Source of the DNA: Candidatus Bathyarchaeota archaeon
GTDB lineage: Archaea > Thermoproteota > Bathyarchaeia > TCS64
Direction: 5' to 3'
DNA: 64,000 nucleotides
Assembly: GCA_018396695.1 (NCBI GenBank)
Contig: JAGTQU010000006.1
Coordinates: forward strand, 4,137-68,136
In this document: positions 1 to 64,000 of the stretch, in pieces
Layout of the letters: each line of letters begins with the position of its first letter
Numbering within the stretch: position 1 is the stretch's first letter
Position numbers and translations under genes: made by a program
Notes under the pieces: model-generated
Told to the model about the DNA's origin: nothing
The model's database searches: none
The model's input: only the letters and a program-made list of their open reading frames with translations

Positions 1-360
1 TCCCCCGCATAGGTCGCATATAACAATAGGGTTCCCTTTGGGATGAAGATGGGGAACTTTCCCTGGACAGGCTTCTATGCATAAACCGCAGGCTGAGCAT
101 TTCGAAGAGTCCGTCTCTACCGCGCCTGTCTCAGAGTTAATCGATAGAGCCCCCATGGGGCAGGCATCAACGCATGGATAATCCTCGCATTGGAAACATA
201 AGTGAGGGACTTCCACACCTGGGACGAGCATGAAAACCCTGATCCTAGAGGCTTCAGGCCAGATCAAGCCTTCATGGCTTAGCGAGCAGGCGATCTCGCA
301 CCTCCTGCAGCCACTGCAGCGCTCATAATCTCTCCTTATCCAAACCTTACTTAAACCCAT
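1..360 (-). CDS. 4Fe-4S ferredoxin-type iron-sulfur protein (3' end runs off the window)
   Basis: Reverse-strand translation from ATG at 360: MGLSKVWIRRDYERCSGCRRCEIACSLSHEG...CFQCEDYPCVDACPMGALSID...CSACGLCIEACPGK...; several CxxCxxCxxxC clusters; open to the window edge. Confidence 0.85.
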   Translation of the reverse strand, partial: MGLSKVWIRRDYERCSGCRRCEIACSLSHEGLIWPEASRIRVFMLVPGVEVPHLCFQCEDYPCVDACPMGALSINSETGAVETDSSKCSACGLCIEACPGKVPHLHPKGNPIVICDLCGG

Positions 361-509
361 TTTGACTGCCTCAGACAAAAATTACTTTTAAAGATTATGA
401 TATTACAGCGTTTAAAGTTTAATTCTTCAGCTAATCTTAAAAACCAAGCATTTTTCCTATTCTCTAAAGTATAATTCAAATCTTGGGATAAAATATTTTT
501 TCAAGATGC

Positions 510-1358
510 TTGATGAGTATTGTTGCCATAGTTAAAGGCGAGAATCCTCAGGAGATGACAGTGAGAGCGCTCGAGATGGTTGAGGCTAAGGGTGCCTTAA
601 CTGAGGATAAGCCCGTCTTGGTGAAACCAAACTACATCAACTCGAGACACCCTTCAACAGGAATCACCACAGATAGCAGGGTAATTGAAGGGGTCATACT
701 GTTTCTAAAGCAATGCGGAGTAAATGAGATCATAATAGGAGAGGGGAGTGGGCACTCTGACACTTTTGAAGCGTTTAGGAACGCTGGAGTAGACGCGGTA
801 GCTGAGAGGATTGGGGCCAAGCTCGTCGACTTAAACAGAGATGAGTTCGTTGAGGTTCATCCACCCAATCCACTGGCTTTGAGAAAGGTGAAGATAGCTA
901 GGACTGCTCTGGAGAGCATGGTGATAAGCGTTCCAAAACTCAAGGTTCATCGAATAACTGGAGTGACGTTGAGCGTTAAGAATATCATGGGAGTGATGAC
1001 TCCGAAAGGATCCATGCATATAGCGCTGAGCAAGAATATTGCTGACCTCGCCTCAGTCGTTAAGCCGAGGGTCTCAGTGATCGATGGCATAATAGCTGGC
1101 GAAGGACACGAGACGAGCGGGGATCCTGTTGAGATGAATCTTGTTATAGCGGGGTTGGATCCCGTAGCGGTTGATACTGTCGGAGCCTCCGTAATGGGAG
1201 TCCCTGTGAGCGAAGTCAAGCACCTCCTATACGCTGCAAAGAAGGGGCTTGGAACCTATGACTTGAACAAGATTAAGGTAGTTGGGGAGAGGATAGAAGA
1301 TGTTAGGAAAGTGTTTAAGAGATCATTGTCTTCTAAGCTTCTAAGCCATCTGGCGTAA
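510..1358 (+). CDS. DUF362 domain protein
   Basis: ORF with VLVKPNYINSRHPSTGITTDSRVIEGVI...GEGSGHSDT and SVKNIMGVMTPKG, typical of the DUF362 family. Confidence 0.8.
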   Translation: MMSIVAIVKGENPQEMTVRALEMVEAKGALTEDKPVLVKPNYINSRHPSTGITTDSRVIEGVILFLKQCGVNEIIIGEGSGHSDTFEAFRNAGVDAVAERIGAKLVDLNRDEFVEVHPPNPLALRKVKIARTALESMVISVPKLKVHRITGVTLSVKNIMGVMTPKGSMHIALSKNIADLASVVKPRVSVIDGIIAGEGHETSGDPVEMNLVIAGLDPVAVDTVGASVMGVPVSEVKHLLYAAKKGLGTYDLNKIKVVGERIEDVRKVFKRSLSSKLLSHLA

Positions 1359-1446
1359 TCGACAACCATCTCAATTTAAGAATTCTTGAGAAAAGAATCA
1401 AGTTCGCCTTATCCAAATCGAAGGCTTAAAAATCCGGGATTTATGA

Positions 1447-1833
1447 TTAGGTTATTTCCAATGGGATTAAATTGCCCTTTTTATCATACACTGCGACGCT
1501 ATCATAATCTCTGAATGGGGGAGCAACTATCATCAGCATCCTACCGTAAAAGTGGTTTAGATCGGTTGGAGAAGGGTGTAGGCTCCCTGACGGGTGGGAG
1601 TGGACGGTTCCAATGATTGAGAAATCTATTGGGAGCATGTGAGGTGGAAAGCTTGTAAACCCACGTCCATATGTGGCCTGAGGAGGGATAAGCAGATCAG
1701 TAATTTTAATCTCATTTCCACGTGTTTCTCCACGGAGTAGTAGTATGGTCTCTCTGGGATAAAGCAGCTTCGCGTTCTCTTGAATCGCCTCCATCAGCCT
1801 TTGACTGATAGAAGCCACCATACTATCTCTCAT
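1447..1833 (-). CDS. Standalone JAMM/MPN metalloprotease (Mov34/JAB1 family)
   Basis: JAMM motif GTVHSHPSGSLHPSPTDLNHF (HxHx7SxxD). Confidence 0.85.
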   Translation of the reverse strand: MRDSMVASISQRLMEAIQENAKLLYPRETILLLRGETRGNEIKITDLLIPPQATYGRGFTSFPPHMLPIDFSIIGTVHSHPSGSLHPSPTDLNHFYGRMLMIVAPPFRDYDSVAVYDKKGNLIPLEIT

Positions 1834-1999
1834 TAGCGATGCTCCTTGACAAATTAAGTCCTAAACATAATTAAAAATCCAGAACCTTCGCAGAGACTCT
1901 TAGATTTTGTTAGACCCTTTAACGGTTGAGAAATAAAATCTAAAAAAGAGGTGTTACCGATATGTAAGAGAGCTAAAAAACTAATGCGTAAAAAAGGTT

Positions 2000-2332
2000 G
2001 TGAAAATGGGAGAGAAGATTCTTTTCGTCTGCACCGGAAATATCGATAGGAGCCCGACGGCTGAAGAGATGTTCAAAGGCAAACCAGGGTTCTCAGTGAA
2101 ATCGGCTGGGACATCTCCAGAAGCCCCAAACAAGATTTCGGCAGAGCTAATCAACTGGGCTGACAAGATTTTCGCCATGGAGGAAGAGCATAAAAGGGAA
2201 ATAATACGAATAGTGCCTGAAGCTGTGCAGAAAACAATAGTTCTAGGTATTCCAGACGTGTTCAAAAGGAATCAACCAGAACTGAAACGATTGATACAGG
2301 AAAGGCTAAAGGGGTATAGCAAGTTAACTTAA
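2000..2332 (+). CDS. Low-molecular-weight phosphotyrosine phosphatase-like protein
   Basis: N-terminal P-loop FVCTGNIDRSPTAEEMF (CX5R). Confidence 0.8.
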   Translation: MKMGEKILFVCTGNIDRSPTAEEMFKGKPGFSVKSAGTSPEAPNKISAELINWADKIFAMEEEHKREIIRIVPEAVQKTIVLGIPDVFKRNQPELKRLIQERLKGYSKLT

Positions 2333-2435
2333 AAAACCTTCTCTTTAGATCCCACAATCCAATTTCACCATATTATCTTCGATAGCGTTAAATCTATCAG
2401 CAATCGTCTCAAAGCATTGAAAAGAAGGGGACTAA

Positions 2436-5375
2436 ATGAGCTACTGGTCTAAAAGCCTCGAAGAAACGCTGAGAGACCTAAACTCTTCTAAGAATGGTCT
2501 AAGTGAGAAAGAGGCTAAAAGTAGACTGAAGAAATACGGGCTCAATGATGTCCCTAAAAGGAAGGAGAAAACCGCTTTAAAAATTCTCAGCGATCAGGTT
2601 ACAGATCTATTGGCTATTGTATTGATCATAGCCTCAATTATTTCGTATTTTACTGGCGGAGAAACTGAGGCGTTCATAATTCTAGCCATCGTTTTGGTTA
2701 ACATCCTTGTAGGATTCATACAGGAATATAAGTCTGAGAATTCGCTGAGAAAACTCGCCTCGCTAATAAGTTACAGGGCTAAAGCCCTGAGGGGTAACGA
2801 AGTAGTTGAAGTAGACACTAGGTATCTCGTGCCTGGAGATATTGTCCTCCTCGAGACTGGCGACAGGATCCCAGCTGATCTCCGGATTTTTGAAGCTGAC
2901 GATCTTGAAATAGATGAGTCAATCGTCACTGGAGAATCCTTTCCGGTCCATAAATCATCTGAGCCGATTAGGGTTGAGGGATTCGAACCTCAACGCATGG
3001 AGAATATGGCTTTTCTTGGCACGCTAGTGGTAAACGGTAAGGGGAAAGGCGTAGTAGTCTCTACCGGGATGGGCACCATCCTAGGAAAGGTGGCGGGCTT
3101 TTTAAAATTAACCGAGCCTGAGACTAATTATCAGAAGAACATCAAGAACTTCAGCAGGTTCCTAGTCAAAAGCATTCTCTTCGGAACGGCTTTCATATTC
3201 GTAATGAACTCTCTGACGGGTAAAAGCCTCATCGACTCGGCATTGTTCTCCTTAGCATTAGCAGTCGGTATAATACCAGAATCGCTTCCGATTATAATCA
3301 CTATCGGGCTCTCAAGAGGCGCGCTCATGCTGAGCCGCGGCGGCGTCATAGTGAAGAAGCTGAGCGTTATTGAGGATCTTGGAAACATGGACGTCCTATG
3401 CACAGACAAGACCGGGACCATCACGCAAAACAAGATAACATTGCATGACTATTTTGACTTGAATGGCAATAGAAGCGAGGAGCTGATAAAATTAGCTTCT
3501 CGCTGCGTATCCGTTATGGAGATAAGTGGCATATTAGAGAGCACGTTTACCGGTAGCCCGATGGATGTAGCCATAGTCGAATATGCCCTAAGCCATGGTA
3601 TCACACAGTCTAAAACCGAGCTCATCGAAATAATACCATTCAATTATACTAGAAGAAGAATGAGCGTCGTGACTAGGAATGGAGAAGGGTATATGCTCAT
3701 CTGCAAAGGAGCTCCTGAGAGCTTACTCCCCGTCTGCTCGTCTATGAGGATTAACGGTAACGTTACGAGGCTGGACGGGGATCGAGTTCTCAAAGCCTTC
3801 GAAGAGCTCTCTAGAAAAGGATATCGAGTTCTAGGCTTAGCAGTAAAGGATATTGAAAGGAAGGAAGATTACTCTGAATCCGATGAGCATGGTTTAACCT
3901 TTCTAGGCCTACTCTGCTTCTTAGACCCTCTGAAACCTACAGCTGAGCAGTCTATACATCAACTCAGAGAACTAGGTGTCGAGATCAAGATCTTGACTGG
4001 AGACAATCCAATCGTAACAAAGGCTAGGGCAGAAGAGGTAGGCATGAAGGTAGAGATGCTTACAGGGAAAGAAATAGACGCCATGAATGATGAAGCGATT
4101 GGAGAGGCTGTTGAAAAGACTAACGTGTTTGCGAGGCTAACACCAGACCAGAAGGCCAGAATAGTCCGAGCATTGAGCAAAAACGGTCACGTTGTAGGCT
4201 TTCTAGGTGACGGGGTTAACGACGCGCCGCCTTTGAAGAGCGCCGATGTGGGAATATCTGTAGACGGCGCTGTAGACATAGCGAAAGAGGCGGCGGATAT
4301 AATCCTGACGGAGAGTAGTCTAGAGATTATTTCCAAAGGTATTGTGGAAGGTAGAAAAACCTTCAGCAACACAACCAAGTACGTACTGAACACTGTTTCC
4401 GCCAACCTAGGCAATATGGCATCGCTTGCCGTAATCTCAGTTATATTAGACTTTCTCCCCATGCTCCCCTTCCAAGTCCTACTTACAAACCTGATAAGTG
4501 ACGGGCCACTTCTATCGATCTCGACGGATAAGGTTGATGAGGAGGAGCTACGTAAGCCTAAGAACTGGAATATAGGTTTGATAAGTAGGTTCTCAGCTTT
4601 CTTCGGGGGTATAAGCTCAGTATTCGACTTCACAACTTTCGGTATAGCCTTGGCTCTAGCAGGAGACAATGTAATGTTGTTTAGAACTGCATGGTTCATC
4701 GAGTCCACGCTGTCTGAGATTATAGTAACATTCGCGATTCGAACAAAGAAGAGGTTCTATCAGAGTAGCCCAAGCAGAATTCTATTATCCATGTCCATCA
4801 TATGCGGCCTATTAACAGTGCTTCTCCCCTACTCCCCGGTCAATACAATATTCGAATTTTATCCACCCCCCTTAATACTCCTAGCGATAATAGGGGGCAT
4901 ACTGTTAACTTACTTCACCATAGATGAAATATTTAAGAAATTATTCTGGATGCGATATGTACCCGCCCTCGAACTGGTTGTGATTCCCACTAAGAGGATC
5001 GAGCTCACTAGAACTCTAAGACTGATGCAGATCATAGTTGCGGCGATATGCCTCCGCTCCGAAGAGGAGATTTCCATTAATTCTATACTAGATGTTCTTA
5101 AAGACAGTTTAGAATTTCCCTTTAAACAGGAGCAAGTCATTCACAACTTATTCTATCTCCGGCGGGGGGGTCTAATCAGCGTAGATAACCTTAAAAAAAC
5201 TGTTAAACGCGAAGAATTGATGAAAGAATATATTTTGAAACAGGCTAAAAGCGAGTTTTGGTCCGAGATACGCAAAGATTGGCTAAAAGTTAGTTCCACA
5301 ACCCTAATTAAGTATGGTGAAGTTAACCCCGAATACCAGCAACTTCTAACCCGAGAGATTTCTTTAAAAACTTAA
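2436..5375 (+). CDS. P-type cation-transporting ATPase (MgtA-like) with ~130-aa C-terminal extension
   Basis: VLCTDKTGTITQNK phosphorylation motif, TGES-like TGESFPV, GDGVNDAPPLKSADVGISV; extension after the last TM helices. Confidence 0.9.
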   Translation: MSYWSKSLEETLRDLNSSKNGLSEKEAKSRLKKYGLNDVPKRKEKTALKILSDQVTDLLAIVLIIASIISYFTGGETEAFIILAIVLVNILVGFIQEYKSENSLRKLASLISYRAKALRGNEVVEVDTRYLVPGDIVLLETGDRIPADLRIFEADDLEIDESIVTGESFPVHKSSEPIRVEGFEPQRMENMAFLGTLVVNGKGKGVVVSTGMGTILGKVAGFLKLTEPETNYQKNIKNFSRFLVKSILFGTAFIFVMNSLTGKSLIDSALFSLALAVGIIPESLPIIITIGLSRGALMLSRGGVIVKKLSVIEDLGNMDVLCTDKTGTITQNKITLHDYFDLNGNRSEELIKLASRCVSVMEISGILESTFTGSPMDVAIVEYALSHGITQSKTELIEIIPFNYTRRRMSVVTRNGEGYMLICKGAPESLLPVCSSMRINGNVTRLDGDRVLKAFEELSRKGYRVLGLAVKDIERKEDYSESDEHGLTFLGLLCFLDPLKPTAEQSIHQLRELGVEIKILTGDNPIVTKARAEEVGMKVEMLTGKEIDAMNDEAIGEAVEKTNVFARLTPDQKARIVRALSKNGHVVGFLGDGVNDAPPLKSADVGISVDGAVDIAKEAADIILTESSLEIISKGIVEGRKTFSNTTKYVLNTVSANLGNMASLAVISVILDFLPMLPFQVLLTNLISDGPLLSISTDKVDEEELRKPKNWNIGLISRFSAFFGGISSVFDFTTFGIALALAGDNVMLFRTAWFIESTLSEIIVTFAIRTKKRFYQSSPSRILLSMSIICGLLTVLLPYSPVNTIFEFYPPPLILLAIIGGILLTYFTIDEIFKKLFWMRYVPALELVVIPTKRIELTRTLRLMQIIVAAICLRSEEEISINSILDVLKDSLEFPFKQEQVIHNLFYLRRGGLISVDNLKKTVKREELMKEYILKQAKSEFWSEIRKDWLKVSSTTLIKYGEVNPEYQQLLTREISLKT

Positions 5376-5406
5376 ACCATTTACTATAAAGATTCGAGGC
5401 TAAATT

Positions 5407-5820
5407 ATGGAATCACCTACGAAAAAGTCGATGAATAGATTCTCAGCTTTCGCCGTCATATTGATCGTAGCAATACCTTTAGCTTACATGGCGATTACTT
5501 ATCCTAGAATAGTAAGCACCTATTCTGTCTCATTTACATTAGGCATAAACTCGAAACGGATAGAGTTTGAAGTACCCTTCTTGCATGACTCGGTCAGAAT
5601 AGAGGTATCGGTTCGCACTGGAGCCGCTTTATGGGCTGCAAAAATTATGAGTGGTGGAAACTTATTATGGAGCCATACCACTACTCAAGGAGGACAAACA
5701 ACTTATATGAGCGATTGGATTGGAATGCCAAGCGGTCGCTATAATCTAACTTTTGCAACGATCGGTATAGGCTCAATGGAAGCAGAAATCAAGATAACAT
5801 CGAAGGGGGGATTATGGTAA
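5407..5820 (+). CDS. Hypothetical membrane-anchored protein
   Basis: Single N-terminal hydrophobic segment FSAFAVILIVAIPLAYMAI; follows the P-type ATPase. Confidence 0.55.
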   Translation: MESPTKKSMNRFSAFAVILIVAIPLAYMAITYPRIVSTYSVSFTLGINSKRIEFEVPFLHDSVRIEVSVRTGAALWAAKIMSGGNLLWSHTTTQGGQTTYMSDWIGMPSGRYNLTFATIGIGSMEAEIKITSKGGLW

Positions 5821-5941
5821 AAATCTTTCCCCCGTCTAACTTAAATTTGCATATTAAATTTCAACATTAACTAATTCTAGGTTGGGTGCTTTATATGGAT
5901 ATGCTTATACTAAAGACTAAATGATTTTTAATTGATTAATC

Positions 5942-6595
5942 ATGGAGACGAAGATAGAGAAGCCCTCAATGCTCCTTATAGGGGAACAGGCTCCAGACTT
6001 TGAAGCAGTAACCACACATGGAAGGAAGCGGCTCTCAGACTATAAGGGAAAATGGATTATCCTTTTCTCCCATCCAGCTGACTTCACGCCTGTATGTACG
6101 ACGGAGTTCGTAGCCTTTAGCGAGATCCATGACGAGCTTACGAAGAGAAACGTCCAACTCATAGGTTTAAGCATAGACAGCGTCCATTCACACATAGCGT
6201 GGGTTAGATGGATTAAAGAAAAGATGGGCGTACAAATACCTTTCCCAATAATAGCTGACTTAGACATGAAAGTCGCAAGCCTCTTCGGAATGATCCATCC
6301 TAAGCAGAGCTCGACATCAGCAATCAGAGCCGTCTTCTTCATAGACCCGGAGCAGAAGATTAGAGCCGTAATATACTACCCTCTGAACGTAGGTCGAAAC
6401 ATGCAGGAGATCCTGAGAGTTTTGGACGCCCTTCAGACCGCGGACAAGCATAAGGTGGCCCTACCTGCGAACTGGAAGCCTGGAGACAAAGCTATAGTGC
6501 CTCCGCCAGCCACCCAGGAAGACGCTGAGAAGAGGCTGAGTGAAGGCTACGAATGCGTAGACTGGTTCCTCTGTAAGAAGAGTCTACCCTCCTAA
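5942..6595 (+). CDS. Peroxiredoxin (Prx6/archaeal thioredoxin peroxidase type)
   Basis: HPADFTPVCTTEF active site; C-terminal Cys pair YECVDWFLCKK. Confidence 0.93.
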   Translation: METKIEKPSMLLIGEQAPDFEAVTTHGRKRLSDYKGKWIILFSHPADFTPVCTTEFVAFSEIHDELTKRNVQLIGLSIDSVHSHIAWVRWIKEKMGVQIPFPIIADLDMKVASLFGMIHPKQSSTSAIRAVFFIDPEQKIRAVIYYPLNVGRNMQEILRVLDALQTADKHKVALPANWKPGDKAIVPPPATQEDAEKRLSEGYECVDWFLCKKSLPS

Positions 6596-6641
6596 ACCTT
6601 TTTTCACTTGTATAACGAATAATTCTGGATAGGCATTCAAA

Positions 6642-7415
6642 ATGGCTTTAAAAACATACAGTTTCCAGAGATGGATTAATATTTTGACATTCGCCGCCAC
6701 TATTATAATCAACGGTTTAGCAGGTAGCGCAAGGCTTATCGGCGGTAAGACTACCGCAGAGGTTTCGGATTCTTTTCCAACTCTAATAACTCCTGCAGGC
6801 TATGTTTTCTCGATATGGGGAGTCATATACGTTTTATTAGGCGTATTCATGGTTTACCAAGCTTTGCCGAGCCAAAAAAATAACCGCTTCCAAGAGAAGG
6901 TTGGATGGTTATTCGCTTTAAGCAACCTGTTAAATATTTTCTGGATATTTCTTTGGCATTTCGGGCAACTCGTTTTATCCGTAATCTTGATGACCCTAAT
7001 TTTCCTTGACCTAATACTAATTTACCTACGCCTACAGACCGTTAAGACCGGAGTTTCAACCCTTGAGAAAATAGCCGTTCATCTACCCTTCAGCGTCTAC
7101 CTAGGCTGGATCACAATAGCATCCATAGCAAATTTTGCCGCGATGCTAGTATCGGTTAGATGGGACGGGTTCGGCATAAGCTCTGAAATATGGGCTGTTT
7201 TAATCATAATAGTAGCTACATGTGTTACAGTCCTTGTATTGGCAACAAAAAGGGATATACCCTACTCCCTTGTAGTTGTTTGGGCGTTGCTTGGAATCGC
7301 GGTAGCCCAAGGGAAAACTCAAATAGTTGTTGTGACATCAGAGTTTTGCACATTCCTTATAATACTGACCATAGCCATAATAATTTTCTCTAAGAAACTA
7401 CGCAAAAGCCCCTAA
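6642..7415 (+). CDS. TspO/MBR-like multi-TM membrane protein
   Basis: Polytopic protein with FPTLITPAGYVFSIWGVIYVLLG, resembling the TspO/MBR-related family. Confidence 0.55.
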   Translation: MALKTYSFQRWINILTFAATIIINGLAGSARLIGGKTTAEVSDSFPTLITPAGYVFSIWGVIYVLLGVFMVYQALPSQKNNRFQEKVGWLFALSNLLNIFWIFLWHFGQLVLSVILMTLIFLDLILIYLRLQTVKTGVSTLEKIAVHLPFSVYLGWITIASIANFAAMLVSVRWDGFGISSEIWAVLIIIVATCVTVLVLATKRDIPYSLVVVWALLGIAVAQGKTQIVVVTSEFCTFLIILTIAIIIFSKKLRKSP

Positions 7416-7515
7416 ACCTTGAAAAAGGTTGAATTATCCTATTTTTTCATAAAATACCTGAAAAATAATGGAATCCGTAAAATCGTTTAATAGGCTTCAA
7501 GCTTGATCCAAAAAG

Positions 7516-8196
7516 TTAGATGAATCCTCTACTCCTAAGATAGATTATCACAGAGACGATTATTATAATCGCTAGAAGGACAAGATAGGGTAGCCAAGCC
7601 ATAAGAATGTCCTGAATCGATGGAGGCTTAACTTGAGCCGGTATGGTGTAGGTGACATACCCCTCATCTGGCGCGTAGTCTGTTTCAGTCTCGGTAACGA
7701 ACAGAAGATTTATCGCGGCTGTAACACCGAGATCCGAGACCGATAAGGCAATGCTTATACTGCTAGAATCCTTCTTCGACTGCAGAGCCTTGTCCTTCAC
7801 CCATGCTGAACCAGACCACTTATAGAGGTAGAAGAAAGGGGTTGCTCCATCTGACATATGGATGTAATAGTCGGCACCCATTTTATGCGTTCCTAAATAG
7901 CCTGAACTGTCTCCTGTTGATCGACTCCCGTCAGAATCGATCCATATGTACAATGATTCTGGCTGGATCGTCCCTAAAACCCTTACATTAAAGTAGATAA
8001 TACCCTCCTCTACCGTGACCCTGCAGGAGATTATGTCATAGTTAGGCTCCTCATCCTCCCTTGTATCAACGACGACGGGGACAACATTCGAGAAATCAGG
8101 CCAGGGAAGATACGTCTGAGACTTGGCTAAGCCTATTATAGAAGGAATGACCAACAATTGGGTTATAAAGATGAAGACGAGAAAACTACTCTTCAT
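7516..8196 (-). CDS. Secreted/surface protein with C-terminal membrane anchor
   Basis: Signal-like N-terminus SFLVFIFITQLLVIPSIIGLA and C-terminal TM LPYLVLLAIIIIVSVIIYLRSRGFI. Confidence 0.6.
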   Translation of the reverse strand: MKSSFLVFIFITQLLVIPSIIGLAKSQTYLPWPDFSNVVPVVVDTREDEEPNYDIISCRVTVEEGIIYFNVRVLGTIQPESLYIWIDSDGSRSTGDSSGYLGTHKMGADYYIHMSDGATPFFYLYKWSGSAWVKDKALQSKKDSSSISIALSVSDLGVTAAINLLFVTETETDYAPDEGYVTYTIPAQVKPPSIQDILMAWLPYLVLLAIIIIVSVIIYLRSRGFI

Positions 8197-8436
8197 TAAA
8201 GATCAGTTGAATGTTACCTTATAACTATATAAAATTTATCACGAAGAAATAAGATGAACCAAGTATTCAAAAATCTAAAACATCATTAACCTCGGCACAA
8301 GAACAGTATCACATGTTGTTTTTGAGGGCATTTGAAAAAGTTTTCCAAAAATATGCCTGCAGAATAGCACCGGCATCTTCAGAAATAGACTATTTTTAAT
8401 AAACATACAACTCTTAAACATAATACAGGTGGTTGT

Positions 8437-9312
8437 TTGAGCGAAGAAAAGAGGGAGAGCCTAGTTAAGATAGCGTGCTGCCAGATCGAGCCTAAAGTAG
8501 GTTTAAAGGAGCAGAATGTGAAAAAAACCTTGGATTATATACGCAAAGCTGTAGACGAAGAGGCTAATCTAATCCTTCTACCCGAGCTTTCGAACACTGG
8601 ATACGTTTTCAACACACGCCAAGAAGCTTACGAGCTAGCGGAGAAGATCCCTGAAGGAGATACGGCTCAGACCTGGGTTGAATATGCTGAGAAACACGGC
8701 GTATACATAGCAGCAGGGATCGCTGAGAGAGATGGGGATAATCTTTACAACTCTTCAATACTTGTGGGTCCTGAAGGGTTTATCGGTAACTATAGGAAAC
8801 TCCACCTCTGGAACAGAGAGAAACTCTTCTTCGAGCCAGGCGACCTTGGGCTCCCCGTATACAATACACCAATAGGCAGGTTGGGGATGTACATCTGCTA
8901 TGATATGTGGTTTCCCGAGATGACGAGGATTTATGCCCTCCAGGGTGTAGACTTAATCCTTAACGTAACTAACTGGGTTGCATCAGAGAAGCCTTCAGAG
9001 GACAGTCGGCTCACTGAGACTGTATGCGTCTCCAACGCGTATATGAACGCCATCTTCATAGCGGCTGCCGACAGGATCGGCGTCGAGAGGATGCAGCCTT
9101 TCCTGGGCAGAAGCATGATAGTCTCGCCTTCGGGTGAGGTGCTCGGCGGACCAGCCAGCTACGATAGCGAGGAGATCATCTATGCGAAGTGCAACCTATC
9201 TGAAGCGCGGCTGAGGAAGAGGAAGACGAGGCTAAACCATGTAATCTTAGACAGACGGACCGACGTATATGATGCTCTCTTAGGGTATGGAGAGATACCG
9301 TTCAATTGGTGA
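8437..9312 (+). CDS. Carbon-nitrogen hydrolase (nitrilase superfamily)
   Basis: LILLPELSNTGY (Glu), YRKLHLWNREK (Lys), GMYICYDMWFPE (Cys): nitrilase triad. Confidence 0.9.
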   Translation: MSEEKRESLVKIACCQIEPKVGLKEQNVKKTLDYIRKAVDEEANLILLPELSNTGYVFNTRQEAYELAEKIPEGDTAQTWVEYAEKHGVYIAAGIAERDGDNLYNSSILVGPEGFIGNYRKLHLWNREKLFFEPGDLGLPVYNTPIGRLGMYICYDMWFPEMTRIYALQGVDLILNVTNWVASEKPSEDSRLTETVCVSNAYMNAIFIAAADRIGVERMQPFLGRSMIVSPSGEVLGGPASYDSEEIIYAKCNLSEARLRKRKTRLNHVILDRRTDVYDALLGYGEIPFNW

Positions 9313-9337
9313 CTAGAAGAGATCGGAAGTCTTTTTT

Positions 9338-10315
9338 TTAAAGCTTGAGAAGCCTTTCAGCATTCTCTCCTAGAATATCTCTCTTATCCGTTTCGCTTAT
9401 GGGTAGACCCCTGATCCTGGCAACTGCATTCTCCAGATCCCCTATCTGGTGGGGGAAGTCGCTTCCCATTAGGATCTTCTCAGCCCCAAGGAACCTGTAA
9501 GTTGACATGAAGACATCTTCATCATATATTATCGAATCGACCCAAATCTTCCTGAGGTAATGTGAAGGCGGCTCCTTAATCTTCACCTTGCACTCGGGGT
9601 AAGCATTGTAGCCTACATCGATCCTTCCTCGAAGGTAGGGGTAGACACCTCCCAAATGAGAGGCGACAAGCTTCAAGGCGGGGAACTTTTTTAAAACTCC
9701 GCTGAAGACTAGCCTGAGGACGGATAGAGTCGTATCAACCCCAAATCCTAGAATAGGAACGAGTCTGAAGCCATCTAGGTAAAGATGATTTATAGGCGAG
9801 GTTGGGTGTACGTATAAAGGCACATCAAGCCTAACGGCTTTATCAAACAAGGGTGTAAAATCCTCTGAGTCAAGAGGCTTCCCGTTAACGTTAGAGAGGA
9901 GCATAGCTCCCTTTAAGCCGCACTCTTTAACAGCTCTCTCAAGCTCCTCAGCGGCTTTATCAGGCTTCTGGAGCGGTAGGGTGGCGAGGGCAGTAAACCT
10001 ATCTGGATACTTCTCAATGATTTCGCCGAATTCGTTGTTGGTAAGCCGGGCGAGTTTGATCCCCTGTTCAGGCTCCTCGCGTTCAACTCCCGGAGTCGTC
10101 AAGGTTAGAACCTGTTTATCGACCCCGTACTTGTCCATCGCCTTAATCCTTTCACCTAAATCAACATGAGGACCTACAACTATGTTGTAGTCTCCCTCGT
10201 AGCTGATGATCAGCCGACCTAGACTATCCTTGGAGACAGAGGCATAGCCATGTCCCTTCTTCAACTCGTCGATGTAAGCCTTAGGGTAGAAGTGGTTGTG
10301 AAAATCTATTATCAA
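9338..10315 (-). CDS. Amidohydrolase (ACMSD-like amidohydrolase_2 family)
   Basis: IDFHNHFYP metal motif, YVHPTSP, ASHLGG, ILMGSDFPH. Confidence 0.85.
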   Translation of the reverse strand: MIIDFHNHFYPKAYIDELKKGHGYASVSKDSLGRLIISYEGDYNIVVGPHVDLGERIKAMDKYGVDKQVLTLTTPGVEREEPEQGIKLARLTNNEFGEIIEKYPDRFTALATLPLQKPDKAAEELERAVKECGLKGAMLLSNVNGKPLDSEDFTPLFDKAVRLDVPLYVHPTSPINHLYLDGFRLVPILGFGVDTTLSVLRLVFSGVLKKFPALKLVASHLGGVYPYLRGRIDVGYNAYPECKVKIKEPPSHYLRKIWVDSIIYDEDVFMSTYRFLGAEKILMGSDFPHQIGDLENAVARIRGLPISETDKRDILGENAERLLKL

Positions 10316-10474
10316 CTTGATCTCTCTAAATACCTCTAAACCCCTCTAATAAAAGAATTGGATACGTTAACCTATCCAAACGGCTTTGTAATAGGAAGAT
10401 GAAAGAAAAGAATTTTCCATTTATGTATACGTGTCTCAAAGGATCAGTAAAATCATTAGAATGTGATTTATGTT

Positions 10475-11947
10475 TCATTTCATCGCTTCTACTGCCTTTC
10501 TCCCTAGGTCTCTGACGAGGGAGACGGCGTATTCGAAGTCGCTCTTTCTACTCCTGTGGTTTGTCACTGCAGCTCTTAAGGAATATTTTCCTTTCACGGT
10601 CGTATCGCTGAACATCCAGAAGATCACGTCGTTAATCCCCTGAGAAATCGTCTTGTTGAGCTTCTCTAATGCTTCCTCAGATAAACCTCCAGGATTATAT
10701 CTGAAGCATACCACGTTACTGATTACGGGCGCTGTAAACTCCAAGTCTCCGCTCTCTTCTATGAGCTTAGCTAGATACTTTGCCTGGTCAAGATTCTTCT
10801 GGATTAGCCGGCTGAATCTCCTCCGCCCGTAAGCCCTCAGAATCATGTAAGCATTGAGGCTTCGAAACTCTCTGCTCAACGGTAGGGCTAGGTTGTGAGG
10901 ATTGCTGAGATGGTCTCCCTGAGCTTTTACACGGTCGAAGCCTGATTTGAGATATCGGGCTTCGTGACCGTATACGAAAGTCGCGTAGTGGGATAATTTA
11001 TCCTTAATCAGGGTGCATCCGATGCCGTATGGCATATACATCCACTTATGGAGGTCTACAGCTATAGAGTCGGCTCTCTCCATTCCATCAGCAAGATGCC
11101 TATGGTTTTCGCTGAGCTTCACCCAGGCTCCGAATGCTCCATCGACATGTAGCCACATATTCTCCTTTAACGCCAATTCTGCTAAAGCGTTGAAGTCGTC
11201 GAAGGCCCCAGTATCCACAGTTCCAGCGTTGCCGACTATGCAGAACGGGTGACATCCCGCCTTCTTATCTTCTTCTATCGCTTCCACAAGCTTATTTATC
11301 TTGATGCGGTAGTTGTCGTCGGTTGGGATCCACCTTAGGTTCTCGTTCCCTATGCCTAGAAGCTCCACACTTCTCTCAAGGCAGTGGTGCCCACCGTCGC
11401 CCACGTAGAGAGTCATCTTACTCGGAAGACCTTGCATACCTTTCGCTTTCATGTCTACCCTTGCCTTCGAGTTTCGGGCGACGGCTAAAGCAGTAAAGTT
11501 TGCTTCAGATCCTCCGCTTACGATGACCCCTCCAGCCTCCTTAGGGTAGTCTAGCATCTGCTTAATCCATTCAATGACTTGATTATGGACGAGACCTGCA
11601 GAGTTTAGGGCTTCGAGATTGGAGTTCACGCCTCCGCGTAGAAGCTCAGCCATCATGCCGAAAGGGGAACCCGTACCTACTACAGCTCCCCAGAACCTTG
11701 GTCTAATATTATTATTCAATAGATGTGGTAGAATGCTCTTCTTAAAGACCTTATACGCCTCTTCTTCTCCCTCCCCGTCTTCTGGTAGTGGTGAGCATAT
11801 ATTCATAAAGGCACTCTGAGTAGGGAAACTCGAGGTATTCTCGGAGATGTTTTGCTGATAATCTATCATATCATCCAGTATCTTGTGTGCAAGTCTTCTG
11901 AAGCCGTCCCAATCATCAGGATCTAAGCTCAAATAATCATAGTCCAT
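10475..11947 (-). CDS. PLP-dependent group II (aromatic amino acid type) decarboxylase
   Basis: VSGGSEANFTALAVAR, HVDGAFGAW, AVDLHKWMYMPYGIGC (PLP lysine). Confidence 0.88.
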   Translation of the reverse strand: MDYDYLSLDPDDWDGFRRLAHKILDDMIDYQQNISENTSSFPTQSAFMNICSPLPEDGEGEEEAYKVFKKSILPHLLNNNIRPRFWGAVVGTGSPFGMMAELLRGGVNSNLEALNSAGLVHNQVIEWIKQMLDYPKEAGGVIVSGGSEANFTALAVARNSKARVDMKAKGMQGLPSKMTLYVGDGGHHCLERSVELLGIGNENLRWIPTDDNYRIKINKLVEAIEEDKKAGCHPFCIVGNAGTVDTGAFDDFNALAELALKENMWLHVDGAFGAWVKLSENHRHLADGMERADSIAVDLHKWMYMPYGIGCTLIKDKLSHYATFVYGHEARYLKSGFDRVKAQGDHLSNPHNLALPLSREFRSLNAYMILRAYGRRRFSRLIQKNLDQAKYLAKLIEESGDLEFTAPVISNVVCFRYNPGGLSEEALEKLNKTISQGINDVIFWMFSDTTVKGKYSLRAAVTNHRSRKSDFEYAVSLVRDLGRKAVEAMK

Positions 11948-12511
11948 ACAAATTCACCCTAATAGATTTCCATCGTCAAATATATCTTATGGCGAATCTA
12001 AAATGAGCAGAATCAAACTGTTAAAACCTTGTCTCAAAGAGAGTCTAGACTAGTATTGAAGGGCGCTTATCAGTTTCCGAGTTATCCCCTAGAATAAGAT
12101 AAATTAGATAAACTAACCAGAGATCCAAACTGAATATTTTCGGCAATAATGTTTAACTCAAGGTTTACGTCAGTTTCAACTTTGAACGAACTATACCCGC
12201 CGAAAACTTGAAAACAAGTCTAACCAATATCTAAGAATTTCAAAGATTCGAGGCTGATGAAAGCCTTAGCACATGGAACTAGAGGCGTTTTACGAAGCAG
12301 GCGGAGCATATTAGTCGAAGTTCTAGATACCTTAAGAGTTTGTAAAACAATGGTTAGGGCACTTAATATAACGGAGGATATGAAGAAGATAATGTTTTAG
12401 GCGTTTTAACAACCCTACTCCTAGCCTTCATGCCACAATCGATCTCAAATGCCTCTTCAATCAAAAACATGGTAACAAAATAGCCCCGAAAATCAGCCTT
12501 AATTTTCTATT

Positions 12512-13255
12512 CTAAAATATTATTCGGCAGCTTACATTAAAGCTTCTGAATTTTGAGGAGAGCAGTCTCCCCATCTCGTGGAAGAAGCTATCACTACGCT
12601 TATCTTCTAAACCATATTTTTTATACACCCAGTCACCGTAATGGTAGTTTAGCCGATCGACTATCACATAGTCTACATTCGGGGCGAGAAGTTCAGGGAG
12701 ATTCTCAGCTCCAGGGAGAACAGGGGCTATCATAGCATAGGTTCTAATACCTGCCAGATGAAGCCTCTCAAGAGCCTTAATCCTATCCTCGATCGGCGGG
12801 GCTTTAGGCTCGAATATTCTCCTAACTCCATCATCAGCCGTTGTCACGGTGAACCCGACCTCAAAAGCTTCCGCTTCTCTGATAACATCCATATCTCGCA
12901 AAACAAGTGGAGAACGGGTTTGAATAATAGCCGGCCAGCTATGCCTTCTTAGTATCTCAAGGCACCTCCTAGTTAGCTCGTATTTTTCCTCTAGAGGCTG
13001 GTACGGATCGCATACTCCGCTAACCCAAACTCTTCCACGTTTTTTCTTAATAATTTCAGCTGAGAGGAGTGCTGGAGCATTAATCTTCACGTCAACAAAC
13101 TCGCCCCAACGCTCCTGGTGTCCTGTGAATCTCTTCATAAACCTTGCATAACAGTAGGTACACCCATGTTGGCATCCAGTGTAGGGATTCACAACGTAAT
13201 CATAAACTTTAGATTCGTTGAGAATATGCTTGGCTTTAACTTCTTTGATGATCAT
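12512..13255 (-). CDS. SPL-family (spore photoproduct lyase-like) radical SAM protein
   Basis: NPYTGCQHGCTYCYARFMKRF (CxxxCxxC) and WVSGVCDPYQPLE. Confidence 0.85.
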   Translation of the reverse strand: MIIKEVKAKHILNESKVYDYVVNPYTGCQHGCTYCYARFMKRFTGHQERWGEFVDVKINAPALLSAEIIKKKRGRVWVSGVCDPYQPLEEKYELTRRCLEILRRHSWPAIIQTRSPLVLRDMDVIREAEAFEVGFTVTTADDGVRRIFEPKAPPIEDRIKALERLHLAGIRTYAMIAPVLPGAENLPELLAPNVDYVIVDRLNYHYGDWVYKKYGLEDKRSDSFFHEMGRLLSSKFRSFNVSCRIIF

Positions 13256-13455
13256 GTTTAATCCTTCTTAATCTAGGATGCTGAAACCCTCCTACGAGTT
13301 ATAGGTAGCCATTCATCTAACTCCAACTTCAACTTCCTCGCTGAGCGGTTCAGCCTCATTAAACTCTAAACTCATTTTCAAGACATGATAAAAGATTTCC
13401 TCAATCTTAAACCCTTCATTGAAAGGCATGAATATAAAAACTAGACCGCTTTTTT

Positions 13456-14409
13456 TTACCTGAAGACGTGTCCTCTGCCTTCGAGAAATCTCTGCACATC
13501 CTCAAATGATGGAATTGCTTCAACGTCTCCACGTACAGTGATGCATAAAGCTCCAGCCGCGTTCGCTATCTCCAGAGACTTCTCGATACTAAAATTTCTC
13601 AGCATCGATGAAAGAAACGCTGCATCAAAGGAGTCTCCCGCACCTATCGTGTCTACAACTGGAACTTTAAATGCTGCTTTCATCACTGCTTCCTCAGAAT
13701 TAGCCGCATATGCTCCCCGCTCCCCCATCTTTACCACAACTATCTTTGGTCCCATGGACAGAAACATCTCAGCTGCCTTGCTGGGCTCGCTCTCGCCTAT
13801 AAGAATCCCGGCGTCTTCAGTATCAGTAAAAAGGATGTCAACCTTTTCAAAATACTTTGAGACGATTCTCCTAGCTTCATCAGGACTCCAAAGCTTAAGC
13901 CTGATATTGGTGTCGAAGGATATCTTGACTCCAGCTTCCTCAGCAACTTTGAAAGCTCTATCTACTGCACGCCGACACGATTCACTGAGGGCTAGCGTAA
14001 CTCCAGTCGTGTGAAACACCTTGGCTGACGAAATATAATTCTGATCAACGTCTTCAGGAGAGATTTTGCTTGCCGCCGACCCCTTTCTATAATAATAGAC
14101 AACGCTCTTACCTGGTACAGGGTAGTCTCTCTGTACAAAATATAAGCCCGTCGGAGCCTCATGATCGAACCTCACATGCGAAACGTCTACTCCTTCCCCC
14201 TTAAGAAAATTGTAGATAAATCTGCCGAACTCGTCTGAACCAAGTCTACTCACCCAACCTGCAGAGTGCCCCATCCTTACAGCACCGACTGCAACATTTG
14301 ACTCCGTCCCGGCTGAGTGTTTCTCAAAGTAGTTAACGTATCTAAGAGGACCTGATGTGAACGCATTCAGCTGGATCATCGTCTCCCCCATAGTAACAAT
14401 ATCAACCAA
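13456..14409 (-). CDS. kdgK: PfkB-family sugar kinase, probable 2-keto-3-deoxygluconate kinase
   Basis: VDTIGAGDSFDAAFLS PfkB signature, GTESNVAVGAVRMG; adjacent to KDPG aldolase. Confidence 0.8.
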   Translation of the reverse strand: MVDIVTMGETMIQLNAFTSGPLRYVNYFEKHSAGTESNVAVGAVRMGHSAGWVSRLGSDEFGRFIYNFLKGEGVDVSHVRFDHEAPTGLYFVQRDYPVPGKSVVYYYRKGSAASKISPEDVDQNYISSAKVFHTTGVTLALSESCRRAVDRAFKVAEEAGVKISFDTNIRLKLWSPDEARRIVSKYFEKVDILFTDTEDAGILIGESEPSKAAEMFLSMGPKIVVVKMGERGAYAANSEEAVMKAAFKVPVVDTIGAGDSFDAAFLSSMLRNFSIEKSLEIANAAGALCITVRGDVEAIPSFEDVQRFLEGRGHVFR

Positions 14410-14430
14410 ATCGATCCGCCTCTAATATCT

Positions 14431-15129
14431 TCAGCCTTTTTTCCTCTTAGCTTCTTTTATCCATTCGAGGCACTGTTTCACATTTTCCCTTATAGCTTCA
14501 AAATTTCGCTCCATAACTAAATCTCTGTTGACAAGCTCTGAACCTACGTTTAAAGCAACAGCGCCCGCCTCAATCCATTTCATAACCTCTTCCCGGTTAA
14601 ATTTGACTCCTCCTGAAGGCATTAACAGCGTACGTGGAGAAGGTCCGAGGATAGCCTTAACGAACATCGGTGTCAAAACGCAGGCTGGGAATAGCTTGAC
14701 AAGTTCGATCCCCATTTCTTCAGCTTCGGAGATCTCTGTCGGTGTCATACAGCCAGGTATATACAATACTCTACGGCGGTGGCAGATTTTTGCAACTTCA
14801 GAGTTAAATGAGGGTCCGACTATGAAATTTGCACCCGAGTTAATGTATTGAGAGGCTGTTGAGGGTTCGATGATTGTACCTGCTCCAAGGATTGCATCCT
14901 TATACTCGGCGTCGCACCACTTTAAAAGATTATTGAAAACGTCTAAAGCTCTATCGCCACGGTTAGTAAACTCTATTGTTTTGGCTCCTCCTTCTAAACA
15001 AGCCTTCACAACGTTTTTTGCTATTTCAAAGTCTCCCTCAAAGAAGACGGGTAACAATCCTGTATTGAGTATCTTTTCCAATACTCTGTGTTTTGAGGAC
15101 TTGGACATGATTATATCATATCTTAACAT
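14431..15129 (-). CDS. KDPG/KHG aldolase (Eda family)
   Basis: EFTNRGDRALDVF, GAGTI, VGPSFN, VKLFPA, LMPSGGV motifs. Confidence 0.85.
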   Translation of the reverse strand: MLRYDIIMSKSSKHRVLEKILNTGLLPVFFEGDFEIAKNVVKACLEGGAKTIEFTNRGDRALDVFNNLLKWCDAEYKDAILGAGTIIEPSTASQYINSGANFIVGPSFNSEVAKICHRRRVLYIPGCMTPTEISEAEEMGIELVKLFPACVLTPMFVKAILGPSPRTLLMPSGGVKFNREEVMKWIEAGAVALNVGSELVNRDLVMERNFEAIRENVKQCLEWIKEAKRKKG

Positions 15130-15322
15130 AACTATATTTTTTAAGATTCGCGAAATGTGAGATTTTCACTGTCTAACTTTTCCACAAATATAAGGATCAA
15201 TTCTCATGGGTCGGAACCTTTTTGGATTTAATTTTAGAAAAGGGTTTTTCTTAATGCGAATAAGCCATCGAATTTCTCTGTTCCCAGTAAATCTTTGAAT
15301 AAAATAGGTTTTAAACATAAGC

Positions 15323-15886
15323 CTATTCGCTTCTGAGGACCCCTCTTTTTTTAACTGCTTTAGCAAGAGCATAGCCTACAGGTATGGTGTAAAGTGTAAT
15401 AGTGGCATTAAATAATGCTATTAAAGGGAGATAAGCAGTAACGATTTCAAAAGGAATACCGAATCCGAGTGGAGGAGGATAAGGTAATAAGGTTCCGTTA
15501 ATTAAAGTCATCGCAGTAACCCTTAAAGCTAAGCCTAATCCTGTGGAAGCAGTTAGTTCTCGTAAACCGCTACTTCGATTGCTTTTGCTCGAAAGCTTTA
15601 CAGCCGACACGATGCCGAAAAGCATACTCAAAACAGCTGCGAGATTGTAGAAAGGCCCTGTAGGAAGTGCTCCAGGGAAGACGATCAAAAGCACGAGCGT
15701 ATTCACAAAAGATATTATGATCCCAGTTTTGAAACAATAAAGCAGAGTCACAGCTACGATAGGGATCTCCCAGATCTGGTATATTAGGAAAGGCGCATAT
15801 GGAGCAGGGATTTTAAACGGGGAAAGGTTCAGTACGACTGTTAAGGCTGTAAAGACTATTATTATCGAAATATTCTTGGTGTCCAT
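15323..15886 (-). CDS. Integral membrane protein, probable ECF transporter S component
   Basis: Small polytopic protein with IPAPYAPFLIYQIWEIPIVAVTLLYCFKTG, like ECF S components. Confidence 0.55.
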   Translation of the reverse strand: MDTKNISIIIVFTALTVVLNLSPFKIPAPYAPFLIYQIWEIPIVAVTLLYCFKTGIIISFVNTLVLLIVFPGALPTGPFYNLAAVLSMLFGIVSAVKLSSKSNRSSGLRELTASTGLGLALRVTAMTLINGTLLPYPPPLGFGIPFEIVTAYLPLIALFNATITLYTIPVGYALAKAVKKRGVLRSE

Positions 15887-15931
15887 ATCTTTTCCTTTGT
15901 GAGCTAGAGTATAAATATTTAAAAGTAACTA

Positions 15932-16159
15932 CTAATTTTTAGGTAGATTTCTCAGCCAAAAATCCACTGAAAGGGAAAAGAATGGGTGTGGTTCTGCTCT
16001 AGGTTTAATCCAGTAAGCAAGTTTCTCTTTTATGGATTCTAGCTCATCTATGTTTTGCCTCAATCTTTCAAGCTCAGAATCGATTTGGCTGAAGATTCTT
16101 CTATCCCTTCAGAAACCCATCTTTTTCTCCAACCCTTCTACTCTCTTTTCAAAAATCAT
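15932..16159 (-). pseudogene. Coiled-coil-like ORF interrupted by one in-frame TGA
   Basis: Minus-strand frame MIFEKRVEGLEKKMGF*RDRRIFSQIDSELERLRQNIDELESIKEKLAYWIKPRAEPHPFFSLSVDFWLRNLPKN*; TGA at 16109-16111. Confidence 0.4.
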
Positions 16160-16345
16160 TTACAATGGAGTATCTTAGATTTGTATATCCTTCATCTTTA
16201 TATAAATGAGACGATGATGTCCAAATATAGACTATTTTAGAAACTCGCCATAAGAAGTTCTAAAAAACAACAAATCTAGTCATAAGAAAGGGTTTAAGAT
16301 TAAACGTAACGGCGATGAGATTATGACGTAAAGAGACATAATAAA

Positions 16346-16942
16346 TTAGATCCTTTTCACTCTGCTACCCTTATCAGTTAATTCTACTAATCTACCCTTT
16401 AAACTAGGCTGATACTTCTTAATCTTCTTTATCAGTTCCTCGGGTTCTTTAGGAGAAATCATATAAACCTTCTCTTCAGTTATCAACAATATAATGATGT
16501 CTTCGGTGTTGGTATAATCTAAAAACTTGAATCCATTCTTCCTCAGAGACTCTATCGCCATCCTTTCTTGCTGAATAACCTCTCTGGGGATCCTGCCTTT
16601 AGACTTGACATATACTTCAACTTCTCTTATTTCACGAAAGGATAAGGTTACAGGCTTCTTATAAATCCGGTAGATGGTAAGCTTGTCACGGCTTAACTCA
16701 TATCGGCTCGTATAAATAGGAGCATTTCTGGGCATGTAGAAACCGACAAAAAAGCTAAGGACGATTATGACAAGGTTACTCATGAAATCTATTGAGAGAA
16801 TAGGGAGACCAGCCAATAAACCGCTGACAGTGTAGAAGAGGATCATTGAGAAAATGGAGATATTTATCACAGGAACGAAGGTTCCTAAAAACCTTCTCTT
16901 CCTATCCAGCGGACACTCAGCGATAAACTCCTTTTTACTCAA
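16346..16942 (-). CDS. Hypothetical membrane protein (PH-like cytoplasmic part)
   Basis: Two TM segments followed by YTSRYELSRDKLTIYRIYKKPVTLSFREIREVEV. Confidence 0.55.
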   Translation of the reverse strand: MSKKEFIAECPLDRKRRFLGTFVPVINISIFSMILFYTVSGLLAGLPILSIDFMSNLVIIVLSFFVGFYMPRNAPIYTSRYELSRDKLTIYRIYKKPVTLSFREIREVEVYVKSKGRIPREVIQQERMAIESLRKNGFKFLDYTNTEDIIILLITEEKVYMISPKEPEELIKKIKKYQPSLKGRLVELTDKGSRVKRI

Positions 16943-17032
16943 ACCATCTCTTAATTAAGCCTCTAAGCTTCTTAATTTTTAAGGTATCGAAAAAGATGCA
17001 AAAGATTAGAGAGTGTAAAAGGGGAAAGTTAG

Positions 17033-17572
17033 GTGATGACTGTAAAGATTCTCAGACTAGGTCATAGACCCTCAAGGGATAAACGCGTTACAACTCACCT
17101 TCTCCTAGCCGCCCGCGCACTAGGCGCGTCAGGTGCCATCTATACAGGTGTCAAAGACGATCAGCTAGAAAAGAGAATTCAGGGAATAAACTTGAGCTGG
17201 GGTGGATGCTTCGAAATATCCTTTGCCAAGGACTGGTCTAAAGAGATCAAAAGCTGGAAAAAACATGGGAAAGTAGTTCATCTGACGATGTACGGTTTAT
17301 CAATCAAAAAGGTTATCGAGGAAATAAGGCGAGACGAATCCGATAAACTCATTATAGTTGGAGGAGCCAAGGTTCCTGGAGAGGTCTTCAACATAGCTGA
17401 CTGGAACGTGTCTATAACTTCTCAACCCCACTCAGAGGTGAGCGCATTGGCAATCTTCCTTCATGAGTTATTCGATGGAAACGAGCTGAACTTAACATTC
17501 GAAAAAGCCAGGTTGAGGATAGTCCCTCAGGGGCAAGGGAAAAAGGTCATAGAATCTCAGGATAATGTTTAA
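17033..17572 (+). CDS. tRNA (cytidine(56)-2'-O)-methyltransferase (aTrm56)
   Basis: ILRLGHRPSRDKRVTTHLLLAARALGA...VVHLTMYGL...IIVGGAKVPGEVFNIADWNVSITSQPHSEVSALAIFL. Confidence 0.92.
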   Translation: MMTVKILRLGHRPSRDKRVTTHLLLAARALGASGAIYTGVKDDQLEKRIQGINLSWGGCFEISFAKDWSKEIKSWKKHGKVVHLTMYGLSIKKVIEEIRRDESDKLIIVGGAKVPGEVFNIADWNVSITSQPHSEVSALAIFLHELFDGNELNLTFEKARLRIVPQGQGKKVIESQDNV

Positions 17573-17623
17573 AGATTTAAGTCTCGCATCAACCCTATTT
17601 AATGTAGGAGTGAACTCAATACT

Positions 17624-18136
17624 TTGGATAGCGGCGTCAGCTACGACACTCTACTAGAAATAGCAAGGGTCATTGGAGGGGAGGAAGGAGCGAAGATACT
17701 CGAGATACTCCATGAAGTCGGAGATATCACAGTTGAAGAACTCGCAGAAAAGACAGGGATCGAAGTAAATACTATTCGTAAGCTCCTATACAAGTTTTAT
17801 AATCACAGCATAATCACCTCGAGAAGATTCAGAGATAAAGAAACTGGATGGTTCATCTTCCAGTGGAGGCTGCAGCCTGAGCTCTTATCCGCCTTTATAC
17901 AAGGGCTCAAGCAGAAGATTTTGAAGAAGCTTCAAGTCAAACTTGAATACGAGCTTAATCACGAGTTTTATCACTGCGGAAACCCTAGTTGCCCCAAAAT
18001 ACCATTTGAAGAAGCTATGGAGGTAGTTTTCCACTGTCCTGTCTGCAATTCTCCGCTGAAACCCTTAAACAATACAAAGACCATAGACTTTCTAAAAAGA
18101 AAGATATCTGAGATTGAGGAGGAGCTAAAGAATTGA
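17624..18136 (+). CDS. tfe: Transcription factor E (TFE alpha)
   Basis: N-terminal winged helix TVEELAEKTGIEVNTIRKLLYKF and zinc ribbon CGNPSCPK...FHCPVCNSPL. Confidence 0.9.
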   Translation: MDSGVSYDTLLEIARVIGGEEGAKILEILHEVGDITVEELAEKTGIEVNTIRKLLYKFYNHSIITSRRFRDKETGWFIFQWRLQPELLSAFIQGLKQKILKKLQVKLEYELNHEFYHCGNPSCPKIPFEEAMEVVFHCPVCNSPLKPLNNTKTIDFLKRKISEIEEELKN

Positions 18137-18666
18137 ACCTTCCTACACGTGAAGAAGCGATAAAACTCATGTTCGAAGCTGGGTGTAGTCAGTCAGTCGT
18201 CGACCATTGTCTAATAGTATCCAAAGTCGCATTGAATCTTGTTCAGGAGCTTAAAATCCATGGAATTCAAGTCGATTCAATGCTCGTAGAGATAGGTGCA
18301 TTAATGCATGACATAGGGAGGTCGAAAACACACTCAGTGGAGCACGGAGTAGCTGGAGGAGAAGTCGCTCGAAAAAAAGGTTTACCAGAACCCCTCGCCA
18401 AGATAATAGAGAGACATGTCGGAGCAGGGATCACAGAAGACGAGGCAGAGAGAATCGGCTTAAAACGAGGCAACTATGTCCCTGAAACCCTGGAGGAGAA
18501 GATAGTCGCCTATGCAGATAAACTCGTAGAAGGGTCCAGACAAGTAGACCTCGAAGTAACTGTCGAAAAATTCAGGAAAGAACTAGGTGAAGATCATCCC
18601 GTCGTTGAGAGGTTGAGATCGCTCCAAAATGAGATAGTTAGCCTACTCGAAGTAAATAGCTTATAA
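18133..18666 (+). CDS. HD-domain phosphohydrolase (TIGR00295-like)
   Basis: ALMHDIGRSKTHSVEHGVAGGEVARKKGLPEPLAKIIERHVGAGIT; overlaps the TFE stop. Confidence 0.85.
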   Translation: MNLPTREEAIKLMFEAGCSQSVVDHCLIVSKVALNLVQELKIHGIQVDSMLVEIGALMHDIGRSKTHSVEHGVAGGEVARKKGLPEPLAKIIERHVGAGITEDEAERIGLKRGNYVPETLEEKIVAYADKLVEGSRQVDLEVTVEKFRKELGEDHPVVERLRSLQNEIVSLLEVNSL

Positions 18667-18702
18667 ACTCATCATCTAAATTCTAATCCTGAATTAAGAA
18701 GA

Positions 18703-18777
18703 GGGCCGGTCGTCTAGTTTGGTCGGGATGCCGCCCTTACGAGGCGGAGGTCGCCGGTTCAAGTCCGGCCCGGCCCA
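18703..18777 (+). tRNA. tRNA-Val (TAC)
   Basis: Acceptor GGGCCGG/CCGGCCC; anticodon arm CCGCC-CTTACGA-GGCGG; T arm GCCGG-TTCAAGT-CCGGC; discriminator A; CCA not encoded. Confidence 0.96.
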
Positions 18778-18964
18778 CTTTTCAACACTGTGTTGGAGCA
18801 TCGCTTCCAGAAAAGTTAGTAATTATGTCTTGCCTAGCTATTTCGTTAGTTCTCGAGTGCTAGAGTCATACAAAGTTTAGATCCGTCAATTCATTAAAAA
18901 TAGAACTTTACTCGAATTAAGAAAGTCTTTTTTCTTCTAAGCATCGAATATTGATGATTCCTAT

Positions 18965-20860
18965 ATGTCTAGTCTGAGTATTACAGCTAATGATCCTGGA
19001 AAGATAGTTCTCCTAATGGGGAATGAAGCTATTGCAAGAGGCGCAATAGAAGCAGGGGTTTCTGTTGCGGCATCATATCCAGGTACTCCGGCATCCGAGA
19101 TCGGTGATACTTTCAGCAGAATAGCGGATAAAGTTCGGCTCTACTTCGAATGGTCTACAAACGAGAAAGTCGCCTTCGAAGTGGCTTTCGGTGCCTCAAT
19201 GTGTGGGTTAAGAAGCATCGTGTCGATGAAGCATGTCGGGTTAAACGTCGCCCTCGATATACTAAACCTTGCAAGCCTCCGTGGTGTGAAAGGGGGTCTC
19301 GTAATCGTCTCCGCAGACGATCCCTCTCAACACAGTAGTGGACAGGAGCAGGATAATAGATGGCTGGCTAAGATGAACTGCATACCTGTCCTTGAACCAT
19401 CAACTCCTCAAGACGCAAAAGAGTTGACAGCATACGCTTTCGAGCTCTCGGAGAAGGTGAGGTTGCCTGTCATGGTTAGAACCGTGACTAGGCTCAGCCA
19501 CATGAGAAGCGACGTCTCTCTCGGACGGATAAATAAATCTGATAAGAAGGCTGAGTTCGATTGGGAAGGCTTCAGTTACCGTGTCGCAGGATTTGCGAAA
19601 CTTTTCTATAGAGAAAAGGAGTTGAATGAAAAACTCGACCTTGTCAGAGAAGAGTTTGAGAGCCTAAGCTTCAACATGCTTAAGCTTAACGGGGATGAGA
19701 GGCTTGGGATCGTAGGCGCAGGACTTTCATTCAACTACGTGGTCGATGCAGTTAGAAGGCTAGGTGTTGAAAATAACGTCGCATACTTGAAATTATCTTC
19801 ATCCTACCCGCTCCCCGAGAATCTTGTAGGCAGGTTGCTAGAAACCGTTGATGAGCTGCTTGTGGTTGAGGAGGTCGACCCCTTCGTAGAGCTTCACGTT
19901 AAGGGTCTTGCAAAGGATTTCAATCCAAGCCTGAAGTTATATGGTAGGATGAATGGATGCCTTCCGAAGGAGGGAGAGCTAAACCAAATAATCGTCGGAG
20001 ATGCGATTTCAAATCTACTCGGCGTAGATATTCGCCGCGAGTCTCGCCTCGTTCTTGAGAAGAAGGCTCGAGAGGTTCTATTTGAAAGGATGCTGACTCT
20101 CTGCGCCGGTTGTCCTCACAGGGCGACTCTATACGCTCTCAAAGAAGCCGTTAGGGAAGTGAAGGGAGACTTAAAGAGCGTGGTTGTGAATGGTGACATT
20201 GGATGCTATGGGCTGGGGCATGCGCCCCCAATAAGCTTCGAGGATACCTACTTCTGCATGGGTGCCAGTATTGGCGTCTCTCAAGGGATGTCTCAGGTAG
20301 GCGTCGATAGCATCGCATTCATCGGAGATGGCACTTTCTTCCACGCCGGGATCCCTGCTCTCATCAACGCTGTATATAATCGGCATAATATCAAGGTCGT
20401 CGTAGCTGACAATCAGGTAATAGCCATGACGGGCTTTCAGCCGCACCCTCAGTCAGGGAGAACAGCGATGGGAAAGCCTACTAAGCGGATAATGATCGAG
20501 GACATCGCTAAGGCGTGTGGGGTCGACCATGTTGAGGTTGTTGATCCTTATAGTTTAGGCAAAGCGAAGGAAGCTTTCACTAGAATGCTTAAAACCGAAG
20601 GCGTAGCCATGGTGATAGCTAGAAGGATATGTGCTACTGAGGCAGTAAGATCTATGCGACCTAATCGACCTACACCATATGTCGTGGATCCGGATTTATG
20701 TATAGGGTGCAGAATATGCATGACGACTTTTGGATGCCCAGCCTTGACATGGATCGATGACGAGAAGAAAGCAGTGATCGACAAAGCATTATGTATGGGC
20801 TGCGGGGTATGCATGCAAATATGTCCTCAAGAAGCCATAAAGGGATCCAAGGTGTCATAA
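18965..20860 (+). CDS. iorA: Indolepyruvate:ferredoxin oxidoreductase alpha subunit
   Basis: EAGVSVAASYPGTPASEIGDTF, CAGCPHRATLYAL, GDIGCYGLG, two C-terminal 4Fe-4S motifs. Confidence 0.93.
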   Translation: MSSLSITANDPGKIVLLMGNEAIARGAIEAGVSVAASYPGTPASEIGDTFSRIADKVRLYFEWSTNEKVAFEVAFGASMCGLRSIVSMKHVGLNVALDILNLASLRGVKGGLVIVSADDPSQHSSGQEQDNRWLAKMNCIPVLEPSTPQDAKELTAYAFELSEKVRLPVMVRTVTRLSHMRSDVSLGRINKSDKKAEFDWEGFSYRVAGFAKLFYREKELNEKLDLVREEFESLSFNMLKLNGDERLGIVGAGLSFNYVVDAVRRLGVENNVAYLKLSSSYPLPENLVGRLLETVDELLVVEEVDPFVELHVKGLAKDFNPSLKLYGRMNGCLPKEGELNQIIVGDAISNLLGVDIRRESRLVLEKKAREVLFERMLTLCAGCPHRATLYALKEAVREVKGDLKSVVVNGDIGCYGLGHAPPISFEDTYFCMGASIGVSQGMSQVGVDSIAFIGDGTFFHAGIPALINAVYNRHNIKVVVADNQVIAMTGFQPHPQSGRTAMGKPTKRIMIEDIAKACGVDHVEVVDPYSLGKAKEAFTRMLKTEGVAMVIARRICATEAVRSMRPNRPTPYVVDPDLCIGCRICMTTFGCPALTWIDDEKKAVIDKALCMGCGVCMQICPQEAIKGSKVS

Positions 20861-21475
20861 ATGGATCCACTCAGAATCGTCATAGCTGGCGTAGGTGGAC
20901 AGGGAACTCTCTTAGCCTCAAGGTTGATAGCTGAAGCAGCCATTAAAGCAGGCTATCCTGTAAAGATCGGTGAAACCTATGGGATGGCTCAAAGAGGCGG
21001 TCCTGTGATGAGCCACATAACAATAGGCGAAGCCAGCAGTCCCCAAATTTGTCCTGGTGATGCTGATGTGTTGCTGGGCTTCGAAGAAGCTGAATCAGTC
21101 AGGCGTGGAGTCACCTATCTTAAAAGGAATGGTCTAGCCTTAGTTAATACTAGGAGAATGCCTCCTGCTGAAGTTGTATCAGGAATGGTGAAATATCCAA
21201 ACAGGGATATTCTAATTGGTTTACTGTCCGAGGTAACGAATAGGATCATATCCTTTGACGCTACAGCCTTAGCTGAGGAGGCGGGAGACCCTATAGCGAC
21301 GAACATGGTTATGCTGGGAGCCTTATGCGCAAGCGGAGTACTCCCCTTCCCAGAGAAGGTTATTATCAATGTCTTGAAATGGAATCTGCCACAAAGGTAT
21401 CACTCAACCAATCTAAAGGCATTCAAACTAGGACAGACCGCTGTACAACGCCAAATAGACAATAATAATCGTTAG
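20861..21475 (+). CDS. iorB: Indolepyruvate:ferredoxin oxidoreductase beta subunit
   Basis: IAGVGGQGTLLASRLIAEAA...GETYGMAQRGGPVMSHI; directly follows iorA. Confidence 0.92.
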   Translation: MDPLRIVIAGVGGQGTLLASRLIAEAAIKAGYPVKIGETYGMAQRGGPVMSHITIGEASSPQICPGDADVLLGFEEAESVRRGVTYLKRNGLALVNTRRMPPAEVVSGMVKYPNRDILIGLLSEVTNRIISFDATALAEEAGDPIATNMVMLGALCASGVLPFPEKVIINVLKWNLPQRYHSTNLKAFKLGQTAVQRQIDNNNR

Positions 21476-21513
21476 AAATCTAATCGCATAAACTCAAATG
21501 AATTTTTAGGTGT

Positions 21514-22677
21514 TCAGTTTCTGTGGCAGACTATTATTCCAGATTTTTCAAGTTTCTCTATCTTCTCTTTCGAATATCCTAGGATCGATGTCAACACTTC
21601 CTCGGTATGTTGGCCTAGTATCGGGGCAGGGTTCTCCACGATTCCTGGGGTTTCAGACATTTTAACTGGAAAGTTCGGCGTGGTATATGTTCCTGCAATA
21701 GGATGGTTGACTTGAACGAACATGTCTCTAGCTTTAAGGTGGGGATCGCTCATGGACTCGTAGGCCTCGTATATTGGTGCAACCGGCATCCCAACGCTTA
21801 CTAAAAACTCGAAAGCTTCTCTTCTAGTCATCTCCGCTACAATCTGCTCAAGATCCTGCCTATTCAAATCTTGCACACCTAGCTTCTCTTTAAGCTTCTC
21901 GATAGCCTTAGGTCTCTCTCCCGCTACCTGGATCCAGCCATCCTTAACTTTCATTATCCCCCAGATCCTGTTAGGATCTCTAGGCTGTCTTTTCCTAATC
22001 TCTGCAGTAGTTTCACCGAATAGACTATACTCTGTAGTAACACAGGTGTTGAAAGAAGCCATGCAGTCCAACTGGCTCACGTCGATCATCTGCCCTTTAC
22101 CTGTCTTGTCTCGATATCTTATAGCTGAGACTATGGAGAATGCTGCGAAGACTGCCGGTCCAAGGTCTCCGAGTGCCCCTGCCATGTTTATAGGCGGTCC
22201 ATCGGGGTTAAAATTCTTCCCAGTAGCGAAAGTGTGCCCACTCATAGCCTCAGCGATGACCGCGTATGAGGCATAGTCTCTGTAAGGACCATACTGCCCA
22301 AAGCCTGAAAGAGCCGCGTAGATTATCCTAGGGTTGAGACTTTTTAGAGCGTCATAGCCTAAGCCGAGCTTCTCCATCGCCCCCGGAACCATGTTCTGGA
22401 CTACAACATCGGAACACTTAACGAGGTCTTTCGCTATCTCTAAGCCTTCAGGAGCCTTTAGATCGATGGCGATATCCTTCTTGTTAATGTTAAGCGCATA
22501 GAAGTTCGATGCAACGTTTTTAAATAGCGGTCCTGGACCTAGCCTGCCTATCTCTCCCCAAGGAGGCTCAACCTTGATGACCTCTGCACCTAGTTCTCCC
22601 AGCATCATGGTGCAGTATGGTCCAAACCAGACGTGGCTGAAGTCTAGTACTCTAATATCTTCGAGGATTTGCTTCAA
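21514..22677 (-). CDS. CaiB/BaiF family (family III) CoA-transferase
   Basis: RVLDFSHVWFGPYCTMMLGELGAEVIKVEPPWGE...DLKAPEG...QNMVPGAMEKLGLGYD. Confidence 0.9.
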   Translation of the reverse strand: MKQILEDIRVLDFSHVWFGPYCTMMLGELGAEVIKVEPPWGEIGRLGPGPLFKNVASNFYALNINKKDIAIDLKAPEGLEIAKDLVKCSDVVVQNMVPGAMEKLGLGYDALKSLNPRIIYAALSGFGQYGPYRDYASYAVIAEAMSGHTFATGKNFNPDGPPINMAGALGDLGPAVFAAFSIVSAIRYRDKTGKGQMIDVSQLDCMASFNTCVTTEYSLFGETTAEIRKRQPRDPNRIWGIMKVKDGWIQVAGERPKAIEKLKEKLGVQDLNRQDLEQIVAEMTRREAFEFLVSVGMPVAPIYEAYESMSDPHLKARDMFVQVNHPIAGTYTTPNFPVKMSETPGIVENPAPILGQHTEEVLTSILGYSKEKIEKLEKSGIIVCHRN

Positions 22678-22827
22678 CTTGAATCAGAAAAAACATCTTA
22701 TCCAATTAAAAAAGTTTATCAAGGAAGAATATTACCGATTGATTAAACTAATCTCTTTATATAAATTTTCTAACATATTTTTACAATTAGCTTTTTGGAA
22801 ATCCATTATAATTCTATTTTTATCAAA

Positions 22828-23553
22828 TTAAGAATTAGGGTTAGAAAGGTTAGGGTATCGGAGATCTACAACAGTTGTACCTGCAAATTTATCGAAGTAT
22901 CTTATAAATCTCTGATCTTTAATTTCATATCCCATGATCAAATCGAAGGGTAGTAGGAATACTTTGCCGAAATTCCTAACGGCTGCATGGTCGTAAAAGA
23001 GTTTTTTCCCATCTATTCTCATTGTTCTTATTCCAATAAACCGTTTTCCCAAGGTCTGTCCTGAAAAACCCTCGAGAAGAGTTAGGTACACCCAAAAGAG
23101 GAATAGGAATAAGAGGATGTCAACGTTCATGAGAACGGCATGAGTTATTGGATAAAGAATATTCGGAATTCCAAAAATGAATCCGAAAGCTATTCCAAGG
23201 TCGATTAGGAAGGCGAATACTCGCTTTTTGAAATTGGCTAAGGGCAGTAGGGATTTTTTATCTTCATGTTTTGCCTCCACTGCCCATGCTTCAACATCCC
23301 TTATTAGAACCACAGCGTTTTGTCCAACTTTCCTTAGTTTATATTTCCCTACAGTGGTTCTTTCCAAAAAGGGTTCTAAATTTCGAAGATGAAAACTCAG
23401 CTTACCCGTATCTATTTTTAGAGCGTTCATTAGGTCAGTGAAGGAGCTCTCTTCTTTTTCGTTAAGATACAGCAGTATTTCCCTTCTTAAGGGGTGTGAT
23501 AGGGTTGATAGTATCTTTGATACGCTCTCTTGTTCAGTGGTCATCAATGACAC
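22828..23553 (-). CDS. N-terminal ArsR-like winged HTH fused to C-terminal RDD-type membrane domain
   Basis: ILSTLSHPLRREILLYLNEKEESSFTDLMNALKIDTGKLSFHLRNL, then RDD-like FKKRVFAFLIDLGIAFGF...GQTLGKRFIGIRTMRIDGKK. Confidence 0.82.
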   Translation of the reverse strand: MSLMTTEQESVSKILSTLSHPLRREILLYLNEKEESSFTDLMNALKIDTGKLSFHLRNLEPFLERTTVGKYKLRKVGQNAVVLIRDVEAWAVEAKHEDKKSLLPLANFKKRVFAFLIDLGIAFGFIFGIPNILYPITHAVLMNVDILLFLFLFWVYLTLLEGFSGQTLGKRFIGIRTMRIDGKKLFYDHAAVRNFGKVFLLPFDLIMGYEIKDQRFIRYFDKFAGTTVVDLRYPNLSNPNS

Positions 23554-23859
23554 TTTGCCTTTAGTTAAACTCCCTCTCAGATAAAGATATAGTTTAAGTC
23601 GATTCTAAGTTTTAAAGGCAATCAACCGTTCTTTTTACTAATCCCTCTCATTTTATGAGATTTTCCAATTTTGTGGATCTCATTAAAAGATAAGAAAACT
23701 GTTTTAGATTTTAGATAGAGTTAGATTGACTAATACTTTACCATATGCGATTTTAGACATCTAATCTGAAAGAGATTATTAATCTGAGGAAATTTGCTTG
23801 TTTAGGTTGCTGATGAATCAACGTTATATTGGAGATATACACTTACCGATCCATTTACG

Positions 23860-25017
23860 GTGAATCAGAGGTTGCTTAAACTTCGAGGTCTATTGATTGG
23901 TGGTTTCACAGCGTTACTCTTTTTAAATCTAATCAACTCCTCTTACTCAACTATTCTAACTCTTATAAAAAAAGACTTATCGCTAAGCTACATGATGAGT
24001 GGTGCATTGACTTCTTTCTACTTCATAGGGTACGCGGCTGGTCAAATACCTTGGGGTTTTTTAACTGATCGGTATGGCTCAAGAAGAATAATGCCCCTCA
24101 GTTTACTCGGTACAGCTATAGCAAGTATCGTGTGCGGTTGGATGAATGATGTTACACAGATCCTAGTTGCCAGGTTCTTCGCGGGATTACTTGGTGCTGG
24201 ATTATTCGTCCCCTCGGTCAAAATGATAAGCCAATGGTATTCTTCCGATGAACGAGGTGCAGCCTTGGGAGTTTTAAATATTGGAGGAAGCATTGGTTTA
24301 ATCCTTGCATCGTTGCTCTCACCATACTTATCAATTAGCGCAGGTTGGCGAGGGGTTCTCGTTATTCTTGGGATAGTAGGCGCATTGTCCTCTGGCATAG
24401 CCTACGCGAGCTTAAAGGATCGCGTTTCTGAATCTTCAAGAAACGATTATGACTTGTTGAAGGCTTTTAAGCACTCGAGCTTCTGGATTTTAGGCTTCTT
24501 ACAGTTTATACGATTAGGCGCGTACTACACTTTCATCTCCTGGTTTCCCATCTTCCTCCAAGAGGAAGCAAGTTTAGACCTAGTAGTAGCCGGTTTCGCT
24601 TTTTCTCTTTTCAATATTTCAGGGATGATCTCAAATCCGCTAGGAGGCTTCTTTTCAGATAAAATAGGTGAGAAGTTTGTGATGATACTCTCTTTTGGCA
24701 TTCTAGCCGGCTTTATTTTGATTCTAATCCAATTCAAAATACGGTCTCTATTATATGTTACAATCTTCATCATAGGATGGTTCATAAACTTTGTTCGAAG
24801 CCCGATGTTTACAATTATACCGCGAATATATGGTTCCTCAGCTGTTGGAAAACTGTCTGGGGTTCAGAACACCTTCGCATCGATAGGAGCCTTGACTCTT
24901 CCGCTCATGCTTGGATATGTGAAAGACGCTACTTGTTCGTATCACCTCGGCTGGGCGATCCTTTCGATACTGTTTCTCATAGGTGTTGTTCTTTACCTCT
25001 TATTAGAGAGGGACTAG
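23860..25017 (+). CDS. MFS transporter
   Basis: 12-TM pattern, GFLTDRYGSRRIMPLS, GAALGVLNIGGSIGLILASLLSPYL. Confidence 0.9.
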   Translation: MNQRLLKLRGLLIGGFTALLFLNLINSSYSTILTLIKKDLSLSYMMSGALTSFYFIGYAAGQIPWGFLTDRYGSRRIMPLSLLGTAIASIVCGWMNDVTQILVARFFAGLLGAGLFVPSVKMISQWYSSDERGAALGVLNIGGSIGLILASLLSPYLSISAGWRGVLVILGIVGALSSGIAYASLKDRVSESSRNDYDLLKAFKHSSFWILGFLQFIRLGAYYTFISWFPIFLQEEASLDLVVAGFAFSLFNISGMISNPLGGFFSDKIGEKFVMILSFGILAGFILILIQFKIRSLLYVTIFIIGWFINFVRSPMFTIIPRIYGSSAVGKLSGVQNTFASIGALTLPLMLGYVKDATCSYHLGWAILSILFLIGVVLYLLLERD

Positions 25018-25632
25018 AGTTTTAAGAAGATCAGCTTTGGTAACTATCCCGACGACTCTCCCTTTTCTCGAAACAATCACGGCTGGATAGATCTTCAGAA
25101 GGCTTGTTACAACGGAGATTGGGGCATCCTCGCCAATCTGAGGGAAAGCCTCCTCCACTATGCTTGATACTGGTTTACTCGTCAGATTTCCTTTACCCTT
25201 GCTGTTAATGATCTTTTCAACGATCGTTCTCTCAGATATGCTTCCGATGAGCTTCTCATCTTCGAGGACTGGGAGTTGAGAATACCCATATCTGCTCATT
25301 AATTCGATGGCCGTTTGAACTTGGTCGCCCATCTTTACGCTGACAACGTTAGACGTCATGATGTCCGAGGCTTTTACCTCGGTTTTTTGCTCCTGCTTCT
25401 CCAGAGCTTCAATGATGGCTTTAACCTTAATATACGATGGCTCTATCTTCCTTGCCTCAAGTTTAGCGATGTAAGATTGGCTAACCTGTGCTAATGTCGC
25501 CAGTTCCGACTGGGTTAACCCCAGTTTCCTCCGTCTCGTTGCTATGGTCTGGATCTCGGGAAGCATATTTAATTTCCTCCTATAACCTTTTAATATTCTT
25601 TTTGGAATATTTTCTTTTATAAAAATAACCAA
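25003..25632 (-). CDS. XRE-type HTH plus CBS-pair regulator
   Basis: RRKLGLTQSELATLAQVSQSYIAKLEARKIEPSY then two CBS motifs; convergent overlap with the MFS gene. Confidence 0.88.
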   Translation of the reverse strand: MVIFIKENIPKRILKGYRRKLNMLPEIQTIATRRRKLGLTQSELATLAQVSQSYIAKLEARKIEPSYIKVKAIIEALEKQEQKTEVKASDIMTSNVVSVKMGDQVQTAIELMSRYGYSQLPVLEDEKLIGSISERTIVEKIINSKGKGNLTSKPVSSIVEEAFPQIGEDAPISVVTSLLKIYPAVIVSRKGRVVGIVTKADLLKTLVPL

Positions 25633-25699
25633 ATGAATTTTTAATAATTCTCTTTACCCTAGGAATTTTTATAGTAGCCTTCTTTAGTTTGAATAGACA

Positions 25700-27019
25700 A
25701 TGCTGCTGCACATAGGTTTAGATGATACCGATTCACCTACAGGAGGGTGCACTACTTACATAGCTGCTATTCTAGTTGAAAAACTAACCCATCTAGGCGT
25801 AAATTTCATCGATTATCCCCATCTTATTAGACTTAACCCGAATATCCCTTGGAAGACTAGAGGAAATGGATCCATCTGCCTCAGAGTCGAAGCCCATGAA
25901 GGCATTGAAGGCGAAATAAAGAAGACTGTAATAGAAGCTGTAGAAGCCTTCTCCGACTATGAATGTGAGAATACTAATCCTGGGATAGTCTTCTACAAAG
26001 GAGACGATATACCAATGTCTCTGAAAGATTTTGCTTTAAAAGTCGTTCAGGGTGTAGTGAGCTTAGAGGATGCTTTAGACCTTATTAACGATGTAGGTGG
26101 AACAGCCATAGGATACAAAAATATGAGGGGGATAATAGGTGCAACTGCAGCTATTGGAAACTGTTTGGAGGAGGATCATTCTTACGAGTTCATTGCGTAT
26201 AGAAGCCCGGAACATAGATGCAAAATTAGAGTGATCGATGAAAAATCTGTATATGAAATGGATGAAGCGATGAGAGGAGAGACGTTCAACAACGTAGATA
26301 GAAAAAAGAACCGGATTTTGATTACTCCTCATGGCCCCGACCCTGTTATATTCGGTGTGAGAGGTGAATCGGCGGAATCAGTTCGCAAAGCAGGTTTTAT
26401 GATCAAGGTTGGAGAGGAGATTGAACGTTGGGTTATCTTCCGAACCAATCAAGGAACCGATGCTCATTTGCAGAAAAGAATAAAAATTTCTGATGTGAAG
26501 CGTTATTATCCTGCGGTTATCGAAGTAGAAGTTGTCAGTAAGCCTAAAATTATCGATGGGGGTCATGTAATCTTTCAAACTAGGGATGAAACCGGTTACA
26601 TAGATTGTGCCGCTTATGAGCCTACAGGTGACTTTCGAGAGGTCGTTAGAAGTCTCATAAATGGAGATTCTGTGAGAGTATATGGAGGAGTCAAATCTGC
26701 TCAAGAGACTTTAAATCTTGAAAAAATAGAGGTACTAAAACCGGCTAGAATAGTTAAAATGGAGAACCCATACTGTCCTAGGTGTGGTGGAAGAATGGAG
26801 TCGATGGGCAGGGGGGGAGGATTCAGGTGTAGGAAATGTAGATTTAAGGATCCTAGTCTTTCGAAGATCCAATCAGAGTCTCCAAGAAGTCTTGCCTTAG
26901 GCATCTATCTTCCAACACCGAGTGCACAGAGGCATCTTACTAAGCCACTTGAAAGATATGGTAAGGAAAAAAGTACTTATAAACTGAGGATGCTCGAAGA
27001 GCCTTGGCATTGGCCTTGA
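25700..27019 (+). CDS. tiaS: tRNA(Ile2) 2-agmatinylcytidine synthetase TiaS
   Basis: LHIGLDDTDSPTGGCTTYIAAILVEKL, IGYKNMRGIIGATAAIG, C-terminal OB fold and zinc ribbon YCPRCGGRME. Confidence 0.92.
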   Translation: MLLHIGLDDTDSPTGGCTTYIAAILVEKLTHLGVNFIDYPHLIRLNPNIPWKTRGNGSICLRVEAHEGIEGEIKKTVIEAVEAFSDYECENTNPGIVFYKGDDIPMSLKDFALKVVQGVVSLEDALDLINDVGGTAIGYKNMRGIIGATAAIGNCLEEDHSYEFIAYRSPEHRCKIRVIDEKSVYEMDEAMRGETFNNVDRKKNRILITPHGPDPVIFGVRGESAESVRKAGFMIKVGEEIERWVIFRTNQGTDAHLQKRIKISDVKRYYPAVIEVEVVSKPKIIDGGHVIFQTRDETGYIDCAAYEPTGDFREVVRSLINGDSVRVYGGVKSAQETLNLEKIEVLKPARIVKMENPYCPRCGGRMESMGRGGGFRCRKCRFKDPSLSKIQSESPRSLALGIYLPTPSAQRHLTKPLERYGKEKSTYKLRMLEEPWHWP

Positions 27020-27084
27020 ATCAATTTTCCTTATCCTTTTCTTAGGGCTGGGAAAATGTTAAAAACTATATCTTTCAGATCTTA

Positions 27085-27348
27085 TTGAATGAGATGAGTC
27101 TTAAAGAGATTCGAGAGATTCTAGAGCATTTTCATCGCCGAGCTATTGCAAGATACTGTTTAGAACCAAGAACTTTTGAGGAGATCATCAACTATATGAT
27201 GGAGAAGACTGATTGGAACCATGATCTTGCTTATGTTTTAGTAGGTGAACATTTAGCCGTATTGGAGAAAAGTCATATAGTTATAAATGTAAGTGGGAAA
27301 TGGGTTACCTCAAAATCTGCAGCTGAGGTTTTAAAGAAGTATTTTTAA
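27085..27348 (+). CDS. Small winged-helix-like hypothetical protein
   Basis: 88-residue ORF just upstream of the proteasome gene; helix-rich with C-terminal KWVTSKSAAEVLKKYF. Confidence 0.5.
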   Translation: MNEMSLKEIREILEHFHRRAIARYCLEPRTFEEIINYMMEKTDWNHDLAYVLVGEHLAVLEKSHIVINVSGKWVTSKSAAEVLKKYF

Positions 27349-27454
27349 TTTTTACCTCCTTATCTTTGAAACTCTAGTAATCATAAGATTCATTGAGTTT
27401 AAATAGATCAAAAGGTTTGAATATGAAAGTCAAATAATCTTGAGCTGATTCAAA

Positions 27455-28159
27455 ATGCTTTCACCTAGAGACTATGATGAGGCAATCACTATATTTTCTC
27501 CAGAGGGGAGACTATACCAAGTCGAGTACGCTATAGAACTAGTGAAGAGGGGCGCACCGATCTTAGGGATTTCATCCTGTGAAGGGGTAGTCTTAGCTGC
27601 TAGCGAGCGTTTAGAGCGCCCATTACAGGATCCTAAGTATAACTGGAAGATATTTCAACTGGATGAGCATATGGGTGTGGCTATTGCTGGTCTAAGCTCG
27701 GATGCTCGTGTCCTCATAGAGCAGGCTAGGATATTTTGTCAGCAGAACAGGATGATCTATGATGAGTCGGCGAGTGTTGAATCAATCGCAAAATTAGTAG
27801 GTGATCAAGCTCAAATATATACTCAATATGCTGGTGTCCGCCCTTTCGGAGTAAGTTTGATTATAGGAGGGGTTGATCAAAGCGGGTCAAGGGTGATGGC
27901 TACTGATCCAAGCGGTTCATATAGGGTATTCAAGGCGATCGCGATAGGTAGAAAAAGCGACGAGGCTAATAAGCTTCTAGATGAAAGGTATCATGATGAT
28001 ATAACGCTTAAGGATTCGATAAAACTCGCCTTCGAGACTATTGGTTTAGCCTCTGAGGAGAAAGAGCCTCTAAAAAACATCAAAGTCGCTGTAATTCCGT
28101 CGAAAAATCCTATATTTAGAAGGCTATCCTTCGCCGAAGTTGAGGAGTATCTTAAATAA
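27455..28159 (+). CDS. psmA: Proteasome alpha subunit
   Basis: YDEAITIFSPEGRLYQVEYAIELVKRGAPILGI. Confidence 0.96.
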   Translation: MLSPRDYDEAITIFSPEGRLYQVEYAIELVKRGAPILGISSCEGVVLAASERLERPLQDPKYNWKIFQLDEHMGVAIAGLSSDARVLIEQARIFCQQNRMIYDESASVESIAKLVGDQAQIYTQYAGVRPFGVSLIIGGVDQSGSRVMATDPSGSYRVFKAIAIGRKSDEANKLLDERYHDDITLKDSIKLAFETIGLASEEKEPLKNIKVAVIPSKNPIFRRLSFAEVEEYLK

Positions 28160-28197
28160 TCTGAGAGCGTTATTTTAGCAAGATTTAACAATAGAAT

Positions 28198-28866
28198 ATG
28201 GGATGTTTTTTGGATTTCTCTCTCATCATCTTGGCTGGAGGTAGATCTAGGCGCATAGATGAAGATAAAGGTTTAAAGATACTTGCAGGCGAACCACTTA
28301 TAAATCATGTTATGAGCAGATTCTCAAATTTCGTGGATGAGATCATTGTCGTATTAAAATCGGAGATTCAAAAAAGAGCGTACAGTCAAGTTTTAGAAAA
28401 TGATGCTCGTCTTTTAATAGATTTAGATAAGGGAGAGTCCCCCCTCGTAGGCGCTTTAACAGGATTCAAAGAGTCGAATGCGGCTTACGCCTTTCTTACA
28501 GGATGTGACACGCCATTTATCTCCACCGCAGCTATCAGGCTTCTTTTGGAAAATGTTAGAGGATTTGATGCAGCAACTTTCCAGTGGCCTAATGGGTGGA
28601 TTGAACCGCTTACCGCAGCTTACAGGATTGAGCCTTCGATGAGATTGGCTAAGGCATATTATATGCAGGGCGAACTAAGACTTAGAAAGGTTCTAACCTC
28701 TTTGCCTAGATTAAAGATTCTACCGGTTAGTATGCTTCAAGATTTTGATCCAAACTTGCTCACCTTCTTCGACCTAGACACGCTTGAAGACTTTCAAAAG
28801 GCTGAAAAAATATTAAAGGGAGCGGAAGTCGCTCACTTTTCTAGTAGGAGATTCTCAAATATTTAG
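28198..28866 (+). CDS. Molybdenum cofactor guanylyltransferase (MobA-like)
   Basis: IILAGGRSRRIDEDKGLKILAGEPLI...FLTGCDTPFIS. Confidence 0.85.
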   Translation: MGCFLDFSLIILAGGRSRRIDEDKGLKILAGEPLINHVMSRFSNFVDEIIVVLKSEIQKRAYSQVLENDARLLIDLDKGESPLVGALTGFKESNAAYAFLTGCDTPFISTAAIRLLLENVRGFDAATFQWPNGWIEPLTAAYRIEPSMRLAKAYYMQGELRLRKVLTSLPRLKILPVSMLQDFDPNLLTFFDLDTLEDFQKAEKILKGAEVAHFSSRRFSNI

Positions 28867-29336
28867 ACTTCGACTTCATTAATCTTCTTTAATTTTATGG
28901 TTAATATGCCATTCTTGAGTTCTGTCTTGCCATCTTCCTTGTACAGTGTTTTCTGAGGTATCGGGATGGTTGCATAGAATTGCTTGGCTTCTATTACCAT
29001 GTCATTCTCTTTCTTTTCGATTTTTATATCCTCTTTCTCGACTCCCGGCAGTTCGACAATGATCTGAATTTCGTCACTTGTTTCTATGATATCGTATAGA
29101 GGTTCCCTCCTGTTTCGATTCGATGAATCAGGGTTTATTTTCAATGGTTCATTTGGACTCGTTATTTTGAAGAATCCTCTAGCAATGAATCCTTCAACCC
29201 CTTCTTTTTGGATTGGTTCTACGCTCCATTCCCCTTCAAGCTCATCGTTTTTTAGTATTTCATCAAAGCTTCTGAAGAATTCTTCAGAGAGTCCGCTTAA
29301 TCTCTCAATCTCTTTGAAAAGTTCATCAAAGTTCAT
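28863..29336 (-). CDS. Hsp20/alpha-crystallin small heat shock protein
   Basis: EPLYDIIETSDEIQIIVELPGVEKEDIKIE...LKNGILTIKLKKI. Confidence 0.9.
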   Translation of the reverse strand: MNFDELFKEIERLSGLSEEFFRSFDEILKNDELEGEWSVEPIQKEGVEGFIARGFFKITSPNEPLKINPDSSNRNRREPLYDIIETSDEIQIIVELPGVEKEDIKIEKKENDMVIEAKQFYATIPIPQKTLYKEDGKTELKNGILTIKLKKINEVEV

Positions 29337-29758
29337 TCTTCCATCACCTCCATTTTTCTTAAGGTATCTTCCATCTTTCGAAGCAGAATGCTGGTCATCA
29401 TAAACTGGATCTCCCCCATTCTGGTCAGTTTATATTTGCCTTTGTCATCTTTCTTGATGATTCCAACCCTCTGTAGTTTTCTTGTCCCCTCGGATACTAT
29501 TTTAGGATTCATATCAAGTTCGTGCATTAGTTCTGTGAAAGCCTTGCAACGATCAGATGCTTCGAAGAAGGCTCTCATCATCTTGATGCGGCTAGCGTTC
29601 GAATATATATCGAATAATCCACTTATTTTTTCTAGCTCGTCATCGAGTCTATTCAGTTCCATGTTGAGCTCTTCAAAGTTCCAATCGTCTGCAGATAGGG
29701 GGATTTCGAGTAGGATTCTATCATCTTCAACCAACATTAGCTTCAACATGGTGCTCAC
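29333..29758 (-). CDS. ArsR-like winged-helix regulator, probable Phr-like heat-shock regulator
   Basis: HTH FDIYSNASRIKMMRAFFEASDRCKAFTELMHELDMNPKIVSEGTRKLQRVGII; overlaps the hsp20 start; tandem palindromes upstream. Confidence 0.75.
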   Translation of the reverse strand: MSTMLKLMLVEDDRILLEIPLSADDWNFEELNMELNRLDDELEKISGLFDIYSNASRIKMMRAFFEASDRCKAFTELMHELDMNPKIVSEGTRKLQRVGIIKKDDKGKYKLTRMGEIQFMMTSILLRKMEDTLRKMEVMEE

Positions 29759-29759
29759 C

Positions 29760-29802
29760 TTACCATTAGGTAAGTTACCAAATGGTAATTACCAAAAGGT
29801 AT
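29760..29802 (-). promoter_or_regulatory. Three tandem palindromic operators TTACCNNNNGGTAA between TATA box and start codon
   Basis: TTACCATTAGGTAA (29760-29773), TTACCAAATGGTAA (29775-29788), TTACCAAAAGGTAT (29789-29802); minus-strand TATA-like GTTTATAAAT at 29801-29810. Confidence 0.85.
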
Positions 29803-29875
29803 TTATAAACTTTGCGGCTAAAACCGAAACATATAATTTATCTTTAGTGCAGGAATAATAACAGGAGGATCAGGA

Positions 29876-30178
29876 ATGCCTGGGAAAAAGAGCGTCAGCA
29901 AAGTTGAAAAAAGGCAGACAGTAAAGGAAAAGACTGCTAAAAAAGAAGCCAAGTTTGAGAAGACTATTGGAGCTTTAGACCTCCCTAATGTAAATGAAAG
30001 CGAGTTAATGAACCATCTAAGCAAGATAAAGGCGATAACGCCTGCAGAGCTTGCAATACAATTCAACATTAAAGTAAGCTCAGCTAAGAAGTTGCTAGAG
30101 ACTCTGAAGGAAAATCAGATAATCAGTCTAGTGGCGAAAAGCCATAATTTGAAGGTATACGCGCTCAAGCAGAGTTGA
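29876..30178 (+). CDS. rps25e: Ribosomal protein eS25
   Basis: Lys-rich N-terminus and winged-helix KAITPAELAIQFNIKVSSAKKLLETLKENQIISLVAKSHNLKVYAL. Confidence 0.82.
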   Translation: MPGKKSVSKVEKRQTVKEKTAKKEAKFEKTIGALDLPNVNESELMNHLSKIKAITPAELAIQFNIKVSSAKKLLETLKENQIISLVAKSHNLKVYALKQS

Positions 30179-30548
30179 TTCTATATATTCTAATCGGTGT
30201 CCCGCTTTTAATATCGATTATGTGATCAAGATTATTCTTTATTTTCCCAATTCTATTTACAGGACTTTGAGTAGAAACCGGTGCATAATATAAGCAAACA
30301 GCGTCCCCTCTCGGCCAATAGGAGATCGTGCCAGCCTCCACTTTTTTAACCGATTTCTCTTCTCCTCTCTTGATGCCAATGATGATGGAGACTCCTCCAT
30401 TTATTGGATGCGCACGACCCTCAATAGGTAGCATTCGAAGTAGTCTATCAACCGTTAAGGGTGCATAGATCCTGACAAGTTCCCCTTCAGCTTCCCCTAC
30501 CCCCTCAACTTTTATCTTTATAGGTATTTTCGAGAGAACATCGCTCAA
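30165..30548 (-). CDS. Cyclophilin-like fold protein
   Basis: IKIKVEGVGEAEGELVRIYAPLTVDRLLRMLPIEGRA...GTISYWPRGDAVCLYYAP. Confidence 0.65.
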   Translation of the reverse strand: MSDVLSKIPIKIKVEGVGEAEGELVRIYAPLTVDRLLRMLPIEGRAHPINGGVSIIIGIKRGEEKSVKKVEAGTISYWPRGDAVCLYYAPVSTQSPVNRIGKIKNNLDHIIDIKSGTPIRIYRINSA

Positions 30549-30551
30549 ATT

Positions 30552-31433
30552 TCAAATCCCCAGAGACTCTGTAGTGTATCTGATGATTTTCTCCGCGATA
30601 TCTACTCCTGTCGACTCTTTTAGGGCTTGCCATCCTGGAGAGCCATTAACCTCTAGTATTATCGGGCCCTCATCAGATTCTATGATGTCAACTCCCGCAT
30701 AGTCTAGACCCAACACATTCGTAGCTCTAATCGCTAGCTTAATATACTCTTGGGGAACAGGCTTTTTTTTCATAGTTCCCCCTTGAGCTACATTAGTCTT
30801 CCACATCCCCGTGCAAGGATATTTGAAGACAGCTCCGACGGCTTCATCACCAATGATGAATACTCTAATATCCCGACCAGGGTTCTCAATGAACCTTTGA
30901 ATTAATATCGGCTGGCTTAACCTGTTTAGCATTTTCCAAGCATTATATGCTAGATCAGGGTCTTCAAACTTTATTGATCCTCTTCCCATTGAGCCTAGTA
31001 TCGGCTTATAAACGAATTCTCTAAGGTTCTTAGACCATTCATAGGCTTTATCAAGGTCTTCTGTTGTATAAGTTTCAACTGTGGGAAGCCCTGCTTTTGA
31101 TAACATACACTGTGTCGCGTATTTATCTCGCGCTCTTCTAAATGCGTAACATGAGTTCACAACTCTAATCCCTGAGAACTCCATATGCTCGATCATGCTT
31201 ATACGGCGAGTCAGCTGTTCGCATGAACCTGGACCAAAGCTCCTTACAAAACAGATATCTGTATCGGTAACATCCTCTCTCCCAAGCCAGAATCTAGACT
31301 CCTTTTTAGATACGAACGAGGATAGATCCGAAATTCTTCCAGCAGATACTTTATGGCCTAACTCTACAGCCTTGTCGGCAAGCTCTTTAGCATTTATGTT
31401 AAAAGTGTTACCATACAGGATCAGAATCTGCAC
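30552..31433 (-). CDS. RimK-like ATP-grasp ligase
   Basis: ATP-grasp elements FVYKPILGSMGRGSIKF and YAGVDIIESDEGPIILEVNGSPGW. Confidence 0.85.
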   Translation of the reverse strand: MQILILYGNTFNINAKELADKAVELGHKVSAGRISDLSSFVSKKESRFWLGREDVTDTDICFVRSFGPGSCEQLTRRISMIEHMEFSGIRVVNSCYAFRRARDKYATQCMLSKAGLPTVETYTTEDLDKAYEWSKNLREFVYKPILGSMGRGSIKFEDPDLAYNAWKMLNRLSQPILIQRFIENPGRDIRVFIIGDEAVGAVFKYPCTGMWKTNVAQGGTMKKKPVPQEYIKLAIRATNVLGLDYAGVDIIESDEGPIILEVNGSPGWQALKESTGVDIAEKIIRYTTESLGI

Positions 31434-31631
31434 CTAAGAACCCTCGAATAATACTGGATATATTCGAGAATAAAAACGATTACCATACTTGAATAATCTT
31501 TAGACTTATCAATCCAATAAAAAGGTGAGTACCCGCAGAAAAGACGATTTTAATTTAAAGAAATCTTAACGAATACAATGTTTCGAATAATAATCAATAT
31601 TTAGATATTAATGTGAAAAAATATTGTACTT

Positions 31632-33254
31632 TTAAATAGGCTTCAGCATGCCCCTCTTCTTATCAAAACAGGACTTCACAAGCCCGTAGTAGGGAGGAGA
31701 AGGTGACCAAGGTCTGCTCTTAAACTCTGGGTGGAATTGAGTAGCTAAGAAAAAGTAGTTGTCAGGGAGTTCAAGAATCTCCTTCATACCTCCCTCGGCA
31801 CTCCAGCCTGAAAATACTGCTCCTGCATCTTCCAATCGATCCCAGTAATCCGGGTTCACTTCCCATCTATGCCTATGCCTCTCACGGATCAACTCGGAAC
31901 CGTATAATTTGTAAGCCAAAGTATTTTTCTTTACTACCACAGGTCGAGAACCTAGTCTCATGGTTCCGCCTAGCTCTCCTACTCTTCTTTGTTCAGGAAG
32001 AAGATCTACAACTGCATGAGGCGTATCTGGGTCACACTCTGTAGAATGGGCGCCCTTCAATCCTAACAAGTTCCTAGCAATCTCTACTATGCTTAGCTGA
32101 AAACCATAGCAAATCCCGAGGAAAGGTACATCATGGGTTCTGCAATACTCGATCGTCCTAATCTTTCCCTCGGCGCCTCTCTGCCCGAATCCGCCAGGCA
32201 CTAGAACTCCATCAAAATTACGTATTGTTTCTGTGACTCCCGATTTTTCAAACGTTTCCGTCTCTATCCAACTGATGTTTACTTTACATCCTGAGGCTGC
32301 TCCAGCATGCTTTAAAGCCTCGTTTACGCTCACGTAACAGTCCGCGAGTTCAGCATATTTGCCGCAGATCGCTATATTGACGGCTTCCTTCGCGTCATGG
32401 AAACGATTTACAACTTTCTCCCACTGAGACCAGTCTGCCTTAGACCCCTTGAGTTGAAGATACTCGATGATTAGATCTCCCATTCCTTCTCTCTCAAGGG
32501 CTAGGGGGAGTTCGTAGATGGGGTCAACGTTTACGGATGTGAAGACTGCCCTCTCTTCAACATTAGAGTAGAGTGCAATTTTTTTCTTCTGCTCTTCTGG
32601 GAGGCGTCCCCATTCGCATCTGGCTACAATTATGTCAGGCTGGAGGCCTATCGCTCTAAGCTCTTTAACACTATGTTGTGTTGGCTTCGTTTTTGGCTCT
32701 CCAACAGCCTTCAGAACCGGGACTAGAGTCACGTGAACCAGTAGGGTTTCGCCTCTATGCTCTTCAAGTCGCATTTGTCGAAATGCTTCGAGGAATGGTA
32801 AGCCTTCAATATCTCCGACTGTTCCTCCGCACTCGACTAGAAGAATCTCGGCGCCCGTATATTTTACCACTTGCCTAAGCTTATGTTTAATCTCATCTGT
32901 GATGTGAGGGATTATCTGAACACATTGTCCGAGGTATCCTCCCTCCCGCTCCTTCTTTATCACATGTTGATAAACTTGACCTGATGTGATGTTATTCAAT
33001 CTTGTAAGTTCGATTCCAAGGAAGCGTTCATATGCTCCGAGATCCATATCTGCTTCATACCCGTCATCGAGCACAAAGACTTCACCATGAATATACGGGT
33101 TCATCGTTCCAGCATCTACATTCAAATACGGATCACATTTTACTACACTGACCTTTAATCCCCTAACTTGAAGCATTTTTCCAATCGAGCAGGTTACCAT
33201 CCCCTTACCTAACCCGCTCAACACTCCTCCAGTAATGAAGATGAACTTCGTCAA
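31632..33254 (-). CDS. pyrG: CTP synthase
   Basis: [29 protein letters not shown]...; class I glutaminase GICYGFQL. Confidence 0.97.
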
Positions 33255-33325
33255 TAGGAGCCCTACCTATCATAATAATAAACGGTTTACTCTGCTTCTA
33301 AGCTATAAAGTCTTTGTTTATAACT

Positions 33326-34555
33326 TCAACTACCGATAAGCTTAGTTTTATTGAGGAAATCTAGCAGTATGGGCATAAGATCCATGCCCTTGATCCTTCC
33401 TAACCCTCCAGCGGCACATGACCTTTCTGAGAATAAGGCTACAGAGTCTGATCTAACTTCAGGACCACATATTGCTACAGGAACGGGATCGCCTCTATGA
33501 TCTTTAGCAGTGCAACTGGTAGTGTGATCTGCTGTTACGGCAAGATAGGTTTCATCAAGATCAATATGGTCTAAAAGGTGTCCAATCATCTTGTCAATAT
33601 TTTCGATGATTTTAACTTTCAAGCGAGGGTTCCCATCGTGGCTCGCATTATCTGTTCCCTTAACATGGAGGTAGACTAAATCATAATCTGGTAGAATCTG
33701 CTCAACTGTTTTAGCCTTTGAGATAGTATCCGTGTTGATGCTTCCCGTCCCGCCTGGGGCATCATAAACGTCGAATCCCGCATATCTACAGACACCTCGC
33801 ACCGTTGGTGTGGCCGATACACATCCACCCTTTATGCTGAAGAGTTCACGCATAGATTTTATGGCTGGGGGCTCCCCTGCGCCTCTGAGAAGGATCCCGT
33901 TAGCGCGGGGGAGGCCTCTTCCAGCTCGTTCACGATTGACTGGATGTTTCTCCATCAGATCCGCTAATTCCTCAGAGAGTTTGTTAACGATGAAGGCGGT
34001 TCTTTCAGCCTCCTCAGAGGAGTCTAAAGGCGTAGATTTTAACACTTTTACTTTGTCTTTATGCGGGTCAGTATCTGAAACTTTCCAACTGAGTCCTCTC
34101 CCGCGTAAGACTACGACAAGCCTATGTTCAAGCGTAGGCATAACTGTTACCGATATTTCTGGATGAGATGGGAGGTGCACCTCTGAGAGATAATCCTTGA
34201 ATATTGTTCCGTCTATTCTGCCGGCCCTTCGGTCGATCACTATGCCCTCTTCTATGTATGCAAAGTTACCTCGAAACGCAACATCGCCTTCATTGACTGG
34301 AATGTTAGCTCCAAAAGCTTCTAATGCTCCTCTCCCCCTATAGCTTTTAATCGGATCATAACCAAGTAGAGCAATGTTAGCTATGTCACTGCCAGGTGGA
34401 ATCCCTGGAGATATTATATCCATTATCCCGCAGACGCCTGCTCTTGCGACCTTATCCAAGTTCGGCGTCTCGGCGATTTCTAGCGGTGTTTTCCCGTCTA
34501 ATTCTTTTAAAGGTCTATCAGACATCCCGTCTCCGACGACTAAAATGGCCTTCAT
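33326..34555 (-). CDS. apgM: 2,3-bisphosphoglycerate-independent phosphoglycerate mutase (archaeal type)
   Basis: MKAILVVGDGMSDRPLKELDGKTPLEIAETPNLD; likely start is the internal ATG at 34555 rather than 34651. Confidence 0.93.
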   Translation of the reverse strand: MKAILVVGDGMSDRPLKELDGKTPLEIAETPNLDKVARAGVCGIMDIISPGIPPGSDIANIALLGYDPIKSYRGRGALEAFGANIPVNEGDVAFRGNFAYIEEGIVIDRRAGRIDGTIFKDYLSEVHLPSHPEISVTVMPTLEHRLVVVLRGRGLSWKVSDTDPHKDKVKVLKSTPLDSSEEAERTAFIVNKLSEELADLMEKHPVNRERAGRGLPRANGILLRGAGEPPAIKSMRELFSIKGGCVSATPTVRGVCRYAGFDVYDAPGGTGSINTDTISKAKTVEQILPDYDLVYLHVKGTDNASHDGNPRLKVKIIENIDKMIGHLLDHIDLDETYLAVTADHTTSCTAKDHRGDPVPVAICGPEVRSDSVALFSERSCAAGGLGRIKGMDLMPILLDFLNKTKLIGS

Positions 34556-34714
34556 GATCTCAATTCTTCTAAACCTTATGCTTTTTAAAATAAGTGTTAT
34601 GAGGCTGAGGCGCTCGAAATCACAATTTCGAGCATCTACAAACTTTTGCAACTAATCTTAAAAATGATTGATCTAAAATTTTAAACATTAGACATTTAAC
34701 CAAGTTTACATAAG

Positions 34715-36214
34715 TTGATGGGTATGACTGAGGATGAGACCTTTAGTGAACTAGGATCCGAGAAAAGAGAAGCGTTTAAAGAGAAAAATAAAGGCCTGAT
34801 ACCTAAATCAAGCTTCACAGATTGGTATGATAATGTGCTTCTTGAAGCTAAAATAGCTGATGACCGATATCCTGTGAAAGGGTTCACAGTATATATGGGC
34901 TGGGGGTTTAGTATAGCCAAAAAAATTATTCAGCTACTGGAAGATAAACTGGAGAAACATGGCCACGAACCTATGCAATTCCCTGTTGTAATACCTGAAG
35001 ATGTATTCCAGAAAGAGGCTGAACACATCGCGGGGTTCTCAGGAGAGGTCTTCTGGGTAACTCATGCAGGAGAAAACATTTTAGAGAGGAGGCTCCTCCT
35101 TAGACCTACTTCTGAAACAGCTATCTATCCTCTATTTAAAATCTGGATAAGATCTCATGCTGATCTGCCTTTGAAGATGCATCAGACTTGCAATGTTTAC
35201 CGTTACGAGACTAAGGCTACTCGACCATTATATCGCGGAAGGGAGTTTCTCTGGAATGAAGCCCATACAGCCCACGCAGATTATGAGGATTCTGAGAGAC
35301 AGGTAAAGGAAGGTGCAGAGATCTACAGTTATGTGTACGATCTCCTTGGACTAGGCTATCTGTTGCTCGAACGACCTAGCTTCGACAAGTTTGCAGGAGC
35401 AGTATATAGCATAGCCTTCGACGCTTGGAACCCTGATGGAAAAATAAATCAGATCGGAACCGTACACCAGCTTGGCCAAAACTTCTCCAAGGCTTTCGAG
35501 ATAACCTTCGAGGATAGGGAGGGAAAACAAGCGCTTGTATACACCACCTGTTATGGAATGGGGATTGGAAGAGTCCTCGCTGCGATTATATCGCAGCATG
35601 GAGACGACCATGGATTAGTCCTCCCCCCAATCATAGCACCTAAGCAGATAGTGATCATACCTGTCACGTATAAGGGTCATGAGGAAGCTGTTAACAAATA
35701 TGCTAAAAACGTATTGAAGCTTCTATACGAGGCGGGCTTTAGAGTAGTTCTCGATGATAGTGATTTGAGACCAGGAGAGAAGTATTATAAATGGGAGATG
35801 TTCGGTGTCCCCCTCAGGATAGAAGTCGGACCGAAAGAAGTTGATACAAAGGATGTAACCCTTGTTCGAAGAGACTCAATGGCTCGAAGCAAGGTTTCCA
35901 TCGGCGAATTAGTTGAAGCGGTGAACCGTCTCTTCCATGAAATCTACGAGAATATCAAAGATATGAGTTGGAAGCGGTTGAACGAGTTAATCGTCTACTC
36001 TGAAAGCCTAGAAGAATTGAAATCCCTTATGGAAAAGAGAAAAATCGGGAAGATAAACTGGTGTGGAGATCCAGACTGCGCTTTCAAAATCAAAGACAGC
36101 GTGGTAGGCGAGATAAGAGGAAGCCTCTGGAATAAATTCGAGGAGACTAAGGGTCCATGCATAGTTTGCGGTCAGCCAGCAAAAAAGGTTGTCTACGTTT
36201 CTCGAACCATTTGA
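34715..36214 (+). CDS. proS: Prolyl-tRNA synthetase (archaeal/eukaryotic type)
   Basis: FTDWYDNVLLEAKIADDRYPVKGFTVYMGWGFSI; LRPTSETAIYPLFKIWIRSHADLPLK. Confidence 0.97.
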   Translation: MMGMTEDETFSELGSEKREAFKEKNKGLIPKSSFTDWYDNVLLEAKIADDRYPVKGFTVYMGWGFSIAKKIIQLLEDKLEKHGHEPMQFPVVIPEDVFQKEAEHIAGFSGEVFWVTHAGENILERRLLLRPTSETAIYPLFKIWIRSHADLPLKMHQTCNVYRYETKATRPLYRGREFLWNEAHTAHADYEDSERQVKEGAEIYSYVYDLLGLGYLLLERPSFDKFAGAVYSIAFDAWNPDGKINQIGTVHQLGQNFSKAFEITFEDREGKQALVYTTCYGMGIGRVLAAIISQHGDDHGLVLPPIIAPKQIVIIPVTYKGHEEAVNKYAKNVLKLLYEAGFRVVLDDSDLRPGEKYYKWEMFGVPLRIEVGPKEVDTKDVTLVRRDSMARSKVSIGELVEAVNRLFHEIYENIKDMSWKRLNELIVYSESLEELKSLMEKRKIGKINWCGDPDCAFKIKDSVVGEIRGSLWNKFEETKGPCIVCGQPAKKVVYVSRTI

Positions 36215-36284
36215 GGCTGATAAATCTAAGGTAGCTCAAGTTTAACGGTATACTCTATGCGGAAAGGTTTAACGCTATCGGAGG

Positions 36285-36869
36285 ATTAAAGAGCTGGATC
36301 AAATCTACAAGCCTGATGAAGATTCTTTTCTGCTTCTCAAATATGTTGAGAGGCTTGTTGCAGGGTCGGTCTTGGATATGGGAACCGGCTCCGGTATACA
36401 AGCCATAGCCGCCGCTAGAAAGAGAGAGGTTCATGAGGTTACAGCTGTCGACATAAACCCAAATGCTATCGAAGAGGCTTTCAAGCGGTCGAAGCTGGAG
36501 GGCGTTTCAGGAAAAATAGAGTTCAAGGTTTCCAATCTTTTCGATGGTTTAGGTTGCAGGAAATTTGACTGGATCGTCTTCAATCCTCCTTATCTTCCAT
36601 CAGAGGGGACGGTGGATGAAACCTCATGGGTTGGAGGCGAATATGGATGCGAGTTGCTCCTCCGTTTCTTAGACGAAGCTTCCAAATATCTAAACCCGGA
36701 TGGAAGAATTTTACTAGTATATTCATCGCTCTCAGGGATGGATTTAGCGAAAATTAGAAAGAGGTATACGGTCACACTTCTCGAAGAGAAACCCTTATTC
36801 TTCGAGTCTCTCTATTGTATTATGCTTACTCCGATCAACCCATCTTCAGACCTAACAAAAATCCTGTGA
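36285..36869 (+). CDS. HemK2/Mtq2-like SAM-dependent methyltransferase (start revised upstream, non-AUG)
   Basis: In-frame extension IKELDQIYKPDEDSFLLLKYVERLVAGSVLDMGTGSGIQ plus NPPYLPSEG; ORF-track start 36372 omits the conserved N-terminus. Confidence 0.85.
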   Translation: MKELDQIYKPDEDSFLLLKYVERLVAGSVLDMGTGSGIQAIAAARKREVHEVTAVDINPNAIEEAFKRSKLEGVSGKIEFKVSNLFDGLGCRKFDWIVFNPPYLPSEGTVDETSWVGGEYGCELLLRFLDEASKYLNPDGRILLVYSSLSGMDLAKIRKRYTVTLLEEKPLFFESLYCIMLTPINPSSDLTKIL

Positions 36870-37170
36870 TGAAGGTTAAACCGAAAGGCAGGTGAGCGAT
36901 TATCTCTGCGACCACCGCTTGTAGTCCACTAGCTTTCCCAACCAACCCTTCAGCCCACTCAGTTAATGCAGAGTAGTCTACAGATATTATCCCTTTATAA
37001 GCGAAATACTCGAAAACTAGGAATCCTATGCCGAGCAAGATGACCAGTAGCTTCGCTACCTTCTTAATAGCATAACCAACTACGAATCCTCCGATACCTC
37101 CTATACTCATCTCTGCGGCTATAGGAGCTAATATATCGCTTGACGACATTCTAAATAATAATCCCCCCAA
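36835..37170 (-). CDS. FUN14-family small membrane protein
   Basis: IGGIGGFVVGYAIKKVAKLLVILLGIGFLVFEYFAYKGIISVDY and GLKMG-type C-terminus. Confidence 0.65.
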   Translation of the reverse strand: MGGLLFRMSSSDILAPIAAEMSIGGIGGFVVGYAIKKVAKLLVILLGIGFLVFEYFAYKGIISVDYSALTEWAEGLVGKASGLQAVVAEIIAHLPFGLTFITGFLLGLKMG

Positions 37171-37189
37171 CTTATAATAATTGGTTTAG

Positions 37190-38137
37190 CTAACTTCCAG
37201 TGATTACCGTGCCTACCTTCCCCTCAAGGGCTTCTAATCCTTTATCAAGTGAAGTTATTATCGCTTTTTCTCCGCCATGCTCAACGAATCTTATGCAAGC
37301 CTCCACTTTAGGACCCATGCTACCGGGAGGGAAATGCCCTTCTTTAAGGTACGCTCTAGCCATAAAAGACCTAAGCTCTCTAAGATTTTTCTCATCGGGT
37401 TTTCCTAGATTAAGTTTAACGCAATCGACGTCTGTAAGAATCAAGAAGATGTCTGCCTCAACTGCTTCCGCTAAAACCTCTCCAGCTTTATCCTTATCTA
37501 TTACAGCGTCAACTCCTCTTAAATCCCCATTCTCATCCAAGACCACGGGTATTCCACCGCCACCGGAGGCGATCACGATGGATCCAAGATCTACAAGATG
37601 CTTCACAATCTTGCCTTCCACAATGTCAAGTGGTTCTGGAGATGGCACAACACGCCTCCATGGACGTTCGTCATGATTCCTTACTTTACGAATGGTCCAA
37701 CCCTTCTCAGCGATGAGCTTTTCAGCTTCCTCCTCCGTATAGAATGGACCTACAGGTTTATGAGGATCCAAAAAATCTGGATCGTTTTTGTCCACTAGGA
37801 CTTGGGTGATGATCGTAACAACATTCTTATTCAGACCTCTAAGTTGATTCCTGAGACTCTGCTGGATCATATAGCCAATCTGTCCTTGAGTCATGGCTCC
37901 TAGGATCACTAAGGGTTGTGGTGGGACTATCTCCTTAGACTGTTCCTGCTGGATAGCAAGGTTTCCTACTTGTGGACCGTTACCATGTGTTACTACGATG
38001 TCATAACCTTTGCGAACAATCGACGCTATCTGCGCGCATGCGGTATCCACATTCCTAAGCTGCTCCTCTACTGTTCCCTCTTCTTCAGGCTGCTTAATGG
38101 CATTCCCTCCAAGCGCTATTACCACTCGTTTACCCAT
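37190..38137 (-). CDS. arcC: Carbamate kinase
   Basis: MGKRVVIALGGNAIKQPEEEG...VTHGNGPQVGNLAIQQEQ...ASGGGGIPV; likely start 38137. Confidence 0.93.
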   Translation of the reverse strand: MGKRVVIALGGNAIKQPEEEGTVEEQLRNVDTACAQIASIVRKGYDIVVTHGNGPQVGNLAIQQEQSKEIVPPQPLVILGAMTQGQIGYMIQQSLRNQLRGLNKNVVTIITQVLVDKNDPDFLDPHKPVGPFYTEEEAEKLIAEKGWTIRKVRNHDERPWRRVVPSPEPLDIVEGKIVKHLVDLGSIVIASGGGGIPVVLDENGDLRGVDAVIDKDKAGEVLAEAVEADIFLILTDVDCVKLNLGKPDEKNLRELRSFMARAYLKEGHFPPGSMGPKVEACIRFVEHGGEKAIITSLDKGLEALEGKVGTVITGS

Positions 38138-38289
38138 AACCAACACTCCAAGATTAGAAGGAAATAACATTCTAACTCTTGACTTAAAACATTTCTGATT
38201 ATCAACTCTATTCAAAGCTTTCTAATGTTGATGATGACTGAAAGAGCATACTATAAGTTTTTATCATCCACGTTTTCAAACATCTTGAA

Positions 38290-39300
38290 GTGGAGAAAGA
38301 AGAGCATTTGATCTGCCTCGGAATAGAATCAACAGCCGATAATCTAGGGGTAGGTATAGTATCCTCAGATGGCAGGATACTCGCTAACGAGGTTGAAGTA
38401 CACGTACCGAAGACTGGAGGAATACATCCGAGAGAAGCTGCCCAGCATCATTCTGCAGAGTTTGGGAGGGTTCTCGAAAAAGCTTTGAAAGCCGCAAAAA
38501 TAAGATCGAAAGATATTGATCTCATCTCATTTTCGCAAGGTCCCGGGTTAGGCCCATGTCTTCGAACAGGTGCCACAGCAGCCCGCGCGTTAGCTGTATA
38601 CCTAAATATTCCTCTCGTAGGCGTCAACCATTGCATTGCACATGTCGAAATAGGTCGCTTAATGTCAAGTGCAAAGGATCCCTTAACCCTATATGTTTCT
38701 GGCGGGAATACTTTAATCACGGCGTACGAGTCAGGTAGATACAGAATCTTTGGAGAAACCCTTGATATAGCAGTCGGTAATTGCCTCGATACATTCGCTC
38801 GAGAAGCAGGGCTTCCCTATCCTGGGGGTCCTGCTGTTGAAACTATCGCAGCTAAAGGTAACCAGCTTCTCCCTCTACCATATATCGTGAAGGGAATGGA
38901 TCTAAGCTTTAGCGGATTGTTAACTGCAGCAATACTGAAGTTGAATGAGGGTCAATGTAGGCTTGAGGATCTCTGTTTCAGCCTCCAGGAAGTGGCCTTC
39001 GCTATGCTAGGAGAAGTGACTGAGAGGGCTCTGGCTCATACAAAGAAGCATGAGCTCCTCCTAACGGGAGGAGTAGCGGCTAATAAGCGACTACGTTCCG
39101 TAATACAACTTATAGCCGAGGAGCATGGCGCTGCTTCGAAATTTGTACCCCAAAAATTCGCTACAGATAATGGAGCAATGATAGCATGGACTGGGATCCT
39201 GGCTTATGTGAGCGGTTTAAGAACGGATGTAGAGACGAGTTATATCGACAGCCATTGGAGAATGGATGAGGTGGAGGTGCCTTGGAGAAGCTCGAATTGA
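38290..39300 (+). CDS. kae1: KEOPS subunit Kae1 (tRNA t6A synthesis)
   Basis: LGIESTADNLGVGIV, HHSAEFGRVL, GVNHCIAHVEIGR, LYVSGGNTLI. Confidence 0.96.
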   Translation: MEKEEHLICLGIESTADNLGVGIVSSDGRILANEVEVHVPKTGGIHPREAAQHHSAEFGRVLEKALKAAKIRSKDIDLISFSQGPGLGPCLRTGATAARALAVYLNIPLVGVNHCIAHVEIGRLMSSAKDPLTLYVSGGNTLITAYESGRYRIFGETLDIAVGNCLDTFAREAGLPYPGGPAVETIAAKGNQLLPLPYIVKGMDLSFSGLLTAAILKLNEGQCRLEDLCFSLQEVAFAMLGEVTERALAHTKKHELLLTGGVAANKRLRSVIQLIAEEHGAASKFVPQKFATDNGAMIAWTGILAYVSGLRTDVETSYIDSHWRMDEVEVPWRSSN

Positions 39301-39944
39301 TCGCTAAAGGGGCTGAAGCTGACATCTGGCGCGACATAGACTGGAACGGTAAAGATGTTCTAATCAAAAGGAGAGTGAGGAAACTGTATCGACATGAGGA
39401 TTTGGATAACCAGCTGAGAAGTTATAGAACTATTCATGAGGCCCTGATAATGCACAGGGCGAAACGTGCTGGAGTACCTACCCCGGTAGTATATCAGGTA
39501 ATCCCTGAAGAGGCTGTTATCGTCATGGAACATATTAATGGAGAGAAGATACGAGATGTCATCAACTTTGTTGAGAATGAGAAACGAAAAGAGATCTTCA
39601 GGATAATCGGGGTTCAAACGGGTAGACTTCATAAGGCTGGCATAATCCATGGGGATTTGACCACATCAAATATGATAAAGGAGAAGACACTCATCTTCTT
39701 CATAGATTTTGGACTGGCCGAACTCTCTTCCGAAGATGAGAAGAGGGGGGTAGACTTGCATTTGATGAGGAGAATGCTCATCAGCACTCACTATATGCTC
39801 GAGGAAGAGCTCTTTAAAGCCTTTGAGGATGGTTATAGATCCATCTTAGGGGGAGATGCTGAGGCTGTGTTTAAAAAAATGAAGGAGATTGAAAAGAGGG
39901 GAAGATATGTCGAAAGAGAGGATACTATGGATGGCGACGCGTAA
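39282..39944 (+). CDS. bud32: KEOPS-associated kinase Bud32
   Basis: ELIAKGAEADIWR, HKAGIIHGDLTTSNMI, FIDFGLAELSSEDEKRGVDLHLM; overlaps kae1. Confidence 0.95.
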   Translation: MEKLELIAKGAEADIWRDIDWNGKDVLIKRRVRKLYRHEDLDNQLRSYRTIHEALIMHRAKRAGVPTPVVYQVIPEEAVIVMEHINGEKIRDVINFVENEKRKEIFRIIGVQTGRLHKAGIIHGDLTTSNMIKEKTLIFFIDFGLAELSSEDEKRGVDLHLMRRMLISTHYMLEEELFKAFEDGYRSILGGDAEAVFKKMKEIEKRGRYVEREDTMDGDA

Positions 39945-40473
39945 CAAGAACAAATACTCTGAAGCTAAGAATATTCTCTCCTCTATGGGAGTAACCCTAA
40001 AAATCCTTGAGGTTAATAGAGTAGAAGTACAGGCAGACGATCTTAAAGAGATAGCTTCCTACAGTTTGAGAAATCTCGAATCCGAATCTAGACCTATAAT
40101 CGTCGAAGATGCCGGCTTATTCATCGATGGTTTAAATGGCTTCCCTGGGCCTTACTCTTCGTATGTTCTAAGGACGATAGGTCTGGAGGGAGTTTTAAAG
40201 TTGATGAAAAATGTTGAAAATAGGGAGGCAAAATTCAAAAGCGCTGTAGCCTACAAGTTTCGTGACCAATCAACCTGCTTTTTAGGAGTAGTAGAAGGCG
40301 AAATTTCGACTGAGATACGAGGGTCTCAAGGCTTCGGTTATGATCCCATCTTCATCCCTGGAGAAGGTGGCGGCAGAACCTTTGGTGAAATGTCTCCCGA
40401 AGAGAAGAATGCTCTATCTCACCGGGCGAGAGCTTTCAGAAAACTTGGGGAATGGCTTTTAACTAGGAACTAA
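39907..40473 (+). CDS. XTP/dITP pyrophosphatase (HAM1/RdgB family)
   Basis: MATRNKNKYSEAKNIL...VEDAGLFIDGLNGFPGPYSSYVLRTIG...GFGYDPIFIP; likely start 39907. Confidence 0.93.
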   Translation: MSKERILWMATRNKNKYSEAKNILSSMGVTLKILEVNRVEVQADDLKEIASYSLRNLESESRPIIVEDAGLFIDGLNGFPGPYSSYVLRTIGLEGVLKLMKNVENREAKFKSAVAYKFRDQSTCFLGVVEGEISTEIRGSQGFGYDPIFIPGEGGGRTFGEMSPEEKNALSHRARAFRKLGEWLLTRN

Positions 40474-40520
40474 ACCTTTTTAAATCTGGGAATTAATATT
40501 CGAAAAGTCCTCAGGATTGG

Positions 40521-40976
40521 ATGATTCGAATGGTTGGCAAAATGGCTCTGATGAGGGGTAGATCACGCTCAACTAGACCAGTATCTAAAAGACCTCCTAG
40601 CTGGATAGTTTATCAACCTGATGAAGTTAAGGCTCTCGTAATAAATCTTCATAGGCAAGGCAGGCCTCCGAGCGAGATAGGAGGTATCCTCCGCGACGAG
40701 TATAATGTTCCGTTAGTGAAACCGTTAGTAGGTAAAGGGATCGTCAAAATACTCAGGGAGGCTCAGGTTGCTCCAAGTATACCTGAGGATCTCTACAACC
40801 TCATGGTGAAAGCGAATAGGATACGACGCCATCTCGAGAGGAATCCTAAAGATCTAAATAATAAGAGAGGTTTGCAAATAGCTGAATCTAAAATCTACAG
40901 CCTTACAAGATACTATAAACGTATGAAGATTCTCCCTCAAGATTGGCGATACAGGTCTGAGATGATCACTGTATGA
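40521..40976 (+). CDS. rps15: Ribosomal protein uS15
   Basis: RPPSWIVYQPDEVKALVINLHRQGRPPSEIGGILRDEYNVPLVK...RGLQIAESKIYSLTRYYKR. Confidence 0.95.
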   Translation: MIRMVGKMALMRGRSRSTRPVSKRPPSWIVYQPDEVKALVINLHRQGRPPSEIGGILRDEYNVPLVKPLVGKGIVKILREAQVAPSIPEDLYNLMVKANRIRRHLERNPKDLNNKRGLQIAESKIYSLTRYYKRMKILPQDWRYRSEMITV

Positions 40977-40984
40977 GATGATAG

Positions 40985-42433
40985 ATGGACACGGAAATCG
41001 AATTTTTCAATACAGTTAAGATCGCCGCTGAAAAACTAGTTGAGAGTTTAGTTGACCATAAATCTATACGTTTGATAATCCACAGCGATGCTGATGGCAT
41101 AGCTGCAGGCGCGATCCTCGCTCGTGCTCTTTCAAGACTCGAAATCGGATTTAAAGTCTCATGTGTTAACCGCATTGATGAATCTCTTATAGGGTCGATC
41201 ATAGGAGATGAATGCTCTCTCATAATCTTCTCTGACATAGGTAGCGGGTATCTAGACGTATTAAAAGACCGTATGAAAGAGAAAGAGGTTATTGTGCTTG
41301 ATCATCATGTCTATGTTGAAGCTAACTCAGATAATATTTTGCACGTAAACCCTATGATACAGGGGTTAGACGCTTCAAAAGGCGTAAGCGGGGCAGGGAT
41401 ATCCTATTTCTTCTCGAAAGAGGTTGATAAGAAGAATATTGACTTAAGCCCTCTTGGAATAGTCGGAGCCTTGGCAGACCAGCAAGATAAGGGAGAGAAA
41501 AAAAATCTTCTAGGATTGAATTGTATAATAGAGTCAGATGCTAAAAATTCAGGGTTATTGGAGACTAGCATCGGTCTTCTCTTCTACGGCTATGAGACCC
41601 GCCCTATTGCAAAAGCTATAGCCTACACCACTAACCCTTTCATCCCTGGTTTAAGCGGTAGAGAGGATAAATGTTTAGCATTTCTTAAAGAGATCGGAGT
41701 AGAACTAAAGAGCGAAGGACGATGGAGGGCGGTTAGAGATCTAAGCGAAGAAGAAAAGCGTAAAGTCTTCTCAGCCTTGTCGAAACACATGGTCTTCGAA
41801 GGGTTCGACCCGAAGACGGTGCACGAGCTCGTCGGGACAGTCTATACTTTTACGAGAGAAGATCCGTGGACTCCTATGAGGGACGGACGAGAATACGCAT
41901 CGCTGCTCAATGCCTGTGCAAGAATGGATCGACCGAGTGTGGGTTTAGCAATAGGTTTAGGAGACAGGAATACCGCGTTCAATGAAGGAGAAGCTATCTT
42001 AGATGATTATCGGAAAAAAGTCTCAGAATATCTTGACTGGGTTCGAACAAATGGGAACATTGTCGAGTTAGAGAACGTCTACCTTCTTAGAGGAGACCAA
42101 AAAATAAACGATCGGATCATCGGAGTTGTAGCGTCAATCCTATTATCTACAGGAGCACTTAAAAAGCAGATGCCCTTGATAGCCATCGCGAAATCTGATG
42201 GAAGATTGTTGAAGATATCTGGACGCGCTACTGAGGAATTGGCGCATATGGAAGTGGACCTAGGTTCAGTTATGATGAAGGCAGCTATGAATGTCAATGG
42301 TAGAGGGGGAGGGCACGACATAGCTGCGGGTGCTTACATCCCTGAATCAAGTGAGGAAGAGTTTCTCAGGATGATAGATGAATTTGTCGGAGACCAGAGA
42401 AAAATTGGAGTTCATAGTGGAGATAAAGATTAA
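40985..42433 (+). CDS. DHH-family phosphoesterase/RecJ-like nuclease
   Basis: IHSDADGIAAGAILARAL, DIGSGYLD, DHH-like VLDHHVY, GRGGGHDIAAGA. Confidence 0.9.
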   Translation: MDTEIEFFNTVKIAAEKLVESLVDHKSIRLIIHSDADGIAAGAILARALSRLEIGFKVSCVNRIDESLIGSIIGDECSLIIFSDIGSGYLDVLKDRMKEKEVIVLDHHVYVEANSDNILHVNPMIQGLDASKGVSGAGISYFFSKEVDKKNIDLSPLGIVGALADQQDKGEKKNLLGLNCIIESDAKNSGLLETSIGLLFYGYETRPIAKAIAYTTNPFIPGLSGREDKCLAFLKEIGVELKSEGRWRAVRDLSEEEKRKVFSALSKHMVFEGFDPKTVHELVGTVYTFTREDPWTPMRDGREYASLLNACARMDRPSVGLAIGLGDRNTAFNEGEAILDDYRKKVSEYLDWVRTNGNIVELENVYLLRGDQKINDRIIGVVASILLSTGALKKQMPLIAIAKSDGRLLKISGRATEELAHMEVDLGSVMMKAAMNVNGRGGGHDIAAGAYIPESSEEEFLRMIDEFVGDQRKIGVHSGDKD

Positions 42434-42653
42434 CTATCCTGATAAGGCTTCAGCCGAGTCTATTTTAAAGGCCATCTCGCCTGACAATCGTTCTGCTCCA
42501 CCTGGCATAGAAATAAAGTCCGAAGTCTCAAAGAATGCGGTGAAGTTGTCTATTTCCTGCGTTAAGGGGCTAGGAAGCTTAATTTCTACAATTGATGATC
42601 TTCTCTCATGTATACAAATAGCTGAAAAAGCTTTAAAAGGGATAATAAATTAG
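42378..42653 (+). CDS. pcc1: KEOPS subunit Pcc1 (start uncertain, may be an internal TTG/GTG)
   Basis: IKINYPDKASAESILKAISPDN...VKLSISCVKGLGSLISTIDDLLSCIQIAEKAL. Confidence 0.8.
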   Translation: MNLSETREKLEFIVEIKINYPDKASAESILKAISPDNRSAPPGIEIKSEVSKNAVKLSISCVKGLGSLISTIDDLLSCIQIAEKALKGIIN

Positions 42654-42695
42654 CATAAATAGATAAATTTAGCTAGTTAGGTTCTCTATAATAGT

Positions 42696-42914
42696 TGTAG
42701 CGCGGATCACAGACCTTAACCGAGCGTCCCCGGTGCGGCAACATCGGCCGATCGATCCTAAGCACCGCGCGACTGCTTATAGGATCTTGTCGCCTTGCCT
42801 GTGCTCGTAAACATGAGATTCGCTCAGGCTAACCCGAGTAGTTCATCTTCCTTCAGCTTCCTTTCGGAGACTTCAGTCCGATGAGTCTCATGTCACGATT
42901 TTATCCGCGCTACA
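42696..42914 (-). ncRNA. Candidate 219-nt structured non-coding RNA of unknown class
   Basis: Closed by perfect 12-bp stem TGTAGCGCGGAT/ATCCGCGCTACA; internal CATGAGA/TCTCATG, GATCC..GGATC and GGCAA/TTGCC helices. G-U wobbles and a UCC-GAAA-GGA tetraloop form only on the minus strand; no ORF; GC-rich against AT-rich flanks. Confidence 0.65.
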
Positions 42915-42987
42915 CCTATTATAAAGTATTGAGAAGTATTTTATCTTTCTGTTTAATGGAAACAATAATACTCTTTACTATGAATAG

Positions 42988-43093
42988 AACCTCAATAGAT
43001 TTTTTGATATAAAATAGTTAATAATGTCGCAATAATACATGACTAAAAATTTTTTTTACTCTAGAGATTTAAATGGGGTTTTAAAATTAGGCT
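42988..43093 (+). repeat. Direct repeat A, copy 1
   Basis: aacctcaatagattttttgatataaaatagtt...ggggttttaaaattaggct; matches 43446-43550 except one extra T in a poly-T run. Confidence 0.97.
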
Positions 43094-43449
43094 CTTCAGT
43101 TTATATCCATCAATAGTATTTACCATGAAAATGCCGTCTATCTTCGTACTTCTTCTTCTAATCAAGCTTCGCAGATAGTCTCTTAGATACTCGTGTCCTT
43201 TGAAAACGGTTTTAGCTTGGTGACCATCAACGCTGGTTATCTGAAAGTAGAGTTTCAAATACTCTTGAGAGAAGTCCCCAGTTATTTGAGAGAGAGTCGT
43301 CTCTAGGACCCTCCCAACGATTTTGTTAGGATCCTCAGCAGGGGTCTCTCCTAATTTTGATTCCCCAAAGTAACGAGGAAGCTGCGCTTCAAACCACTCT
43401 TTCTGTCTCCACTTGTCTTTTACAGCTCTTGACAAAGCTCTTTTAAACC
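43093..43449 (-). repeat. 357-bp inverted partial copy of eS1 coding sequence
   Basis: Reverse complement of 43638-43994 by reading, same length; encoded peptide FKRALSRAV...DGYKLK identical. Confidence 0.96.
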
Positions 43450-43550
43450 TCAATAGATTTTTTGATATAAAATAGTTAATAATGTCGCAATAATACATGA
43501 CTAAAAATTTTTTTACTCTAGAGATTTAAATGGGGTTTTAAAATTAGGCT
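43446..43550 (+). repeat. Direct repeat A, copy 2 (upstream of intact eS1)
   Basis: Matches 42988-43093. Confidence 0.97.
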
Positions 43551-43603
43551 TATATTTCAAAAACTGTGGTTGAATCCTGAGAAATCTCAGAAAGATATAA
43601 ATT

Positions 43604-44227
43604 TTGGACAATCAATTTCAAGTCATCAAACTATCGGGGTTTAAAAGAGCTTTGTCAAGAGCTGTAAAAGACAAGTGGAGACAGAAAGAGTGGTTTGAAG
43701 CGCAGCTTCCTCGTTACTTTGGGGAATCAAAATTAGGAGAGACCCCTGCTGAGGATCCTAACAAAATCGTTGGGAGGGTCCTAGAGACGACTCTCTCTCA
43801 AATAACTGGGGACTTCTCTCAAGAGTATTTGAAACTCTACTTTCAGATAACCAGCGTTGATGGTCACCAAGCTAAAACCGTTTTCAAAGGACACGAGTAT
43901 CTAAGAGACTATCTGCGAAGCTTGATTAGAAGAAGAAGTACGAAGATAGACGGCATTTTCATGGTAAATACTATTGATGGATATAAACTGAAGATCATTG
44001 TCGTGGCTCTGAGCCAGAAAAGGATCAAAACTTCTCAAGAGAAAAAGATTAGAAGCATCATGAAAAACATTGTTGAATCGAAAGCCAAGGTTTTAACCTT
44101 CGAGCAAATGGTTCACGAAATCGTTCTAGGTAAACTCGCATCAGATATTTATAATGAGGCAAGAAAGATCACGAATTTGAGACATGTCGGTGTAAGAAAG
44201 TCTGAACTATTGGCAATGCCAAATTAA
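43604..44227 (+). CDS. rps3ae: Ribosomal protein eS1 (S3Ae)
   Basis: VKDKWRQKEWFEAQLPRYFGESKLGETPAEDPNKIVGRVLETTLSQITGDFSQEYLKLYFQI; TTG start. Confidence 0.93.
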   Translation: MDNQFQVIKLSGFKRALSRAVKDKWRQKEWFEAQLPRYFGESKLGETPAEDPNKIVGRVLETTLSQITGDFSQEYLKLYFQITSVDGHQAKTVFKGHEYLRDYLRSLIRRRSTKIDGIFMVNTIDGYKLKIIVVALSQKRIKTSQEKKIRSIMKNIVESKAKVLTFEQMVHEIVLGKLASDIYNEARKITNLRHVGVRKSELLAMPN

Positions 44228-44423
44228 TAAATCATGCTTATCTTCTCCCTATCCAAAACAGAGAATATGCACTACGAAATTGTATCATTTTAAACTCGTT
44301 AAGAGTTCTTATACATGCGGGCTTTATGATGATAAATATAACTAACAATTATAATATTGAATATTTGAGCCAATATATTTAGAAGATCTCGATTTTCACG
44401 ATGAGTGTTAAGGTGAATTACAA

Positions 44424-45785
44424 GTGGGGTCAAAGCTCTTCGGGTCCTCAGGCATCAGAGGCGTTGTAAATCTTGAAATAACTCCTTTACTGGCTATGCA
44501 AGCTGGATCAGCTTTAGCGTCAATATACAAAGGCGGATTATTCACTGTTGGGAGGGATTCAAGGTTGACTGGGAGGATGCTCCAATCCGGATTAATCTCT
44601 GGATTAATCTCTTGCGGTGCTCATGTTAAAACCCTTGGAGTGGTGCCAACTCCAACTGTAGCGTATCTTACAAGGGTTCTTGGTGGCTCGTCTGGGGTAA
44701 GTATAACTGCCTCTCATAATCCTGCAGAATATAACGGGTTAAAATTCTTTGACTCCTCCGGGATGTCGTACACAGAGGATAAACAATGTGATGTCGAGAG
44801 AATCATGTTGAAAAGCCAGTTTTCCCTTAAAGGCTTTAATGAGATAGGCGACGCTGAGGAGGTTCATCTCGAACAACTCTATATCGACTCCATCTTGTCT
44901 TCGATAAACATACGTAAAAAATTAAGCATAATCTGCGAGATCTTCAACGGTGCTACTGGGGTTGTCCTCCCTAAGCTCTTGAAACTCGCAGGGTACGATT
45001 ATAGACTATTAAATTGCCAACCTGATGGAAGGTTCATGTCAGGTAGTCCTGAACCAACTCGGGAAAATCTTCAGAGGCTCGCCGCCCTTGTTAAAGAGAA
45101 AGGAGCTGATTTAGGTTTCGGTTTTGATGGAGATGGGGATCGAATGGTGGTAGTTGATGAGAGAGGAGCTATACCTTCTCCCGATAGGGTGCTCGCTGCA
45201 TATGCCAGACATGTGGTTGAGAAAGCCGGGGGTGGAATCATCGTAACTCACGTAGGGGCTTCAATGTGCGTAGACGAAGTAGTCAACAAGGCTGGAGGAA
45301 AAACCTTAAGAACAAAAGTGGGAGACGTCAGTATAGCAGAGTCGATTAAAAAGAATGGGGCCCTCTTCGGAGGCGAGCCTGTCGGAGCGTGGATCCATCC
45401 TAGTGTTCACATGTGTCCTGATGGTCTACTCTCCGCTTTTAAGTTGATAGAAGCCTTAGAAGAGGAAGGAGGAACATTGTCAAAATTCCTAGAAGGAGTT
45501 CCTCAATATTATCTATTAGAAGAGAAGATTGACTGCCAAAACAGATTGAAGTCTTCTGTATCAACATGGATATCGCAAAATCATCGGAAGTTTATTAGCG
45601 AGGATGTAGAAATAAACCTGATAGACGGGATACGTTTAGATCTAGAGAAGGGATGGATACTTATTAGGCCTTCGGGCACCGAACCAGTTATCAGAGCCAC
45701 AGTCGAAGCTCATGATTTAAGCGAAGCTGAGAGGCTTCTTGAGATAGGAAGAAGACTTATACATACTGCGTTAGAGGTTCAATAA
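44424..45785 (+). CDS. Phosphoglucosamine mutase/phosphomannomutase
   Basis: KLFGSSGIRGVVN, GVSITASHNPAEYNGLKF, FGFDGDGDRMVVVDE, RPSGTEPVIRATVEA. Confidence 0.93.
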   Translation: MGSKLFGSSGIRGVVNLEITPLLAMQAGSALASIYKGGLFTVGRDSRLTGRMLQSGLISGLISCGAHVKTLGVVPTPTVAYLTRVLGGSSGVSITASHNPAEYNGLKFFDSSGMSYTEDKQCDVERIMLKSQFSLKGFNEIGDAEEVHLEQLYIDSILSSINIRKKLSIICEIFNGATGVVLPKLLKLAGYDYRLLNCQPDGRFMSGSPEPTRENLQRLAALVKEKGADLGFGFDGDGDRMVVVDERGAIPSPDRVLAAYARHVVEKAGGGIIVTHVGASMCVDEVVNKAGGKTLRTKVGDVSIAESIKKNGALFGGEPVGAWIHPSVHMCPDGLLSAFKLIEALEEEGGTLSKFLEGVPQYYLLEEKIDCQNRLKSSVSTWISQNHRKFISEDVEINLIDGIRLDLEKGWILIRPSGTEPVIRATVEAHDLSEAERLLEIGRRLIHTALEVQ

Positions 45786-47075
45786 ATGAAGGCAGTTATT
45801 CTCGCAGCAGGGAAGGGGATTCGGTTCAAACCCTTCTCTCTAACGAAGCCTAAGCCTATGATCCCGATTGGCGGGAAGCCACTATTAGAGTGGATTCTAA
45901 TTAGGCTTAGAGAAGCAGGCGTAAATGAAGTTTTGATAGTTACACACTATTTGGAGGATCTTATAAGAGAATATTTTAGAGATGGAGAAAAACTCGGTAT
46001 AAAAATAGAATACTCTAGACAGGAGGCTCTGAAAGGGACTGCTGATGCGTTTGCTTTGATGGAGCCTTTTTCGCATGATGAAGAGTTCATCGGTTTATAC
46101 GGAGACTGCTATCTATCAGAGAGGACGATAGAGACTGTGATGAGGAACCATGAAGAGGGTTCAGCGACTCTAACTATCTTAGAGATGGATGACCCCTCTA
46201 ATTACGGTGTAGTCAAACTTCGAGGAGACGTAGTTACAGGGATCGTTGAAAAACCTGGAATCTGTAATCTCGACGTAGTTACAGGGATCGTTGAAAAACC
46301 TGGAATCGGGGAATCTGCTAGTCACTATGCGAACGTTGGACTATACATCTTTCCTCCCGAGATTTTCCGCTGGATCAGGGATACTAAACCTTCTAAGAGG
46401 GGGGAATACGAGATTACAGATTCCATTGAACTGATGGTGAAAAATGATTCAACTGTTCGCGCGGTTAAAATAACAGACGATATGTGGATCGATGTCGGTT
46501 TACCTTGGAATTTGCTCGATGCCAACATGCGAGCCTTAACCTCAATGAAAAGCGTAGTTGAAGGAGAGGTAGAAGAAGGCGCACATCTATCGGGCATGGT
46601 TAAAGTTGAGAGAGGTTCCAGGATCAGGTCGGGGGCATATATTGAGGGTCCAGTCTTCATAGGAAAAGACTGTGATATTGGTCCAAATTGCTATATACGC
46701 CCACATACGAGTATAGGTGCGAAAGTTAGAATAGGAAATGCTTGTGAGATAAAGAATAGTATAATAATGGATGGGACAAATATTTCACACCTCTCTTATA
46801 TCGGAGACAGTGTAATAGGTGAACGGTGTAATCTTGGGGCTGGCACGATCACCGCAAACCTTAGATTCGATAAGAAGACTGTGAAGGTTGAAATAGAGGG
46901 GAGGATTCTTGACTCTAAAAAAGGCAAGCTTGGGGCTTTTATAGGAGACGAAGCTCAGACAGGCGTAAACGTGAGTATTATGCCAGGAGTCAAGATAGGG
47001 TACAAATCCTGGATCGCTCCAGGGGTCACCGTCTATGGGAGTGTTCCTGAAAACACGTTTCTAAAAACCTCTTAA
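45786..47075 (+). CDS. Bifunctional sugar-1-phosphate nucleotidylyltransferase/acetyltransferase (archaeal GlmU-like)
   Basis: MKAVILAAGKGIRFKPFSLTKPKPMIPIGGKPLLEW; C-terminal hexapeptide left-handed beta-helix repeats. Confidence 0.92.
   Translation: MKAVILAAGKGIRFKPFSLTKPKPMIPIGGKPLLEWILIRLREAGVNEVLIVTHYLEDLIREYFRDGEKLGIKIEYSRQEALKGTADAFALMEPFSHDEEFIGLYGDCYLSERTIETVMRNHEEGSATLTILEMDDPSNYGVVKLRGDVVTGIVEKPGICNLDVVTGIVEKPGIGESASHYANVGLYIFPPEIFRWIRDTKPSKRGEYEITDSIELMVKNDSTVRAVKITDDMWIDVGLPWNLLDANMRALTSMKSVVEGEVEEGAHLSGMVKVERGSRIRSGAYIEGPVFIGKDCDIGPNCYIRPHTSIGAKVRIGNACEIKNSIIMDGTNISHLSYIGDSVIGERCNLGAGTITANLRFDKKTVKVEIEGRILDSKKGKLGAFIGDEAQTGVNVSIMPGVKIGYKSWIAPGVTVYGSVPENTFLKTS
46227..46307 (+). 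repeat. 36-nt perfect direct repeat (45-nt period) inside the GlmU-like gene
   Basis: gacgtagttacagggatcgttgaaaaacctggaatc at 46227-46262 and 46272-46307; encodes DVVTGIVEKPGI-CNL-DVVTGIVEKPGI. Confidence 0.97.
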
Positions 47076-47123
47076 AGAAATGGATGATTGATTCAATAAG
47101 TTTATCTTTTTTTATTCTAATTT

Positions 47124-47492
47124 TTGGATGGAATACGGATGGAAAAAGAACGCTTCAAAAAATTATTCCCCCATCTATATAAGGAGGTTGAAGGGGGAGT
47201 CGCTTACATATCTTTATCGAGTGCTAAAAGCAGATCCGAAGTCAAAATAATTGAGTCGGGGAGCGCATGGTCAGGATACGAACCCGATGTCATAGATTTC
47301 ATTAGAAGATGTAAGACTATCGAACAGGCTGAAGAGATCATCACTTACATGGAGAATAGAAATGAGATCACTCATCAGAGAGCTAAAGAGCTTAGAATAC
47401 AGTTACATAAAGATGGTCTCAGAAGCTTTGGTTCGCATAAGAGAGAAGGTTTCTATTATCGAGAAATACCCGGTTCTTCAGAAAGTGTTTAA
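47124..47492 (+). CDS. DUF2095-like archaeal protein
   Basis: KKLFPHLYKEVEGG...GYEPDVIDFIRRCKTIEQAEEIITYMENRNEIT. Confidence 0.6.
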   Translation: MDGIRMEKERFKKLFPHLYKEVEGGVAYISLSSAKSRSEVKIIESGSAWSGYEPDVIDFIRRCKTIEQAEEIITYMENRNEITHQRAKELRIQLHKDGLRSFGSHKREGFYYREIPGSSESV

Positions 47493-47528
47493 ACTCCTTT
47501 TCTACTATCATCTACCTGCTGATGATGA

Positions 47529-48737
47529 TTGACCCGTCTAGTAGGGCTAGTTGGGAAAGCTAACGTAGGTAAGAGCACTTTTTTTGCGGCTGCAACTATG
47601 AAGTCCGTTGAGATCGCGGGCTTTCCATTCACGACAATAAAAGCTAATAGAGGAGTAGCCTATGTTAGCGCTAAATGTGTATGCCAAGAGTTAGGTGTTA
47701 AAGATCAGCCTGTAAACTCGGCTTGCATCGATGGTGTCAGACTTATCCCTGTTGAGGTTGTGGATTGTCCTGGATTGATACGGGGGGCCCATCAAGGTAA
47801 GGGTCTAGGAAATCAGTTCCTCGACGAAGTTAGGCGGGCAGATGCTCTTATAATTTTATGTGATGCTGCTGGCGCTACCGATGAGAATGGTCAACCTGTA
47901 GCTAGTGGCACCTTTGATCCCGTAGATGATGTCCAGATGTTTGAATCTGAATTCACTTTATGGCTCTTAGGCATAATTAAGAAAGACTGGGATAAAATTG
48001 TGAGAACCGCTGAGGCTGCTAGAGAAGAAGTTGGGAAATATTTAGAGGAAAAAGTTACTGGTTTAGGCATCAACAGGATGCATATCTCCATCGCCATAGA
48101 GAAAACTGGTCTAGATCCGTACAAGGTGAGGAGCTGGTCTTCCGAAGATTTAAATCGATTCGTATCTGAACTGAAGAAAGCTTCTAAACCCTTCATCGTT
48201 GCGGCTAACAAGGCGGATAAAGAGCCTGCTGAAGATAATATAAAACGTTTAAGAGAATTTGGCTATAATGTTGTTCCCACATGCGCTGAAGCAGAGCTAG
48301 CGTTAAGAAAGGCTGCAGCTTCAGGTATAATCAAGTATACCCCTGGAGATGCTGACTTCGAGGTCATCGCTACAACTCTCTCAGAGACTCAGAGGAAGGC
48401 TTTAGAATTTATTAGGGGGAAGGTATTCAAGCGCTGGGGCGGTACTGGTGTCCAAAAAGCGATAAACGCTGCCTTCTACCAACTTTTGGATGCTATAAAC
48501 GTCTATCCTGTAGAAGATGCTGAGAAACTAACAGACCACTGGGGGAGGGTTCTGCCTGACTGCTACCTTGTTCCTAAAGGGACTACTGCAAAGCAGTTTG
48601 CAGGTCTCATCCACTCAGATCTTGCTGAGGGGTTCATCTATGCCATCGATGCGAAGACGAAGAGAAAGCTCGGGGAGGATTATGTTCTTAAAAACAACGA
48701 TGTCATCCAAATAGTGTCGGCGAAGGGGAGAAAATAA
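47529..48737 (+). CDS. Obg/YchF-type GTPase (archaeal, TGS domain)
   Basis: VGLVGKANVGKSTFFAAATM, VVDCPGLIRGAHQGKGLGNQFLDEVRRAD, C-terminal TGS-like segment. Confidence 0.92.
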   Translation: MTRLVGLVGKANVGKSTFFAAATMKSVEIAGFPFTTIKANRGVAYVSAKCVCQELGVKDQPVNSACIDGVRLIPVEVVDCPGLIRGAHQGKGLGNQFLDEVRRADALIILCDAAGATDENGQPVASGTFDPVDDVQMFESEFTLWLLGIIKKDWDKIVRTAEAAREEVGKYLEEKVTGLGINRMHISIAIEKTGLDPYKVRSWSSEDLNRFVSELKKASKPFIVAANKADKEPAEDNIKRLREFGYNVVPTCAEAELALRKAAASGIIKYTPGDADFEVIATTLSETQRKALEFIRGKVFKRWGGTGVQKAINAAFYQLLDAINVYPVEDAEKLTDHWGRVLPDCYLVPKGTTAKQFAGLIHSDLAEGFIYAIDAKTKRKLGEDYVLKNNDVIQIVSAKGRK

Positions 48738-48835
48738 CGGGGTTTCTCAGTTTCCAGGGTGCGTCAGGTTCAATAGACTGCGTAAGACATTCGTTGACTA
48801 GTATTCCTTATATTCCTTTAAAAGTTTAAGAGTAG

Positions 48836-49795
48836 TTGGGTATCGTTATGCAACTTAAGTCTCATTCATGTTTAGGAAGGGTTCTTGTTTGCGATTCTAT
48901 TCATGATGAAGGTATCAGAATCTTAGAGGATTCAGGCTTTAAAGTCGATTTTAAGCCTTTAATAAAGGCTGAGGAGCTTATAAGTGAAGTTTCCAAATAT
49001 GATGCACTGGTGGTTCGAAGTAGAACGAGGGTCACTAAGCCAATACTAGAGGCTGGCGAAAACCTTAAAGTTGTTGCTAGAGCCGGCGTAGGCTTAGATA
49101 ATATAGATGTGGAGGCCGCAACCAAGCGGGGTATTATCGTTATAAACTCGCCTGAGGCTCCATCGAACGCTGTAGCTGAACTCGTTATCGGTTTGATGCT
49201 GTCTCTCGCTAGGAAGATACCTGAAGCTGATGCCAGTGTTAAACAGGGTGAGTGGATCAAGAATAGGCTCACAGGGTTCGAGTTGAAGAATAAAATTCTA
49301 GGCATAATAGGGTTCGGAAAAATAGGCTACCTAGTCGCTAAAAAGGCTAAGGCTTTTGACATGAGGGTTCTAATTCATGACGTTATTATAGAAGAATTAA
49401 TGAATCAGGTCAGAGAGGTTGGTGGTGAGGCAGTATCCTTCGAGGAGGTTTTATCAATCTCAGACTTCGTAACACTCCATATACCTCTAACTCCTGATAC
49501 GAGGTATCTTATAGGGGAAAAGGAGTTTGGCAAAATGAAAGGTAGCGCGTATCTCATCAACACTTCACGCGGAGCTATAGTGGATGAAGCGGCTTTAGTC
49601 AAAGCCTTAAAGGCAGGGAAGATCGCTGGGGCAGCACTAGACGTTTATGAAGAGGAGCCGCCTAAAAGAAAAGAGTTGACAGAATTGAAGAATGTGATCT
49701 GCACTCCTCACATCGGGGCTGAAACCGTCGAGGCGCAGAGGGCTAACTCAGTTATCGTTGCTGAGAAGTTAATTAAATTATTTAAAAAAGGCTAG
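48836..49795 (+). CDS. serA: D-3-phosphoglycerate dehydrogenase-like 2-hydroxyacid dehydrogenase
   Basis: VARAGVGLDNIDVEAATKRGI, LGIIGFGKIGYLVAKKA, HIPLTPDTRYLIG, NTSRGAIVDE. Confidence 0.9.
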   Translation: MGIVMQLKSHSCLGRVLVCDSIHDEGIRILEDSGFKVDFKPLIKAEELISEVSKYDALVVRSRTRVTKPILEAGENLKVVARAGVGLDNIDVEAATKRGIIVINSPEAPSNAVAELVIGLMLSLARKIPEADASVKQGEWIKNRLTGFELKNKILGIIGFGKIGYLVAKKAKAFDMRVLIHDVIIEELMNQVREVGGEAVSFEEVLSISDFVTLHIPLTPDTRYLIGEKEFGKMKGSAYLINTSRGAIVDEAALVKALKAGKIAGAALDVYEEEPPKRKELTELKNVICTPHIGAETVEAQRANSVIVAEKLIKLFKKG

Positions 49796-50502
49796 AGGTC
49801 GTCGTAATAGTCTTCGATCCTGTTCGAAAAATAGTACTGTACGAGAAATCTAATATATCTTTGCAAGTATTTGCCGTAAGACCATTTTCTAAGCCTCCTT
49901 GGAGATGTCCAGATCGTTATCTTTGGAGTAACTATATACTTGCCAAGCCTTCTTATCCTAAGGGATAAGTCTAGGTCTTCGCATGCGTTGAGGTCTTCTC
50001 GGAAACCGCCTACCTTTATGAAACTGTTTTTTCGATAGGAGTGGCAGGAGAAGTAACTCAACTCGTGTAAGCCTATCCTATTGGAGAATCTGGCTAGAAT
50101 GTTATTCATCTCGTACATTATGTTTTCTATGCTATTACCTTGGAACGGCAGGATCCTGCACGCTATACCTACAATGCTAGGTGTTTCATAATAATCGTTC
50201 AATAATCCAAGACAATTAGGCTCTAAAATCATGTCAGCATCCAAGAAGAGAAGAATGTCTCCCTCCGCAACATCCGATCCTCTGTTCTTAGCTATGCTGA
50301 CATCATGTGGTTTAGTCTTTTCTACTTTTATGACCTGAAATCCATACAGCTCCGCTATCTCTCTAGTTCTGTCCTTGCTTCCCCCGTCAACGATTACAAC
50401 TTCAAAATTTTTATACGTCTGGTTTATGATGGATTGAAGGCATATTCCTAAATTCTTCTCCTCATTTAGTGTGGGGATGATGATGGAAAACCTGTTAATC
50501 AT
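49792..50502 (-). CDS. Family 2 glycosyltransferase
   Basis: FSIIIPTLNEEKNLGICLQSIINQTYKNFEVVIVDGGSKDRT; LFLDADMIL. Confidence 0.92.
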   Translation of the reverse strand: MINRFSIIIPTLNEEKNLGICLQSIINQTYKNFEVVIVDGGSKDRTREIAELYGFQVIKVEKTKPHDVSIAKNRGSDVAEGDILLFLDADMILEPNCLGLLNDYYETPSIVGIACRILPFQGNSIENIMYEMNNILARFSNRIGLHELSYFSCHSYRKNSFIKVGGFREDLNACEDLDLSLRIRRLGKYIVTPKITIWTSPRRLRKWSYGKYLQRYIRFLVQYYFSNRIEDYYDDL

Positions 50503-50693
50503 TTGGAATTTACCTCAAATTTTCTTGTCTTATCCACTCTCCACAATAATTCATCAACATATTTTTGCAGCCTCAATAGGCTAGTGCTAATCCTTCGAAT
50601 CGTATATGTTTAGAAAACGTATAAACTCAATATTTGAAATTTACCTTAAAAGTAAGAAAATTTATGATACTAATTCTTGTGAATCTTTTCGAG

Positions 50694-51152
50694 CTAATCT
50701 CTTGCTTTCGACATCCAGCCAACTGCTTTATCACTTCTAATCGAAGGGCTGTGGGGATCGACCATGATGATCTCAAACCATTTAGATCTCCCATCCTCCC
50801 AAACCCAATATGAGTTGAGGACTTCAAGGTTTGGGAACTTTCTGGCGGCTCTCTCCTCAGCGATCAGTCTCAAGCTTTTTGAAGGAGTATATTTCACAAC
50901 CCCCATACGCTTCTGGCTTCTGCCCATTTTAGGTCTAATTTTTCTGCTTCCTCCGCGCCTAACCCTAACCCTCACAATCACAAAGCCTTTTTTATCCTTA
51001 TAGCCGAGTCTACGTGCCCTGTCAATGCGTGTAGGTTTCTCAATCCTCACTACTGTAGGCTGGTCTCGCCATCGAACTACCCTTTTTCGCATCAAGTTTT
51101 GTAAGTAGTCCTCCTTTGGTCTCCTCCAGAGCTTTGCCATCTGCCTATACAA
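50694..51152 (-). CDS. rpl15e: Ribosomal protein eL15
   Basis: TRIDRARRLGYKDKKGFVIVRVRVRRGGSRK...LRLIAEERAARKFPNLEVLNSYWVWEDG; TTG start. Confidence 0.95.
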   Translation of the reverse strand: MYRQMAKLWRRPKEDYLQNLMRKRVVRWRDQPTVVRIEKPTRIDRARRLGYKDKKGFVIVRVRVRRGGSRKIRPKMGRSQKRMGVVKYTPSKSLRLIAEERAARKFPNLEVLNSYWVWEDGRSKWFEIIMVDPHSPSIRSDKAVGWMSKARD

Positions 51153-51220
51153 CGCGGGTGTGCACCTCTAAAGCTAACGGAATGAGTCTAAGTTGGTATT
51201 AATAAAGTTTGGGTTATTAG

Positions 51221-53278
51221 TTACATAAGTGAAAAGGCTATAAACAATGGCAAGAAGACGTTCGCAACTAGCCCCATCACGGTGATCAAGGTGTTAAGTG
51301 AAGGGCCTGCGGTATCCTTGAATGGGTCTCCTACAGTATCCCCGACTACAGCCGCCTTGTGCGCCTCCGAGCCTTTCCCTCCTAAAGCCCCCTCCTCTAT
51401 ATATTTTTTAGCGTTATCCCAAAGTGCTCCCGCGTTTGACATTAGGAGGGCGAAGACTAATCCTGAAAAGATTGCGCCTGATAGATATCCCCCAAGGGCT
51501 TTTATGCCGAAGACTAACCCGACGAGCAGTGTCGTTGTTATGGCGACGATACTTGCTGGCATGAGTTCTCTCAGTGCGCCTTTAGTAGCTATATCTACGC
51601 ATCGAGCATAATCCGGTTTAACACCTTCTCTCCCCTCTCTAAGCCCAGATATCTCCCGGAACTGTCTTCTAACCTCTTCAATCATCTTGAAAGCGTTCTT
51701 ACCGACGCCGAGCATCACTTGTGCAGAGAATATTGCAGGTATGGCGAGTCCTATTAGAGCACCGACTAATACTAGAGGATCCATCAAATCAAACATAATT
51801 GTTGTTCCAAGCTTTTCTTCTGCAACCTCTTTAAACGCCGCTAGAATAGAGATCACGGTTAAACCGGCGGCTCCTATAGCGAATCCCTTCGTGATAGCCT
51901 TTGAAGTATTGCCGGCGGCGTCAAGTTTGTCGAGAATATCTATCATCTCTAGCTCCAAAGAGGATTGCTCAGCTATACCTTTAGCATTGTCTCCTATAGG
52001 TCCAAATGAGTCGTTGGTTACGACCATACCGACTATGGAGAGCATTCCAAAGGCTGCTGCACCAACGCCGTAGACACCATATTCTGGACCGATTGAGCTG
52101 CATAAGTTATACGAAACGAGTGCTGCTAATCCTATGCCTATTAAAGGTGGGAAAACGCTCAGTAGCCCATAGGAATAGCCGGTGATTATGTTTATGGCGG
52201 TTCCAGTGACGGAGGCTTCAGCGGTTTTTCTTGCTGGAGTCCTGTTTATTGAAGTAAAGTAGTCTGAGGTCACTCCAATCACAATCCCTACTAGAAGACC
52301 CGTAGTTGAAGCCCCCCAAATCCTGTAATCATATTTTAGAAGGTAAGAGCTGATTAAGGTTAAAGAGGCGTATATGGCGCATGTGAGGTAAGTCCCTCTG
52401 TTCAAAATTTTTCCTGGATCACTCGTTTCACCAACCTTCACAGATAAAGCTCCAATTATTGCAGCGAAGCATCCTACTCCGGCGAAGACTAAAGATAGAC
52501 TTTTAAGTTGGCCTCCAAACACGCTTCCCAGGACTATGGTAGCCATCAAACTTGCGACGTATGAGTCGAATAGGTCGGCACCCATGCCTGCAACATCGCC
52601 TACATTGTCTCCGACATTATCGGCTACTACGGCAGGGTTTCTAGGATCATCTTCAGGAAGATCCATTTCAACTTTTCCGACCAAGTCGGCTCCAATGTCG
52701 GCCGTTTTAGTGTAGATTCCTCCGCCCGCCTTTGCGAAGAGTGCCATTGCGCTAGCTCCAAAACTGAAGCCTGTGATCATGCTCGCATCTCCTGTCAGAA
52801 GATAGATGATACTTACTCCGAGTAAAGCGAGCCCTACGACGCTTAGTCCCATAACCGCTCCACCTCGGAAGGCGATCTGGAATGATTTCGCCAAGCCTTT
52901 TCTAGCGGCATTAGCTGATCGAAGATTCGCATCTGTAGCTACATCCATGCCTAGATACCCAGCTAAGGCGGAGCAGAATGATCCAAAAAGGTAGGCTAAG
53001 GTCAACTTAATGTTGTTTAGTGGAGTCTGGCTAGACCAGATGGGTTGAGGGAGAAATATTAATAGGAGTATAGATATGGCAGCAACAAAGATTAGGAGGG
53101 TCCTGTACATTCTATTTAGGAAGGCTTTCGCTCCTTCCTTTATCGCTTCTGCGACGAATCTCATCCTATCTGTTCCTTGTTCTTGCCTTTTTATGTATCG
53201 GTTAAAGTAGACTGCAGTCAAGACGGAGGCTACTGCAGCTATTGGCGCGATCATCCAAGACTCGATATCTCCTAACAT
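51221..53278 (-). CDS. hppA: Membrane-bound pyrophosphatase, predicted K+-independent H+-pumping type
   Basis: [44 protein letters not shown]-type motif; [14 protein letters not shown]. Confidence 0.95.
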   Translation of the reverse strand: [685 protein letters not shown]

Positions 53279-53364
53279 TTAGTCAACTCCCAGTACTTAA
53301 AGCAACTAAATTATATGGCTTTTCAAGAAATGCGTCATATTCTATATATAAATTACGATTAATT

Positions 53365-56133
53365 TCAAGCGATCTTTAAGGTTTCAGATGCGTATTTCCG
53401 CCTTTTAATTAGTTTTCCAGGCATTATTAGGAAGGCTGTTGAAGCTCCCAGTATGGTTAGAAGTAGCAGGTAAGGATTTAGAGCGGTTACATGGAAGATT
53501 TCTTGGAGTGGTTCAAAATAGATTATTGCAAATTGCATCGCTATCGAGACGATTACTGAGAGGAAAAGCATCTTATTCTCCGAGAATCCTCTCCAACCTA
53601 ACGCGAATATATGATGTGTCTCCGACCTACATTGGTATGCCAGAATAAATTCGAAGAAGACGATGGCTGTGAAAGATACGCTTCGAGCGAGGGCGATATC
53701 TTTTGTAGTTAAGTAAACCCATACGAATGGAATGAAATTCGAGACGAAGTCTACTGTTGATGAGAATATTATAAACCTCCAGAAGCGGTTTAGAAGCCCT
53801 TCCTTCGGATCTCTTGGCGGAAACTTCATGATCTCAGGATCCTTAGGGTCTATGCTCAGAGCTACTGCAGGTAATCCGTCTGTTACAAGGTTTATCCATA
53901 GTATATGAATTGGAAGGTATGGTATAGGAATCCCCATAAGCGCTGCCACTGTGACCTCCATAAACTCATCAAAGTTGGCGCTGAGCATTAGCCTTACATA
54001 TTTTGTGATATTATCGTAGATGTGTCTCCCCCCTTCAACTGCTTTCACAATCGTCGCAAAATTATCGTCTTCAAGGATCATATCTGATGCTTCTTTAGTA
54101 ACATCTGTCCCCTTGATACCCATGGCGACACCTATGTCAGCTACTTTCAAAGCCGGAGCATCATTTACACCATCCCCTGTCATAGCAACTATGTGTCCTC
54201 TCCTCTTCAGCGACTGAGCTATGCGCATCTTGTGCTCCGGGGAAACTCTCGCAAATACTAGAACTCCATCTATTACCTTATCCAGATACTCGTCGCTCAT
54301 CTTCGCTAAATCTTCTCCAGTCAATACAGATGCAGAGGTCTCGTCATGGAGTATACCAATCTGCTTTGCTATTGCTATAGCAGTCGTTTTATGATCCCCA
54401 GTAACCATCACAGATCTTATGCCAGCTTGCCTGCAAAGCTTGATAGCAGCGCTCACTTCCTCCCTAGGTGGATCAATCATACCCACTAACCCTACAAAGA
54501 TTAGATCAGATTCTATCTCCTCAACTTTATAGTCTGTAAGGTTTGAAGAAACTTTTTTGTAAGCTAATGCCAGAACCCTAAGAGCATTCTCCGCCATCTC
54601 CACCGTCTTTGAGAGGATAAGCTTCTCATCCTCTAAGTTAAGAGGTCTAACCCTTTCATCTTCATAGATTTTGGTGCATTTTGTTAACACCATCTCAGGC
54701 GCGCCTTTAACATAGGCAACATTGTCCCCTTCAGGCGTTTTATGTATAGAGCTCATCATCTTTCTGCTTGAGTCGAAAGGAATTTCATGGATCCTAGGAT
54801 ATTCTTTTAGCAGATCTTCACTCCATAAGCCTGCCTTCGCCGCAACGACTAGTAGAGCACCCTCAGTTGGATCTCCGAAGATGCTCCAATTGTTATTCTC
54901 TTCATGGAGATGAGCATCATTGCAAAGCGCTCCAATACTTAGTAGAAGCTTGAGTTGCCCATCTTCGATTGGGTTAAGTTCCATTCCCTGGTTTAGGAAT
55001 ACTCCTTCCGGCATATACCCTGAGCCAGTAACTGTAATCTCTTTTCGGTTAGCGTATATTTTCGATACAGTCATCTCATTTTTCGTCAATGTTCCGGTTT
55101 TATCAGAGCATATTACGGTGGTGCTGCCTAAGGTTTCAACGGAAGCTAGTTTCCGAATTATTGACTTCTGTTTCGCCATCCTTGATACTCCTAACGCGAG
55201 GGTTATCGTTAGTACTGCTGGCAATCCTTCAGGGATGGCCGATACTGCTAGGCTTACTGAGGTGAGGAAGAGGTCTTCAAAATCGGTTTGATGAACCAAT
55301 AAGCCTAACAAGAATACAAATATTGTGAGGATTACTGAGATCGTGCCCAACTGGCGCCCCATCTTCTCCATCTTCTGCTTCATCGGAGGAGCTTCCTCTT
55401 CGATTTCTTGAACCAAACCTGCAATATTACCGAACTCTGTCCTCATTCCTGTTTCAGTAACTACCGCCTTCGCACGCCCTTCGGTTATAATAGTTCCCAT
55501 GAAGAGCATATTCTTCCGATCGGTGACCACAGTATTCTCTGGAAGTTCTCCAAGTTGTTTTGAAACCGGGGTTGATTCGCCAGTTAACGCCGCCTCGTCT
55601 ACTCTCAGGCTTGCAGCCTCTATTAACCTAGCATCCGCGGGCACACGGGTACCTGCATCCAAGAGAATAATGTCTCCTGGAACCAGGTTCTTCGAATCTA
55701 TCTTCTGCTCTACTCCCCTTCTAAACACTATAACTTGTGGAGCAACCATGCGTTTCAGGGCTTCCAGAGCTTTCTCAGCGCGGTATTCCTGCACGAATCC
55801 TAGAATCGCATTCATAATCACGATTGCTATAATGACGTAAGTATCAGTGTAGGGTTCACCCTTCAAATGGGAGATATAAGCTGAGACGATGGCGGAGATG
55901 ATTAGAATTATAACTAGAATGCTTGTAAATTGGTTTAGAAACATCTTCAACGGAGACTCTTTTTTCTCCTCCCTGATCTCGTTTAAACCATACTGGTCTA
56001 ATCTATGCCGCACTTTTTCTTCGTCTAATCCGTTTTCATTCGTCCCTAGTTTTTCGAATATTTCTTTCAGGGGAATAGCGTGCCAAGATACTTTTTCCAC
56101 ACTCATCTCCGCCCTATCTTTAAAGATCTTCAA
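53365..56133 (-). CDS. P-type Ca2+-ATPase-like cation pump (PacL/SERCA family)
   Basis: VICSDKTGTLTKNEMTV, TGESTPVSK, MTGDGVNDAPALKVADIGVAMGIKGTDVTKEASDMIL. Confidence 0.93.
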   Translation of the reverse strand: MKIFKDRAEMSVEKVSWHAIPLKEIFEKLGTNENGLDEEKVRHRLDQYGLNEIREEKKESPLKMFLNQFTSILVIILIISAIVSAYISHLKGEPYTDTYVIIAIVIMNAILGFVQEYRAEKALEALKRMVAPQVIVFRRGVEQKIDSKNLVPGDIILLDAGTRVPADARLIEAASLRVDEAALTGESTPVSKQLGELPENTVVTDRKNMLFMGTIITEGRAKAVVTETGMRTEFGNIAGLVQEIEEEAPPMKQKMEKMGRQLGTISVILTIFVFLLGLLVHQTDFEDLFLTSVSLAVSAIPEGLPAVLTITLALGVSRMAKQKSIIRKLASVETLGSTTVICSDKTGTLTKNEMTVSKIYANRKEITVTGSGYMPEGVFLNQGMELNPIEDGQLKLLLSIGALCNDAHLHEENNNWSIFGDPTEGALLVVAAKAGLWSEDLLKEYPRIHEIPFDSSRKMMSSIHKTPEGDNVAYVKGAPEMVLTKCTKIYEDERVRPLNLEDEKLILSKTVEMAENALRVLALAYKKVSSNLTDYKVEEIESDLIFVGLVGMIDPPREEVSAAIKLCRQAGIRSVMVTGDHKTTAIAIAKQIGILHDETSASVLTGEDLAKMSDEYLDKVIDGVLVFARVSPEHKMRIAQSLKRRGHIVAMTGDGVNDAPALKVADIGVAMGIKGTDVTKEASDMILEDDNFATIVKAVEGGRHIYDNITKYVRLMLSANFDEFMEVTVAALMGIPIPYLPIHILWINLVTDGLPAVALSIDPKDPEIMKFPPRDPKEGLLNRFWRFIIFSSTVDFVSNFIPFVWVYLTTKDIALARSVSFTAIVFFEFILAYQCRSETHHIFALGWRGFSENKMLFLSVIVSIAMQFAIIYFEPLQEIFHVTALNPYLLLLTILGASTAFLIMPGKLIKRRKYASETLKIA

Positions 56134-56185
56134 AAAGAGCCGTATTTGAAACTTAAAATTTTATCGATTAAAGAGTTTTACATGA

Positions 56186-56620
56186 TTAAACCATATCCGC
56201 ACGTGTGATCTCTAAATGATCTTTTTGCCTCAGATAGATAACTGGAATCTTCTCGTTTATCAATACATGTTTAAGCTCAGAGTCATTTGTTGCTACGGGG
56301 CACTCTAATTTTTTTGCTAATCTTATTATCGAGTCATCAACAGTTCTTTTCTTAAACTCCTCCACCTGCTTCAGCTCACACTTTTCAGTTAATGAAAGAG
56401 CGAAATCTATTTTCTTTACCATCGATGGTTTAGCTTTACTTCTAAGAACCCTCAACTCTTCGATAACTGTGGTGGGAACGATGCATTTTACCCGGCCTTC
56501 AAAAAGACGCTCCAATTCTTCGAAAATATCTATACCAAACTTTGAAGGAATGAATAAAAAATTAGTGTCTAAAATCACAGTTCTAACTTGCTTAGAATCG
56601 GATCCTGTCAAATTAACCAC
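56186..56620 (-). CDS. PIN-domain protein
   Basis: VILDTNFLFIPSKFGIDIFEEL...DDSIIRLAKKLECPVATNDSELK. Confidence 0.87.
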   Translation of the reverse strand: MVNLTGSDSKQVRTVILDTNFLFIPSKFGIDIFEELERLFEGRVKCIVPTTVIEELRVLRSKAKPSMVKKIDFALSLTEKCELKQVEEFKKRTVDDSIIRLAKKLECPVATNDSELKHVLINEKIPVIYLRQKDHLEITRADMV

Positions 56621-57851
56621 TCAAAACTCCGACGCCTATAAGCCTCCATCTTCCACTGATTCGGCGACTTATTGCAACTCTGTCGCCACGTTCTCCACAA
56701 ATTGGTATCGAGAGATTAGCTTCTAGCCGATCCTTAGATATATGAGACACGACGCCTGTGGTTTTAGATGTTCCGACATTAAATAAGAGGGTCTCCCCCC
56801 TGCTTATTTCTTCTACCTTCTCCATTTCCTGGCTTCCGACGATCGTCTTGAATATACTTACATCCATAGTTAGTTCATTGAGTACTGGAGGAAGAGTCCC
56901 AGGTTTACCTATAATGCTTCCTACGAGGCCGTCCGATTTTGTGATAGAGGGATCGAGAGTGGTGCCTATGCCTACGAGGCCGCCTGGAAGCGCCTCCTCA
57001 ACCGCAGCGCCTCCAGCATGCAACCCGACTATCTCGGTGAATAACTCATGCATCACCAGCTTATTTTTCTCTCTTATCGGCAACCCTGGCTTCACCTCTA
57101 CTTCATCTCCAACCTTGAACTTCCCTTGGATAATCGACCCTCCTATGACTCCTCCTCGAAGGTCTTCAACTTGAGTTCCAGGCTTGTTAACGTCGAAACT
57201 TCTTAGAATATACATTCTGGGAGGTTTTGACAAGTCGCGTTCAGGGGTCTGGATGTATTTCTCCATCGCACTCAATAGAGCATCAATGTTCACCTTGTGC
57301 TGGGCTGAAACCGGAATGATAGGTGCGTTCTCAGCCACAGAGCCTTTAACAAATTTTTTAATCTCATTAAAGTTTCTTATCGAATCCTCGCGGGAGACTA
57401 TATCTATCTTATTCTGAACTATCACAATCTTTTTTATCCCGATAATATCTACTGCAGCTAAATGTTCTCTCGTCTGAGGCTGAGGGCACTTCTCATCAGC
57501 GGCTATAACAAGGAGAGCCCCATCCATCACCGCTGCTCCGCTCAGCATCGTCGCCATCAAGATCTCATGGCCTGGGGAGTCAACAAAGCTGATGGCTCTT
57601 TGAAACTCTGTTTCACTCTCACATTTATCACATTTAGGGGAAGTGCAGTAACACTCTTGGTCATCGCATTTGATGCATTTGTAGATGGCTGTGTCAGCGT
57701 ACCCTAGCTTTATTGTGATACCTCTCTTTAATTCTTCACTGTGGCGTGAAGCCCAGATGCCAGTAAGCGACTGCACTAGAGTTGTCTTCCCATGATCAAC
57801 ATGCCCTATCGTCCCTATATTTATCTCAGGCTGCTTCGGAAGCTTAACTAT
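56613..57851 (-). CDS. eif2g: Translation initiation factor aIF2 gamma subunit (start revised upstream, probable non-AUG)
   Basis: In-frame upstream (I/M)VKLPKQPEINIGTIGHVDHGKTTLVQSLTGIWASRHSEELKRG; CIKC..CYCTSPKC zinc knuckle; ORF-track GTG at 57776 would lose the P-loop. Confidence 0.93.
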   Translation of the reverse strand: MVKLPKQPEINIGTIGHVDHGKTTLVQSLTGIWASRHSEELKRGITIKLGYADTAIYKCIKCDDQECYCTSPKCDKCESETEFQRAISFVDSPGHEILMATMLSGAAVMDGALLVIAADEKCPQPQTREHLAAVDIIGIKKIVIVQNKIDIVSREDSIRNFNEIKKFVKGSVAENAPIIPVSAQHKVNIDALLSAMEKYIQTPERDLSKPPRMYILRSFDVNKPGTQVEDLRGGVIGGSIIQGKFKVGDEVEVKPGLPIREKNKLVMHELFTEIVGLHAGGAAVEEALPGGLVGIGTTLDPSITKSDGLVGSIIGKPGTLPPVLNELTMDVSIFKTIVGSQEMEKVEEISRGETLLFNVGTSKTTGVVSHISKDRLEANLSIPICGERGDRVAISRRISGRWRLIGVGVLSG

Positions 57852-58010
57852 CTCAGATCCCTCTCCTGACTCGATTACTGTAACTGTAACGAAATAATCT
57901 TATAAACTTGAAGATTTCGAATTTAAGCTACGTATCTATTTTCCAGAGCAGGTCCGATTAATAGGTTGACAACGAAGCTTCAGCTTATTGAATATTGAAG
58001 AAGAGGTGGG

Positions 58011-58391
58011 TCAATTCTTTTTCTTTACTTTCAAACGATCAGCCTTTTCAACTGCTTCAACTATCTTAAAGTTTAAGAAGAGGGTCTCAGGTGTAACCGT
58101 GTTACCTCTTAAAATCTTCCTCCGTCTCTCTCCTTTCCTCTCTGGCTTATATCCTACTCCACCGCTTAGGATAGCGTATTTCTTTCCCCCTCCATGAACA
58201 TCTGGTCTCATCGGGATCCCATCTTTATCACATCCTCCTGTTAATTGCAACTTCTTTCCGGGAAGGTTAGCTATTGTCCCATCGATCACTTCTCCAATAC
58301 GTCTACCGATGAGTGGAGAGAGTCTACTCTCATCGACCTCAACTTTCTGAGTCTTCCCTGTCTTAGGGTCAGAGACCATTAACACAGGCAT
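58011..58391 (-). CDS. rps6e: Ribosomal protein eS6
   Basis: LIGRRIGEVIDGTIANLPGKKLQLTGGCDKDGIPMRPDVHGGGKKYAILSGGVGYKP. Confidence 0.96.
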   Translation of the reverse strand: MPVLMVSDPKTGKTQKVEVDESRLSPLIGRRIGEVIDGTIANLPGKKLQLTGGCDKDGIPMRPDVHGGGKKYAILSGGVGYKPERKGERRRKILRGNTVTPETLFLNFKIVEAVEKADRLKVKKKN

Positions 58392-58401
58392 CTTTTTTCA
58401 C

Positions 58402-60221
58402 CTACACTGCCCACATCGCATCTTTTTTCCTCTTAATCTCGATGAGTTCATCGAGGGCTTGCATATCATTCACCGTAAGCCTCATAGCAAACCTCATCTT
58501 CAGCTTTCTAGCTTGATCTTCTGGAATATCCACAAATAGGATATCCTTCTCTTTTATATGTCTACCGAATATTGGCTTAGGCATAGAAACAGCTACTTCC
58601 ATCCCCTCAAAGGCTTGAGAGATAGGTTGACCAGACTCCTGGATCTGAGTTATCTTACCCAGCCTCTCTCCCTCTCTGTTCACGATGTCAACGTTCGGCG
58701 TCAACTTTCCAGATAACACCCTAACACCGAATATTGCAGGGTTTGATCTGCGAAAAACGAAACCCTCCATCACCTCTGCTTTACCCGGCTGCGTTAGACT
58801 CTCGAACTCCTGTCTCTCTTTCATTTCCTTCTCAGACTCCATCCACCTCATATAGTCGTCTATTAAATTGTATATGATATTGCTCCGGAAGATCGGTATC
58901 TTCTGATCAACTGCCTCGCGTTCAGCATCAGGAAGAGCCTTCACGTCAAATGCGAGAATCGCTGCCAGAAGTGGATCGCTATACTTAACTGAGACCGCCT
59001 CCATAACATCCCGCTTCGAAACATCTCCTATATCTGCTAGCCTTATCGTCACGCCTTTTGCATGTAAACTCTCTATCAACGCCTCAAGAGAGCCAAGAGT
59101 ATTCGTTTTAACTACTACACCTTTTTTATCACTCGATATTCTCAGCCTCTCGACCTCTGAACTTACCTCTTTCAGAGCCTCTTCCAATGTTAAACCCACT
59201 CCAACTGCTAGTAGAGGCGCTCCAGGTATTGCGTCTTCCAGGTTTGAAGCGGCTATCTTAACTCCTGCTGCTGCAGTCACCTCTGAAATAGTATTAAACT
59301 TTTTTCTAGGATCCCTGATCTCGTCTAGAGGCTGAGGCATAAGGATCGCGCGAATGTTTGTCTGTATAGGTCCATTCTTTCCCCCGATTACGATTTTATC
59401 TTCTTGTTTTAGAACGCCATCGTAGATGATTGCGTTCAGGGTGATCCCTAGACCCGGCTCCTCTTTCACCTCTAAAACCGTCCCCCTAGCAGGTCCAAAA
59501 CCTACGTTAAGCTTATCTTGAAGATATTGTTGGGTTAAACCTATCAGGACGGCTAAAAGCTCACCTATACCTTCGCCCGTTTTCGCACTTACAGGGATTA
59601 TGGTGACTTCTCTAGTGAAGTTCTTTACTTTATCGAATCTATCTGCTCTGAAGCCTATACGTGAGAGTGCGCCGATCATGTTGTATATTCTCGCGTCAAG
59701 GTCTTCTCTCACTAGAGTCTCCTGGCTCGAATAGGATCTCATGAATAACTCGTCTGGTTTGCTTTTCCAACCGTGTATCAGATCAAGTTTATTCGCAGCA
59801 ACGATGAATGGCGTTCTCCTAGATTTGAGGATCTCGATTGACTCATAAGTCTGATTCTCGAATCCGTGCATTAGATCGATAACTAGGATGGCGATATCCG
59901 CAACCGAGCCTCCACGCCTCCTAAGGTTAGCGAAAGCCTCATGGCCTGGGGTGTCTACAACTAATAGGCCAGGGATATTAATTGAGACTTTAAAATCTTT
60001 CATTAATTTTTGGGTTATAGCAACTAGGGTTTCAAGTGGAAAGAAACTTGCTCCTATCTGTTGAGTCATCCCTCCAGCTTCTCTAAGCTGGACAGCGGTT
60101 CCCCTAATCTTATCAAGAAGCGAAGTCTTCCCAGTGTCGAATGGCATCCGAAGAGCAGTTACTCTATCGGATCATGCCCGAGCATACACACTATTGGCTG
60201 TCTAAGAGGCAAGCTTAACAC
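58402..60221 (-). CDS. infB: Translation initiation factor aIF5B, two exons (60173-60221 and 58402-60140)
   Basis: Exon 1 from GTG at 60221: MLSLPLRQPIVCMLGH; exon 2 continues DTGKTSLLDKIRGTAVQLREAGGMTQQIGA; Val codon spans the junction (G|TC). Confidence 0.92.
60141..60172 (-). other. 32-nt bulge-helix-bulge (BHB) archaeal intron in aIF5B
   Basis: Minus strand TCG-GGCA-TG|A-TCCGA-T-AGAG-TAACTG-CTCT-TCGGA-TGCC-AT|T-CGA: 4-bp central helix GGCA/TGCC, two 3-nt bulges (TGA, ATT), in-frame TAA; removal gives CLGHVDTGKTSLLDK. Confidence 0.92.
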
Positions 60222-60431
60222 CGTTCAAAAAGTTGTAGAGGAGGCTAATATACCTTTAAAATATGCAGTGTAGAAACTGCCATATTGTTATTGAAATGCT
60301 TATATTAGGCGTCAAACTTTCAGTATGAGACAGGGTTAAACTTAGTTTCTCTTTTAAGATTGATAGAGTCTACTTGCGTCATCTTTTTATAAAGATTAAT
60401 CATCTATTTTAACCAACTGATCTGATTATAG

Positions 60432-61076
60432 GTGTCTGATTTGAAATTAAAATGGCTTGGGCATGCTAGTTGGAAGATCACTACAGATGATAAAGTGATT
60501 TACGTGGATCCGTACCAGGGAGAATATGATGAGGAGGCAGATATCATTCTTGCAAGCCACTCTCACCAGGATCATTTCGATCCTAAAAAGGTGAAACTCA
60601 TTAGGGGAGAAAAAACAGTAGTGATTGCCCCCTCTGATGTTGCTTCAAAGGTTAATTATCCAGTTAAAAGCTTGAAGCCTAACGAGGAGGCAACCTTTGG
60701 TAAAGTTACGATCAAGGCTGTTGAAGCATATAACTATAAACGCTTTAGGTCTCCCGGGAACCCGTTCCATCCTAAGGGGTTTGGAGTAGGTTATTTAATA
60801 AAAACTGAAGGTAAAGTCGTATATCATGCTGGAGATACGGATTTTATACCTGAAATGAAAGATCTGAAGGGTTTAGACCTTGTTCTTGTGCCAAGTGGAG
60901 GCACATATACCATGGACAATGCCGAGGCGGCCCAGGCGGTTATCGCTATGCATCCGAAGATCACCATCCCCATGCATATCTGGGATACGAACCCTGGCGA
61001 GTTTAAGAGGATGGTCGAGTCCGAGTCAGACATAAAGGTATCAGTCCTCAGGCCAGGAGAGACGTTCGAGTTATAG
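60432..61076 (+). CDS. UPF0173-like metallo-beta-lactamase fold hydrolase
   Basis: LKWLGHASWKI, ILASHSHQDHFDPKKV, VYHAGDTDFIPEM. Confidence 0.88.
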   Translation: MSDLKLKWLGHASWKITTDDKVIYVDPYQGEYDEEADIILASHSHQDHFDPKKVKLIRGEKTVVIAPSDVASKVNYPVKSLKPNEEATFGKVTIKAVEAYNYKRFRSPGNPFHPKGFGVGYLIKTEGKVVYHAGDTDFIPEMKDLKGLDLVLVPSGGTYTMDNAEAAQAVIAMHPKITIPMHIWDTNPGEFKRMVESESDIKVSVLRPGETFEL

Positions 61077-61379
61077 TCCTCCTTTTAAATTCCATAAAGT
61101 GAAAACACTTACACGCGAGTTTCTAGGGTTTATTGTCGAAGAGTATGGAGGCTAAAAAATCCTTAACTTATTTGGATTAAAATTACAATAAATTTGAAAA
61201 ATATGAGACCCGAATAATGAGCAGATAGCCATTTTTTCATTTCGGCAATTTAATGCGATCTTAATAGTATATGGCTAAACCCAATCTAGCAATTTTGATG
61301 GCGAAAAATCCTCTAAAATCCCTTTCAATTATTCTTGAACCAAATAACTGAAAGAATCAAAATGTTTTTTCCCGTTCTA

Positions 61380-61454
61380 TGGGGCCGAGGGATTTGAACC
61401 CTCGACCTCGCACGCCCCAGGCGCGAATCTTACACCAAGCTGGACCACGGCCCC
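61380..61454 (-). tRNA. tRNA-Pro (GGG)
   Basis: Reverse strand GGGGCCG...CGCGC-CTGGGGC-GTGCG...GAGGG-TTCAAAT-CCCTC...CGGCCCC-A; CCA not encoded. Confidence 0.94.
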
Positions 61455-61537
61455 TTGGCCTGAAATCATTCGTTCACAGCTATGACTTAAATATTTATGT
61501 AATGAGGTGTTCTATAATTAAGCTTTTGAAGAGTTGT

Positions 61538-62299
61538 TTAAATTTCCAGAGACAAAAGTTTGATCAAGGATTCATAATTTTCTTCATTTTTAGAATCCTT
61601 ATATTTCTTTAACAGTTCTGTGAGCTGCCTTTTCTGCGGAATATGAAGCAGTCTGCCTATAGTTTCCCTGTTTTTTTTATTGAAATAGAAATAGTTGATT
61701 AAAGACTGTAGGTTAGATGGTTTTCGCATCAAACTCGCTGACTCAAAATCAATTATCACTGGGCACTCCCCCTTTATGATAATGTGTTTAGGTGCTCGGC
61801 TCAGTTCTCCATGGTCTAAGCCGATCTCGTCGAGTTTTCTCGCCTGCTGCATCAGATTCTTCATTATTCTAGCAAGAGTTCTTTTCTGCGAAGATTCCAG
61901 CCTTAATAGCCAGTCTTGAAAATACTCTCCTTCAACAAACTCCATGATTATGAAGTTATTGGATGAAACCAGTAATCTGGGTCCAACGTTAACCAGATTC
62001 GCTAATCTAAGCTTCTCCGCCTCATGGTCCATGGAGCATCTACTCGAGTCGGTTCGCCTCATCTTGAGAGCAACTAATCTACCATTGAAACAAGCTGCCG
62101 TTACGATACTCGTCTTTCCTTTGCCTAAAATAGGTAAACCATTAAGGCTATGTCTACCCCTTAGTTCAATTCCGTCGACTCTGAGCGTTTCGAGCTCGCG
62201 CAGTCTTTCTTCAGCCTCTTTTTCATCAAACCTAGGATAACAGATCAGAGGAGCTGCTTTACTTTTCAGAATATTCTCAATAGGTATGAATTCAGTCAA
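61538..62299 (-). CDS. Predicted serine/threonine protein kinase-like protein
   Basis: GKGKTSIVTAACFNGRLVALKMRRTD; GLDHGELSRAPKHIIIKGECPVIIDFESASLMRKPSN. Confidence 0.8.
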   Translation of the reverse strand: MTEFIPIENILKSKAAPLICYPRFDEKEAEERLRELETLRVDGIELRGRHSLNGLPILGKGKTSIVTAACFNGRLVALKMRRTDSSRCSMDHEAEKLRLANLVNVGPRLLVSSNNFIIMEFVEGEYFQDWLLRLESSQKRTLARIMKNLMQQARKLDEIGLDHGELSRAPKHIIIKGECPVIIDFESASLMRKPSNLQSLINYFYFNKKNRETIGRLLHIPQKRQLTELLKKYKDSKNEENYESLIKLLSLEI

Positions 62300-63695
62300 G
62301 CCAACACGGTCTTCCTTTTAGGAATTGATAAAGGAATTCTCCGAATCGTCCCTTTATATATTCAACAATTTCATTATCTATGAGTACTCTACTGTTCGAT
62401 TCTAAAAGTGTTCTGAACCTCCTCGGAGCCCCTAACATAGGACACTTCTTCTTAAACTCTTTTTCTAAAATGGATCGAGCTCGGTTCTCTTCACGTTTTA
62501 GAAGCACCCACCAGCGACAGCCTTCTATCCAAGGTCCAGCAGTTACTAGATTTGAATGGATGTGGGCTTTGAGGAATTTTTCGCTGTTTTTCGTCATCTC
62601 AACGGGAGGCCCCATACTCAACAGGGTTTTGGATATTGGATCATAGGCTAATTCGAATACCAGAATATGTTGAGAAACTTCATCGCTCCAAACTCCTGAT
62701 CTTATCACTGTGAAATCTTTAACGCTAAGAAACTTGGATATTGCTCTCTCTGTTTTATAGAGTTGACCCCAGAGGACATCTGGAACAGGTACTGACTCGT
62801 CATTTATACAAATGAAAATGAACCTGGAATTTTCTCTAAATAGAGGCAGAATCGATGACTCATCAGCCTCAACCTTTTCAGGGTAAAAATATTTTTCATG
62901 CGGATTTTTGAGAAACGATCTTGCAGCTGCGACGAAGGTCCACATTGACCTCTCTGATACTGCTGAAGCTACGTTTCTTTTAGGATCAACTGGGTCAGGG
63001 ACTATAAGAGGATCTTTAAACTTTTTCAATGGCTTACTTGGATTCGAATCGTCTATTAGGTTGATTGCTTCTGAATGCTTCCAGCTTGAAGCTGCTTTAA
63101 GGGTTGATTCAAAGGATTCGAACTTGATTATTAGAAGCTCGCATAGATATCCTGAGAATCCGCCTATCTTCACTTCCGCACCGTAAACTCCAACCCCTCT
63201 CATAAATTGCTTCAAAAGTCTAACCTCATCCCTTTGCACCGTCTTCAGGTTGTGGTTAACGTATTGAGTGTGTAGAGGTGTTCTGTCTGTCGAGGAGATA
63301 ATACTTCTGCTTGGGTCAAAATTGAAGCACGGGATGAACTCCACATCAAATCCTTCTTTTTTCGCTCGAATGTATGGATGCTCAGCATAAGATTCAGTCC
63401 ATCCTGTGCCAAGATACCCTTTAACAACATCTAATGTTTTATGAAGATATGTTCCATCAAGGCTTGGATCGAGAATAATGAAAAGGTCAACATCCTTATC
63501 TCCAGATATCCATGTTCCCCTTGCTACCGATCCGTGAGTCTCGACTTTGGTGGCTATACCCTCCTCTTCAAGTCTCTTAGAGAGTTCTTTAATGATCTTC
63601 GTACAAAATCGTTCGACTTCTATAATCTCATCAGTGTTCGGTCTCAATCTGTTAAGTATCTTCTCTCTAAGATATTCCCAGTCATTCTGGATAAT
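62292..63695 (-). CDS. cca: CCA-adding tRNA nucleotidyltransferase (archaeal class I; start uncertain)
   Basis: KVETHGSVARGTWISGDKDVDLFIIL catalytic motif; in-frame N-terminal extension IIQNDWEYLREKILNRLRPNTDEI. Confidence 0.92.
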   Translation of the reverse strand: MIQNDWEYLREKILNRLRPNTDEIIEVERFCTKIIKELSKRLEEEGIATKVETHGSVARGTWISGDKDVDLFIILDPSLDGTYLHKTLDVVKGYLGTGWTESYAEHPYIRAKKEGFDVEFIPCFNFDPSRSIISSTDRTPLHTQYVNHNLKTVQRDEVRLLKQFMRGVGVYGAEVKIGGFSGYLCELLIIKFESFESTLKAASSWKHSEAINLIDDSNPSKPLKKFKDPLIVPDPVDPKRNVASAVSERSMWTFVAAARSFLKNPHEKYFYPEKVEADESSILPLFRENSRFIFICINDESVPVPDVLWGQLYKTERAISKFLSVKDFTVIRSGVWSDEVSQHILVFELAYDPISKTLLSMGPPVEMTKNSEKFLKAHIHSNLVTAGPWIEGCRWWVLLKREENRARSILEKEFKKKCPMLGAPRRFRTLLESNSRVLIDNEIVEYIKGRFGEFLYQFLKGRPCWLD

Positions 63696-63797
63696 CCTTT
63701 CACCACCCTTTGTAAACTCAGCTCTCTGAGATAGTAAATATAGTTGAATAGGTTATTAAAATGAAGAGTCCTGTTTATTGAATATTGGGGATTCCTC

Positions 63798-64000
63798 TTA
63801 GGTTTCGGCTATATTCGCTGCAGTTAATGGCTCGTCCAGTTTCCTTAAAGAGAGATCTAAATGTTTATAGCTTAGTAGAAGTTTGTTCTCCTCCTTCCTT
63901 CTAAACTGCCAGAATCTTAAACAGCGATGATTGTATTTATAACACCTTTCTTTAATCCTTTCTATCTCATTCAACCTATACTGAAGAGTTGCTGACAGAG
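63798..64000 (-). CDS. Partial hypothetical CDS (5' end off the window)
   Basis: Open minus frame ...LSATLQYRLNEIERIKERCYKYNHRCLRFWQFRRKEENKLLLSYKHLDLSLRKLDEPLTAANIAET*. Confidence 0.5.
   Translation of the reverse strand, partial: LSATLQYRLNEIERIKERCYKYNHRCLRFWQFRRKEENKLLLSYKHLDLSLRKLDEPLTAANIAET

Follow-up and report, generated by a model that had tools for sequence, protein, structure and literature searches.

A 458-bp insert beside the eS1 gene of a Bathyarchaeota draft genome is most probably an assembly artifact at a scaffold join

Introduction

Several described systems resemble, in part, the locus that we report here. In MDA, inverted chimeras with microhomology are the main type of chimera, the inverted segment coming from within a few kb and priming occurring through short complementarity (PMC1855051), and in WGA assemblies, where palindromes are seen, correcting the reads for palindromes removed the inverted duplications from one assembly (PMC6218980). 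Among MAGs from IDBA-UD and CLC assemblies, a described local assembly error is a true overlap that is written twice at a scaffold join, whereby genes are spoilt (PMC7111523). Models of template switching and of tandem inversion duplication are also available (PMC2621351, PMC4689423).

The locus analyzed here is an inverted partial copy of the eS1 (rps3ae) gene in a 64-kb stretch of a Candidatus Bathyarchaeota draft genome, hereafter the window. It resembles the MAG join errors in that an apparent overlap is written twice; in contrast to them, an inverted tail separates the two copies, an arrangement for which we found no description in the literature passages searched. As in MDA and fold-back chimeras, the inverted segment comes from within a few kb. 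The left junctions of four further joins in the same draft carry 8, 6, 5, and 7 nt of microhomology, whereas that at eS1 has only 1 nt, and a chimera of this kind alone would give one inverted junction with no return to the preceding sequence, whereas the eS1 locus does return to it. The draft also contains a palindrome, as WGA assemblies do. Tandem inversion duplication and FoSTeS-MMBIR share with the eS1 locus the direct, inverted, direct order of copies, and their junction microhomology may have a counterpart in the 1 and 4 nt at eS1; these are, however, cellular events, whereas the pattern in this draft follows the written orientation of the contigs and sits at scaffold gaps.

Results and Discussion

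The original prediction had described positions 43093-43449 as an undivergent inverted copy of 43638-43994, with 188 bp between the arms and microhomology of 4 nt and 1 nt at the junctions, and each of these points held on re-examination. The arms match exactly at 357 of 357 bases, a length far above chance expectation; the spacing is again 188 bp; and the junctions share AACC at the inner (right) end and a single T, at 43093, on the left. When the window was scanned with exact 20-nt seeds, this pair was its only inverted repeat. Absent from the original prediction were a direct repeat that brackets the inverted copy, a second join in the window at 46227-46307, and further joins elsewhere in the genome. 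The locus reads in the order X-A-rc(B)-A'-C-B-Y (Table 1), with direct, inverted, and direct copies and two novel junctions, and the insert of 458 bp consists of an extra copy of A plus rc(B). The sole difference between A and A' is the length of a T run, from which it follows that the two copies rest on different sequence data, although two copies in a real molecule could do so too.

Table 1. Positions of the features at the eS1 locus and at the other joins of the draft (plain numbers refer to the window; prefixed ones to other sampled loci)
Feature	Position	Strand	Remarks
pcc1-like gene, upstream of the insert	42378..42653	+	Pfam PF09341; gene order as in relatives
Candidate structured RNA	42684-42926	-	~230 nt, between pcc1 and eS1
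A, first direct repeat copy	42988..43093	+	106 nt, T8; 105/106 match to 43446-43550
Truncated eS1 fragment ORF, not a gene	43061..43498	-	PF01015 (Ribosomal_S3Ae) positions 4-115 of 191
rc(B), exact inverted copy of 43638-43994	43093..43449	-	Read as inverted tail written at the join
Start of A', AACC	43446-43449		Common to the end of rc(B)
A', second direct repeat copy	43446..43550	+	T7; read as true start of the right-hand contig
C, single-copy segment carrying the eS1 promoter	43551..43637	+
BRE/TATA-like box	43590-43602		GAAAGATATAAAT; upstream of eS1
B, source of the inverted copy	43638..43994	+	Mostly within intact eS1
Intact eS1 (rps3ae)	43652..44227	+	Probable TTG start at 43652; PF01015, E 6e-68
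Join in the window	46227..46307	+	36-bp duplication (46227-46262, 46272-46307), 9-nt filler
C87 join	L103:4060-4662		291-294-bp duplication; exact inverted match of 26 nt across the filler to L103:4975-5000
C74 join	L146:10125-11011		439-bp duplication; inverted match of 15 nt to a stretch within A
C69 join	L167:5465-5968		247-bp duplication; 16 nt inverted from L167:6207-6222
C38 palindrome	L130:10006-10531		Perfect, 526 bp, no spacer

The order S15-DHH-pcc1-RNA-eS1-phosphomutase is common to the window and its relatives, and the nearest named match to eS1, from a Bathyarchaeota MAG, is 79% identical. The motif GAAA[GC][AG]TATAAAT is kept upstream of eS1 in 12 relatives at a roughly equal distance, and almost all relatives compared have a TTG aligned with the one at 43652. 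The gene, its conserved promoter, and its start codon are intact. Because the promoter box and the TTG both sit downstream of the inverted copy, eS1 looks functional, and the copy, which does not include promoter segment C, is without this promoter. The reverse-strand ORF at the copy had been held to be no independent gene, in agreement with a profile match that covers only part of the Ribosomal_S3Ae domain. The distance from the RNA to residue 20 of eS1 is 321 bp in the nearest relative (L023) and ~748 bp in the window, or ~290 bp once the 458 bp are subtracted. Comparison with sister genomes, which had been proposed as a check on the insert, showed it to be extra in the window: neither the insert nor a similar repeat was found in 28 relative loci (0/28), a result that shows only that it is extra and cannot tell a recent mutation from an artifact.

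The spacer between pcc1 and eS1 also contains a candidate structured RNA, so far uncharacterized. The same RNA is carried by the pcc1-eS1 spacers of seven other loci (L004, L007, L009, L012, L013, L017, and L022) and is conserved in Bathyarchaeota. Its folding is much stronger than that of shuffled sequences, with z-scores of -7.6 on the minus strand and -6.5 on the plus strand, and 20 of the 62 consensus pairs show compensatory changes. It matches no Rfam family, and since the genome has SRP RNA and RNase P RNA at other places, it is probably neither of these.

A sample comprising 1.69 of the 1.90 Mb of the draft was analyzed by a local-repeat scan and subsequent dissection, for which blastn was used. 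Four further direct duplications (36-439 bp) came to light, all with the layout A-[inverted filler]-A', in which the short filler exactly repeats nearby DNA in inverted orientation, and the perfect palindrome was found besides. With filler and flank taken together, the inverted matches at these four joins are 15, 16, 17, and 26 nt long (the 17 nt at 46256-46272, for example, are an exact inverted copy of 46409-46425), whereas in a control with 10-nt fillers at 300 random positions the longest overlapping inverted match did not exceed 14 nt at 299 of them and was 59 at the other. A 39-bp duplication in another locus (L100) was left uncounted, as it has no inverted filler. At all six sites the copies are practically identical, with at most one mismatch or one homopolymer indel. 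The summed microhomology of the left junctions over the five joins was never reached in 200,000 simulations, whereas that of the right junctions is at chance level (4 nt at eS1 and 0, 0, 1, and 1 nt where the filler is short; P 0.16), as would be expected of a primed chimera on the left and a simple join on the right. The same local-repeat scan revealed no such joins in 540 kb of relatives, a sample too small to exclude an equal rate (by our estimate P ~0.15) and drawn from assemblies that vary in quality. Overlaps between contig ends have no fixed length, so the k of the assembler is unreadable from them.

The joins also alter genes. That in C69 frameshifts pstA by 257 bp, so that TIGR00974 is split across two frames, while relatives carry intact pstA open frames, and the palindrome splits a flavin-reductase-like gene, profile positions 76-88 being missing between the pieces. 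A cysteine-desulfurase-like protein is lengthened by 103 aa at the C87 join, to 506 aa as against 405 in two order-level relatives; an open frame of 492 aa is present in G004, a relative of the same family. The second join in the window, likely an artifact of the same kind, is in frame and lengthens an archaeal GlmU-like enzyme by 15 aa, an insertion absent in the five relatives compared, and the C74 duplication alters an unnamed gene. At least two of the events interrupt conserved genes (pstA and flavin reductase), and because conserved genes are interrupted or lengthened at joins, there is no sign of selection against damage. Purifying selection is likewise not visible at the joins, where copies have diverged by no more than one mismatch or homopolymer base.

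If these duplications are joins that have been closed, then joins that are still open should look alike. We therefore examined 50 short N-gaps in the sampled contigs, defining a tail as an exact inverted match, 12 nt or longer, to DNA no more than 2 kb away; the N-runs, which are short and variable (6-131 nt), were read as original scaffold gaps, although four whole contigs, withheld or masked, consist of N as well. Tails of 12-26 nt terminate the left flank at 14 of the 50 gaps, whereas none of the 50 right flanks has one, and they occur at 2 of 1500 random positions (Fisher p ~2e-20 for left flanks vs random positions, ~4e-5 for left vs right). In FASTA orientation all of the tails are thus on the left (14/14), and the short-filler closed joins share this polarity, bringing the count to 18/18 (p ~8e-6). 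Since the orientation of a contig is arbitrary relative to the chromosome, one-sided tails point to an assembly or gap-extension step: they are made by assembly, a biological process being blind to the direction in which a contig is written. A 12-N gap in another Bathyarchaeota MAG (L029:9017-9028, JAGTQI010000014.1) adjoins a 23-nt inverted tail which, as this locus is shown reversed, is again on the left in the deposited orientation. Such inverted-tail artifacts may be widespread among MAGs.

For the eS1 insert, the best reading is an inverted-tail join that was later closed. The left contig X would have been extended rightward through the true sequence A, and the extension would then have entered a snap-back (inverted) molecule or misoriented reads, giving the contig a tail, rc(B), copied from the opposite strand of nearby DNA. 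This tailed contig would have been joined to the right-hand contig starting at A', and because it was joined there, the true overlap A would have been written twice with the inverted tail between. The layout and its repetition at four further joins were observed directly, as were the palindrome and the one-sided tails at open N-gaps. The eS1 join would have passed through the same tail step, and the tails may derive from fold-back chimeras (phi29/MDA or library preparation) or from misoriented gap-filling reads. We put the probability that the insert is an assembly artifact at a scaffold join, and not a real feature of the organism, at about 90%. The organism itself most likely lacks the 458 bp, its locus running X-A-C-eS1, and the insert would be functionless. 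The original prediction had left open a recent template switch or an artifact, and it is the artifact that is now strongly favored, because inverted tails occur draft-wide at the left flanks of N-gaps and never at the right. Against this stand the lack of any N at the eS1 join, unlike the open gaps, and a tail that is far longer there (352 new nt vs 9-18 nt). With these two features and a left junction of less homology than the right (1 nt vs 4), it is the least typical of the five joins.

A true cellular event at eS1, by template switch or by repair of a staggered break, we consider unlikely. In a real and very recent double template switch (FoSTeS/MMBIR, or tandem inversion duplication in its asymmetric form), the nascent strand would leave the end of A, copy 357 nt backwards from eS1, and resume at the start of A, a two-switch event that would yield the observed layout and leave a viable allele with eS1, promoter, and start codon intact. 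The junctions have 1 and 4 nt of microhomology, and the arms are identical, as for a new event. Such an event has to be set beside no fewer than five further joins in the same draft with no apparent age and inverted tails at open gaps on one side only. A close inverted repeat flanked by direct repeats is expected to disappear rapidly, and several young repeats of this kind together in one consensus are improbable; we regard a template switch as decidedly unlikely. We are just as skeptical of the broader proposition that template switching or staggered-break repair is frequent in this Bathyarchaeia lineage and leaves direct duplications with templated inverted fillers, eS1 being a fresh 458-bp case beside an intact essential gene. 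If the lineage habitually mutated through repair of staggered double-strand breaks, fill-in of long 5' overhangs would duplicate A, after which one end would prime nearby, copy an inverted filler, and be closed by end joining. This would account for the duplicated A and for the microhomologous left and blunt right junctions at four joins, but it explains neither the inverted tails beside N-gaps nor the left-only polarity in FASTA orientation, and strikes us as barely plausible. A defect in palindrome repair was considered as well: a weak Rad50 zinc-hook match lies in an 825-aa open frame, and nothing points to absence of the pathway.

Readings other than an artifact or a cellular event deserve almost no weight. 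Perfect pairing of the arms would be possible in a read-through transcript, and the minus-strand ORF is open, as would suit a functional inverted repeat, whether an antisense eS1 RNA, a hairpin controlling eS1, or a divergent duplicate gene. Yet the insert occurs in none of the relatives, the conserved promoter in C lies downstream of the copy, so that its transcript would exclude the copy, and there is neither divergence nor a trace of selection; we find this reading scarcely credible, and an antisense or hairpin role was rejected on the first two of these grounds. Rfam microRNA matches on the hairpin were also set aside, as their scores lie well under the gathering cutoffs and they reflect nothing but the inverted repeat.

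Reading the insert as an assembly artifact, we see its biological meaning as most likely none and its use as one of quality control. The draft is an estimated ~96% complete, and it contains at least six false-looking joins, by which the pstA, flavin reductase, cysteine-desulfurase-like, and GlmU-like genes look spoilt or altered and a false eS1 fragment added. No reads are needed to scan for the signature of the artifact, which is either a direct duplication around a short inverted filler or an exact inverted tail beside an N-gap; a second deposited MAG has it at one gap.

CRISPR-like arrays with ~37-bp repeats starting GTTTCAATC were also observed, at L149:8563-9040 (C83) and L064:10117-10222 (C77).
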